IMG/VR virus record: IMGVR_UViG_3300035670_000732 | Coordinates: 1 to 35,596 of that record | Origin: a virus | Length of the DNA stretch: 35,596 bases | Direction: 5' to 3' (one strand) | Shown: positions 1 through 35,596 of the stretch, one piece after another | Position numbering within the stretch: the stretch's first letter is position 1 | Layout: each line of letters begins with the position of its first letter | Position numbers and translations under genes: made by a program | The notes under the pieces: generated by a model | The model's input: only the letters and a program-made list of their open reading frames with translations | Databases searched by the model: none | Told to the model about the DNA's origin: nothing

Positions 1-131
1 TACAAATATGGGGGGATTTTGGGTGCGTTTTCTCAGGCATAGGTGTTTTGGAGGGTGGTTCACTGGCAATTTGCGCATTTTTTTATAAATCAATGCGTTT
101 TGCCAGGAGATATTTTTTGTTTTTTCCCGTA

Positions 132-147
132 TGCATGCGCGCATGCA
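132..147. repeat. 16-bp perfect palindrome TGCATGCGCGCATGCA
   Basis: This is a perfect palindrome at the phage end, embedded in a 19-nt strictly alternating purine-pyrimidine run (129-147). It is GC-richer than its AT-rich surroundings. It could be a protein-binding site or a Z-DNA-prone segment; its function is unknown. Confidence 0.6.
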
Positions 148-216
148 GGCGTAATTTATAATCCACAAATCCAAAAACGCACGTTTTAAAACAATTTAAA
201 ACAATTTTACAAAACG

Positions 217-247
217 AAAAAAGCACAGCGTTAAACTGTGCTTTTTT
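217..247. terminator. Bidirectional intrinsic terminator at left end
   Basis: AAAAAAGCACAG (217-228) and CTGTGCTTTTTT (236-247) form a perfect 12-bp stem with a 7-nt loop. Each strand has a U-run, so it can stop the leftward late transcript leaving the fibre genes and also host transcription entering the prophage. A similar structure (AAAAAAGCACG type) lies near the other end. Confidence 0.85.
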
Positions 248-345
248 CTATATCTGCAAAGTAAATCTTACTGCGCAGATTATGCCGTTTTTAGATGGTT
301 TTTTCCTGTTTTAAAATCAGAAGCAGTTTAGATTTTTAAAACATT

Positions 346-951
346 TCATTTCTTCTTTAGTGAAATTTGTGACGACAAATCTACCCATTGCTCACCATCC
401 CAAAACAGATCGAAGTCCGTGCCCTTATACTTGACCTGAATCCATCTTCGAGAAATAATAAAAATAGGGTAATTGACATTCGACTCACGCATTCTTAAAA
501 CACCTTGCGCGCTTCTGCTTATCGTTGCATCTGTAGTTATCGCGCCTTGTCGGAGGCGGTAATCGCCTTCCAGCGAAAGTCCGGTGAGTCTGTTGTCTAT
601 TTCAGTAGACAGAGATCGCCCGGTTAGGCTTTGGATGCTCTGGCTTGCAGACCTGATCTTACGCTGAATTTCCCTTGATCCAGCCACTACAAGCGCCGCC
701 GCCGCGTACTGTTCGAGCTGGGGGAATATCTCACTAACAATACGGTTCACCTCTACGGTGGTGTCTATGGCCGTTGCTGGGCGCTCGTCGGTCACAATTC
801 GACCAGAGCCATAAGTGATCTTTTGGATATAAAACCGCGCTTCGCCCCGTTGCTCTATGTAAGTGGTATCTGATACCACTAGATCAGCCGTCTGCGAGTA
901 AACAACTACGAACGCTAAAAGTGAAACAATTAGAATGAATATTTTTTTCAT
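346..951 (-). CDS. Secreted hypothetical protein, last gene of the leftward late operon
   Basis: A 201-residue protein starting at MKKIF. An in-frame ATG 45 nt upstream would place a polar leader before the hydrophobic segment and overlap the preceding gene, so 951 is preferred. Residues 1-20 form a clear Sec signal peptide (Lys-Lys, hydrophobic core, ending near YSQ). The mature part has no family I recognise; it contains an Ala-rich helix and beta-rich C-terminal segments with a WDGEQW-type motif. It follows the fibre gene by 19 nt and precedes the operon terminator. It may be a distal tail, lysis or lysogenic-conversion protein; the position fits but does not prove a structural role. Confidence 0.75.
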   Translation of the reverse strand: MKKIFILIVSLLAFVVVYSQTADLVVSDTTYIEQRGEARFYIQKITYGSGRIVTDERPATAIDTTVEVNRIVSEIFPQLEQYAAAALVVAGSREIQRKIRSASQSIQSLTGRSLSTEIDNRLTGLSLEGDYRLRQGAITTDATISRSAQGVLRMRESNVNYPIFIISRRWIQVKYKGTDFDLFWDGEQWVDLSSQISLKKK

Positions 952-970
952 TTGCATTGATTGTCGGTTA

Positions 971-3487
971 TTAAAATATAAACCATTTCCACGCATTGGA
1001 TGCCAATGGATCTTGAATGGCCCGAATGGTTACTTTCTTGCCAGCAGTGCATGAAAACGAATTAGTGTATGTGCCATCACCAAAAGCTATTTCATTAACG
1101 CCGCCACTCACTGAAACCCCGTATGTGGTGTCACCGTCGTTCGGCCACACAATTATCTCTACATCCTCTACGCTCGAGCTTGGAGACCCAAGTAGTAATT
1201 GCGCATTCGATGACGCTCCGCTAGGCACACTTCCTAAGCACGTTATTTTATTGAACCTACTTGGATTGGTGGCAAGCAATGTTCCAATGTTATAATCAGA
1301 CTGATCGAATTTTATAAGTGTATCAATATACTGAAATGTTGAGGAATTTGAATTGCCGTCCCAGACCATTATTGATTTATTGGTGTTACTTGGACTTTGA
1401 GTTGGGAACGAGTATTCAAACCCATCTCCATTGACTTCACCAGCTATTTTGACCACTGGCAGAGTGTCTAGGTTAACCGCTTCTACCAATGTTCTAATTG
1501 ATGCACTTCTTGTGCTGCCATCGGTTTCCCAAGTTGATAGAATTACTGACTCTGTTGATCCGGTTAAATTCCTTGAAAGAATCTCCGAGTACTTCAATTT
1601 TCCATTTGATGAAATTTCTGCATGCTGCATGGTTGTTCCTAGCCAATAAGAGGGCGATAGACTGATGCCAGAAAACTCAGTGTTTGGCGCATAATTATCC
1701 CAAAAATTCTCGAATCCAGTACATCCTATACATTGTCCTATTGAGAACGTAGTGTCTGGTCTTGTTCTTACTAACATATCTGCAATCGGTGCAACTGTAC
1801 CTGAGTCTGTGTAAATGGAACTTCCTCCTCCGGTAGGTAAGTATGCGGAAACGCTATCTGCAATCGTCTGATAACTTGGAAGTGTCACCGTATTTCGTAG
1901 CGTATCGTTTGAAAAGGCAAGCCCAGCTCCGATTTTCGCTCTTGTGAGCACCCCTGATCCTGATGTACCTGTCCATGCTGCAAGGCTGGCTGGGGTATCA
2001 GTGAGGGTATCTACTTGGATTTTGCCTGTGACGTGCAACCGCTGGTTAGGAATAGACGTGCTACCTATTCTTAAACGCCCCGCGAATATATTATTTCCAC
2101 CTAAACCTGTTTGCATGAATGGAAATAGATTAGTTGTGCTACTAGTGTCCAAATTAGTCCAATATACATACTGATTGGTAACTTTGCTCCCAGCGCTAAA
2201 ATTAGAGTGTTGAGCTGCATATCTATACACATTTGCCAGCCTGATAGAATCACCTACAAACTGAATTGTTGAATTATACATAAAATGGTTTGCAGTATTG
2301 TTACTAATCTGAATTGCATTAGTGTTTTGCGCATATAAATTGACGTGGTGCCCCCACGTTGGTTTTGCGAATGTGCCGGTGTTTTGGCTAAATGAATTAT
2401 GATATGCACCTCCAGCACCAGCGGTATAAATAGTGTATCCATCACCAGTGTTGTTGTTTACTGTCGAAGAGCTTATTGTAGCATGTATTGCATACCTGTC
2501 TGAATCAGTTGAATTTAAGGAAATAATAGTTTTTCTGACTAGGGTACTGGCATTTTGAGTAATTACCATTGCGGCCCTTTCTGATGAAGAGAAAAGCTGT
2601 CCATATCGCACTGGATACAAACTTTGATACAAATTTTGATTATTGTTTATTTTTAAATACGGCGCATTAATAGCAGTATCACCCAATACAACAATTTGCC
2701 CTACTGTAATCTGCCCTGTTGAATTAGAATAAGCCATCCTTTGCGCCGTAAACAACCCCGTCGCACTAGCACTCTGCGCAGGCACAACCCAAGAAGTGCC
2801 ATTATACCACGTCGGCGTATTGTTCGTGGTATTATATCCGAGGTATCCTTGGAATGGCGTAGCAGGTTGCCCTGCTGTTGTCCATGTACCTAGCCGGATC
2901 GGCTTCGTCGCTAGGCTCACATGGTTGGTGTCTGGCTGTTGGAGAATGCTTCTAGCTAGCGTGCGTGTACCTGTCCATATTGGAAAGAAGTTGACTACGC
3001 CGGAGCCTTGGGCGTAGGGGGCGAGCATTGAGGTAGTGTCTGCGATGTTTAGCTTAGCCGCCACGCTTGCCAGGGTTGGGAAGCTGTCCCGATTCACCCG
3101 TAGCGGGTCTCCTACGGTACCGTTTCCACGGAGGGTGCTGTCGCGCTCTACTACTTGCGTGCCCCAGTCGTCGGCGCCGTCGGGGAGCAGGGCAAAATAG
3201 GTGCTATCCTCTGTGATCAAGTACAGGGTGTCATTGCTGACGTAGAAATCACTCACGCCGCTGGGCAGTGATTCTACAAAATCCTTCACCGCCTTGGTAG
3301 TTGGTACACTTCGGTGATCCGCATTAGAAAAAGTGCTATCAGGGCTCACCAGGTACACCCAGCGCCCTGCGATCTGTATGCTGTCCTTGATCACCGCTCG
3401 ATCGGTGATCAACATGCGGGTTTGGGCATTCATGCCAGCGGAAAACAGCAGGGCAAAAAGCCCGGCTAAAAGCATTCTAAACATCAT
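971..3487 (-). CDS. Large putative tail-fibre protein with signal peptide-like N-terminus
   Basis: An 838-residue, Ser/Thr/Asn-rich, low-complexity beta protein at the distal end of the tail operon, where the receptor-binding fibre is expected. Residues 1-22 look like a Sec signal peptide ending in NAQ, which is odd for a virion protein. The next about 150 residues (recurring 'DTLYLITEDST'-like and 'RVNRDSFPTL'-like stretches) resemble the N-terminal attachment parts of Bacteroidota phage fibres; the remainder varies and ends in Trp/Phe. Base composition is visibly more AT-rich than the baseplate genes, as is typical of an exchanged receptor-binding module. Its start overlaps the stop of the upstream gene by 4 nt (coupled translation). 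No intramolecular chaperone domain was recognised. Confidence 0.8.
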   Translation of the reverse strand: MMFRMLLAGLFALLFSAGMNAQTRMLITDRAVIKDSIQIAGRWVYLVSPDSTFSNADHRSVPTTKAVKDFVESLPSGVSDFYVSNDTLYLITEDSTYFALLPDGADDWGTQVVERDSTLRGNGTVGDPLRVNRDSFPTLASVAAKLNIADTTSMLAPYAQGSGVVNFFPIWTGTRTLARSILQQPDTNHVSLATKPIRLGTWTTAGQPATPFQGYLGYNTTNNTPTWYNGTSWVVPAQSASATGLFTAQRMAYSNSTGQITVGQIVVLGDTAINAPYLKINNNQNLYQSLYPVRYGQLFSSSERAAMVITQNASTLVRKTIISLNSTDSDRYAIHATISSSTVNNNTGDGYTIYTAGAGGAYHNSFSQNTGTFAKPTWGHHVNLYAQNTNAIQISNNTANHFMYNSTIQFVGDSIRLANVYRYAAQHSNFSAGSKVTNQYVYWTNLDTSSTTNLFPFMQTGLGGNNIFAGRLRIGSTSIPNQRLHVTGKIQVDTLTDTPASLAAWTGTSGSGVLTRAKIGAGLAFSNDTLRNTVTLPSYQTIADSVSAYLPTGGGSSIYTDSGTVAPIADMLVRTRPDTTFSIGQCIGCTGFENFWDNYAPNTEFSGISLSPSYWLGTTMQHAEISSNGKLKYSEILSRNLTGSTESVILSTWETDGSTRSASIRTLVEAVNLDTLPVVKIAGEVNGDGFEYSFPTQSPSNTNKSIMVWDGNSNSSTFQYIDTLIKFDQSDYNIGTLLATNPSRFNKITCLGSVPSGASSNAQLLLGSPSSSVEDVEIIVWPNDGDTTYGVSVSGGVNEIAFGDGTYTNSFSCTAGKKVTIRAIQDPLASNAWKWFIF

Positions 3488-3921
3488 CTCCGGTATAGTT
3501 TTGCGGCGCCTGTGCCGGTAAAATGAATGGTGGTATTGGTAGTTCTATAAAAATCGACGCGGTACACGCCTGCGCCGCTTACGGTGTCTTCAAAAACAAT
3601 ATCATCTGCTCCTGCGCTGGTGCCTACCTTCCAAACCCCACTGCCTTCCAAAATAATGATCTCCAGGAGCGTGCCTGCAAGCAGAGAAAATGTTGCAGAT
3701 CCGCTTACGTTCACGCTGGCAGGTACGAGGGTGTCTATAATAGCCAGCTCGCCTTCAGTAGGCAGGCCTGCAATAATAGTGTCCAAGCCGGTAATAGAAC
3801 TGGTAGGGATAGAATCCTGCTTATGCCAGAAACTATCCCACGTGTCCCAGAACTGCGCCTGCGTAGGCTTTAGCGCCGTCCGAAACCAGTTCTTTATCGT
3901 GCTTAGACTTACTACTGCCAT
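3484..3921 (-). CDS. Putative tail-fibre-associated protein
   Basis: 145 residues. The N-terminal 35 residues carry the pattern of Bacteroidota phage tail proteins: a short helix 'IKNWFRTALKPTQ' followed by 'FWDTWDSFWHK', a likely attachment helix. Residues 36-50 are a linker, and the rest is predicted beta sandwich (Thr/Gly/Val-rich). It overlaps both neighbours by 1-4 nt, so it is cotranslated with the fibre gene. A short fibre or fibre-connector role is inferred from position; no enzyme motif is visible. Confidence 0.75.
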   Translation of the reverse strand: MAVVSLSTIKNWFRTALKPTQAQFWDTWDSFWHKQDSIPTSSITGLDTIIAGLPTEGELAIIDTLVPASVNVSGSATFSLLAGTLLEIIILEGSGVWKVGTSAGADDIVFEDTVSGAGVYRVDFYRTTNTTIHFTGTGAAKLYRR

Positions 3922-4616
3922 TACTGTGCAAATGTGAAGTTGAGGTAAATGACCGTGCTGCCTGGCGTTTCTACATTGAGCTTTCTCACCAGAATGTTCC
4001 CGGTGGTCTGGATTAAGCTCTTGTAGCGGTTGCCGGCAAAGTCAGTCAATACAGGGCCGTATATATCCCGACCTGGCCGAAATGGTTCTGTAAGCTGGGC
4101 CACCTGGCACCAGGTTTGCAGGTTCACCGTCACGTTTTCTACGTATGTGCCTGCTACGCTGCCGCTCACGCAAATAATCTCGCCTTGCTTGTCGGTGCGT
4201 ACCAAGGGGCTGAAGCTGTTCAACCCGATCGTGTCAAGATTGTCTTTGATGCGGTACCGCTTTAAATTGGCAAAAGCGGTTTGGCCTGCACCGGTCCCGA
4301 AGCGTGCAAAGCGGGTGAAATAGCGGTCTACTGGAGTAGCGTCTTCGTTGTTCTTCTGCACTACCGTTTCATCCACGATAAAGTTGGTACTCACCGCCCC
4401 GCCATGGAAGAACAGCACCTCGCCACCGTGGAATATCCAGCCGTCTGTGGCGGTGCCTCCGGTCACTACCACGCCATCCAGAATGATGCTGCCGTCGCCT
4501 ACGATCTTTGCCAGGTTCTCAATGGCCTGGGTATAGGCGGTCTGCATAAATCCCAGTGTGGCGTCGGATTCGAGCGGGAACCCGTTGGGCTGCGTGTCAA
4601 AATCTGCTCGGGTCAT
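3921..4616 (-). CDS. Putative baseplate/tail-fibre structural protein
   Basis: 231 residues. It opens with 'MTRADFDTQPNGFPLESDAT', then a helix and a Gly/Val-rich beta region ('IILDGVVVTGGTATDGWIFH'). This pattern is seen in Bacteroidota phage proteins that sit between baseplate J/I and the fibre and bear the fibre attachment. It overlaps the downstream gene by 1 nt and follows the upstream gene directly. No catalytic motif is evident. The structural role is inferred from composition and position. Confidence 0.7.
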   Translation of the reverse strand: MTRADFDTQPNGFPLESDATLGFMQTAYTQAIENLAKIVGDGSIILDGVVVTGGTATDGWIFHGGEVLFFHGGAVSTNFIVDETVVQKNNEDATPVDRYFTRFARFGTGAGQTAFANLKRYRIKDNLDTIGLNSFSPLVRTDKQGEIICVSGSVAGTYVENVTVNLQTWCQVAQLTEPFRPGRDIYGPVLTDFAGNRYKSLIQTTGNILVRKLNVETPGSTVIYLNFTFAQ

Positions 4617-4617
4617 A

Positions 4618-5058
4618 TCAGAAGTATTGTAAGCGGTAACGCTTCGTTACCAGCTTGTAAGCGTTAAGAAATTGCCGGATAAGCTGCTCATCCGGCGCAA
4701 GTTCTGCGGGCACCATTACCAGAAACTCGACTGCGCTCCCGGTAATGAAGACCGGCAGATACACCGGCCTGTTTTCGCTTTCCAGGAAGATGAACAGCGG
4801 CGATGGTTCTTCCTGATCAATGATGTAAATGCGCCTGCTGATGGGATCAAAGCGATCGTTCAAGCCAGTGCGAAGCCTGCACACCTGCCCGGTAATGGTG
4901 ATGCTTTCCAGCACCCTGGCGCGGAACGTCAGCAGCGCATTATGCAGGCCGGCAACGGGGCTGATCAACGCCAGCAGCCATTCGAGCATGGGGCTGCGGG
5001 CAATCGCGCCCATCAGCGTTTGGCGTATGATCCGTGTCCAGGTCAGGCTGTAACTCAT
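4618..5058 (-). CDS. Tail protein after baseplate J (gpI-like position)
   Basis: 146 residues. The N-terminal half is hydrophobic/amphipathic ('MLEWLLALISPVAGLHNALLTFR'-type region); the C-terminal half is beta-rich and ends 'LVTKRYRLQYF'. It sits immediately after the baseplate J gene with a 4-nt overlap, the place where Mu-like phages encode the small wedge protein gp48/gpI. The sequence alone does not establish homology. The hydrophobic stretch probably packs in the wedge rather than spanning a membrane. Confidence 0.65.
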   Translation of the reverse strand: MSYSLTWTRIIRQTLMGAIARSPMLEWLLALISPVAGLHNALLTFRARVLESITITGQVCRLRTGLNDRFDPISRRIYIIDQEEPSPLFIFLESENRPVYLPVFITGSAVEFLVMVPAELAPDEQLIRQFLNAYKLVTKRYRLQYF

Positions 5059-5888
5059 CGCTCAATGAATGTCAGGTTCAAGTCGGTAGATTCGTCGTAC
5101 AGGCGCAGGAAGCCGCTGTAAGGCCTGTACTCAATATCCACCGTTGTAAAGGTTGCAACATCGTATTTGGCCGCAAGGCAGACCCGCACTTCTGGCACAT
5201 ACACGCCTTCGACGTTCTGCAGCGCATCCACCAGGTGCGATTTCACAAACCGCCCGTCAAAGGCGAGGCTGCGCAGATAGTTTCGAATGGCGCCTTGTAC
5301 CGGCTCATTATCGGAGCCGTCCAGCCTGGCGCCAGAAGGCCCCAGGATGGTTGGCTCGTAGTATATGTCCATAGTCAGAAGCAGCTTATCCGCATTGAAG
5401 CTGCGCAATGTCAGACGCACACCTGCGTCTTTGATCTCCGCGAAGTAGTCCGCAACAGCGTCGTACTCAGTACTGTCCAAAGGCTCAAGCTCGCCGGATA
5501 CCTCTTTTGCTACCTTTACGATCAAGCGGTCATTTTCCTCGGAGGCTGCCGCCTGTGCAATGATCTTTTGAGCGGCAATCTGATCCGGAGTAAGGGCGCT
5601 GTTGTCGTAGAAATCCTGTCCTTCTACCAAAGCACTGCCGTATTGAAAATCAAGCGCCTTTTGTTGGTACCAACGCAGGGTATGCGGCTTTCGGCGGGCA
5701 ATTTCATCCAGGGTTTCGGCTCGGAATACATCCCACAGATTTTCCAGGGTGGCAATGGCCACCGCCACCACATACGTCCAAGCGCGCCAGATCGCCGTTG
5801 CGCTGGGGCTGGTCAGCGTGCTAAGCGCGGGATCTGCTTGCACGCTGGAAATGATGTCTGCCTGAATCTGTGCGATTGTTCTTGCCAT
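5055..5888 (-). CDS. Baseplate J-like protein (Mu gp47/P2 gpJ family)
   Basis: 277 residues, close to P2 gpJ length. The N-terminus ('IAQIQADIISSVQADPALSTL') and the following helical segment with 'SATAIWRAWTYVVAVAIATLE' match the N-terminal domain of baseplate J proteins; the C-terminus contains the usual beta/alpha part. The protein would form the wedge that triggers sheath contraction. It is flanked by the LysM gene upstream and gpI-like gene downstream, as expected. The 38-nt gap before it holds a 24-bp inverted repeat. Confidence 0.88.
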   Translation of the reverse strand: MARTIAQIQADIISSVQADPALSTLTSPSATAIWRAWTYVVAVAIATLENLWDVFRAETLDEIARRKPHTLRWYQQKALDFQYGSALVEGQDFYDNSALTPDQIAAQKIIAQAAASEENDRLIVKVAKEVSGELEPLDSTEYDAVADYFAEIKDAGVRLTLRSFNADKLLLTMDIYYEPTILGPSGARLDGSDNEPVQGAIRNYLRSLAFDGRFVKSHLVDALQNVEGVYVPEVRVCLAAKYDVATFTTVDIEYRPYSGFLRLYDESTDLNLTFIER

Positions 5889-5902
5889 ATTCTTCTTCGT
5901 AT

Positions 5903-5926
5903 CATTTTCCTGGTGCCAGGAAAATG
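5903..5926. repeat. 24-bp inverted repeat between LysM and baseplate J genes
   Basis: CATTTTCCTGG (5903-5913) and CCAGGAAAATG (5916-5926) are exact inverse complements separated by 2 nt. The element directly abuts the LysM stop codon (5927-5929) and lies about 15 nt upstream of the baseplate J start codon. It shares the outer CATTTT/AAAATG with the palindrome at 23323-23346. It could be an mRNA hairpin or a dimeric protein-binding site. Confidence 0.75.
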
Positions 5927-6478
5927 TTATTGAACTTCAAATTCGATTTCGATTGCCCAGTAATCAATGCCTTCAAGCAATTCTTCGACAGGTACTGCAC
6001 TGGCCGGCACATAGCCGCTATTTTGGTACTCGCTCACTATTCCGGCATTCAACACAGCTGGAATAATGAGCGTTTGGCCTGCCGTAAGTTCTGCGCTTAT
6101 GCTCCGGCCGTTTACCTGGGCAATCTGGAAGGCTGCTTCTGCGCTTCCGGCATATTGCAGGGCAATATCCCAGAGGCTTTGCCCGGCTTGCACCACCACG
6201 CCGCCGGTCATTTCCTGCGAGCTGAGGCGCACAATCGGCCAGTTAGCCATCCCTGGCGCCGGGGTTTCGCCTTCGCTGGCGGGCAGATAATCAGCCAGAA
6301 TGCGCCGGGCTCTTTTGTCCAGCACTTCAGGGATCTGCAGCACCTGCCCAGGCGTCAGCAGATCCGAAACGCCCAGCCCGTTAGCCTGGGCAATCTGGAA
6401 GGCTGCCTGCGCGCTTCCGGCATACTGCACGGCAATATCCCAAAGGCTCTGACCCGGTTGTACAATGGCGCTAGTCAT
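5927..6478 (-). CDS. Tail protein with two LysM domains
   Basis: 183 residues with two LysM repeats at about residues 5-50 and 95-141, each with 'GQSLWDIA.QYAGSA.AAFQIAQ.NG' followed by 'L(T)xGQ.L.IP'. The two copies are nearly identical in DNA as well, implying a recent internal duplication. In P2 (gpX) and other contractile-tail phages a LysM protein is part of the tail tip or hub and may contact peptidoglycan. It overlaps the upstream wedge gene by 8 nt. A linker of about 45 residues with Pro/Glu separates the domains. Confidence 0.88.
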   Translation of the reverse strand: MTSAIVQPGQSLWDIAVQYAGSAQAAFQIAQANGLGVSDLLTPGQVLQIPEVLDKRARRILADYLPASEGETPAPGMANWPIVRLSSQEMTGGVVVQAGQSLWDIALQYAGSAEAAFQIAQVNGRSISAELTAGQTLIIPAVLNAGIVSEYQNSGYVPASAVPVEELLEGIDYWAIEIEFEVQ

Positions 6479-6773
6479 ATACGGCTTCGATTGTAAGGTT
6501 TACGCCATCCAGCGTTCTGGCTGCGCTTTTTACCTGTAGTACCGTCATGCCGTCGGCCTCGTATTCCCGTTTGATTTGGGCGTTGAGGTCGCCGGGGCGT
6601 TCATCCAGCAACCAGGAGCGCACGCCTACGCCCCGGGTAGGAAATTCCCTGATCTCGCCTTTCTCTGCGTAGAGCAGCAGCGTCTGATGCTGCCGGGTGC
6701 TCTCTCCGGGCACGAAATCCCCATCCTCAATAAGGATCTCAAAGTTTTCGTCAAGGAGAAGATCAACAGGCAT
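6471..6773 (-). CDS. Baseplate wedge protein, gp25/gpW-like
   Basis: 100 residues, the usual size of gp25-like lysozyme-fold wedge proteins (P2 gpW, T4 gp25, Mu gp46). It contains 'RQHQTLLLYAEKGEIREFPTRGVGVRSWLL', with the conserved 'KGE..EFP..GVG' region, then an amphipathic helix 'IKREYEADGM' and a C-terminal beta strand. It forms the wedge with baseplate J. The gene order spike-wedge-LysM-J agrees. Confidence 0.82.
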   Translation of the reverse strand: MPVDLLLDENFEILIEDGDFVPGESTRQHQTLLLYAEKGEIREFPTRGVGVRSWLLDERPGDLNAQIKREYEADGMTVLQVKSAARTLDGVNLTIEAVYD

Positions 6774-6780
6774 AACAGCA

Positions 6781-7287
6781 TCAGTCTAAAAGGTTATTCA
6801 ATCGCGCTTCAAGAGCCACAAAACTTGCCAGATTAAGTGGCGGGCTGCTAGGGGAACCTGGCGCTGCGCAGGTCACAGTCAAGGCCTTCACAGCCGCCAG
6901 GAGGTCCCCAAGAAGCGATTTCAGATCATCCGTTCCGCGCTGTATGCTTACGCCGGATGAAGTTATCGTTACCAAAGTGGTTTCAACTTGCACAGACATC
7001 ATGGTAATGGCTTCTGCAGCCAACACTACATATTCTTCATCGGTGCCGCCTACGTTGCCAATGAGCACCCAACTATTCAGCTCAGGCACGAGAAGCAAAC
7101 CGTCTGTTTCTTCATTGATGCGGCTGCGCAGGCGCACATCGTAGATGGTATTCCCTTCTTCATCCTGCACATCGCACACGCCCTCGCCAGGATACACCGA
7201 AATTACTTCGGCTGGCACGATGCGCGTGCGCCGGTTATACCCGGTAAGAAGCCGCAGGCCCTGTATGATATCGTCTTTAGCGTCCAT
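6781..7287 (-). CDS. Baseplate assembly/spike protein, gpV/Mu gp45-like
   Basis: 168 residues. Residues about 20-90 form an OB-fold-like beta region ('RIVPAEVISVYPGEGVCDVQDEEGNTIYDVRLRS', 'LLLVPELNSWVLIGNVGG') typical of gpV-type spikes. This is followed by a short beta-helix-like segment ('VETTLVTITSSGVSIQRG') and a C-terminal helix. The protein punctures the outer membrane and caps the tube. No His-x-His iron-binding tip is visible. It abuts the hub gene. Confidence 0.82.
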   Translation of the reverse strand: MDAKDDIIQGLRLLTGYNRRTRIVPAEVISVYPGEGVCDVQDEEGNTIYDVRLRSRINEETDGLLLVPELNSWVLIGNVGGTDEEYVVLAAEAITMMSVQVETTLVTITSSGVSIQRGTDDLKSLLGDLLAAVKALTVTCAAPGSPSSPPLNLASFVALEARLNNLLD

Positions 7288-8259
7288 TTACCCTACTTTT
7301 AAGCCTAGCTCTACGGTGCGCCGTGCGCCGCTGGTGCTTAGGCTGGTGGTTACTTTATCGGCCAGGTACTTGCCGTTTCGCTCATCAAATTGCCGGTCTT
7401 CCAGCGCAATCACATTGCCGGGCTCTACGTTGGGGAGCAGAAAGCCGGTGAGGCTGCCCTCGTACCCGGTGTATTTGTATTTACCCATCTCATCTTTGGC
7501 GATGGTTTCAAGATCTGCACCGGCTGGCAGGTTGTAGAAAAACAGGGTGCGCAGCTCGCCGTCGCTGTCTCCGGTTTCTTTTTCTACCCGGGTGTTGTCC
7601 TTTTTGATGTGCACTGCTTTAATGCGCAGCCGCACGTCGTCTTCATCCCGCCAGGTCAGATTGTTGTCGATGACGTTTTCACCGATCCTGTACTTTACTT
7701 CCGTAGCGTCTTCTGCGGATTCCAGCCCTACGTACAGCTCCGAAATGCTCCGGAAGTACATCGTCAGGCCATATTCCTCTTTCAGCTTTTGCAGCGCAGA
7801 TGCGGCACTCACATTCCGAAGGTAAAACGGGCTGAATGTGATCCCGGGCACGTTGTCGTTGATCCGTATGAACGTGCCCTGCAGTATGTATTCCAGCAGG
7901 CTTTTGAGCGTGATGCTGCGGAAGCTGGCCTGCAGGTTGCGCCTGCGCAGCAGAAACAGCGCATCCTCGCAGGTGATCTCTACCGGTATGCCTGGTTTTA
8001 CCCTGGAAACATAGCCTTGAAATTCCAGCCTCCGGGCGCCGTTGTATCCGGCATAGATCAGTACCGCGTCGCCGCGGTCAAATGTCTTCGCCGTTTCTAC
8101 TTCGGTGATGAATTCACCCAGTCGTTCAAGCCGGGCTGTTGCCGGTATTTTGATCGTGGCCGTTGCCCCGATCGTCTTGGTGCTTTTTTCGATTTGCACG
8201 TCGTGCACCCGCCGGAAGATGGCGTCTTTGATGATGATCTCAAGGCCGAGTGCGTACAT
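7288..8259 (-). CDS. Baseplate hub protein, gpD/Mu gp44-like
   Basis: 323 residues from the ATG at 8259, chosen because it directly follows the upstream stop; an ATG at 8334 would overlap that gene by about 74 nt. The beta-rich protein contains 'GDAVLIYAGYNGARRLEFQGYVSRV' and 'EITCEDALFLLRR', the pattern of late-control D/gp27-like hub proteins, and a C-terminal 'GFLLPNVEPGNVIALEDRQF' segment. It forms the trimeric hub between tube and spike. Neighbours on both sides are baseplate genes. Confidence 0.85.
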   Translation of the reverse strand: MYALGLEIIIKDAIFRRVHDVQIEKSTKTIGATATIKIPATARLERLGEFITEVETAKTFDRGDAVLIYAGYNGARRLEFQGYVSRVKPGIPVEITCEDALFLLRRRNLQASFRSITLKSLLEYILQGTFIRINDNVPGITFSPFYLRNVSAASALQKLKEEYGLTMYFRSISELYVGLESAEDATEVKYRIGENVIDNNLTWRDEDDVRLRIKAVHIKKDNTRVEKETGDSDGELRTLFFYNLPAGADLETIAKDEMGKYKYTGYEGSLTGFLLPNVEPGNVIALEDRQFDERNGKYLADKVTTSLSTSGARRTVELGLKVG

Positions 8260-8260
8260 G

Positions 8261-8875
8261 TCATTCAATTTCCAGGATAAAATCTTCGTCGCTAACGCAG
8301 GTGAGCTCATAGGCCTGCGCATGCTGAAATCCAATCATTTCCGGCAGGCTAAAGCTGCGTATAACCACCCGGTAAATTCCTAAAAGGTTTGTCAGGGCGC
8401 TTTCGATTGCAAGGCTTTCATTGCGCTTATACAGCTCATGGATAGCCTTTATGGTATCTTCCGGATACACCAGTTTGCTCTTGTAGTTGATCGCAATGCC
8501 GCGGATCACGATCTCATAGTCTTCCTCGGCAATGAGCTCTTTGACCGTGCCACGGCGCACGCTGCCCACCAGTGCAGTTTCTACAATGTTCTTTCTGCCG
8601 CTGATCAAAAGCGTGGGCTCATTGGGCAATACCACACCGCCAAGGCGTACCGGCATGAAGAACGGGGCTCCGGTAAGCGGGTTATTGGCGCTGAGGCTGT
8701 TGCGCATATTTATGAACTCCGTACCCTCGTCGTCGCTGCTGGCGGGCAGATTTTCGTAAGGCTGCGGGCTTTCAATGCCCGGGCGGATGATCTGCCCGGC
8801 ATCGAAGGGTTTGCCACGGCCAATGCCGAAGGTGCTCCCAAAAATGCCCGTGATGCTGAAATCTGTTCTCGCCAT
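8261..8875 (-). CDS. DUF6046-like phage protein
   Basis: 204 residues lying between the tape measure and hub genes. It has the pattern I associate with DUF6046 proteins of Bacteroidota phages: an N-terminal Gly/Pro-rich arm, 'FFMPVRLGG..LPNEPTLLISGRKNIVETAL' in the middle, 'VKELIAEEDYEIVIRG', and a C-terminal 'FEL.C.SDE'-like end. Position suggests the tail-tube terminator or distal-tube adaptor that binds the hub. It overlaps the tape measure stop by 1 nt. Family membership is from memory of pattern, not a search. Confidence 0.7.
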   Translation of the reverse strand: MARTDFSITGIFGSTFGIGRGKPFDAGQIIRPGIESPQPYENLPASSDDEGTEFINMRNSLSANNPLTGAPFFMPVRLGGVVLPNEPTLLISGRKNIVETALVGSVRRGTVKELIAEEDYEIVIRGIAINYKSKLVYPEDTIKAIHELYKRNESLAIESALTNLLGIYRVVIRSFSLPEMIGFQHAQAYELTCVSDEDFILEIE

Positions 8876-10524
8876 TACTGTATCTGATTTGCCGTGTTGA
8901 GCACCTGGAGGAATTCACGCTGCACTGCATCCCGTATCTCCGAAATATTCTGATCCAGGCGCTCTGTCTTTACAATGAGCTGTTCTACGAGCTTATTGAC
9001 GTTCACGGTCACGTTCTTCACCTGCTTGCCTCCATCGGCTATGCCCTGGAGTCCGCTTTTGATTTTGCTGTCTTCTCCGGTTGGCTTCCCAGGCGCGGGC
9101 GGGGCTCCGAAGGCATCCGTTACCGCATTGCCCCCGCTTGGTTTGGCCAGCCCTCCACCTTTCTGCGCGGCTTTTGGTTTGTTCAGGCCCTGGTTGTAGC
9201 CTTTCACGTATGCGCCTGCAAGGCGCTGGCCTGCGCGTTTGGTGCTGGGCATGAGGTAGTTTCCGGCATCTTCAACGGCCTGCAGTACGCGGCTTTTGTC
9301 GAGCGTAAACACCCCGGCGATAAGATTGCCCATAATCTTGAATGGCTTTACCACCCGTTCCAGCACCATTTTGCCGAATTCCTTCATCAGCGCCCAGTTG
9401 CCCAGCAACTTGGCGCGGAAGGTATCCCAACGCTTTGCCGCCAGGTATACCCCTGCGGCAAGCACGCCCAGAAGGGTAATCACAATACCGATCGGGTTGG
9501 CACGCATGGCCCAGTTGAGTGCGATCTGAGCGCCCCGGGCTACGGCCAGTGCGCCGGAATAGATCTGCGTTGCAATGGTCACGGCCTTTGCTGCCAGGGC
9601 TACGCCGCCCATCGTGGCGCCCAGAATGGTCAGCACCCGGATGTTATCGCCGATCCATTTGACCGCAGGGATGGCGTACTCGCGCAAAAACTGCGTTGCA
9701 TACGGCAATATCTGCTGCCCAAATACCACGCTCGTTTCGGTGAGCTCCTTGCGGAAGCGGTTGAAGTTGGCCGTGCTGCTGTTTACGGCATCGGGTATGC
9801 CGCTGGCATAGGTGCGGCGCATCTCGGCAGCAAACTTTGGCAGAAAGTCTTCCGCGTAGATCTGCCCGCTTTCCAGCAGCTTATTGAAGTCTTGCTGATT
9901 CATGCCCATTGCGCGGCTTGCAATGCCAAAAGCGCCGGGCAATCGTTCGGCCAACTGCTGTCTTAATTCTTCAGAGCTGATCTTGCCTTTGCTGGCCATC
10001 TGCGAGATAGCAAGCATCACCCCGTTCATATCATGCTCGCTCAGGCGCATTACTGCTGATCCTTCGCTGACTGCGGTGAAAATATCGTTGATGCTGCCAG
10101 CCAGAGGCGTACCCTGCACAGATGCAGCCAGCAACTTATACGCGTCCACACTGCCAAAAAAGCTGGTTCCTAGCCGGTCGGCGGTGTCGCTCAAAAACTG
10201 CATGGCGGCTGCGCCCTGGGTTGCTCCGCCGGTGGCAAAGGCAATACCTGCTGCTGCGCTTTCCATGCGCATGGCGTCATCTACGCCTTTCGATACTGCA
10301 GCCGCAACGCCCAGCGTAGCAATCAGGTTGGTAGCGCGGCGATCAAGGGCGGCAAAGCTGCTTTCTCCCTGTCCTCCGGTTTGGCGTAAGTTCTTGCCCA
10401 GGCGCGAAACGCTGGTATTGACATCTTCAACGGAGTTATCGAGGCGGTCCACAGCAGACTGTGCGCGGCTGAGGTTGCCTACCCCAAGCGCCTGAAAGTT
10501 GATGCTGTATGTGAATCCGCTCAT
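8875..10524 (-). CDS. Tape measure protein
   Basis: 549 residues. An N-terminal coiled coil (residues 15-50) is followed by the tape-measure N-terminal domain with 'LSDTADRLGTSFFGSVDAYKLLAAS' and 'SKGKISSEELRQQLAERLPGAFGIASRAMGM'. A hydrophobic central region (about residues 295-365) carries 'NWAMRANPIGIVITLLGVLAAGVYLA', and the Gly/Pro/Lys-rich C-terminus ends in a coiled coil. It sets tail length; at about 1.5 Å per residue it predicts a tail of roughly 80 nm. Its start overlaps the stop of the frameshifted GT reading frame, the classical chaperone/tape-measure arrangement. Confidence 0.92.
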   Translation of the reverse strand: MSGFTYSINFQALGVGNLSRAQSAVDRLDNSVEDVNTSVSRLGKNLRQTGGQGESSFAALDRRATNLIATLGVAAAVSKGVDDAMRMESAAAGIAFATGGATQGAAAMQFLSDTADRLGTSFFGSVDAYKLLAASVQGTPLAGSINDIFTAVSEGSAVMRLSEHDMNGVMLAISQMASKGKISSEELRQQLAERLPGAFGIASRAMGMNQQDFNKLLESGQIYAEDFLPKFAAEMRRTYASGIPDAVNSSTANFNRFRKELTETSVVFGQQILPYATQFLREYAIPAVKWIGDNIRVLTILGATMGGVALAAKAVTIATQIYSGALAVARGAQIALNWAMRANPIGIVITLLGVLAAGVYLAAKRWDTFRAKLLGNWALMKEFGKMVLERVVKPFKIMGNLIAGVFTLDKSRVLQAVEDAGNYLMPSTKRAGQRLAGAYVKGYNQGLNKPKAAQKGGGLAKPSGGNAVTDAFGAPPAPGKPTGEDSKIKSGLQGIADGGKQVKNVTVNVNKLVEQLIVKTERLDQNISEIRDAVQREFLQVLNTANQIQ

Positions 10525-11221
10525 TTTCCTGCTTCTTTATTTCGGATGTCAATAAGTTGCGCATAGGCCTGCGCCCATTCTTCGTCGGTCAATGGGCGCG
10601 GGTCGATATGCAGGTAATAGCGCAACACGGTATCGATATATGCGATCGGATTGGCCTCATAGCTGCCATCCGCTTCCGTCAAATTTTTTTTACCTCGGCA
10701 GTCTTCACGCCGATGATATCGTCTACAGCCTGAATGAGGCTGATCAGATACCCGGCTTCAGTCTTTATAACCTGGTCGCCTTCCTCCCAGCAGGAATTCA
10801 GGATAACATCCACCATCTGAAAGGGATCCTTACGGCTAGCGATGAGCGCCTGGGAGGTTTCATTCCGGGTAGGGCGACGAAGGAAGCAATACATGCCGTC
10901 ACCAAACCAGATGGCAATTTTGCCTTCTGCATTCTCGATGGTGTAATCCACTTTGCCGGCAATGTCGTTGGCGAGCTCCTGAATGGCAATCAGGCAGCCT
11001 ACATCTGTCTTTACGGTGTCGTTTCCGGCAATCCAGCAGTTGGCCAGGAGCACTTCCGCAACGCCGAGCGGGTCTTTGGCGCCTTTGGCATAGGCAAGGC
11101 CCAGCACTTTCTTATCAGGCTGTTTAAGGTAGATTTCGCGCCCATCGGAGAAGGGCACGTGCAGGATAGCGCCGTATTTGGCTTTGGCGTCCTGTACTTC
11201 TTTAGGCAGGGTGTTTTCCAT
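10521..11221 (-). CDS. Tail assembly chaperone GT (frameshifted form)
   Basis: This product arises by a -1 slip at 10685-10691 within the G gene. After the slip the -1 frame continues 54 codons from AAT at 10685 (N-L-T-E-A-D-G-S-Y...) and stops at 10521-10523, overlapping the tape measure ATG. With the start at 11221 the fusion is about 233 residues. The extension has no start codon in a useful position, is acidic and Trp/Tyr-containing ('LTDEEWAQAYAQLI'), and lies exactly where T-domains lie in other tailed phages. GT binds the tape measure and recruits tube subunits. The double arrangement is inferred from sequence only. Confidence 0.8.
10679..11221 (-). CDS. Tail assembly chaperone G (unshifted form)
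   Basis: 180 residues from the ATG at 11221 (MENTLPKE). An in-frame ATG at 11242 exists but gives a less likely leader. The protein consists of two similar helical halves: 'KVLGLAYAKGAKDPLGVAEVLLANCWIAG' and 'RPTRNETSQALIASRKDPFQMVDVILNSCWEEG', a duplicated motif. It sits between tail tube and tape measure, where the G-type chaperone is always found. The frame ends GTA AAA AAA ATT TGA, giving the slippery site for GT. No enzymatic motif is expected. Confidence 0.85.
   Translation of the reverse strand: MENTLPKEVQDAKAKYGAILHVPFSDGREIYLKQPDKKVLGLAYAKGAKDPLGVAEVLLANCWIAGNDTVKTDVGCLIAIQELANDIAGKVDYTIENAEGKIAIWFGDGMYCFLRRPTRNETSQALIASRKDPFQMVDVILNSCWEEGDQVIKTEAGYLISLIQAVDDIIGVKTAEVKKI
10685..10691 (-). 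promoter_or_regulatory. -1 ribosomal frameshift site A AAA AAA (G/GT)
   Basis: On the minus strand the G frame reads GTA AAA AAA ATT TGA. The heptamer A AAA AAA lies in the right phase for tandem -1 slippage, two codons before the G stop, and the -1 frame is open to the tape measure start. The run of eight A also makes transcriptional slippage possible. No strong downstream stem was found by eye. Confidence 0.75.
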
Positions 11222-11274
11222 GATTAAACGTGTTTTAAGCAATGTTTACAAACGCGCTGAAGGGGAAAGGGGCG

Positions 11275-11298
11275 GGCCCGGGCAAGTGCGCCCGGGCC
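11275..11298 (-). other. GC-rich stem-loop upstream of tail chaperone gene
   Basis: GGCCCGGGC (11275-11283) and GCCCGGGCC (11290-11298) form a 9-bp stem with a 6-nt loop in the 91-nt gap between the tube stop and the chaperone start. There is no U-run right after it in the direction of transcription. It may slow polymerase, protect mRNA ends or adjust tube/chaperone ratios. Confidence 0.65.
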
Positions 11299-11312
11299 GC
11301 TTCAGAAAACAC

Positions 11313-11732
11313 CTATACCCCTTCCTGGAGATCAAGGGCCAGGAACGGAATAGAGATCTCCATAAACTTATCCTCTTGCTCAAGCCCCTTTTCGTATTCC
11401 GTAAGCTCCACGCCCTTGAGAATATCGGTCGTGGCGGTAGTGCCGTCGCTGTAGCTGATCACCAGGTCGAAGGCAACATCCGTTACCTTATACGCCGGGT
11501 TGATGGCTTTTACAGCCGTATTCAGCGCCTGGAGCTCGCTTTGCAGCAGCATGATTTCGCCTTCAATGGTTTCGTTGCCGGTCTGGATGGCCAGCGCCTT
11601 CCGGCCACGGCCAAAGACAGGCTCTTTGTCGGCAGTCACTTTGTAGCTGACGCCACGGATGCCCACGAGCGTGCGCCCGAGCAAATTGACGCTGACGTTA
11701 CTCCACGCATATTGTTTGGTGCTGAAAGCCAT
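11313..11732 (-). CDS. Tail tube protein
   Basis: 139 residues, a typical size for contractile-tail tube subunits (Mu gpM is 118). Beta-rich with 'SVNLLGRTLVGIRGVSYKV', a loop 'PVFGRGRKALAIQTGNETIEGEIMLLQSELQAL' characteristic of tube proteins, and a C-terminal 'EISIPFLALDL'. It follows the sheath gene by 3 nt and precedes the tail chaperones, the canonical order. It polymerises as hexameric rings around the tape measure. Confidence 0.87.
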   Translation of the reverse strand: MAFSTKQYAWSNVSVNLLGRTLVGIRGVSYKVTADKEPVFGRGRKALAIQTGNETIEGEIMLLQSELQALNTAVKAINPAYKVTDVAFDLVISYSDGTTATTDILKGVELTEYEKGLEQEDKFMEISIPFLALDLQEGV

Positions 11733-11735
11733 GTC

Positions 11736-12926
11736 TTAGCTATTTGCCGGATTGTCGAATCCGAGTTTGACAATAATCTCCTTGGCGTAGCCTACGGGCA
11801 CGATGCGGAGCTCAATGCAGATCTTGCCGGTGCTCAGCACGTTTTGCGCCGGGTCTACCAGCGTGCTTACGCTGCTGATTTCCCCGTTGGCGGTCATCGT
11901 CTGATCAATGGCATTCTCGATGATGGCCTGGTAGTACTTCGCTTTGTCCACGGCAATGCGCCCCTGAGCATCGATCTCGATTTCGTCGAGGATCTCGTTC
12001 ACAAACACATCATAGGCCAGCGTAATGGCCTTATCAATCACACGACCGCGGGCAAGGCTGTTGTAATCGTCCGTGGCAGCAGTGGCAGTCGGGTCATCGG
12101 TGAAGTAGTACCCGGCTTTGCGCGGGTAAGTACGCAGGGTGATGAAACCTTTGTCGTGGATGAACGTGACCTTCGTAGGCGCCGCCTCTACGGTATCGGA
12201 GCCAACATAGGCGGCTTCAATCGGCAGGCTGCCATCTTTGACGCGACCTGGGTTGCGCTGCACCGGCACAGAGGCCAGCCTGCCCAGGAGCAAGCCTACC
12301 GCGCCTCCGCCTCCGGTGACATCATCACCCAGGACGATGCTCACCCGGTTGTCATCGCGCAGCTTCAGATCCACCAGAGATCCCGTAGTGCCCGTAAAGT
12401 TGCGGGCTTCAAGCACCACACGCAGCGGCGCAAAATCCTCTGCATAGCTCGTTGCAAGCGCCTGCGCAAAGTTGATAGCCGTTACCACATCCAGGTCGAT
12501 CTGGTTGGCGGTAGTGTCTGGCGAGTAGCCGCCAGCGGGGCTGCGCGTAACGCCCAAAAGGCGGATTTTTCCGGAAGCGGCATTCAGGAGCTTTACCGCA
12601 TAGTTGGCTTCGGCGATGTCGCACATGTCTTCCATGCTCACCGCCTGGCTGAGAAGCAGCACCCAAAGCTGGGCGCCGTCGCCAGCCTCCTGAAAAAACT
12701 GGCGGATATGCTTGTACACCCTTACCGTATTGGCCGTGTCGTAGGCAGCATTAATGCCGTCGGCTTCTACATCAGCGAGGCTGGTGTAAAGCGTAGGCGT
12801 GCCCACCTGCAAACCGCCGGATACGGCAGGTCCTTGCACCAGCATACCGCAGATGGCATCTTCGGTCTGCGGCGCTTGTCCAAGTGCGCCATTTTGAATT
12901 TCGATAGTTACGCCAGGTAATGGCAT
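11736..12926 (-). CDS. Contractile tail sheath protein (DUF2586-like)
   Basis: 396 residues. 'MPLPGVTIEIQNGALGQ' at the N-terminus, 'DICGMLVQGPAV'-like segment, 'GINAAYDTANTVRVYKHIRQFFQEAGDGAQLWVLLLSQ' and 'TFIHDKGFITLRTYPRKAGYYFTDDPTA' correspond to DUF2586-type sheath proteins of Bacteroidota phages, with 'YQAIIENAIDQTM' near the C-terminus. It contracts to drive the tube into the cell. It is adjacent to the tube gene, and a GC-rich hairpin lies 17 nt before its start. Confidence 0.87.
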   Translation of the reverse strand: MPLPGVTIEIQNGALGQAPQTEDAICGMLVQGPAVSGGLQVGTPTLYTSLADVEADGINAAYDTANTVRVYKHIRQFFQEAGDGAQLWVLLLSQAVSMEDMCDIAEANYAVKLLNAASGKIRLLGVTRSPAGGYSPDTTANQIDLDVVTAINFAQALATSYAEDFAPLRVVLEARNFTGTTGSLVDLKLRDDNRVSIVLGDDVTGGGGAVGLLLGRLASVPVQRNPGRVKDGSLPIEAAYVGSDTVEAAPTKVTFIHDKGFITLRTYPRKAGYYFTDDPTATAATDDYNSLARGRVIDKAITLAYDVFVNEILDEIEIDAQGRIAVDKAKYYQAIIENAIDQTMTANGEISSVSTLVDPAQNVLSTGKICIELRIVPVGYAKEIIVKLGFDNPANS

Positions 12927-12943
12927 GGTTCGAGATTTTGAGC

Positions 12944-12968
12944 AGGGGGCAGAAACAATCCGCCCCCT
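12944..12968 (-). other. GC-rich stem-loop just upstream of sheath start
   Basis: AGGGGGC (12944-12950) and GCCCCCT (12962-12968) form a 7-bp stem in the 48-nt gap between the small membrane-protein gene and the sheath. It ends 17 nt before the sheath ATG in the transcript. It is one of several similar stem-loops in leftward intergenic gaps. Confidence 0.6.
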
Positions 12969-12974
12969 TGTTGA

Positions 12975-13163
12975 TCAATTCTTTTCATCCACGTCCTTCG
13001 CCATGATCAGGCCTACGCCTGCAGCAATGGCCGCAAAGGTGGCGGGAAGATCAAGGTTGGTAGAAGGGTCGAGATCGAACAGCGCAACAAGGGCGCCGCC
13101 GAGAGCCGTCAGGATTGCGCCTACACCCCAAAGGGTGGTTTTAAGGCTTTTCAGATTCTTCAT
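12975..13163 (-). CDS. Small membrane protein, holin-like
   Basis: 62 residues with two hydrophobic segments (about 11-28 and 40-54: 'WGVGAILTALGGALVALF' and 'ATFAAIAAGVGLIMA') separated by a short polar turn, charged at both ends. Two-TM size and topology fit a class II holin or a small membrane component found in Bacteroidota phages. It lies between the sheath and a secreted protein rather than beside the endolysin, so the holin assignment is only a hypothesis. Confidence 0.65.
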   Translation of the reverse strand: MKNLKSLKTTLWGVGAILTALGGALVALFDLDPSTNLDLPATFAAIAAGVGLIMAKDVDEKN

Positions 13164-13182
13164 GCGAATGGTGTGTTGGTTA

Positions 13183-13590
13183 CTAGTTGTACTGCCGCTC
13201 GCTGAAGATCACAAACTTTTGAAGCGAGGGCTTCCACACCAGCGCCAGCACTTTCCCCTTGCTGATTACACCGGTAATGTTCGGGAATTGCAGCTTATCT
13301 CCGGCAACCAGGGTGCGCGCAGTGGCATCGCTGTTGGCTTCGATAAAGAGTAGGCTGCCTTCCGGCATTTTGGTCAGGACATCGAGGTGCAGGGTGGTGG
13401 TGGTATCCATGTTCACCGTCAAGTAGGTAAACCGGTTGGTGATCGTGGCGGTGCGGGTAAGTCCGGTGCCGCTTGCCGTTGAGAAGGCAGCTTTGCCTTG
13501 AGGCCATACGGTGTTTTGCGCTGCAAGTTCCTGTGCAGCCAGACTGCACAGCAAAAGCGCCAGGGTAAGGAAGAAGATTCTCAGCTTCAT
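13183..13590 (-). CDS. Secreted phage protein (hypothetical)
   Basis: 135 residues from MKLRIFF at 13590; the longer frame upstream is basic and low complexity and would bury the signal. Residues 1-25 form a strong signal peptide ending near LAAQ. The mature part is beta-rich (Thr-rich 'TATITNRFTYLTVNMDTTTTLHLDV', then 'GKVLALVWKPSLQKFVIF'), resembling a small jelly-roll or fibre tip domain. It lies among head and tail genes. Export of a virion-operon protein is unusual; a decoration, lysis or surface-modifying role is possible. No family was recognised. Confidence 0.7.
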   Translation of the reverse strand: MKLRIFFLTLALLLCSLAAQELAAQNTVWPQGKAAFSTASGTGLTRTATITNRFTYLTVNMDTTTTLHLDVLTKMPEGSLLFIEANSDATARTLVAGDKLQFPNITGVISKGKVLALVWKPSLQKFVIFSERQYN

Positions 13591-13618
13591 TTGAATGTTA
13601 TTTTTGAATGATTGAATG

Positions 13619-13843
13619 CTACCCTTTCGTTTTGCGGGTTGTCTTGCCCGAGCTGCGAGGCGTTTTTGCTGCGGAAACGGCTTCGCCGCTTTCGTCGCTT
13701 GCGTCTTCGCCACGCTTCACGATCTCCACCTTTGCCTTTACTTTCAGCGCATAGTTGTCGGCTTCGCGCTCGGTAAGAAAAGGCATGCCGTTGACGACAT
13801 AGATGGTGTCGAGATCCGGGTAGCTTTGAAAAACGTTTTTCAT
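13619..13843 (-). CDS. Small hypothetical protein downstream of capsid gene
   Basis: 74 residues. The N-terminal half ('VFQSYPDLDTIYVVNGMPFLTEREADNYA') is a motif I associate with short proteins next to capsid genes in Bacteroidota phages, with an FL(T/S)E..A.N helix. The C-terminal third is basic and low complexity (Ser/Lys/Arg/Thr), suggestive of nucleic acid or virion interaction. It is 1 nt from its upstream neighbour. A head-completion or decoration role is possible but unproven. Confidence 0.65.
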   Translation of the reverse strand: MKNVFQSYPDLDTIYVVNGMPFLTEREADNYALKVKAKVEIVKRGEDASDESGEAVSAAKTPRSSGKTTRKTKG

Positions 13844-13844
13844 A

Positions 13845-14075
13845 TCACATTTTTAGAAGGTTGGCAATTAAGGTGCTGGCAATCCCTGCCGCAAAGCCCA
13901 ACACAGTGGCCCAAACCGCCATGCGCGTTTGAAGCTCCGCAATCTTGAGCTTTATGGACATGATCTCTCGCTCGTACTCCGTAATCTTCATGTCTATCCG
14001 GATGAGCTTATCGTTCATCAGAACGATAAGCTCTTTCACGGTTAGACTGCTCATGTCTATACGGTCATCAGTCAT
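13845..14075 (-). CDS. Coiled-coil, C-terminally membrane-anchored small protein
   Basis: 76 residues. A charged coiled coil (about 10-50) precedes one transmembrane segment ('WATVLGFAAGIASTLIANLL', about 53-72) at the C-terminus. The layout resembles XhlA/hemolysin-type holin partners or small lysis accessory proteins. It directly follows the capsid gene. The role is a suggestion from topology. Confidence 0.65.
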   Translation of the reverse strand: MTDDRIDMSSLTVKELIVLMNDKLIRIDMKITEYEREIMSIKLKIAELQTRMAVWATVLGFAAGIASTLIANLLKM

Positions 14076-14086
14076 AGCGCCGGGTT

Positions 14087-14995
14087 TTACGGCGCCAGCA
14101 CAATCAGGCCCACGCCTTTATTGTCTTCGCGGCGGGCACGGCCACCCATGCGCACCAGGAAGGAAACGATGTCGCCATAGTACTCGGCGCGGTTCGGGTT
14201 GTCGAAGATGGTGACAGTGCCCATAGCGCGCTCAACGGTGTTTGCGTGCCAGAACAGTACGCAATCGTCATCATCCGTCGCGGAAGCTGCTTCGGGCAGC
14301 TTCACCGTGCCGGAAGTACCGCCGGTGCCCTGTACCACCACAGAGGGGCGCTCCAGGATGTTGAAGCCGTACAGGCGTCCGATCACGCCTTCAGGAAGAT
14401 CAACGACCTGCTGGAAGGCATACTTCAGGTTGTTGTCGCTCATGAGATGGTCCAGCACGTTGGGCGAGAGCATCATGTACCTGTCGCTCATCGGCACGCT
14501 TTGCTGGGAGAGCAGCGCCCGGGCTTTGCGGATATCCGCTTCCGTAAGGATCTTGCGGTTGCCGGAAGCGCCAGGAGCGGTGCCAGCAGCGGCGGCGCCA
14601 GTGGAAAGGATTTTGTTGGCCGCGGGTACGTTAACCGCCCACTTGTAGGCCAGGTCGTCGCCGACAAATTCCATCATCGCTCCGGTTTCCTCAGAGATCA
14701 CGCTCATGCGCTTGTCGTAGGAAAGCTCTTTTTTGTCGATGTCGGTGATCAGGCGCGGGTCAGTCGTGTACTCCTCCAGCGCGTAGATGATGTCGGTATC
14801 CGCGCGCTTAACGATCGGAGCCGGCAACGTGGCGCGGTTGCGCTCCACCGTCGTACCGCCTCCGCTCTGCGGGATGTGCACCACAGCGCCGCCAACAACA
14901 AACTCGTCGGCATTGAATGCGAACCGTGCGTGCGGGTTCGCTTTGAACAGCGCCTCCACGATGTCGGGGCGCCACATTTCTACATTTACAGCCAT
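14087..14995 (-). CDS. Major capsid protein (HK97 fold, Mu gpT-like)
   Basis: 302 residues, matching Mu gpT (about 305). It contains 'RAFAFNADEFVVGGAVVHIPQ'-type start, 'EYTTDPRLITDIDKKELSYDKRMSVI' (the E-loop/P-domain region), 'KILTEADIRKARALLSQQSVPMSDRYMMLSP', and a C-terminal 'RAEYYGDIVSFLVRMGGRARRED' that ends the A-domain. It lies right after the protease/scaffold gene, the normal order. It assembles the T=7-type head with the scaffold encoded upstream. Confidence 0.9.
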   Translation of the reverse strand: MAVNVEMWRPDIVEALFKANPHARFAFNADEFVVGGAVVHIPQSGGGTTVERNRATLPAPIVKRADTDIIYALEEYTTDPRLITDIDKKELSYDKRMSVISEETGAMMEFVGDDLAYKWAVNVPAANKILSTGAAAAGTAPGASGNRKILTEADIRKARALLSQQSVPMSDRYMMLSPNVLDHLMSDNNLKYAFQQVVDLPEGVIGRLYGFNILERPSVVVQGTGGTSGTVKLPEAASATDDDDCVLFWHANTVERAMGTVTIFDNPNRAEYYGDIVSFLVRMGGRARREDNKGVGLIVLAP

Positions 14996-15025
14996 GTCAG
15001 CTTACGATTTTAATGATGCAATTGG

Positions 15026-15511
15026 TTAGCGCTGCGTAGCGCGGTATTCTTTTCCGTACTCGCTCCGGTACAGTGAGCAAAACAGTTCATAGTTGCTGGC
15101 CTTGAGGGCTTCAAGCGCAGCCGGATCTTCTTTGGAAAGCTGGCCAAAGGTTTTGCCATTGTAGGTGGCTTTGCCGGCGCCGCTATCGGCGTTGACAAAC
15201 TGATGCAGTTTGACGGCAGGCTGCAATCCATCCAGGATCGCTTTCGTGCTTTCGAAGTTTGCATCGGCCAATGCCGCAAAGTGCGGGCGCTGCGCTTCGG
15301 TGATCTTGCCGGCTTTTACGGCGTCAGATAGCAGAGCATCCACATTGGCTTTCTGGGCCTCGGCCTGCAGCTGTTCGAGCTGCGCAACGCGAGCGGACAA
15401 AGCGGCAACTTTTGCGGCTTCTGCTTTCAGGCGGTTGATCTCTGCCACCACGGCGGCAGGCTGGGCTGCTTCGCTCAAGTTGAGAGCAGCAGTGATTTCC
15501 GTCAGGTTCAT
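15026..15511 (-). CDS. Nested scaffold start within protease gene (Z-like)
   Basis: An internal ATG at 15511 (Met171) follows a locally A-rich stretch ('CAAAACCAAAATGACAAT') inside a GC-rich gene, the kind of unstructured leader Bacteroidota ribosomes prefer. Translation here gives a 161-residue coiled-coil protein without the protease domain, the same layout as Mu gpI/gpZ. It is a prediction from composition and family precedent. Confidence 0.5.
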   Translation of the reverse strand: MNLTEITAALNLSEAAQPAAVVAEINRLKAEAAKVAALSARVAQLEQLQAEAQKANVDALLSDAVKAGKITEAQRPHFAALADANFESTKAILDGLQPAVKLHQFVNADSGAGKATYNGKTFGQLSKEDPAALEALKASNYELFCSLYRSEYGKEYRATQR

Positions 15512-16021
15512 ATTGTCATTTTGGTTTTGTGCAGTTGGAGGAGGCAACGAGGGCACGGCGTTATCACTCAATTCAATGAGTTCGCCCTGGTCGTTGCGTT
15601 GATAGAGCTTTACAGCTTCTTTATTGGCGGGAATGTCGGTGAGGCTGATCTCAATGAGCTCGCACTCTGTAACCGTTGCGCGCGTTTGTCCCGGCTTGAG
15701 GTCTGCCGGATCGTCGGAAAATTTCAGCGGTACAATGCCGATGCTGAATGCTGAAACGTACCCTTTTTCATACTTGCGCTTCAGCTTCATGGCAAACTCG
15801 TCGCTCTCGTCAAACTCCGGATCATCGATCAGCATGTCCTGCCCTTCTTTGCGCAGTCCATTGATCTTGCCGATGGGCAGGATATCGTCTTCGTTGCCAG
15901 ACGTTGCCCTGGTGTGATTCCAAAGAAAGAGGCCGGTGTACCGGTCGGTCCGGATCCCTTCGGTTTTCACCCAGTATCCATACGAGTTCAACGATTCATT
16001 GCTTACGCGTGCACCTGGCAT
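15026..16021 (-). CDS. Prohead protease fused to scaffold (Mu gpI/Z-like)
   Basis: 331 residues. Residues 1-135 form the HK97-type/assemblin serine protease domain: 'GLFLWNHTRATSG' with probable catalytic His36, and 'GYVSAFSIGIVPL' with candidate nucleophile Ser90 or Ser93. Residues 136-170 are a Pro/Asn/Gln linker. Residues 171-331 are helical with a coiled coil 'AEINRLKAEAAKVAALSARVAQLEQLQAEAQK' and an acidic C-terminus, the internal scaffold. It is the first gene of the leftward late operon, next to the divergent promoter region. In Mu the scaffold Z is made from an internal start, and a matching internal ATG is present here. Confidence 0.9.
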   Translation of the reverse strand: MPGARVSNESLNSYGYWVKTEGIRTDRYTGLFLWNHTRATSGNEDDILPIGKINGLRKEGQDMLIDDPEFDESDEFAMKLKRKYEKGYVSAFSIGIVPLKFSDDPADLKPGQTRATVTECELIEISLTDIPANKEAVKLYQRNDQGELIELSDNAVPSLPPPTAQNQNDNMNLTEITAALNLSEAAQPAAVVAEINRLKAEAAKVAALSARVAQLEQLQAEAQKANVDALLSDAVKAGKITEAQRPHFAALADANFESTKAILDGLQPAVKLHQFVNADSGAGKATYNGKTFGQLSKEDPAALEALKASNYELFCSLYRSEYGKEYRATQR

Positions 16022-16164
16022 CTGCTCTTTTTTTCACAAGTATACGCGCAAACATAGCATTCATACAATATTGATATTCAGTTAATTACCATTTTATGTA
16101 ACTCTTTTGCGTATATTGTCACTTTTTTATTGATATGTGCGCAATTTGCAACAAATTATAGCGC
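16022..16164. promoter_or_regulatory. Divergent late promoter region
   Basis: This 143-bp AT-rich noncoding gap separates the leftward capsid/tail operon from the rightward terminase operon. On the minus strand TATGTTTG (plus positions 16049-16056) is a perfect TAnnTTTG element 28 nt from the protease start. No equally good element was found for the rightward genes. TATACGC (16041-16047) and GCGTATA (16109-16115) form a widely spaced inverted pair, possible activator sites serving both directions. No Mor/C-type activator gene was recognised in the window. Confidence 0.6.
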
Positions 16165-16596
16165 ATGACGAACGCGAAAAAGAAGGAGCTGGCGCAAAAG
16201 CTGTACATGCAAAACTTCTTCACCACGCAGAAGGAGCTGGCGGAGTACCTCGAAGTGACAGAGCAAACCCTCGGGAAATGGATCAGAGCCGGGAAATGGG
16301 AAGACATGCGCGAAAGCTACCTCATTTCCTTTACGGAGGAAATGGCCTTTATGAAGAAGCAACTGCGCATCATGCGGGAAAACCTGGAATCCGAAGGCAG
16401 AACCACCTTCAACAATAAAGAGATGGATGTCATCACCAAACTTACGGCTGCTATCCGAAACCTGAAAAGCGAGATCGGCATAGAAGACGTCATTGATGTA
16501 TCCATCAAAGTGGTAGAATGGCTGCGCACGCACGATGTGCGCAAAGCCCAGGAGGCCGCAGAAACCTTTCACGCATACATCAAAGCAAACAGCTGA
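16165..16596 (+). CDS. Terminase small subunit (HTH)
   Basis: 143 residues. An N-terminal helix-turn-helix ('NFFTTQKELAEYLEVTEQTLGKWIR', about 18-42) is followed by helical oligomerisation segments ('EMAFMKKQLRIMRENLESEG', 'IEDVIDVSIKVVEWLR'). It is immediately upstream of the terminase large subunit, with TGATG overlap. It recognises phage DNA (or the phage end) and recruits the packaging motor; in transposable phages packaging is headful from the phage end. Confidence 0.85.
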   Translation: MTNAKKKELAQKLYMQNFFTTQKELAEYLEVTEQTLGKWIRAGKWEDMRESYLISFTEEMAFMKKQLRIMRENLESEGRTTFNNKEMDVITKLTAAIRNLKSEIGIEDVIDVSIKVVEWLRTHDVRKAQEAAETFHAYIKANS

Positions 16597-18128
16597 TGGG
16601 AAAAGCAGGCCGCATAGACGCCATTAAGAAATGGGAACAGTACAGGAACAACTTGATTCGGGAAACGCCGGTGCCGATCGAAACGGAAAGCGAGAAGGCC
16701 AAACGCATCGCTCATCTGGAAAAGCACCCGGAGGAATGGTTCCAGTTTTACTTTCCAAATTACTATAAGGCATCACCGGCCAAATTCCACATTGCCAGTA
16801 CAAAACGTATCCTGGGTAATGCGGAATGGTACGAGGTGCGCGCATGGAGCCGGGAGCTGGCCAAATCCACCAGGTCGATGATGGAATTCCTGTACCTGCT
16901 GCTGACCAAGAAAAAGCGCTACATGTTCATGGCCTCCAACAGCTATGATAACGCCGTGCGCCTGACTACCCCCTACAAGATACAGCTTGAAAGCAACCGG
17001 CGTATCATCAACGATTACGGACCGCAGGCCAGCCTGGGCAATTGGACGGACGGCGACTTCACCACACGCAGCGGGTTTACCATCCGCAGCATCGGGGCCG
17101 GGCAAAGCCCACGCGGTGCGCGTAATGAAGAAATCCGCCCGGATATTATCTGCTTTGACGACTTCGATACGGATGAAGAATGCCTGAACTCCGATATCAT
17201 TGACAAGAAATGGAAGTGGTGTACAGAAGCGCTCTTGCCCACACGCTCAATCAGCGAAGCTACGCTGGTAGTCTGGTGCGGCAACCTCATTGCCGAGGAT
17301 TGCTGCATCATGCGCGCACAGGAGTTTGCCGACAAAGTGGACGTGGTGAACATCCGCGACCGCGAAGGCCGCAGCTCATGGCCAGCCAAAAACACGGAGG
17401 CGCATATTGACCGCGTTCTGTCCACCCTTCCTTACTCCGCACAGCAAAAGGAGTACTACAACAACCCGGTCAACGAAGGCAAGGTCTTTAAGGAAATGAC
17501 CTGGGGCAAGTGCCCACCGCTCAAAAGCATGGACCTGATCTGCGTATACTCCGACCCGAGCACCAGCAACAGGGATAAGCCCAGCGCACGCAGCAAGCAC
17601 CAAAACAGTACAAAGGCCGTGGTGATCGTGGGCAAAAAAGGACTTCGGTACTATATATATAAGGCGTGGGTGGACGTGGTGAAGAACTCCGTATTCGTGG
17701 ATTGGCTCTACCAGGCCAAAAAGGAACTGCCGGAAAACGTGCAGGACTATATCTACATCGAAAACAACACGCTGCAAGCCCCATTTTACGAGCAGGTGTT
17801 GCTGCCGCTGATCAAGGAGAAAGGAAAACAGGAGGGCCGCATCCTGAACGTACAAGGCGACGGGCGCAACAAGCCCGACAAATACTTCCGGATCGAAGGC
17901 AACCTGGAACCTATCAACCGCATGGGGCTGCTCATTCTGAACAGCGACGAGAAAGACAACCCGCACATGAAGCGCCTCGAAGCACAGTTCAAGAGCGTAA
18001 GCCCCAACAGCAAGACCATGGACGGACCCGACGCCGTAGAAGGCGCCAAATGGATCCTGGACAACAAAGCACTCGTTTTCTCCATCCGGCTGGGCGCGCA
18101 GCGCAATCCGGCCCGCAAAAAATACTAA
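16596..18128 (+). CDS. Terminase large subunit (Mu gp28-like)
   Basis: 510 residues from the ATG overlapping the TerS stop. ATPase domain: Walker A-like 'SRELAKST' (85-92), Walker B-like 'DIICFDDF' (183-190), and the coupling motif near 'VVWCGN' (226-230). Nuclease domain: 'ICVYSDPS' with Asp320, and 'DYIYIENN' about residue 400, typical acidic RNase H-fold positions; a third acidic residue is near 'PDAVEGA'. It packages DNA into the prohead. It starts a typical order with gp36-like, portal and MuF genes. Confidence 0.92.
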   Translation: MGKAGRIDAIKKWEQYRNNLIRETPVPIETESEKAKRIAHLEKHPEEWFQFYFPNYYKASPAKFHIASTKRILGNAEWYEVRAWSRELAKSTRSMMEFLYLLLTKKKRYMFMASNSYDNAVRLTTPYKIQLESNRRIINDYGPQASLGNWTDGDFTTRSGFTIRSIGAGQSPRGARNEEIRPDIICFDDFDTDEECLNSDIIDKKWKWCTEALLPTRSISEATLVVWCGNLIAEDCCIMRAQEFADKVDVVNIRDREGRSSWPAKNTEAHIDRVLSTLPYSAQQKEYYNNPVNEGKVFKEMTWGKCPPLKSMDLICVYSDPSTSNRDKPSARSKHQNSTKAVVIVGKKGLRYYIYKAWVDVVKNSVFVDWLYQAKKELPENVQDYIYIENNTLQAPFYEQVLLPLIKEKGKQEGRILNVQGDGRNKPDKYFRIEGNLEPINRMGLLILNSDEKDNPHMKRLEAQFKSVSPNSKTMDGPDAVEGAKWILDNKALVFSIRLGAQRNPARKKY

Positions 18129-18131
18129 GGC

Positions 18132-18539
18132 ATGTTCCTGGACAAAGAAGACCTGTACCTCGCTATCCTGGAGGATGAGCTGGAGGAAATCACCCGCGGA
18201 GATGATACCCTGATCAATCAGGCCATCAGCGCAGCCATAAGCGAGGCGCGTACCTACCTGTACGACAGCTACGAGGTAGATACCATCTTTTCCGCCACGG
18301 GAGCAAACCGGCATGCGCTGCTGCTGGGCCTTGTTTCCGACATGGCTATTTATCTGCTGGTGGCCAGGGTACAGGCCGGGCAGGACGTTTCCGACCGGAA
18401 AGACCGGTACGATCGCGCAGTGGCATGGCTCAAGGCAGCCAAGAAAAGCGAAACATATTCAGACCTGCCCAGAAGGGAGGAAACCGTACAAACACATTTT
18501 GTGTCAGGTTCACTCCCAAAACGAAACAATAGGTTTTAA
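18132..18539 (+). CDS. DUF1320-like head-tail protein (Mu gp36 family)
   Basis: 135 residues, helical, with 'MFLDKEDLYLAILEDELEEITRG', 'INQAISAAISEARTYLYDSYEVDTIF' and 'YDRAVAWLKAAKKSE', the pattern of the DUF1320 family (Mu gp36), believed to act at the head-tail connector. It begins 3 nt after TerL. In Mu it lies after the capsid; here it lies between TerL and portal. Confidence 0.8.
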   Translation: MFLDKEDLYLAILEDELEEITRGDDTLINQAISAAISEARTYLYDSYEVDTIFSATGANRHALLLGLVSDMAIYLLVARVQAGQDVSDRKDRYDRAVAWLKAAKKSETYSDLPRREETVQTHFVSGSLPKRNNRF

Positions 18540-18582
18540 ATCAGAATGCCCCTGGAATACCTTTAATGTCCTTTAATTTTAA

Positions 18583-19911
18583 ATGAAAATGGAAAAACGC
18601 CCATTCTATCAGGTCGGAAAAAATAACGGCTCTAAACGCCTTATTTCGCGTCGCACTCTTTTGCCGGCCTGGAATGCGTTTAAAGGGCTTTTTGTGGAGG
18701 AACTGGCAGCCCCTAAAAAGAGCTACCGAAGCTCCAACGCGCCTGCAATCATCAACAACGTGACCGTGCGCCCGGTGGCCCGTGGCAGCGTGGATATACA
18801 GAAGTGGCGCAATGCCCTCATACTGGCCGAAGGCGAGTATGATCAGCGGGTGCTGCTGTACGACCTGTACGAAGATATGGTGCTGGATGGATTCCTGATG
18901 GACGCCATCGACAAGCGCGTGAACGACATCACCAACTGCTCGCTGCAGTATGTGGATGCCAACGGCAAACCGGCGGACCTGATCAACGAGATCCTGGAAA
19001 CCACCTTCTTCGAAGACTTCCTTTCCGAAGTCATGCAAAGCAAGTTCTGGGGGCATAGCCTTATGGAACTTGACTGGGGAGCACCAGGAACCAAAACCGG
19101 CCACACCCATCTCATCCCGCGCAAGCACGTCAAACCCCGCCTGGGCATTGTGACTCGCGAGCAATGGGGCATGGACGGCATTTCCTACAGGGAGCTGCCC
19201 AACATCATTGAAGTGGGCAAACCCAACAGCCTGGGCCGCCTGCTGCAGGTGAGCCAGTATGTGATCTATAAGCGCGGCGGATTTGGCGATTGGGCAGAAT
19301 ATGCTGAAACCTTTGGGACGCCGTTCCGATGGGCCACCTACAACAACGACGAAAGCCGCAAGGTGCTGGAAAGCGCCCTGGCTCAGGCAGGCACAGCCGG
19401 GTACGTGGTGGCCCCGGTAGATGCCAACCTCCAATTCCTCAACGCCAACCCGAGCGGACAGGGCGATATGCTCTTTGGCCGCCTGCGGCAGGCCTGTAAC
19501 GAGGAAATAAGTATTACCATCCTGGGCAATACCATGACGACCACAGAGGCCAGAAGCAGCGGATACGCACAGAGCAAAACGCATGCCGAAACCCAGGAAG
19601 CCATTCACAAAGCCGACCGGCGTTTTGTGCTGCGGATCCTTACCGAAAAACTGACGCCATACCTTGAACGCCTTGGATACCCGGTAAACGGCGGATACTG
19701 GCAGTATGTGGATGAAGAAAAGCTCTCGCTGAGCGAGCGCATTGCAATCGATATGCAGGTGGCAACCAAAGTACCGATCCCGAACTACTACTGGTACGAG
19801 CGGTATAAGATACCAGCTCCCACCGAAAGCGACGACACCGGCGAAGCGGCAGAGGAAGACGAAGGCGAAGAAACGCCGGGCGACAACCAGGGCGCCCGAA
19901 AAAAGGCCTGA
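18583..19911 (+). CDS. Portal protein (DUF935, Mu gp29-like)
   Basis: 442 residues. 'MVLDGFLMDAIDKRVNDITNC', 'QSKFWGHSLMELDWG', 'PRKHVKPRLGIVTREQWGMDGISY', 'FGTPFRWATYNNDES' and the 'LGNTMTT' segment correspond to DUF935 portal proteins. The dodecameric ring is the DNA-entry vertex. A Glu/Asp-rich tail ends ...A-R-K-K-A-stop. The last codons (CGA AAA AAG GCC TGA) form a slippery site followed by a 10-bp stem, so some ribosomes should continue into the MuF gene (total about 833 residues). The preceding 43-nt gap is AT-rich; the start codon at 18583 has a second ATG two codons later. Confidence 0.92.
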   Translation: MKMEKRPFYQVGKNNGSKRLISRRTLLPAWNAFKGLFVEELAAPKKSYRSSNAPAIINNVTVRPVARGSVDIQKWRNALILAEGEYDQRVLLYDLYEDMVLDGFLMDAIDKRVNDITNCSLQYVDANGKPADLINEILETTFFEDFLSEVMQSKFWGHSLMELDWGAPGTKTGHTHLIPRKHVKPRLGIVTREQWGMDGISYRELPNIIEVGKPNSLGRLLQVSQYVIYKRGGFGDWAEYAETFGTPFRWATYNNDESRKVLESALAQAGTAGYVVAPVDANLQFLNANPSGQGDMLFGRLRQACNEEISITILGNTMTTTEARSSGYAQSKTHAETQEAIHKADRRFVLRILTEKLTPYLERLGYPVNGGYWQYVDEEKLSLSERIAIDMQVATKVPIPNYYWYERYKIPAPTESDDTGEAAEEDEGEETPGDNQGARKKA

Positions 19912-19956
19912 GCCGTAGAGTACGCCGCCTGCTGGAACTCCGCAGGCTCTACGGCT
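19899..19956 (+). promoter_or_regulatory. Candidate -1 programmed frameshift signal, portal to MuF
   Basis: The heptamer A AAA AAG (19899-19905) is in the portal frame (CGA AAA AAG GCC TGA). The spacer GCCTG (19906-19910) is 5 nt. The stem is AGCCGTAGAG (19911-19920) with CTCTACGGCT (19947-19956), a perfect 10 bp, topped by an inner CCTGC/GCAGG 5-bp stem (19928-19932 with 19942-19946) and a 9-nt loop. The -1 frame has no stop until the MuF stop at 21083. Heptamer type, phase, spacer length and stem strength match textbook -1 frameshift signals such as those of IS3-family transposases. Confidence 0.82.
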
Positions 19957-19994
19957 CGCATGATAGCGGCTGCTCCTGCGCTCAGTGCCAGGAG

Positions 19995-21083
19995 GTGGAG
20001 GAGCTGACATTCAGCAACCGCTTTCAGAAAATACCGATGGCGGTGGTCAGCGACTACCTGCAAAAACTGCACGACCAAACCCTGGGCGCTACCGACATCC
20101 ATCAGCCACTCTGGCGGGAATACTTCACCCGTTTGCGGCAGTTTGCCGAGGCTGGATATGCGCGGCGGCTGGATGAAGCGCGCAGTGTGCAGGAGTTTGA
20201 ACTGTTTCGGCGCATGGAGCGTAACCTGGCCAGCTTCGCAGCCCATAAGCAAAACGCACTGACGGACGAGCTGCGCCGCTTGATGGTGGATCGCACAACG
20301 GGCATTAAGCGTACACTGCCGGAATTTCAAACCGCTGCACTAGATCTGCTTAAGCAGTATAATGATACCTGGTTGCGCGTGGAAGCTACGCACGCTACCA
20401 TCGCCGCTCAGCAGATCGAGAGCTGGCAGGAGATACAACAGCGCAAAGACCTATACCCATATCTGCGCTACGAAACGGCAGGAGATGACCGGGTAAGGCC
20501 AAAGCATAAGCTACTGGACGGGGCCGTGCATCCGGTAGATTCGGAATTCTGGGATGTGAACTACCCGCCTAACGGATGGCGCTGCCGCTGCAAGGTAATC
20601 CAGGTGGATGAGCCAGGGCGCGAAATGCAGGTCAACTTCCAGCCGGATAAGGGCTTTCGGCACAACGTAGGCAAAACCGGCCTGATCGTTGGCCCGGATC
20701 ACGCCTACTTCGATGTGAGCGTGCTGGATGGCGAGCGCATTACCAAACAGGCGTTTTCTTACCTGCATGCACTGGACCAGGCAGCCACCATGCAAAAGGC
20801 CATCAGCGCATTTGCGGGCAAAGAACTGCCCTGGCAGGATGGGCGCAATCTGCGCGTGGATGATGCCGTACTACGCCGCATCCACCGCAGCAATCACCCA
20901 TCTCCGGATGTGCGCGATAAGATGCTGGCCGTGCTGGATATCTTCCTGCCTGAGCTTGTACTGATGGTAGAGCAGGACGATATGCGCATGTACCTGATCA
21001 CGCTCCTGGGTGAGCGCTTCTTCTGGCACATGCGCCAGGAGGACGCCTTGAGCATACTGGCCGATATTGCCCATACACCATAA
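19995..21083 (+). CDS. MuF-like head morphogenesis protein (Mu gp30/SPP1 gp7 family)
   Basis: 362 residues if it starts at the GTG at 19995; there is no ATG in frame before 20037, and the frame is open back to 19809. The MuF signature is at about 155-200: 'RYETAGDDRVRPKHKLLDG', '..DSEFWDVNYPPNGWRCRCKV', with the conserved His, Asp and CRC. The upstream -1-frame portion (19905-19994) encodes a basic Leu/Arg helix and C-x-C-x-x-C ('SGCSCAQCQEVEE'), which looks like real protein lost if GTG is the start. I therefore think the main product is a portal-MuF fusion by frameshifting (392 residues after the slip). A free product by GTG initiation is not excluded. MuF enters the head with the DNA or helps assembly. 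Confidence 0.88.
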   Translation: MEELTFSNRFQKIPMAVVSDYLQKLHDQTLGATDIHQPLWREYFTRLRQFAEAGYARRLDEARSVQEFELFRRMERNLASFAAHKQNALTDELRRLMVDRTTGIKRTLPEFQTAALDLLKQYNDTWLRVEATHATIAAQQIESWQEIQQRKDLYPYLRYETAGDDRVRPKHKLLDGAVHPVDSEFWDVNYPPNGWRCRCKVIQVDEPGREMQVNFQPDKGFRHNVGKTGLIVGPDHAYFDVSVLDGERITKQAFSYLHALDQAATMQKAISAFAGKELPWQDGRNLRVDDAVLRRIHRSNHPSPDVRDKMLAVLDIFLPELVLMVEQDDMRMYLITLLGERFFWHMRQEDALSILADIAHTP

Positions 21084-21093
21084 TATATAGCGT

Positions 21094-21522
21094 ATGAACC
21101 CGGCAGACTTTTTAGGTAAGATCGTGCGCAGGATGCCGCAGATTAAACGCGACATTCTGCAGACCATCATAGCCGTGGAGGCGGAACGCATGTGGGCGGA
21201 AAACTTCAGGAAGGAAGGATTCACCGACCGCAGCTTCACGCCCTGGGCGCCGCGCAAAAAACCAGAGAAGCCAAAGCGCGCACTGCTCGTAAAGACCAGC
21301 ACGCTCAAAGGCCATGCCCTGAAAGGCCGCAAAACGCCCAACAGCGTGGACTTCGTTTTTCCGCTGGAATATGAGCGCGTACACAATGAGGGCCTAAAGG
21401 CGGGACGCGGCAAAGGCTTTATCATGCCAAAGCGGCAATTCATTGGCCCGTCGGCAGAGCTCAACAAGCGCATCGACAGCAAGGTAAAAACCTATTTGAA
21501 TAACCTTTTAAACCGTCCCTAA
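21094..21522 (+). CDS. gpG-like virion morphogenesis protein (Mu gp31 family)
   Basis: 142 residues. 'VEAERMWAENFRKEGFTDRSFTPWAPRK' is the signature of the phage virion morphogenesis (Mu G) family, followed by 'LVKTSTLKGHALKGR' and 'YERVHNEGLKAGRGKGFIMPKRQFIGPS', the usual 'HN.G....G....PKRQFIG' ending. It acts in tail completion/head-tail joining. It follows MuF by 10 nt, the same order as in Mu (gp30-gp31). Confidence 0.88.
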   Translation: MNPADFLGKIVRRMPQIKRDILQTIIAVEAERMWAENFRKEGFTDRSFTPWAPRKKPEKPKRALLVKTSTLKGHALKGRKTPNSVDFVFPLEYERVHNEGLKAGRGKGFIMPKRQFIGPSAELNKRIDSKVKTYLNNLLNRP

Positions 21523-21523
21523 G

Positions 21524-21937
21524 ATGACTTTAAACATCCTGGTTGCCGCCCTGGCCATTACGATCATGGCCATCTGCAACGCCGTGATGGACAAGCTCCA
21601 GTTTCACTTTGGCGTGAGCATTTGGAAGGACAAAAACCCGCTGTTCTGGAATCCGCAGCTGAGCTGGAGAAATAAGTGGAAGAATGGCGACCCGGAGCAG
21701 GGCGAAAAGTTTCCGGGCAGCAGCTCCATATTTGTGAGCCTTACCGATGCCTGGCACCTGTTTAAAAAGTTCCTTACGGCGGCGCTTGCCATCCTCCCTG
21801 CCGCATGGCTGGGCACTGCGCACGCCTGGCCCTGGTGGGGCTACGCGCTGGCATGGCTGGGGGCACAGTGGCTGTACGGAGGCGTGTTTCACCTTTTCTT
21901 CAAATACATATTCGACCGCCGTGAAAGATCTGTATGA
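21524..21937 (+). CDS. Multi-pass small membrane protein
   Basis: 137 residues with hydrophobic segments at about 2-22, 82-100 and 104-126, and a central polar loop rich in Trp/Asn/Lys ('NPLFWNPQLSWRNKWKNGDPEQGEKFPGSSS'). The C-terminus is aromatic and basic. It is 1 nt after the gpG-like gene and overlaps the next. Three membrane segments inside a packaging operon suggest a lysis/holin or membrane-associated function. I do not recognise a named family. Confidence 0.65.
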   Translation: MTLNILVAALAITIMAICNAVMDKLQFHFGVSIWKDKNPLFWNPQLSWRNKWKNGDPEQGEKFPGSSSIFVSLTDAWHLFKKFLTAALAILPAAWLGTAHAWPWWGYALAWLGAQWLYGGVFHLFFKYIFDRRERSV

Positions 21938-22451
21938 ACACCTGCGCACGCGCCTGGCTACCGTAGATGGCCTGCGCTGGATCGACTTCGACCTTGGGCA
22001 ACTGGAACAAGAGCCCATGCCTCCGCTCAGCTACCCGGCGGCGCTCGTGGCCTTTGATGCGCCTGCATACACCCAGCTGGGCATGGGCGCACAACAGGCT
22101 ACGGTAGTGATCAGCCTGCGCTGCGCATTCCGGGTATGGGAGCGCACGCACAGCAAAACGGCGCTGAGCTTTCAGGAGGCAGGCCTGGCGCACATGGATA
22201 TGCTGGCCGATATACACGCCGCATTGCAGGGCAGCAGCGGGGCGGCATTCTCGCCGCTCGTGCGCGTGAGCATGGCCAACGAGCAGCGGGCCGATCTTCG
22301 GGTATACACCCTGCAATACACCTGCGAGTACTACGACAGCATCGAAAGCCCCTACCAGCCCTGGCCGGAAAGCATTGAAGAAGACGAAAACGGCGACCCG
22401 GTACCGCTGCCGGAGCCCGGATTTTGCATAACACCAATCCTCGAAGTATGA
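21921..22451 (+). CDS. Minor structural protein (possible Mu gp37-like tail completion)
   Basis: 176 residues from the GTG at 21921 (VKDLYEHLRTRLATVDGL). The only upstream in-frame alternatives would overlap the preceding membrane protein extensively, and the first internal ATG is far inside. It has an alpha/beta core ('RTRLATVDGLRWIDFDLGQL', 'VISLRCAFRVWER', 'LRVYTLQYTCEYYDS'), the style of small tail-completion/DUF1834 proteins (Mu gp37 position). The C-terminus is acidic/Pro-rich. A 17-nt overlap with the preceding gene suggests coupled translation. Confidence 0.65.
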   Translation: MKDLYEHLRTRLATVDGLRWIDFDLGQLEQEPMPPLSYPAALVAFDAPAYTQLGMGAQQATVVISLRCAFRVWERTHSKTALSFQEAGLAHMDMLADIHAALQGSSGAAFSPLVRVSMANEQRADLRVYTLQYTCEYYDSIESPYQPWPESIEEDENGDPVPLPEPGFCITPILEV

Positions 22452-23053
22452 ATTTCCTATTGATCCTCGACGCCGGGCACGGTGGCCTGCACAACGGCCA
22501 TTACCACTGCCTGGCCGGCGGGAAAAAGTATAAGCATCGGCCCCCGCATGAATTTCACGGGAACGGCTGGTTCTTTGAAGGCGTATGGAACCGGCGCATG
22601 GTCAACGCCATTGCCGAGCAGGCCAGGCAGGCAGGGATTGAAACCAAGGTGATCTCGCACGAATACCTGGATATTTCCCTCACGCAGCGGGTGCGCACCA
22701 TCAACGCTCTGGCAAAAGGGCGCAATGCGCTCATGATCTCCTGCCATGCCAACGCCTCGCCCTCGCACACCGGGCGCGGCTGGGAAGTATTTACTTCGCC
22801 AGGCAGAACCCGGTCGGATAAGTTTGCAGAGATCCTCACGCGTAAAGTACAGGACACGCGCCTGATGCGTATGCGCGGGATCAAGGAGGCGCGCTTCACG
22901 ATGGTCACAGGCACGCATTGCCCGGCAGTGCTGGTGGAATGGGGATTCTTTGACCAGGTGCAGGATGCACTGATCCTGCACGAGGAAGCCAACATAGCGC
23001 GCTTTGCCCAGGCTACCGTAAAAGCCATTCAGCAATACCTGAAAGCCCTATGA
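22448..23053 (+). CDS. N-acetylmuramoyl-L-alanine amidase (endolysin)
   Basis: 201 residues from ATG 22448 (MNFLLILDAGHGG), overlapping the previous stop. Amidase_3 family: the zinc ligand His11 in 'DAGHGG', a Glu in 'FFEGVWNRRM', His in 'MISCHANASPS', and the catalytic Glu in 'AVLVEWGFFD'. It lacks an obvious signal peptide, so it would need a holin or pinholin to reach the wall. It cleaves the amide between MurNAc and the stem peptide. Two tiny membrane proteins follow it. Confidence 0.93.
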   Translation: MNFLLILDAGHGGLHNGHYHCLAGGKKYKHRPPHEFHGNGWFFEGVWNRRMVNAIAEQARQAGIETKVISHEYLDISLTQRVRTINALAKGRNALMISCHANASPSHTGRGWEVFTSPGRTRSDKFAEILTRKVQDTRLMRMRGIKEARFTMVTGTHCPAVLVEWGFFDQVQDALILHEEANIARFAQATVKAIQQYLKAL

Positions 23054-23163
23054 TCTACCTGGCCGCATTGCTTGCTTTCGTGATCGGGATATTGCTGATC
23101 CTGCTGGTGTTCTACCTCGCCATCCAGGAGGTAGAGAAAACGATTCAAAACCGCTACAAATAA
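23050..23163 (+). CDS. Tiny single-TM protein 1 (candidate lysis component)
   Basis: 37 residues, ATG overlapping the amidase stop (ATGA). One hydrophobic helix (residues 2-23, 'YLAALLAFVIGILLILLVFYLA') is followed by a charged tail 'IQEVEKTIQNRYK'. Size and position immediately after the endolysin suggest a pinholin or small membrane-acting lysis peptide; homology is not recognisable at this length. Confidence 0.65.
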   Translation: MIYLAALLAFVIGILLILLVFYLAIQEVEKTIQNRYK

Positions 23164-23168
23164 CCAAT

Positions 23169-23279
23169 ATGGAATACCTGATTATCCTGCTGGTCTTTAT
23201 CCTGGGCTGCGTTATCGCCATCCTGGGGTTTGCTTACGCTGTATTTGGCCCGTTCTGGAAAAGAGGCGGATGGAAATGA
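23169..23279 (+). CDS. Tiny single-TM protein 2 (candidate lysis component)
   Basis: 36 residues. A hydrophobic helix with Gly-Cys (residues 3-28, 'LIILLVFILGCVIAILG') is followed by the short basic tail 'FGPFWKRGGWK'. The gene starts 5 nt after the preceding tiny gene and is followed directly by a terminator hairpin. The paired tiny TM peptides may act with the amidase. 'LGC' is not a convincing lipobox because it lies inside a TM run. Confidence 0.6.
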   Translation: MEYLIILLVFILGCVIAILGFAYAVFGPFWKRGGWK

Positions 23280-23280
23280 C

Positions 23281-23307
23281 AAAGCCCCGGCGGAGTGCCG
23301 GGGCTTT
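23281..23307. terminator. Terminator-like hairpin between convergent operons
   Basis: AAAGCCCCGGC (23281-23291) and GCCGGGGCTTT (23297-23307) make a perfect 11-bp stem with a 5-nt loop, starting 1 nt after the last rightward stop codon. The U-tail is only three U on each strand, so efficiency is uncertain. It can act on both the rightward late operon and the leftward early operon. Confidence 0.75.
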
Positions 23308-23322
23308 GGGCTTCGTAGCGAT

Positions 23323-23346
23323 CATTTTGTTGACGTCAACAAAATG
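23323..23346. repeat. 24-bp perfect palindrome in the convergent intergenic region
   Basis: CATTTTGTTGAC (23323-23334) followed without spacer by GTCAACAAAATG (23335-23346), a perfect palindrome. It lies 15 nt after the terminator-like hairpin and 72 nt from the PH-domain gene stop. It shares CATTTT...AAAATG with the inverted repeat at 5903-5926. It is a candidate operator or cruciform/processing site. Confidence 0.75.
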
Positions 23347-23417
23347 GTGCAGTTCGGATCTGTACCTGCTGCTCAGAAGGGATAAACCGCGCACTTACTA
23401 ACCTCCCAAATTCTTTA

Positions 23418-23771
23418 TTACAAAATTTTCTCAGTAATCGCTGTGTAAAAGTTTTTCGCGTTTTCCCCGCTCAAGAAATTGATTTTGTGCCTGTGTCCAC
23501 TCGAATAAAGCACCACTGTTTTACTGCTTAGCCATTGCTTACTGAGCGCTACGCCTGTAACCTTACTGTATGGGATAGAATTGACAATGATCTCAGCGCC
23601 TTCTTTTTCAACAAATAGCACGCGCAAATTCGTCAATGCGGCAAAGTCCAGTAGTAGAGAGTAAGCTTGTTCAATAGTCTCCCCATTAATTAAAAATCCC
23701 TCAATTTCAGCAATTTGCTTTGGGGGAACTTCCTTTTCCATTTTTGAGAAAAATCCCATGATTGGTTTCAT
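23418..23771 (-). CDS. Bacterial PH-domain protein (bPH-like), accessory gene
   Basis: 117 residues; alternative start 4 codons in (MGFFSK). The stretch 'LINGETIEQAYSLLLDFAALTNLRVLFVEKEG' followed by 'VNSIPYSKVTGVAL' and 'VVLYSSGHRHKINFLSG' follows the bacterial pleckstrin-homology pattern (bPH_1): beta strands, a loop with the conserved IPY turn, and a C-terminal helix. It is the last gene of the leftward early operon and AT-richer than the early genes around it, as are the next two genes. Its role could be lysogenic conversion or anti-phage function; it is not needed for a Mu cycle as far as known. Confidence 0.78.
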   Translation of the reverse strand: MKPIMGFFSKMEKEVPPKQIAEIEGFLINGETIEQAYSLLLDFAALTNLRVLFVEKEGAEIIVNSIPYSKVTGVALSKQWLSSKTVVLYSSGHRHKINFLSGENAKNFYTAITEKIL

Positions 23772-23795
23772 TTAAATGGTGAATAATAATTAGGA

Positions 23796-24095
23796 TTAAA
23801 ATAAATCCAACTGCACTAAATTAATACTGCGTAGCTTATTTTTCATAGCATCAGGCATTAATCCGGTGGTGTAGTTTGTTGCGTAGTGATCTGCATACTG
23901 TAAGATCAGATTTACCACATAAGAAATTGCGCTGATTTTGTCAGGAAAAACACATGTCGCTTGATCTGTGCCACGAATAAACCCGGCGTGATGTCCTGCC
24001 ACTACACATCCAAATCCCCACTTGTTGTTATGCTGGGCAATGGTGATCTTTACGATCCATGATTTCATTTCCAGATTAATCAGTTGTTCTTCCAT
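23796..24095 (-). CDS. Hypothetical accessory protein
   Basis: 99 residues, mixed alpha/beta: 'MKSWIVKITIAQHNNKWGFGCVVAGHHAGFI' (beta-rich) then 'DKISAISYVVNLILQYADHYA' (helix) and a tail ending 'NLVQLDLF', which may be a clamp-binding-like QLxLF motif. I do not recognise a family. It lies between DUF4326-like and PH-domain genes in the AT-rich accessory cluster. Confidence 0.6.
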   Translation of the reverse strand: MEEQLINLEMKSWIVKITIAQHNNKWGFGCVVAGHHAGFIRGTDQATCVFPDKISAISYVVNLILQYADHYATNYTTGLMPDAMKNKLRSINLVQLDLF

Positions 24096-24100
24096 CTCGT

Positions 24101-24403
24101 CTAAGTATTCTTACAAAACTGAATCAAAACATCTGCATGACATGGCTGATCAAGTGGGCACCAGCAAGCAAGATTTTTTCCACGGAGCTCGTCAAGATTT
24201 AATTTACCCATTACAAGCTGAACCATAAGCCAATTTCTATACCATTCTAAAGCTGTTTCTGGATCAATGCGTGGACCATCAAGAAATGGGCCAGTTACTC
24301 GCCCTATAATATAGGGGTTGCCCCACTTGGTGGGGCGCCCTACATATACAGTATTGGCAGGCATCCGCCAGCCCTTAGTGCGTTTTCGTTGTATTCTTTT
24401 CAT
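24101..24403 (-). CDS. DUF4326-like protein
   Basis: 100 residues. It has the DUF4326 pattern: basic N-terminus 'RIQRKRTKGWRMP', 'NTVYVGRPTKWGNPY', 'ALEWYRNWL' and the C-terminal 'LACWCPLDQPCHADVL', with Cys-x-Cys and Cys-His that may bind metal. The family is widespread in phages; its function is unestablished as far as I know. The start overlaps the upstream gene by 29 nt; an alternative start 13 codons later would lose the conserved basic part. Confidence 0.85.
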   Translation of the reverse strand: MKRIQRKRTKGWRMPANTVYVGRPTKWGNPYIIGRVTGPFLDGPRIDPETALEWYRNWLMVQLVMGKLNLDELRGKNLACWCPLDQPCHADVLIQFCKNT

Positions 24404-24791
24404 AGCGCGCCTTCCAGTTTTGCAGATCTTCGTAATACTGTTCTTCTCCGCCTTCGATCAGCCACCCGCCTTCATCCAGGAGGGTGGGTTCTTCGTAGCC
24501 GTACTGCGCGGGCGTAGGCATGGGCGGCGCTTTTTTTTCAATGGCTGGCTTGATGCCGGTGCGCTCCAGGATGGCGAGCAGCAGGGCGCTGTAATTGCGC
24601 GGCAGGTCTTTGGCGTGGTATACTTCCAGATCATCCACCATAGGCTCATTGATGATTTCGGCGGCTTCTTGGGCCGTGTACCGGCCTGCTTCGGCCAGGT
24701 AGTGGGTATATCCGCGGCGGTTTGGTTTCCACCACACGCACACGTACTGCGTGCGCGAACGGTCGAGAATAAGGTATTCTTTCATGGTCAT
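24375..24791 (-). CDS. Hypothetical early protein
   Basis: 138 residues, acidic and Tyr/Trp-rich. The N-terminus is beta/alpha ('YLILDRSRTQYVCVWWKPNRRGYTHYLAEAGRYTAQEAAEIIN'), the middle Pro-rich, the C-terminus aromatic ('EEQYYEDLQNWKARYEKN'). The 'AGRYTAQEAAEI' segment is common in small Bacteroidota phage proteins. It overlaps upstream and downstream genes, so it is translationally coupled. No function can be assigned. Confidence 0.7.
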   Translation of the reverse strand: MTMKEYLILDRSRTQYVCVWWKPNRRGYTHYLAEAGRYTAQEAAEIINEPMVDDLEVYHAKDLPRNYSALLLAILERTGIKPAIEKKAPPMPTPAQYGYEEPTLLDEGGWLIEGGEEQYYEDLQNWKARYEKNTTKTH

Positions 24792-25276
24792 GCGTTTTTG
24801 AGGAACAATTTCATTTTTTCACGTACATCGGTAGCCTTAGCATCCCAGGGGCGGCACTCGATATCATCCAGGAACCATTTCAATATCGCCTTCGCAGCAG
24901 CGGCAGGCAGCGTGAGCGCGCGCAGGCGCTTGGCTACGGTGCCCAGCGGGAATGGTACGCCGAAGCGGTAGTTGTTGTCCTGGGCATTGCCAAAGAGCAG
25001 GGCTTTGTTTTCGATGCCGTCCACCCATTTTGCTTTTAGGGCGGATTCGATGATTTCGGCGGCAAAGTTGCAGCGTTCTTCGTGGTAGAGCCACAGATCA
25101 AAGTCGTTCAGGCCCATCAGCTCAATGCGCTGCCGGTAGTGCAGCGCCAGCATCTGCTCGTAGTAAAAAACGAAGAACGGGCCAAACTTTACCCGGGTGC
25201 CATCGGTGAGGCGGAGCGTAATGGCGCGGTCTTTTGTGTTGACGGCTTCAACGCCGATTTCGATTTTTTTAGACAT
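24788..25276 (-). CDS. Hypothetical early protein
   Basis: 162 residues, no recognised domain. The first about 30 residues form beta strands ('KIEIGVEAVNTKDRAITLRLTDG'), followed by 'FFVFYYEQMLALHYRQRIEL', a helical central region and an Ala/Lys-rich C-terminal helix. Cys-containing 'YHEERCNFAAE' and 'DIECRPWDAKATDVR' segments might be functional. It overlaps the next gene by 4 nt. Confidence 0.68.
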   Translation of the reverse strand: MSKKIEIGVEAVNTKDRAITLRLTDGTRVKFGPFFVFYYEQMLALHYRQRIELMGLNDFDLWLYHEERCNFAAEIIESALKAKWVDGIENKALLFGNAQDNNYRFGVPFPLGTVAKRLRALTLPAAAAKAILKWFLDDIECRPWDAKATDVREKMKLFLKNA

Positions 25277-25301
25277 GGTTTAAACAAGGTTTGAAGATGA
25301 T

Positions 25302-25535
25302 TTAATACGGGAGTAATGCTTCCTGCACCATGCGTACAAAGTCGCCCAGGTGCACCTGCTGGGATCCGAGCAGGTTAAATTCTTCGTCGTGCTGATCGAG
25401 GTGGAGCATGCCGTTTTCGGTATCCACGCGCGCGCAGATGTCTGCACCGTTTTGGAAGTTCCACATATTCAGGTATACGTCGCCCGTTGGGCGGATGTCC
25501 AGCTCAAGCTGAACCTTGCCGTGCATAATTGACAT
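25302..25535 (-). CDS. Small hypothetical early protein
   Basis: 77 residues from ATG 25535; a longer frame to 25604 covers a GC-rich hairpin and was rejected. Mostly beta ('GKVQLELDIRPTGDVYLNMWN', 'ADICARVDTENGMLHLDQHD') with a C-terminal helix. No family was recognised. Confidence 0.65.
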   Translation of the reverse strand: MSIMHGKVQLELDIRPTGDVYLNMWNFQNGADICARVDTENGMLHLDQHDEEFNLLGSQQVHLGDFVRMVQEALLPY

Positions 25536-25564
25536 GATGATTATAATTTGTTGTGTGAGAAAAG

Positions 25565-25589
25565 GCGGAGCCGGGCAGCCCGGCCCCGC
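25565..25589 (-). terminator. GC-rich hairpin with short U-tract before the 25302-25535 gene
   Basis: On the minus strand GCGG-G-GCCGG / CCGGC-T-CCGC forms a stem of about 10 pairs (one G-U) with a 5-nt loop, followed by CTTTTCTC. It lies 29 nt before the next start codon. It looks like a weak intrinsic terminator or attenuator inside the early operon. Confidence 0.55.
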
Positions 25590-25622
25590 AGGAAAGTATC
25601 CCAAAAACGTACAAGAAAAGGC

Positions 25623-25859
25623 TTAGACTTTCCAGGCCGCTACGAGGCCCAGGGTGCGATCGTCGATGCAAAGTACTCTATCTCCTCCGGTGAATTCCAG
25701 TTCGTCGTCCAGCTCCTGATCAATCAGTATCTCATACACCGGCGGGGTAGCCTGCGTGTATTTGATGGCGGTAACGGTGTCGTACTCTCCCCACCAGTTC
25801 TTTGGGTCGTTGGCGGCGAGGATACGTACTTTGATGGTGACAAGCTCTGTTTGTGCCAT
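25623..25859 (-). CDS. Small hypothetical early protein
   Basis: 78 residues, beta-rich: 'TIKVRILAANDPKNWWGEYDTVTAIKY', 'PPVYEILIDQELDDELEFTGGD', 'VLCIDDRTLGLVAAW'. No domain recognised. It starts 13 nt after the preceding candidate small gene and is followed by a GC-rich hairpin. Confidence 0.65.
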   Translation of the reverse strand: MAQTELVTIKVRILAANDPKNWWGEYDTVTAIKYTQATPPVYEILIDQELDDELEFTGGDRVLCIDDRTLGLVAAWKV

Positions 25860-25872
25860 GTTGGTACAGTAT

Positions 25873-25974
25873 TTAGTGATTCAAAAAACTTGCGGGTCCT
25901 ACCTGCCAGATCTGGCAGTTGAAGGGATCAACCACCACAAAATCATTGGTGCCTTCATCAAAAACGCGCATCAT
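25873..25974 (-). CDS. Very small or decayed reading frame
   Basis: 33 residues from a double ATG (25972-25974, 25969-25971): MMRVFDEGTNDFVVVD... ending in SFLNH. The coding look continues upstream (…WGRQEWITDKNGRK) without a start codon, to a stop at about 26018-26020. It may be a truncated version of a longer gene, or initiate at a non-ATG codon. Uncertain. Confidence 0.4.
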   Translation of the reverse strand: MMRVFDEGTNDFVVVDPFNCQIWQVGPASFLNH

Positions 25975-26038
25975 CTTGCGTCCGTTCTTATCCGTGATCC
26001 ATTCCTGGCGGCCCCAGGTTTATAGGGTGAATAAATGG

Positions 26039-26575
26039 TTATTGCTGCGATACCACGCGCAGAACCTGCCCGGAGGTAGATTCCACGACGCTGGTAATGC
26101 TGTGCTCCTTGCGCACGTTGAAGTCGTTTACGGCGCTGTAAATGAGCACATGCACAAAGCTGTCCTGATCGATCGGGATGATGCGTACATCTTCGGTGCG
26201 GTAGCTGCGCGGGTTGCGCAGGTAGTTGTTGGCGATGTGAGCGCCATACTCAGCCGTCCAGATGGAGCGGTCGCCGTAGCGTTCTTCCAGTGTAATTTCC
26301 GGCGCTTCCGTTTCCGGTACGGGCTGGCCCAGGGTGCAAAGCGTGACGATAAGCGCCAGGCCTACAAGCAGGCTAACAATATGCACCGGCTTGGTTTTGC
26401 GCTGCTCCTTCGGTTTCGGGATGCCCAGAATGGTTTCGGCGTCGATCTCAAAGAGTTCGATTTTCCCGCTGTCTGCTTCCTGCAGGAGGCGATACCAGCA
26501 GCCGTTGCGGTCGAGGCGTGCAACCCAGTCGAGCAGTTGATCAGCATTTATCGGGGTGATGGTGGTCTTCTTCAT
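26039..26575 (-). CDS. Membrane-anchored early protein (hypothetical)
   Basis: 178 residues. A cytoplasmic N-terminal part (1-63, beginning 'MKKTTITPINADQLLDWVARLDRNGC') precedes one TM helix (about 64-85, 'VHIVSLLVGLALIVTLCTL') and an exported part of about 95 residues with Arg/Tyr/Ser-rich 'AEYGAHIANNYLRNPRSYR' and 'HVLIYSAVNDFNVRKEHSIT'. Possibly a superinfection-exclusion or surface-related protein; this is speculation from topology. It overlaps its upstream gene by 4 nt. Confidence 0.65.
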   Translation of the reverse strand: MKKTTITPINADQLLDWVARLDRNGCWYRLLQEADSGKIELFEIDAETILGIPKPKEQRKTKPVHIVSLLVGLALIVTLCTLGQPVPETEAPEITLEERYGDRSIWTAEYGAHIANNYLRNPRSYRTEDVRIIPIDQDSFVHVLIYSAVNDFNVRKEHSITSVVESTSGQVLRVVSQQ

Positions 26576-26763
26576 TTTTTGTGGTGTTTTCTGATTGGTA
26601 ATTGATTTGGCTTTGTACTCTTTCCTTTGTGCATGCGCGGCGAGTTGTCCGCCGGCGTTTGTTGTTTTGCTTCCTGCAGGATCTGATCCGAGCTGTAGGC
26701 TTCGCGTTCGAGGCTGTCGGCGTCCTGCTGGTTCATTTTGCGTTTTACGATTTTCCAGCTCAT
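26572..26763 (-). CDS. Small hypothetical early protein
   Basis: 63 residues, highly charged and low complexity, with a Gln/Asp/Glu segment and a basic C-terminus ('PIRKHHKK'). It overlaps both neighbours by 4 nt (ATGA), so it is likely a real cotranslated gene. No family recognised. Confidence 0.6.
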   Translation of the reverse strand: MSWKIVKRKMNQQDADSLEREAYSSDQILQEAKQQTPADNSPRMHKGKSTKPNQLPIRKHHKK

Positions 26764-26984
26764 GGCAGTCGCTTTACTTCATCCTGGCCGAGGAAATTGG
26801 AAGCAGGCATTTCTCCACCGGTTGCCCGGATAAAGTCCACTTCGATTTTGGCAGACTGGACGATGACGGAAGCCACTTCGGCCACGGCCTTTGCGCGATC
26901 AATGTCCATAGGATTTTCTTCATCCATCAGGCCTTCGATGGTGGCGAACAGGTGGTTGCGGAGGTCAGTGATCTTGTTTTTCAT
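26760..26984 (-). CDS. Small helical early protein (conserved-type)
   Basis: 74 residues, helical: 'MKNKITDLRNHLFATIEGLMDEENPMDIDRAKAVAEVASVIVQSAKIEVDFIRATGG'. This pattern, with ADV/VIxSAK(I/V)E(V/L)-like helix, is common in short Bacteroidota phage proteins of unknown function. It overlaps the HNH gene by 20 nt. Confidence 0.7.
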   Translation of the reverse strand: MKNKITDLRNHLFATIEGLMDEENPMDIDRAKAVAEVASVIVQSAKIEVDFIRATGGEMPASNFLGQDEVKRLP

Positions 26985-27585
26985 GGATTGTACGTTTTAG
27001 TTTATGAAGTGTGCGAATGGTTTTCTTCAGTTCTTCCGGGAATCGTTGTATACTGTTTCGGCGCATGTTTTCGGTTCGTGTAATCAGTTCCAGGTTCTCG
27101 GGGCGCACATCCATCGTATCCCGGTTTTTGAAGGCTACGATCATGCCTTTCGGGATGGGCCCGAAGTGCTGTATATAAACCTGCCGATGTAAGGCATCCC
27201 ATAGGCCCATCCTTACCCGGATGTACTGGTACGGTTTGCCGGTGGTAGAGCATCTGCGAATTACAATAGCTCCGTCGTGCATGGTATTTGGGGGCAGATT
27301 CCCCTTTGAGAATCTGGTGTGTATACTCCGACCGCCTGACACGAAACGGATCCCTTTATTCCATGGGGTAAATCCTTTCTGAAACCTGCCGCGCTTATCG
27401 TCGTGCCCTTTTTTGTAGCGGTATTGAGAAAGGAATTCAGGCGTTTTGCGCAGTCCTTCTACTTTTGCCCTTTGGGCTACACTGGTGTAGGATCGGTTAA
27501 GTTTTGCTGCCACATCCTCCGTGCGCATGTGCGGGAAGCATTCATGGAGTAGTTTGCGCTCTGCTTCGGTCCATTCCTTTCTCAT
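26965..27585 (-). CDS. HNH endonuclease-like protein with N-terminal HTH
   Basis: 206 residues. Residues 3-45 form a SANT/Myb-like helix-turn-helix ('WTEAERKLLHECFPHMRTEDVAAKLNRSYTSVAQRA'). Then 'RFQKGFTPWNKG', a repeated phage HNH motif, and the HNH region at about 130-175: 'LHRQVYIQHFGPIPKGMIVAFKNRDTMDVRPENLELIT', with N/H-like positions (His, Asn). It may be a nicking homing nuclease or act in phage DNA processing. It sits in the early operon with ATGA coupling to the gene upstream. Confidence 0.8.
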   Translation of the reverse strand: MRKEWTEAERKLLHECFPHMRTEDVAAKLNRSYTSVAQRAKVEGLRKTPEFLSQYRYKKGHDDKRGRFQKGFTPWNKGIRFVSGGRSIHTRFSKGNLPPNTMHDGAIVIRRCSTTGKPYQYIRVRMGLWDALHRQVYIQHFGPIPKGMIVAFKNRDTMDVRPENLELITRTENMRRNSIQRFPEELKKTIRTLHKLKRTIHEKQDH

Positions 27586-27794
27586 CTCTGATCGAATAAA
27601 GTAGGTTCTTGAGGATCGGACAGCAGGCGGATCATGTTGTCCACTATCCGTTCTGCTTCCCTGGCTTCATTCAGGATCGCGTTTGCCCGCGGGCTGTTTT
27701 GCTTACGGGCTGCGAAGTAACTGCGCTGCATTTCGCGCATTTCACGCACGGCGTTCAAGAAAGCGTGCAACATTTCTTCGTTATCTTCCCACAT
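27582..27794 (-). CDS. Small helical early protein
   Basis: 70 residues from ATG 27794; a longer frame to 27941 is spurious. It contains 'AVREMREMQRSYFAARKQNSPRANAILNEAREAERIVDNMI', a pattern recurring in Bacteroidota phage proteins, and the C-terminus 'EPTLFDQR'. Function unknown. A GC-rich hairpin lies 17 nt upstream of the start. Confidence 0.72.
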   Translation of the reverse strand: MWEDNEEMLHAFLNAVREMREMQRSYFAARKQNSPRANAILNEAREAERIVDNMIRLLSDPQEPTLFDQR

Positions 27795-27811
27795 GACTTT
27801 CAGATTTAAAG

Positions 27812-27839
27812 GCGGTGGACGCCCCCCGGCATCCACCGC
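27812..27839 (-). other. GC-rich stem-loop upstream of small early gene
   Basis: GCGGTGGA (27812-27819) and TCCACCGC (27832-27839) form an 8-bp stem around a 12-nt loop in the gap between genes, ending 17 nt before the start at 27794. CTTTAAAT follows on the minus strand, a weak U-tract. Confidence 0.6.
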
Positions 27840-27865
27840 GGTAAAGACACAAATAGGTAGCCTGT

Positions 27866-28534
27866 CTACTCTTTTTTCAGAAACATGTATGCGTAAGTGC
27901 CCATGAGCAGCATAGCGGAGATGATGAACAGCCACATCCATGATAAGCGCGCCCGGGCTTTGTCTTTCCAGATTGTGACGGAGGCGGCATCTTTCCGGGC
28001 TTTAGCCAGCTCGCGTTCCAGCTTTTCTTCGGAAGCGGTATAGCGCAGCAGGATGGTGCTGTCTACTTTCGGCACTTCCACGGTGATGGTTTTACCCGGG
28101 ATACGCACGATGCGCGTCAGGCCCTTGAGGAATACCGTATCGGAAGGCGGGCACTCTACGGTATCGTGCACCGTGACTTCATACGGGGCCAGCTCAATCT
28201 CGTGCACCACGGTATCTACGTGCACCCGGTAAATGGGAATGATGAGGCGGGGATCCGGCGCGGAAATATCGCGCTGGCAGGAGAACGCGAACAGGATCAG
28301 GACAAGCAGCGGCGCCGTGCTTTTCAGCTTTTCGGCGATCTGAGCGAGCTCACGCTTGGCGTTTATGCTCAGGTACTTGTAAAACGTGGGCTTGCTGATG
28401 TAGTACTGCGGGTAGATGTACGTTTTGTAGATGTGTACATCCGTTACTCCCGGTTTTTTGTGCTCCTGGTACAGATCCTGCACGGCGCGCACTTTGGTAA
28501 GGAAGTTTTTGCGGTTGATATTGACGTCAGACAT
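27866..28534 (-). CDS. HTH domain fused to membrane-spanning (spanin-like) protein
   Basis: 222 residues. Residues 1-70 look like a small DNA-binding-type domain ('VRAVQDLYQEHKKPGVTDVHIYKTYIYPQYYISKPTFYKYLSINAKRELAQI') as found alone in Bacteroidota phages. Residues 75-85 are strongly hydrophobic ('PLLVLILFAFS') followed by Cys86, a weak lipobox. A Thr/Val-rich domain and coiled coil 'SEEKLERELAKARKDA' follow, then a C-terminal TM helix ('WLFIISAMLLMGTYAYMFL', 200-218). The second part resembles a spanin or an envelope-bridging protein. No ATG exists at the junction, so it is one fused product unless a non-ATG start is used. Confidence 0.72.
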   Translation of the reverse strand: MSDVNINRKNFLTKVRAVQDLYQEHKKPGVTDVHIYKTYIYPQYYISKPTFYKYLSINAKRELAQIAEKLKSTAPLLVLILFAFSCQRDISAPDPRLIIPIYRVHVDTVVHEIELAPYEVTVHDTVECPPSDTVFLKGLTRIVRIPGKTITVEVPKVDSTILLRYTASEEKLERELAKARKDAASVTIWKDKARARLSWMWLFIISAMLLMGTYAYMFLKKE

Positions 28535-28554
28535 GGCAGTTGATTTAAGGTTAG

Positions 28555-28992
28555 TTAGTTGTTGCTGGCAAGGTACATTTCATCCTGAATGCGCTGTTCC
28601 TGCTGCTTATGGATGGCGCGCAGCTTACGCGCCAGGGCGTCGAGTTCTGCTTCGTTCAGTTCATAGAGCAATTTGCCGGCAATGCGCGGCTGTTGGAGGT
28701 AGCGGTTTACGCGGGTCCAGCGCTGCGGGTCGGATGCCTTGTACACGCCAAGCATTTCCAGGAGCGTGATCACTGTGCTGCGCTTGCGGCGGATGGACAC
28801 GGGCGCCTGGTTGCGGTTGTCGGACATGCTTTTAAGTCGCTCGCACAGCTCATCCAGTTGCGCCTCGGTAAGGTCCTTGCTCGATTCCACGCCGTAGCCG
28901 GAAAGGATTGCCTCTTTCTCATGGCGCAGGCCTGCCTGGCCAAGTAAGGCATGAAACTGCCGGAGCTTGATGGTTTTGGTATCTGTTTTCAT
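28555..28992 (-). CDS. gp16/DUF1018-like early regulatory-type protein
   Basis: 145 residues, all-helical. N-terminal 'RQFHALLGQAG..EKEAILSGYGVESSKDLTEAQLDELCERLK' and C-terminal 'GVYKASDPQRWTRVNRYLQQPRIAGKLLYELNEAELDALARKLRAI' match the two-part layout of Mu gp16 (DUF1018)-type proteins. The basic centre may bind DNA. The function of gp16 is not settled; the gene lies in the early block downstream of Gam, as gp16 does in Mu. Confidence 0.65.
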   Translation of the reverse strand: MKTDTKTIKLRQFHALLGQAGLRHEKEAILSGYGVESSKDLTEAQLDELCERLKSMSDNRNQAPVSIRRKRSTVITLLEMLGVYKASDPQRWTRVNRYLQQPRIAGKLLYELNEAELDALARKLRAIHKQQEQRIQDEMYLASNN

Positions 28993-29411
28993 CCTGCGAA
29001 TTCGTTTTCCCAGCGGCGCTGGCTTAGGAATGTTTGTGGATACAGTTTTTCAATGTTCGCCTTTTGGGCCAGCCACCTGTTATACTTCGGTATGGCTTTG
29101 AGGCATGCCAGGCGGTCAGGTTCTGAAAGTGCCTGCCAGAGCTGGATCACTTTCTCTTTCTTGCCCACCTTGTAGGCGTAAGCCTCCCAGAAGGTGTTGA
29201 AGCTGGTGTCTTGCGGCACTTCGCTCACGGAAACTTTGTTGCCGAAGAAGTGCCGGAATGTTTCAATGTCTTCAGATTCTACCGGGATGTGCTGGAACAA
29301 CCAGCGGCGGGCGTTTACGTCGCCGCCTTCTACTTTCAGGCTGCTGAGCATGCCGGTTTCGTCGTATTCGGCCACAGCCTTTGCCGTTGTGCCCTGGAGG
29401 AGGTATTTCAT
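28989..29411 (-). CDS. Replication-module type protein
   Basis: 140 residues. The C-terminal part ('FNTFWEAYAYKVGKKEKVIQLWQALSEPDRLACLKAIPKYNRWLAQ' ... 'YPQTFLSQRRWENEF') is the 'F..FW..Y..K.GK..A...W..L' / 'QTFLNQ.RWED' module often attached to phage replication initiators and DnaD-like proteins. It is short and lacks a visible initiator domain. The N-terminal 75 residues are beta-rich. It likely assists replication/transposition through protein contacts; exact role unknown. Confidence 0.72.
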   Translation of the reverse strand: MKYLLQGTTAKAVAEYDETGMLSSLKVEGGDVNARRWLFQHIPVESEDIETFRHFFGNKVSVSEVPQDTSFNTFWEAYAYKVGKKEKVIQLWQALSEPDRLACLKAIPKYNRWLAQKANIEKLYPQTFLSQRRWENEFAG

Positions 29412-29431
29412 GTTTTTCGGGTGGGTTTGTA

Positions 29432-29457
29432 GGGGGCCAGGCCTGCGCCCGGCCCCC
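29432..29457 (-). other. GC-rich stem-loop upstream of 28989-29411 gene
   Basis: GGGGGCC (29432-29438) and GGCCCCC (29451-29457) pair, with further pairs possible inside the 12-nt loop. It lies 20 nt before the start at 29411 and after the Gam stop. It has no U-run. Confidence 0.6.
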
Positions 29458-29474
29458 GGTGAACAAACGACCTC

Positions 29475-29960
29475 TCAGATCTTCACGAAGAAAGCCTCGT
29501 CGCGCACCACCTGTACGCCGTATGCGGCGGCCTTTTCGGCATTGGTTTTGGCCAGGGCGAGCAGTGCTTTTTTGTCGACTTCGACCTTCACGCGCTTCAG
29601 CTTGCTGTCCACCGTGTTGCCTACTTTGTCCCAATCCCAGTCCGGGAGCAGGTCCAGCTTTTCCGGGCCCACGCGGAATCCGAATTGTCCGACGCCCATC
29701 TTCACGGATTTTGCATCCTCAAACATTTCCGGGTTTTCATCGGCATACTGCTTCAGCAGCGCGTAGCTGGCATCGAGCTGTTGTTTGTAGGCTTCCAGGT
29801 CTTCGCGGTAGCGCGTTTCAATCTCAAGGACTTCAAGGCGCTTCTGCGATTCGATAGCTTCCAGGGAAGCCGTCGCAGCGGCATATTCTGCCATCGCCTC
29901 CAGGGCCTGCACGCGGTCGAGTTTTCTGGTCTTCGTTTTGTTCTTGACAGTCGTACTCAT
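29475..29960 (-). CDS. gam: Host-nuclease inhibitor Gam (Mu Gam-like)
   Basis: 161 residues from ATG 29960. The coiled-coil N-terminal half ('YAAATASLEAIESQKRLEVLEIETRYREDLEAYKQQL') and the signature 'VKMGVGQFGFRVGPEKLDLLPDWDWDKV' match Mu Gam, which is about 174 residues. Gam dimers coat DNA ends like Ku and block host exonucleases during transposition. It lies directly downstream of the MuB-like ATPase, as expected. Confidence 0.9.
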   Translation of the reverse strand: MSTTVKNKTKTRKLDRVQALEAMAEYAAATASLEAIESQKRLEVLEIETRYREDLEAYKQQLDASYALLKQYADENPEMFEDAKSVKMGVGQFGFRVGPEKLDLLPDWDWDKVGNTVDSKLKRVKVEVDKKALLALAKTNAEKAAAYGVQVVRDEAFFVKI

Positions 29961-29982
29961 ATAGTGATAGATTAAGGAGTGA

Positions 29983-30912
29983 CTACACAACTTCTGCCGC
30001 TTCGCCCTGGGCAGCCTCTGCGCGCAGCAGTTCGCGCTGTACGGCGCGCTTTACGCGGCGCAGATCTTCCACCACCAGGTAGCTGCGGTTTTGGATCATC
30101 ACCTGGCGCGGCTCGCACTCATCGAAGATGGTTTTAGCCTGGCCTTTCTCCGTAAGGCCGTTGGCCTCGCAGATCGCCGTCACATCGGAGAGTGTAGCAC
30201 CAACCAGGTGGATGAAGTTGCGGCCGAAGCGGCTGTCGATCTCGTCGAAGCCCTTCATCTGGAACTTCACGCCGCGTTTGATCTCCTTCTCCAGGTTGTC
30301 GGTGCCCATTACCACCATGCCCAGCTGTTCTTCCAGCTCGTTGTAGAAGGTAATGATTGCACGCAGGGCAGCAGGGCGGAGTTTATCGGCCTCGTCGATG
30401 ATGAGCAGCGGGCGGAAGCGGGCCCGGGCTTTGAAGAAGCTCACAATGCTCATTACCATCTCATCCGTATGGATGTACCCGCGGCCAGGATCAATACCCA
30501 GGGTGCGGCAGAGGTTGAGCAGGAATTCCCGGCGGCCCCATTCGCGAGCCTGCAGCAGGTAGACCCCGCTTTTCTGTGCGGATACGTAGGCTTTTGAGCT
30601 GGCGGTTTTGCCGGAGCCTGCCCGGTGCGACACGGCCATGAACAAGCTGGCGGTGCGGGCATCTTCATAGACGCGGTGCAGCAGTCGGGTATTGGTGATC
30701 TCCACCAGTTGCCAGCCATCTGGGCGCCATTGCAAGCCGGCGGCAATCTTTTCCCACACGCCGGAGCGCACCTGGTCGTGCTTACCGTTTACTACCAGGC
30801 TGATACTGGCGTCCGATACGCCGCACTTTACGGCTACTTTATTGTAGCTCCCCAGGCGGTTCTTTTCTTCTTCGATCAGGAGGGCGAGCTCCTGTTTCTG
30901 TTGAGCAGTCAT
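29983..30912 (-). CDS. MuB-like AAA+ ATPase, target-DNA activator
   Basis: 309 residues, the size of MuB (312). N-terminal HTH (about 20-60, 'NKVAVKCGVSDASISLVVNGKHD'), then AAA: Walker A 'SHRAGSGKT' (95-103), Walker B 'LLIIDEADK' (169-177), and a C-terminal helical domain. It binds target DNA and stimulates transposase A, giving target immunity. It is separated from the transposase gene by a glucosaminidase gene and a structured noncoding region. Confidence 0.92.
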   Translation of the reverse strand: MTAQQKQELALLIEEEKNRLGSYNKVAVKCGVSDASISLVVNGKHDQVRSGVWEKIAAGLQWRPDGWQLVEITNTRLLHRVYEDARTASLFMAVSHRAGSGKTASSKAYVSAQKSGVYLLQAREWGRREFLLNLCRTLGIDPGRGYIHTDEMVMSIVSFFKARARFRPLLIIDEADKLRPAALRAIITFYNELEEQLGMVVMGTDNLEKEIKRGVKFQMKGFDEIDSRFGRNFIHLVGATLSDVTAICEANGLTEKGQAKTIFDECEPRQVMIQNRSYLVVEDLRRVKRAVQRELLRAEAAQGEAAEVV

Positions 30913-30915
30913 AGA

Positions 30916-31737
30916 TTACTTTTGAGAGGTTATGAAATGTTTTCCTTTGTCGAGTTGGTGCAGATCGTAGCGCTCAATGATGCGCTTGAGTGCAGCAGCG
31001 TAGCTTTTGTTTGTGGCATATCCGGAAGCCTGCAGGCCATCTGCCCAGCACTTGTAATCATTTCCACACTGGGAGATGTACTTGGCATAGCGCCAATCCG
31101 GATTACTCAGCAAAAGGCTGTGCTGCCTCCAGCTTTCCCAGGCGGTTTGGTGCTTCAGGAAGAAGTCTTTGTGGCTGTCGTCGGTATAGTTGGCGCAATG
31201 GCCAGGGCGGCAGCTGCGCTCCTTACACTTGATGCCGAAATGGTTGTTGAGCTCACGCGCCAGCTTGGAAGTGCCGCCGGCAGTTTCCAGAATGCCCTGG
31301 GCCATTTTCACTGACGCCGGGATGCCGTATTTCTCATGCTCTGCCCTGGCCACGTGCTGGAAACGGATGATGTAGCGGATGTTCCGTGCATCTTCATCAG
31401 ATTCAGCGCGCAGGAGGTGTGTTTTGCTCTCTACTGATACCGGGCGCCGGGTAATTGCCGGGGCTGATTTGGTGGCAGCGTTCACCGCAGGCGCGGGCAT
31501 GCTGGTCATGGCCAGCGCAACAGCCTCAAACTTTTCAGGACCAGCGGCAGGCGCTGCGGCAATCTGTTCGGGCTGGTTGAGCGCATGTGCCACGCCGATG
31601 ATCAGCACGGCCACAAAGCCCAGGACCATCACAAAGCCCTCCGGGGTGAAATTGAACTGGAGCCAGAGGTCCCCGCCTTTGTACATTGCGACGCGCGCCA
31701 TAGGCTCGTCGTTTTGGTGGTTGTTGAATTGCTTCAT
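30916..31737 (-). CDS. Membrane-anchored glucosaminidase (peptidoglycan hydrolase) in early operon
   Basis: 273 residues. One TM helix (about 32-52, 'EGFVMVLGFVAVLIIGVAHAL'), an Ala/Pro-rich spacer (55-105), then a glucosaminidase/Flg-type domain (about 135-265): 'EKYGIPASVKMAQGILETAGGTSKLARELNNHFGIKC' with the catalytic Glu in 'ILETAGG', then 'SWRQHSLLLSN'. The usual 'ESxxGxSxLA...N.FGIK' motif is well kept. It is 3 nt upstream of the MuB gene in the early operon, an unusual location for a wall hydrolase. It might act in lysis or in remodelling the wall in lysogens. Confidence 0.85.
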   Translation of the reverse strand: MKQFNNHQNDEPMARVAMYKGGDLWLQFNFTPEGFVMVLGFVAVLIIGVAHALNQPEQIAAAPAAGPEKFEAVALAMTSMPAPAVNAATKSAPAITRRPVSVESKTHLLRAESDEDARNIRYIIRFQHVARAEHEKYGIPASVKMAQGILETAGGTSKLARELNNHFGIKCKERSCRPGHCANYTDDSHKDFFLKHQTAWESWRQHSLLLSNPDWRYAKYISQCGNDYKCWADGLQASGYATNKSYAAALKRIIERYDLHQLDKGKHFITSQK

Positions 31738-31764
31738 TTTGGATTACAGTTTGTTAGTGAAAAT

Positions 31765-31789
31765 GCAGCCCCGCCCTCTGCGGGGCTGC
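31765..31789 (-). terminator. GC-rich hairpin before the glucosaminidase gene
   Basis: GCAGCCCCGC (31765-31774) and GCGGGGCTGC (31780-31789) form a perfect 10-bp stem with a 5-nt loop. On the minus strand it is followed by ATTTTCAC, a weak U-tract, 27 nt before the start codon. It could attenuate transcription between transposase and downstream early genes. Confidence 0.65.
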
Positions 31790-31836
31790 CTTGCGTCGCC
31801 TAAGCGAACAAAAACGTGTTGCGTCTTTTCATGGCG

Positions 31837-31866
31837 GCGAGCAGTGGCCGAAGCCACCCTGCTCGC
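31837..31866 (-). ncRNA. UUCG-capped hairpin in noncoding region
   Basis: On the minus strand GCGAGCA-GG-GTGGC-UUCG-GCCAC-UGCUCGC forms 12 base pairs with a 2-nt bulge and a stable UUCG tetraloop. Such loops mark structured RNAs. No coding role is visible. It may be part of one RNA with the tRNA-like element. Confidence 0.55.
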
Positions 31867-31967
31867 TGAAAGTCCATGATACTCGATTCTTTGAATCGGG
31901 ACCAGGAGGTGTGGCAGCTATGCACACCACACACTCCCAGCTTACCCTACGTCACAATGAAAAATTG

Positions 31968-32089
31968 CGGGGAAGGCAGGATTCGAACCTGCGAAGCTAC
32001 CTGTCTTGTTATGGGGCAATCATGGCGACCATTTTAAGACCTGCTTCCGAACGGGGTCGGAGACCTTCTCTACATCCCCAACTTTCCCC
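31968..32089 (-). ncRNA. tRNA-like element (T-arm and acceptor stem, 122 nt)
   Basis: On the minus strand GCAGG-TTCGAAT-CCTGC is a perfect canonical T-arm (5-bp stem, 7-nt loop). It is followed by CTTCCCCG, which pairs with CGGGGAA about 115 nt upstream to form an acceptor-like stem. Between them are a 5-bp stem TCCGA/TCGGA with a 6-nt loop and long-range pairs GAAGC/GCTTC, GTCTT/AAGAC and ATGG/CCAT. No normal D-arm or anticodon loop fits, and 122 nt is too long for an ordinary tRNA. It may be a tRNA mimic, a decayed tRNA with an insertion, or a tmRNA-like RNA lacking its usual parts. It follows the transposase gene. Confidence 0.5.
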
Positions 32090-32138
32090 GGAGCCTTTGC
32101 CCCGGGGCCTAACTTCCAACAGTATGAAAGACTCTCTC

Positions 32139-34202
32139 TTAGTACATGCTTCGGATATCGATATCCACTTCGTCGTCTTCGTCGTCTCTGGCGCTGGTAT
32201 TGCCCACCGGCACCGTGACAAGTACTTTGGCTTTGCCGGTATCCTTCCACTCGCCGATGCGCTCTGTGAGCCATTCGTTTTCGGCGCTGGAGGCTGCGGC
32301 TTTATCGGTATAGCTGCCCAGGAGCAGCTCCACTTCTGATCCTGCTTTCGTGATCGCTTCAAGGTCAGCCTTGCGGCGCTCCTCCAGGTCTTTCAGGCGG
32401 GCTTTCATCTTGCCCGTTTTGCGATCGGCGCCAGGTCCGTACATCTGTACCTTGCGCTGCTCATGCGCTTCGCCCAGGTACTTACGGTTTACGTCTTCGC
32501 TGGCTTCGAATAGGTACACCGTGCTCAGGTCGTCCATGTCGTAGCAAATAGCCACGTCACGATAGTGAGAAATTGTGCTATACTCCTGCACCGTGTACAT
32601 ATACTCGATGCGCTGTATTTCGGTCTTGATCAGGCCCTGTGAGCGAAGGCGTACCCGCTTTTCCAGGCCAAAGAGCTCGACAAATGTCCAAGGCTCTACG
32701 GTGGTGGTATGTGGGCGCTCGCATTGTGCGTGCAGCTCACGCGGGCTCAGCTCGATGGACGCATATTTGCGGCTGTAGTGGCTCAATGGCGTAGACCTGT
32801 ATGCCTCGATGATCCGATTTGCCTCCTGGAAGGCTGCGTCGAAATCCCAGCCATCCTTATTGGCCTTACGCTGCATGTGCGCCAGGTACTCCGCAGAGCG
32901 GTGCGCATAATCCCGGCGGCTCTGGATGCCTTCGCCGTAGTAATAGTCGCTGTCCTGCATGAAGACCGTCTGCAGCGTGCCAAACATGCGCTCGATGCGC
33001 GCTTTGCCGGTGGCTGTGCTGGTTTTTGTTACCTGCATGCCTTCGCGCAGCAGCCTGCGCTCGACGGTTTCCCATTCCGGGGTGTTGTGGCCCGGGAACT
33101 TATCCGCTACCAGCTCGTAAGGCAGGTATCCGGAGACGGCAACGGCCATTTTGATCGCGCAGATCCAGCCCCAGCGGTCTTCTTTAGTATCCAGGTGCCA
33201 GCCCAGGATGTCGCCGGAATACACATCGCGCACGGCGATGATGTATAGGAACTCCTGGCGCCCGTCCTTGCCTTTGTGGCCGATGAGGTTGACCCGTGTA
33301 CCGTCCGCCTGCCAGCAGTCGCCGGCGAACATGGCGTTCTCTACCGGGATATAGCCCTTGTACATGCCGCCACGGCGGCCATTGCGGCCAAAACGCCCAT
33401 CGGCAGTTAGGTACTTGGTGAAAGGCTTGGCAAGCTCGTTGTTGAACCAGCTCACCGACGGCTTCGGCTTTACGGCCAGCTCGCACAGAAAGCGAAGCTT
33501 CCGGATGATGTGGCTGTTCGTGTAGTTCTGCGGCATGTTGCGCATCTGGAACAACCAGGCGACGATCTCCGGATCATCGTATTTCTTCGCGTTGCGGTTG
33601 CCCAGCCGGGGCAGGTCAATCACTTCCGTAATCGCCGCCCCGCCCTGGATGACCTTGAGAACCTTGTCTTTCAAAATGCGGTGTGTGCTGGGCAGGTAAG
33701 GCACGCCGGCGTGCGTGATGTCTTGGACAAACTCCACATAGAAGCTCGCCCGGCGCACATCGTAGCCGGAATCGCGCACATAATCAATTGCTGCCTGAAG
33801 CACCGCAGCTGCCTTTGCAAGCTGCACCGTTTTCGCCTCCGGATAGCCCGGATAAGCGTGCATATAATCGCGGTAGCCATGTTCTACCGCTTGCCGGATC
33901 ACATCCATCCATTTGCCGCGAGGCACCAGGGCGCCACCGCCGCGGAGCTCATCCGCCGGCGGCAGCTGCGCCTGATAACGGGGAGGGATCCTTTTGTAAT
34001 CGTAGTAGTACACCCCGTCCACTTTAGCCCAGCGCCAGCTTATACCGGTGTCTGGTGGGAATTTGGATGTGGCTTTTTTGGGGAGGCTTTCTTTGAAGCG
34101 GGACCGGGCTATACGGATATACTCGCTCGACAGCTTACAGTTTGCCATAAGCATTTTCTCTGACACCCAGATTTCCCCGCGCTTGCGCAACACGTCTTTC
34201 AT
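32139..34202 (-). CDS. MuA-like DDE transposase
   Basis: 687 residues (MuA is 663). The N-terminal DNA-binding region (1-75) includes 'EYIRIARSRFKESLP' and a winged-helix type 'ISWRWAKVDGVYYYDY'. The catalytic RNase H fold has Asp300 ('CWQADGT'), Asp367 ('ELVADKFPGH') and Glu404 ('GKARIERMFG'); the D-D spacing of 67 equals MuA Asp269-Asp336, though D-E is shorter. The beta-barrel domain follows, and the C-terminus is coiled, charged and Asp-rich, a probable MuB-contact region. It cuts and joins phage ends. It lies 2 nt from the Ner-like gene stop. Confidence 0.95.
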   Translation of the reverse strand: MKDVLRKRGEIWVSEKMLMANCKLSSEYIRIARSRFKESLPKKATSKFPPDTGISWRWAKVDGVYYYDYKRIPPRYQAQLPPADELRGGGALVPRGKWMDVIRQAVEHGYRDYMHAYPGYPEAKTVQLAKAAAVLQAAIDYVRDSGYDVRRASFYVEFVQDITHAGVPYLPSTHRILKDKVLKVIQGGAAITEVIDLPRLGNRNAKKYDDPEIVAWLFQMRNMPQNYTNSHIIRKLRFLCELAVKPKPSVSWFNNELAKPFTKYLTADGRFGRNGRRGGMYKGYIPVENAMFAGDCWQADGTRVNLIGHKGKDGRQEFLYIIAVRDVYSGDILGWHLDTKEDRWGWICAIKMAVAVSGYLPYELVADKFPGHNTPEWETVERRLLREGMQVTKTSTATGKARIERMFGTLQTVFMQDSDYYYGEGIQSRRDYAHRSAEYLAHMQRKANKDGWDFDAAFQEANRIIEAYRSTPLSHYSRKYASIELSPRELHAQCERPHTTTVEPWTFVELFGLEKRVRLRSQGLIKTEIQRIEYMYTVQEYSTISHYRDVAICYDMDDLSTVYLFEASEDVNRKYLGEAHEQRKVQMYGPGADRKTGKMKARLKDLEERRKADLEAITKAGSEVELLLGSYTDKAAASSAENEWLTERIGEWKDTGKAKVLVTVPVGNTSARDDEDDEVDIDIRSMY

Positions 34203-34204
34203 AT

Positions 34205-34441
34205 CTATGCGGTTAATGCCAATTGAACTACTTCCTCTGCCTTTTGCCGGAGCGTTTTGCGCTCTTTGAGGACTTCAGCTGCAATCTTCAGCACTTCCTC
34301 ATCGTTCCCCGAAGAGCGCAGTACCAGACGAACCCATTCGCGAGTGCATCCACGCCGGCGGGCTATTTCGTTGATGCTTCCGTAGAATTTCCGCAATTCG
34401 GACCGCAATTTTTCCCGCTGGGCTTTTGCGCTATCATTCAT
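34205..34441 (-). CDS. Ner-like HTH regulator
   Basis: 78 residues from ATG 34441, chosen because the upstream Met sits in the promoter region. A helix-turn-helix lies at about 22-45 ('INEIARRRGCTREWVRLVLRSS'), followed by a Leu/Lys/Glu helix. Mu Ner (75 residues) is an early negative regulator of transposition and repressor transcription; size, position and orientation agree. It is the first gene of the early operon. Confidence 0.82.
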   Translation of the reverse strand: MNDSAKAQREKLRSELRKFYGSINEIARRRGCTREWVRLVLRSSGNDEEVLKIAAEVLKERKTLRQKAEEVVQLALTA

Positions 34442-34552
34442 GTTGTATCTTTGCTTTTGTTTTGCATTTACTTTGCAAAGATATATGCGAGACACATATT
34501 AAGCAAGAAAAAATATAGGTAATAACTATATTTTTTTTCTCGTCAATTGTAA
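34442..34552. promoter_or_regulatory. Immunity switch region with face-to-face promoters
   Basis: On the plus strand TTTG (34425-34428), 17 nt, then TATCTTTG (34446-34453), a Bacteroidota-type promoter for the repressors. On the minus strand TATCTTTG (plus CAAAGATA, 34476-34483), with TTG about 20 nt upstream, a promoter for the Ner-transposase operon. The two -7 elements form an inverted repeat (TATCTTTGC/GCAAAGATA, 34446-34454 and 34475-34483) and their transcripts overlap head-on, as Mu Pe and Pc do. An operator-like repeat follows at 34508-34536. Confidence 0.72.
34508..34536. promoter_or_regulatory. Operator-like inverted repeat
   Basis: AAAAAATATAG (34508-34518) and CTATATTTTTT (34526-34536) are perfect inverted repeats with a 7-nt centre GTAATAA. 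It lies upstream of the early leftward promoter and 17 nt before the first repressor start, so it can control both. Binding by one of the XRE repressors or the Ner-like protein is likely. Confidence 0.65.
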
Positions 34553-34876
34553 ATGGCTGACAGACAGTATCAGGAGCAAGGGGAAAGGCTGAAAAAAATT
34601 CGAAAAACCCTGGGTATGAACCAGGTCGAATTAGCGGAAGCGCTGCACATTACGCAGGCGCATCTAAGCTCATTGGAGGGTGGCAAGTACGCGCTGACAA
34701 TAGATCTAATGATCCAGCTCAAGAAAATTGCACCGGAGATGTCTTTGGATTGGCTAGTCTGCGGAGAAGAAGATATAGGTCTGGCATATAATGTGGCTAT
34801 GGAGACCGATCAGGAGTATAAACGCATCCAAAAAATTGAACGCTTTTTAAAGGAGCATTTCCCAGACTTTAAATAG
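34553..34876 (+). CDS. XRE-family repressor 1
   Basis: 107 residues. HTH_3 domain at about 10-66: 'GERLKKIRKTLGMNQVELAEALHITQAHLSSLEGGKYALTIDLMIQLKK'. A C-terminal amphipathic tail 'RIQKIERFLKEHFPDFK' is nearly identical to that of the next gene. It is divergent from the early operon, in the place of Mu c. It has no LexA-like protease domain; regulation would depend on other signals. Confidence 0.87.
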   Translation: MADRQYQEQGERLKKIRKTLGMNQVELAEALHITQAHLSSLEGGKYALTIDLMIQLKKIAPEMSLDWLVCGEEDIGLAYNVAMETDQEYKRIQKIERFLKEHFPDFK

Positions 34877-34907
34877 GCCATTTAATGCCTTTTTTAGCTC
34901 ATCGTCA

Positions 34908-35228
34908 ATGCCGGATATTAACCGCAATCAAACAGGAAGCAGGCTAAGAAAAATTCGAAAGGATTTGCGCATGGAACAGCGATCCTTTGCCGAATTTTTA
35001 GAAATCGGCCAGTCGCAACTGTCGCGAATAGAAAATGGCGTGTATGAAATCCAGAATGATCATTTTATAAAACTTGGCAGGCTGGGCTATGATCTTAATT
35101 GGCTGATATTAGGGGAGGGGAGTATGAAAAAAGAGCGATTTGTTCAGACAGTAGAGCCGGCGGATGAACATAATCGGATGGATAAAATTGAACGCTTTTT
35201 AAAGGACCATTTTACAGACTTTAAATGA
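34908..35228 (+). CDS. XRE-family repressor 2 (paralog)
   Basis: 106 residues. HTH at about 8-60: 'GSRLRKIRKDLRMEQRSFAEFLEIGQSQLSRIENGVYEIQNDHFIKLGRLG', with 'LNWLILGEGS' following. The C-terminal 'RMDKIERFLKDHFTDFK' copies gene 1 (RIQKIERFLKEHFPDFK). It probably arose by tandem duplication and then diverged in the DNA-recognition helix, so the two may read different operators. A 31-nt gap separates them. Confidence 0.87.
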   Translation: MPDINRNQTGSRLRKIRKDLRMEQRSFAEFLEIGQSQLSRIENGVYEIQNDHFIKLGRLGYDLNWLILGEGSMKKERFVQTVEPADEHNRMDKIERFLKDHFTDFK

Positions 35229-35268
35229 TCTTTAAAAGGCTTTAAAAGGGCCTGAAATGTCCTCAAAC

Positions 35269-35310
35269 GTTATCATTTTTTAGGCCAAAAATGATAACAT
35301 TTATGATAAC
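35269..35310. repeat. Three TTATCAT/ATGATAA half-sites downstream of repressor 2
   Basis: GTTATCATTTTT (35269-35280) and AAAAATGATAAC (35287-35298) form a 12-bp inverted repeat, and a third ATGATAAC occurs at 35303-35310. GTTATCA also appears at 35474-35480. They sit on the transposase-proximal end of the element, where Mu has operators and transposase/IAS sites. They may be repressor or transposase-binding sites. Confidence 0.6.
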
Positions 35311-35326
35311 GCCAGAAGCAAAAACC

Positions 35327-35369
35327 AAAAAAGCACGTTTTGCCGACCAGGTGCAGAACGTGCTTTTTT
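35327..35369. terminator. Bidirectional terminator at right end
   Basis: AAAAAAGCACGTT (35327-35339) and AACGTGCTTTTTT (35357-35369) form a 13-bp stem around a 17-nt loop, with U-runs on both strands. It ends the repressor transcript and insulates the phage end. It resembles the left-end terminator (AAAAAAGCACAG stem). Confidence 0.85.
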
Positions 35370-35596
35370 GCAATTTTTGCATCAAACAAGGGCTTTTTGT
35401 TTCGTTTTATGCTGTTTTACAGGCTTTGAAGTGCTGTTTTTTGCAATTTTATTAATGACCAGCACTGTAAAATGTTATCAAATGTCCTCAACGGCAAAAA
35501 TATAACTGCTTGATTTTCAATATTCGGCAAAAATATCAATGTGCGTATTTGGTTTTACGGGTTATATAAAAATTAATTTTTGACGCGTATTCAAAA
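35370..35596. other. Right-edge noncoding region (transposase-side phage end)
   Basis: AT-rich with no gene. Direct repeats: TTTTTTGCAATTTT at 35364-35377 and 35437-35450; CGGCAAAAATAT at 35492-35503 and 35525-35536 (33 bp apart). AAATGTCCTCAA occurs at 35255-35266 and 35480-35491. These are candidate transposase-binding sites of the phage end, but neither the terminal dinucleotide nor the junction with host DNA could be fixed. Confidence 0.5.

Follow-up and report, generated by a model that had tools for sequence, protein, structure and literature searches.

A predicted −1 ribosomal frameshift at the junction of the portal and MuF genes in Mu-like phages

Is the minor head protein MuF of the phage studied here made from a gene of its own, or is it attached to the portal protein by ribosomes that change frame on reaching the portal gene's end? 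The window, i.e. the whole stretch of DNA analysed, comprises the 35.6 kb of an IMG/VR virus record and displays a Mu-like gene set (Pfam and PHROG matches), including the following genes:

15026–16021, minus strand: Mu-like I protease
16518–18128, plus strand: terminase large subunit (PHROG 38), upstream neighbour
18132–18539, plus strand: Mu Gp36-like head-tail adaptor (PF07030, PHROG 195), upstream neighbour
18583–19911, plus strand: portal gene of the Mu gp29/DUF935 type (PF06074, E 8e-68; PHROG 113 portal), zero-frame product of 442 aa
19995–21083, plus strand: MuF gene with the GTG start that a gene caller would choose; minor head protein of the SPP1 gp7/Mu gp30 family (PF04233, E 2e-15)
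21094–21522, plus strand: Mu gpG-like virion morphogenesis/tail completion protein (PF05069, PHROG 26), downstream neighbour
32139–34202, minus strand: integrase-core ORF, transposase candidate (just below the Pfam cut-off)

The portal reached 229.6 bits with PF06074 (curated cut-off 23.9) and matched the solved phage portals 9khx and 8rka by profile; the adjoining MuF protein reached 58.2 bits with PF04233 (cut-off 29.6). The best matches of the MuF fold were phage head morphogenesis proteins, and a fold search of the MuF model against the PDB gave no significant match. PHROG 35074 (890 positions, “unknown function”) matched the portal and the MuF of the window alike and is, for this reason, an unnamed portal-MuF fusion family.

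The initial annotation had proposed that both genes are connected by a −1 frameshift, and the elements described there were all recovered at the junction by direct reading:

19809–21083, plus strand: whole open −1 frame containing MuF
19899–19905, plus strand: slippery heptamer A AAA AAG in the portal frame
19905–19994, plus strand: −1 transframe segment ahead of any ATG, GTG or TTG, beginning with GLSRRVRRLLELRRLYGSHDSGCSCAQC...
19906–19910, plus strand: 5-nt spacer GCCTG, the portal stop TGA (19909–19911) straddling its end
19911–19956, plus strand: putative stimulatory hairpin, a perfect 10-bp stem with an inner hairpin (arms 19911–19920, AGCCGTAGAG, and 19947–19956, CTCTACGGCT)

Heptamer and stop codon are separated by the three nucleotides GCC. 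The hairpin was calculated to fold with −30.9 kcal/mol (z = −3.95), and none of 200 dinucleotide shuffles was equally stable; a second calculation gave z = −4.5, and an Rfam search gave no match. The string AAAAAAG by itself is not rare (18 copies in the window); the junction holds the window's sole in-phase heptamer near the end of a long ORF with a −1 frame of at least 60 codons past the stop (both strands, broad heptamer list). The −1 frame remains open from 19809 through MuF, the first start-like codon being GTG 19995 and the first ATG lying at 20037; the C-x-C-x-x-C motif of its protein-like segment is located upstream of GTG 19995. Two elements of a canonical −1 frameshift signal, an in-phase X XXY YYZ heptamer of an efficient class and a stable structure 5 nt downstream, are thus found in the window itself, and the remark that A AAA AAG followed by a stem is an efficient bacterial signal agrees with the efficiency of this motif class in E. 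coli (PMC4066793). The predicted fusion protein would comprise 441 + 392 = 833 residues, in line with the size expected initially, and its junction would read ...ARKKGLSR.... A dnaX-type arrangement, in which the shift leads to the shorter product, was not present in the window: the zero frame is closed 3 nt past the heptamer, and the −1 frame is the long one.

Homologous junctions were compared in 205 portal/MuF loci, grouped into 97 clusters at 80% portal identity; the loci were retrieved via portal peptides, a few phage records identified through portal or MuF were added, and HMMs served to match the portal ORFs with their MuF ORFs. As portal peptides only were used for fetching, the junction had no influence on the choice of these loci. 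When viral contigs were scanned with one protein at a time, either the portal or the MuF of the window, no matches were obtained. Among the 97 clusters, MuF overlapped the portal end in the −1 frame in 55, shared one open frame with the portal in 37, overlapped at +1 in four and was separate in one. The −1 overlap clusters carried an in-phase slippery heptamer (T TTT TTC, T TTT TTT, A AAA AAG, A AAA AAA or G GGA AAG) in 54 of 55 cases, L086 being the exception, versus 10 and 7 in the two other phases; T TTT TTC alone occurred 41 times in phase versus two times and once in the others. In E. coli, motifs of these classes are the most efficient ones (PMC4066793). A second sample of genomes, chosen by HMM, contained 15 −1 overlaps (two of them, L231 and L232, from genomes already represented in the main set), 12 of which had an in-phase heptamer (none in L234, L242 and L251).

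All 72 T-type slip sites read NNT TTT TTC or NNT TTT TTT, while the residue before the FF pair varied (D, R, G, S, N and others) and other FF pairs in the same ORFs were encoded by NNT TTT TTC in only 8 of 88 cases; with the codons fixed and the preceding residue variable, the T-type site is conserved at the nucleotide and not only at the residue level. A-type heptamers are common in all phases of the lysine-rich portal tails, and the case for the window clade therefore rests on the fixed position, on the −1 peptide and on the stem: L140, L144–L146, L148, L149 and L090 likewise place a heptamer 3 nt ahead of the portal stop, with G GGA AAG, the slip motif of phage lambda, replacing A AAA AAG in L148 and L149. 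In the −1 overlap clusters, the zero-frame stop is often found exactly 3 nt after the slip. With regard to the window and its relatives together, the position of the portal stop is bimodal, either 3 nt past the slip site (before the hairpin) or 33–42 nt past it (after the hairpin).

The hairpin is conserved as a structure and varied in sequence. In 52 of 87 clusters, a GC-rich stem starts 6 nt past the heptamer, in 27 more 3–5 nt past it, spacers of 5–6 nt being the most frequent (contiguous-stem score 19.3 versus 12.4 in shuffles); 62 different 5' arms were observed, e.g. GCCCCG/CGGGGC, GGACAGG/CCTGTCC, GCCCTC/GAGGGC, GGGGC/GCCCC and GCCGTAG/CTACGGC. At least five of the first six stem pairs were kept in 70 of 72 T-type clusters versus 31.7 in shuffled controls, a control that matters because the pairing partner was picked as the best in each sequence, and all four Watson-Crick pairs occur at stem positions 5 and 6 of these clusters. 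The outer stem of the window, GCCGTAG/CTACGGC, is kept in L140, L144–L146, L148 and L090, with GTCGG/CCGAC in L149. The comparison of homologous junctions, suggested in the initial annotation as a check, accordingly found heptamer, phase, spacer, compensated hairpin and −1 segment conserved and natural in-frame fusions among the relatives. The slip-and-hairpin system extends across a large group of Bacteroidota Mu-like phages, the common gut hankyphages among them, and very probably makes some of the ribosomes shift frame there. In hankyphage p00 (L002, BK010646, positions 2926–2974), T TTT TTC is followed 6 nt on by GCCCCG/CGGGGC, and MuF lies in the −1 frame; the predicted transframe protein reads ...NWLKRFF|RESPGERRGSF... 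at the slip.

Next to no credence is given to a sequencing or assembly indel, or to gene decay, as the event that split an in-frame portal-MuF fusion in the window. In-frame fusions do occur in relatives, and the +1-offset loci L124, L142 and L199 resemble such accidents; the −1 relation together with a slip site is nevertheless shared by 54 clusters from independent contigs and cultured phages, the zero-frame stop often lies exactly 3 nt past the slip and the covarying hairpin is kept. As a family-wide explanation, sequencing error or a pseudogene is refuted by the recurrence of the −1 relation in independent clusters. The three loci with MuF at +1 to the portal (a homopolymer is nearby in L124 and L142) look like indels, real or due to sequencing, in a former fusion or −1 arrangement. 

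Slippage of the RNA polymerase at a homopolymer, instead of the ribosome, might also give rise to the fusion. Runs of nine to ten A in Peternella, fF4 and RR1-B, and those of the Winoviridae type, could slip in transcription; in the window and at most loci, however, the run consists of only six identical bases, and the in-phase X XXY YYZ motif, the 6-nt spacer and the covarying hairpin are elements of a ribosomal −1 signal. Transcriptional slippage is hence regarded as very improbable for the window. For Peternella_1 (L004, NC_062754, 2887–3013), the A-rich slip (A10) could be ribosomal or transcriptional; its MuF is annotated from GTG 3013, 98 nt past the portal stop, and homology to the window MuF begins ahead of this codon at 2911. 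Rhizobium phage RR1-B (L229, about 4190–4304) and Flavobacterium phage fF4 (L221, about 4185–4220) have −1 MuF frames and A9 runs, their MuF starts close to the portal stop being doubtful, and may represent further, possibly independent slippage cases outside the main group. In L252 and L256–L259, A-runs with overlapping in-phase heptamers (A AAA AAA AAG type) are situated 3 nt before the portal stop; the hairpins are mostly weak, and mostly no ATG or GTG precedes the MuF domain.

The coding properties of the −1 frame bear on whether MuF is simply a gene of its own, with initiation at GTG 19995 or ATG 20037, perhaps by coupling to the portal stop, heptamer and stem then being incidental. Both codons exist, and Mu and Proteobacteria-type relatives do start MuF separately: Mu, JBD25, Vibrio martha 12B12, Rhodobacter RC1, Mushu and a Pasteurella phage possess a separately started MuF and no in-phase heptamer (Flavobacterium lotta8-1 and FPSV-S1 differ, their MuF being at +1 to the portal). 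In 12 of 54 overlap clusters, including hankyphage p00, an ATG is furthermore present close to the portal stop and could start MuF separately; in the other 42, no ATG occurs within 20 nt of the stop. The annotated MuF of p00 starts at an ATG 4 nt before the portal stop. In the AlphaFold model of 19899–21080 (mean pLDDT 86), a short helix and a low-confidence stretch with CxCxxC precede the folded MuF, which begins from about residue 45, i.e. about at Met 20037; on this account, the pre-start segment is best seen as a linker and an internally started MuF could fold. An ordered metal site formed by CxCxxC is unsupported owing to the low pLDDT.

Against separate initiation, the starts are not conserved: the homologous place of ATG 20037 carries no start in most of L140, L090 and L144–L148, and the window clade lacks the conserved start near the portal stop that a Mu gp30-type gene would have. 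Across the overlap clusters, no ATG precedes the MuF domain in 26 of 54 and no ATG, GTG or TTG in nine, and a Shine-Dalgarno-like motif was found at none of 17 coupled ATGs. The segment ahead of the starts is moreover conserved protein: within the window clade it reads KK[GSA]LSR...LYG...H..GCxCxxC between slip and GTG, its length differences are whole codons, and the window's relatives gave a pooled pS of 0.46 versus a pN of 0.27. In the fused near relatives L147 and L151, the segment KKNLSRAAQVAQLYDFHHGGCKCDNC follows directly after the portal, with portal and MuF in one frame; this junction is a natural in-frame version of the predicted frameshift product. Together with the conservation of heptamer, phase and hairpin in 54 of 55 clusters, these features render a separately initiated MuF quite improbable. 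Compensatory stem changes and a conserved protein encoded by the −1 frame from the slip site complete the canonical signal, and the programmed −1 ribosomal frameshift predicted to yield a portal plus a portal-MuF fusion is considered highly likely: the proposal of the initial annotation gained support from conservation, phase, covariation, junction coding and natural fusions.

The fused class itself showed an unexpected feature: most fused clusters keep T TTT TTC and the hairpin within the linker (FFxxAP...), the heptamer being in phase in 25 clusters versus 0 and 2 in the other phases. A −1 shift in these clusters would end 5–30 codons later and give a portal without MuF, i.e. the dnaX-type relation of a shift towards a shorter product. 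The distance to the −1 stop was rejected as evidence in this class, being not shorter than background; with the stop no nearer than chance, the truncated product is supported at the nucleotide level by the conserved codons and the hairpin. In about 40% of the clusters, the polarity would be the reverse of that in the window, with the fusion as zero-frame product and a shift that would remove MuF. The arrangement switched at least 8–10 times on the portal tree (10 changes, 8 of them forced by well-supported branches, versus about 30 with shuffled labels). Phocaeicola massiliensis DSM 17679 (L103 = G001) contains three Portal_Mu prophages, one with a fused frame of 842 codons and two with frames of 460 and 466 codons; at least one of the two separate-length prophages is of the T TTT TTC −1 type (L232). 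The occurrence of both polarities with the same slip site and hairpin suggests that selection favours a mixture of two portal forms. It appears reasonably likely that one slip-and-hairpin cassette is kept while the MuF-continuing frame flips back and forth, a mixed portal/portal-MuF dodecamer being selected whichever form is the default.

With respect to the mechanism, ribosomes on the portal mRNA would meet A AAA AAG while the hairpin stands at the mRNA entry. The majority would read GCC TGA and release the 442-residue portal, whereas a fraction would slip back one base and read on into MuF, resulting in the 833-residue portal-MuF; in relatives of reversed polarity, unshifted ribosomes would produce the fusion and shifted ones a portal with a short tail. 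In the Mu-like phage JBD30, crown and wing of the 12-fold portal stay within the capsid (PMC11445458). The portal C-terminus is expected at the capsid-interior side; fused subunits that enter the dodecamer would thus bring MuF to the portal vertex on the inner side of the prohead, and the shift frequency would determine the ratio. In SPP1, gp7 binds the portal in 1–2 copies per capsid (PMC5576092); the same number of MuF copies would correspond to roughly 8–17% fused subunits by arithmetic. By analogy, we infer that a small MuF copy number may be fixed at the portal vertex, which is consistent with SPP1 gp7 and less clear for the reversed-polarity phages: these would need a high shift rate to reach 1–2 MuF, so that a different ratio or a processing of the fusion would have to be assumed.

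Related devices are known. As in the lambda gpG/gpGT-type tail assembly chaperones, a −1 frameshift would generate a minor, C-terminally extended protein of the structural module in a set ratio; unlike in lambda, head portal and MuF are concerned instead of tail chaperones, and the product is expected in the virion. In T7/T3 10A-10B and in the Lactobacillus A2 capsid, a −1 frameshift likewise extends part of the copies of a head subunit by a C-terminal domain (PMC5009743), although there the major capsid protein is extended and here a 12-copy portal by an internal minor head protein. The E. coli dnaX gene (tau/gamma) resembles the window in its A AAA AAG with downstream hairpin and the reversed-polarity loci in that the shift makes the shorter protein; the genes are unrelated, both polarities occur among the portal-MuF homologues, and an upstream internal Shine-Dalgarno stimulator is needed in dnaX (PMC5600365). 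The portal adjoins MuF in SPP1 (gp6/gp7) and Mu (gp29/gp30) as it does here; there, separate proteins with separate starts are joined by binding, gp7 of SPP1 being held inside the capsid bound to the portal (PMC5576092, PMC6316719), whereas a peptide bond would join them in the window phage. Portal-MuF gene fusions are already known (PMC7302621): in Microbacterium phages (clusters EA3/EA5/EA8 and EB; PMC7302621) and P. gingivalis phages (L003), both domains reside in one polypeptide, described or annotated as a plain gene fusion with no frameshift reported. Known phage frameshifts concern tail chaperones, major capsid and tail proteins (PMC5009743, PMC6316719). No prior report of a portal-MuF frameshift was found in the main texts of searchable open papers, including those on hankyphage, P. 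gingivalis phage, GeneTack and PRFect.

For annotation, the result implies a correction in a widespread phage group: gene calls often treat MuF as separate and give it a doubtful start, and the protein databases used for proteomics lack the shifted product. The question is testable in cultivable phages, e.g. hankyphages, for which gel-slice mass spectrometry of the capsid has been published (one replicate with four gel fractions; PMC12135933). Toxins are often attached to MuF proteins of phages. A frameshift in the portal gene would set a low MuF copy number by translation and place MuF, together with attached toxins, at the single portal vertex. If true, the arrangement would represent a stoichiometry device of head assembly and a case of reversible frameshift polarity within one gene family.

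Follow-up and report, generated by a model that had tools for sequence, protein, structure and literature searches.

Why a phage should carry a tRNA-like RNA directly behind its transposase gene is the question raised by the IMG/VR virus record IMGVR_UViG_3300035670_000732, which was analyzed over positions 1 to 35,596 (35,596 bases, hereafter the window). A Pfam search revealed a Mu-like gene content, comprising a transposase, a MuB-like AAA ATPase, Gam, Mu portal, and Mu F. The MuA-like transposase gene lies on the minus strand (32139..34202) and has 63 related loci; its rve match (E 2e-7, 31.6 bits) is slightly below the Pfam cut-off of 32.6. On the same strand follow a glucosaminidase gene (30916..31737; PF01832, E 8.5e-29), the MuB-like AAA ATPase gene (29983..30912; AAA_22, E 2.9e-13), and the Gam gene (29475-29990). 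The gap of 401 bases between the MuA and glucosaminidase genes (31738-32138) houses the tRNA-like RNA, which begins 59 nt past the MuA stop codon and ends 231 nt ahead of the next gene, with the glucosaminidase gene standing between it and MuB. Judging from its strand and its neighbors MuA, MuB, and Gam, the RNA should belong to the early transcript. By eye, no second tRNA-like element or T-arm was found in the 230 nt downstream. Two strong minus-strand hairpins lie between the RNA and the glucosaminidase gene (31845-31770), the first formed by GCGAGCAG...CTGCTCGC with a TTCG loop and the second by CAGCCCCGC...GCGGGGCTG, and they could serve as transcript terminators or protectors.

In the tRNA register, the RNA comprises 112 nt on the minus strand (31968..32079), with G73 as the discriminator at 31968. 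The 5' strand of the acceptor is GGGGATG (32073..32079), followed by UA at 32072-32071, which corresponds to tRNA positions 8-9. The minimum-energy fold continues with a D-like hairpin, GAGA-AGG-TCTC, that has GG inside (32060..32070), an anticodon-like hairpin, CGA-CCCCGT-TCG (32048..32059), a 55-nt arm in the place of the variable arm (31993..32047), and the T-arm GCAGG-TTCGAAT-CCTGC (31976..31992), before the 3' strand of the acceptor, CTTCCCC (31969..31975). The T-arm has the 7-nt TTCRANY loop and the 5-bp stem of a tRNA, with perfect pairing, and is the only strict T-arm on either strand of the window. GGGGATG and CTTCCCC form six of seven acceptor pairs, giving 11 of 12 pairs in the acceptor and T stack around a middle of 80 nt. 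This resembles the stack of approximately 12 bp with a T-loop expected of RNase P and RNase Z substrates. The anticodon arm of a tRNA has a 5-bp stem and a 7-nt loop, whereas the window fold has 3 bp and a 6-nt loop in this place. The RNA is tRNA-shaped and probably unable to decode. The loop of the 55-nt arm includes a tiny reading frame (32032-32009, minus strand; ATG GTC GCC ATG ATT GCC CCA TAA), probably by chance.

The original prediction of a tRNA-like RNA after the transposase gene was borne out by a real element on the minus strand, and its canonical T-arm with a TTCGAAT loop was correctly described. The additional stems that it pointed out, GAAGC/GCTTC and GTCTT/AAGAC, are present in both minimum-energy folds and form the 55-nt arm. 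Its account of the acceptor, the fold, and their origin needs correction. The proposed acceptor, CGGGGAA with TTCCCCG, does pair at all seven positions (32084..32090 with 31974-31968, in a fold of 124 nt), but only with an extra C (31975) between the T-stem and the acceptor, a one-base spacer that tRNAs do not have; the Rfam alignment follows the spacer-free GGGGATG register, and the boundary drawn at 32089 is too short because this acceptor requires position 32090. Contrary to the statement that the RNA does not fold as an ordinary tRNA, a cloverleaf of sorts is present, with the additional stems located where a class II tRNA has its variable arm. The suggestion that these stems are designed rather than decayed is not upheld for the window copy. 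The fold energy has a z-score of -2.12 for the 124-nt version and only -0.88 for the 112-nt form, which is ordinary for its composition (30 of 200 shuffles were as good), and no homologs on which covariation could be assessed were found for the middle of the RNA, including the 55-nt arm.

The Rfam tRNA model (RF00005) matched 32079-31968 with 25.1 bits (E 0.0055 in 501 bases searched), below the gathering score of 29. The whole window has no Rfam match at gathering score, and ARAGORN found no tRNA in it. Strict T-arms arise by chance at a mean of 0.125 per dinucleotide-shuffled window, and at 0.085 if a partner forming at least 6/7 acceptor pairs is required within 130 nt. Set against the latter rate, the single window copy is suggestive and not overwhelming, and it becomes convincing through its relatives. 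A small tmRNA-like RNA, one of three functions originally considered, was rejected because ARAGORN found no tmRNA and Rfam RF00023 gave no match at the element even at E up to 10. The recent insertion of a known host tRNA is unsupported; in nucleotide searches of phages and plasmids, matches spanned at most about 60 bases, near the T-arm and the 3' end, in assorted tRNAs or unannotated DNA.

Relatives were collected through the transposase. With the window MuA as a query, viral contigs yielded two relatives (L002/L004 and L003/L005) and bacterial genomes five loci (L006-L010), and an alignment of seven MuA sequences found 63 loci in viral contigs; a search for related loci by the window MuB returned nothing. 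In a set of 67 Mu-like loci, from which L009 was excluded as a copy of L008, 111 strict T-arms are on the MuA strand versus three on the opposite strand, counts that are not fully independent because near-duplicate loci remain (L010/L038, L008/L044, and L061/L062). Two of the three opposite-strand T-arms sit in L025, where ARAGORN calls tRNAs too. At least one strict T-arm is present on the MuA strand in 43 of the 67 loci. The other 24 have none there, including L004, the closest relative (57% MuA identity), so the elements are dispensable.

Many of these T-arms belong to miniature elements of 43 nt (mini-tRNAs), which consist of an 11-12 bp acceptor and T stack, a T-loop, and a linker bearing GG, and which have neither a D-stem nor an anticodon arm. 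The mini-tRNA of L043 (6183-6225), for example, reads TCCCA, the linker AACGGTTTTTT, GGAGCGG, the loop TTCGATT, CCGCTCC, TGGGA, and A, then CA. Twelve of 60 distinct candidates were removed by eye as chance hits or fragments of larger elements. Among the 48 remaining, contiguous pairs counted outward from the T-loop number 12 in 24, 11 in 12, and 13 in one, and a bulge or mismatch interrupts the stack in 11. In tRNA, the GG of the D-loop contacts the T-loop at the elbow, and the linker GG is found in 80 of 80 mini-tRNAs of the final set described below. Covariation is strong in both types. Type I has double changes at seven of 12 pairs (33 double-change cells), with a score of 0.325 where slid controls reach no more than 0.121; type II has them at nine of 12 pairs (61 cells), with a score of 0.808 where slid controls reach no more than 0.124. 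Since the scanner that selected the mini-tRNAs required at least 11 of 12 pairs, the paired percentages in these two analyses are inflated by construction, with less effect on strand and position counts. The outermost pair of type II is broken in 11 of 17 mini-tRNAs, leaving mostly an 11-bp stack. Fold, covariation, strand, and gene-border position of the class are computed results, and the class of tRNA-like elements as a whole is, to judge from its alignments, under selection for the fold. The covariation check proposed at the outset gave a clear answer for the class; for the middle of the window copy, no homolog was found.

A covariance model, R1, was built on 27 type I mini-tRNAs. Over 70 sources and both strands, it gave 76 matches with E no higher than 1, and every one of them is on the MuA strand. 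It matched 26 of 34 records or genomes, nearly always in the early region, and one additional mini-tRNA distant from the early cluster was present in each of G001, G002, and G003. R1 is unreliable for type II, as it missed both mini-tRNAs of phage fF4 that the T-arm scan found. The set of 80 mini-tRNAs comprises the 76 R1 matches without four weak or partial ones (L026 8411, L071 5850, L077 2456, and L057 8625) and with eight of type II. These elements lie at gene borders. The stop codon of an upstream ORF of at least 50 aa is found at -12 to 80 nt in 51 of 80 (median 2 nt), versus 345 of 1600 random positions near a stop codon, and an ATG opening an ORF follows within 120 nt in 77 of 80 (median 19 nt). 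Only one of 80 is inside an ORF of at least 80 aa, versus 896 of 1600 random positions of the same regions. The window has no R1 match at E up to 1, the model being one of 43 nt with a linker of 9-14 nt. The window copy does belong to the wider class of elements that combine a T-arm and an acceptor, whatever their middle, and lie between early genes on the MuA strand. It has in common with this class the strand, the gene border, the T-arm, the acceptor, and a D-like hairpin bearing GG, and differs from the mini-tRNAs in its long flanks and in being solitary.

The mini-tRNAs were also sought independently of MuA. A DNA pattern derived from them occurred in 38 stretches of viral contigs and led to 14 new contigs, five of which have a MuA recognized by alignment. 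By eye, L102 and L110 have an ORF of approximately 660 aa at the place of MuA and a similar early operon, whereas L089 and L094 are not Mu-like in appearance. A repeat of host genomes was rejected as the source, because none of 395 genomes from the class containing Aquimarina has the exact pattern, which argues against a common host repeat. A covariance search of 199 genomes was set aside as evidence, since it scored few candidates per genome and included no positive control. A blastn search with one mini-tRNA gave no match in the phage collection. The original prediction had named a host tRNA fragment unique to one strain as a finding that would count against it; the class is nothing of this kind, and the single window copy may be a decayed tRNA.

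Larger elements retain the acceptor and T-arm, but the size of the middle varies freely, from 23-25 nt in L028 and L033 to 80-111 nt in L072, L078, L069, and L051. Compared with shuffled sequences, the fold of the L069 element is clearly better (z -3.42), whereas those of L051 and L072 are not (z -0.72 and -0.66). In L026, L028, L030, and L033, elements directly follow MuA, just as the window copy does, and a large element precedes MuA in several loci. Named phages carry both kinds. Flavobacterium phage fF4 has two type II mini-tRNAs on the early strand (one of the two at 2399-2441), one directly before the transposase gene and the other in a later gap, and Porphyromonas phage007a_Bg4 has a larger element immediately before the transposase gene. 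The hankyphage element (1767-1849 of BK010646) is called tRNA-Arg(CCT) by ARAGORN and is annotated as tRNA-Arg in four of the 17 records listed. A hankyphage variant of 84.5% identity keeps the cloverleaf with stem letters that change in step, but the loop of its anticodon arm is GCAA and ARAGORN calls no tRNA, suggesting that the element is retained for its shape rather than for decoding. On this sequence comparison, decoding by the hankyphage "tRNA-Arg" is unlikely. Neither the hankyphage paper (PMC12135933) nor the fF4 paper (PMC7761591) uses the word "tRNA" in its main text, and passages of the P. gingivalis paper treat tRNA genes as insertion sites (PMC10367356). RNA-seq data are available for jmh43, a Bacteroides thetaiotaomicron lysogen of the hankyphage (PMC12135933).

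The 112-nt RNA of the window is most likely a large member of this class of tRNA-like elements at gene borders. For the class, we tentatively propose, at somewhat less than an even chance, that in transposable phages of Bacteroidota the repeated mini-tRNAs of about 43 nt, which lack an anticodon, punctuate the early operon for RNase P and RNase Z, and that the window RNA, at the border of MuA, is an overgrown representative of them. That the window copy itself is a large intercistronic punctuation element, one that would be cut by host RNase P and probably by RNase Z, we hold to be an evenly balanced proposition. The element would fold on the early polycistronic mRNA, and a cut by host RNase P at the 5' border would release the end of the mRNA upstream (here that of MuA). 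RNase Z or another 3' tRNA nuclease of the host would cut past the discriminator and leave the downstream mRNA with a short leader. We infer that both cleavages could determine how abundant or stable A is relative to the genes that follow, and that the window copy would work like the mini-tRNAs. The conserved part, namely the 11-12 bp stack, the T-loop, and the GG resembling that of a D-loop, is what tRNA-processing enzymes measure in a tRNA, and the middle would be free to vary because decoding is not needed. Part of a published account describes RNase P as measuring the acceptor and T stack from the elbow, with a T-loop-like loop required and the D-loop apparently dispensable (PMC4919913). 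A minimal stack with an elbow between a stop codon and a start codon suggests a cutting mark as the simplest role. Of the three functions originally considered, an RNase P/Z processing tag thus fits best, as related phages have elements between early genes on the MuA strand right after stop codons. Its confinement to the border of A and B does not hold, since the window element lies between A and the glucosaminidase gene that precedes B, and the class is far broader.

The strongest competing explanation, though an unlikely one, is that the window copy is a decayed phage tRNA of class II type with an expanded variable region, now functionless whatever the mini-tRNAs of other phages do. Its scores below the ARAGORN and Rfam gathering thresholds, the acceptor mismatch, the ordinary fold energy, and the failure to find a homolog would all be expected of such a relic. 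Odd tRNAs occur in other phages too, and behind the Gam-like gene of the relative L005 there are degenerate tRNA-like sequences, among them one like tRNA-Met(CAT). Several observations speak against punctuation: the window copy is solitary, with 59 and 231 nt to its neighboring genes where the mini-tRNAs are tightly placed; the elements are absent from L004 and other loci; G001, G002, and G003 each have a mini-tRNA distant from the early cluster; and a recognized MuA was present in none of nine contigs with large odd tRNA-like RNAs, as expected of ordinary decayed phage tRNAs. Decay would, however, have left the T-arm perfect and the acceptor nearly so while the middle came to resemble no tRNA, and it does not account for a strand and gene border that match those of the elements in L026, L028, L030, and L033, or for the selection on the fold in the class as a whole. 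A freed RNA acting in trans, as a tRNA mimic that binds or occupies host tRNA enzymes or tRNA-directed defense nucleases, is the third of the functions originally considered and is quite improbable. The retention of a tRNA shape without a usable anticodon and the multiple copies per genome in many loci would suit it, but a trans-acting RNA needs no position exactly between a stop and a start codon, so that the placement at gene borders is left unexplained, and anticodon nucleases would find no anticodon loop as bait. Least probable is a stable structure between cistrons that stays uncut and protects mRNA ends or controls how the following gene is translated, by reinitiation or ribosome loading, because, despite the tight spacing to stop as well as start codons, any hairpin would do for this purpose, whereas the conserved T-loop letters, GG, and 11-12 bp stack point to recognition as a tRNA.

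Tentative as it is, punctuation by tRNA-like elements has parallels in known systems. In mitochondria, according to a passage in PMC8601606, tRNAs between the genes of polycistronic transcripts mark the sites of cutting. Those marks are working tRNAs, whereas the phage marks are non-decoding and mostly miniature, and their cleavage is predicted. The mammalian elements mascRNA and menRNA are found once per lncRNA, at the 3' end. As described in part of PMC11693755, these elements of MALAT1 and MEN-beta are likewise non-decoding and tRNA-like, with RNase P cleavage forming the RNA end. The phage elements differ in that they recur between coding genes. Host RNase P is also known to cut phage RNAs, and a section of PMC11143913 names M3 RNA, the C4 antisense RNA of P1/P7, and T4 gene 32 mRNA; cleavage of the phage mini-tRNAs by the same host enzyme is a prediction. 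The RNAs named there are single cases for which we found no conserved repeated element in print, whereas the elements described here form a covarying family in many phages. The hankyphage "tRNA-Arg" is, like the window RNA, a tRNA-like RNA on the early strand of a transposable phage of Bacteroidota, but is placed before MuA instead of after it. A search of open-licence articles in PubMed Central found no paper describing such tRNA-like punctuation in phages. If the proposal is true, it would represent tRNA punctuation in a phage, with the tRNA reduced to what processing enzymes measure, and would supply RNase P and RNase Z with minimal substrates of natural origin. It would also account for the annotated hankyphage "tRNAs" that are probably unable to decode, and would offer small processing tags for work in Bacteroidota.

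Several further tRNA-like sequences were observed in these phages. L014, L016, L019, L021, L022, and L023, phage contigs without a recognized MuA, carry tRNA-like RNAs with a normal acceptor and T-arm and a very long or odd middle, for which ARAGORN is silent or reports "unknown" only. In L026 (4840-4872), after a short ORF behind MuA, there is a near-continuous helix with a T-loop, no linker, and an encoded CCA (GGGAGC-GTGGG-TTCGACT-CCCGC-C-GCTCCC-ACCA), which is either a still smaller form or another kind of hairpin. Three tRNA-like sequences follow the Gam-like gene in L005 (14585-14877, equal to L003 8585-8877): one ending in TTCTTCCCCGCA, one consisting of the 5' half of a tRNA continued by a terminator-like hairpin, and one that ARAGORN calls tRNA-Met(CAT). 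A second element after MuA has an anticodon-type loop CTCATAA (CAT) in L030, L033, and apparently L028; the tRNA-Met of L005 also has CAT, and these phages may truly carry a CAT tRNA as recurrent cargo.
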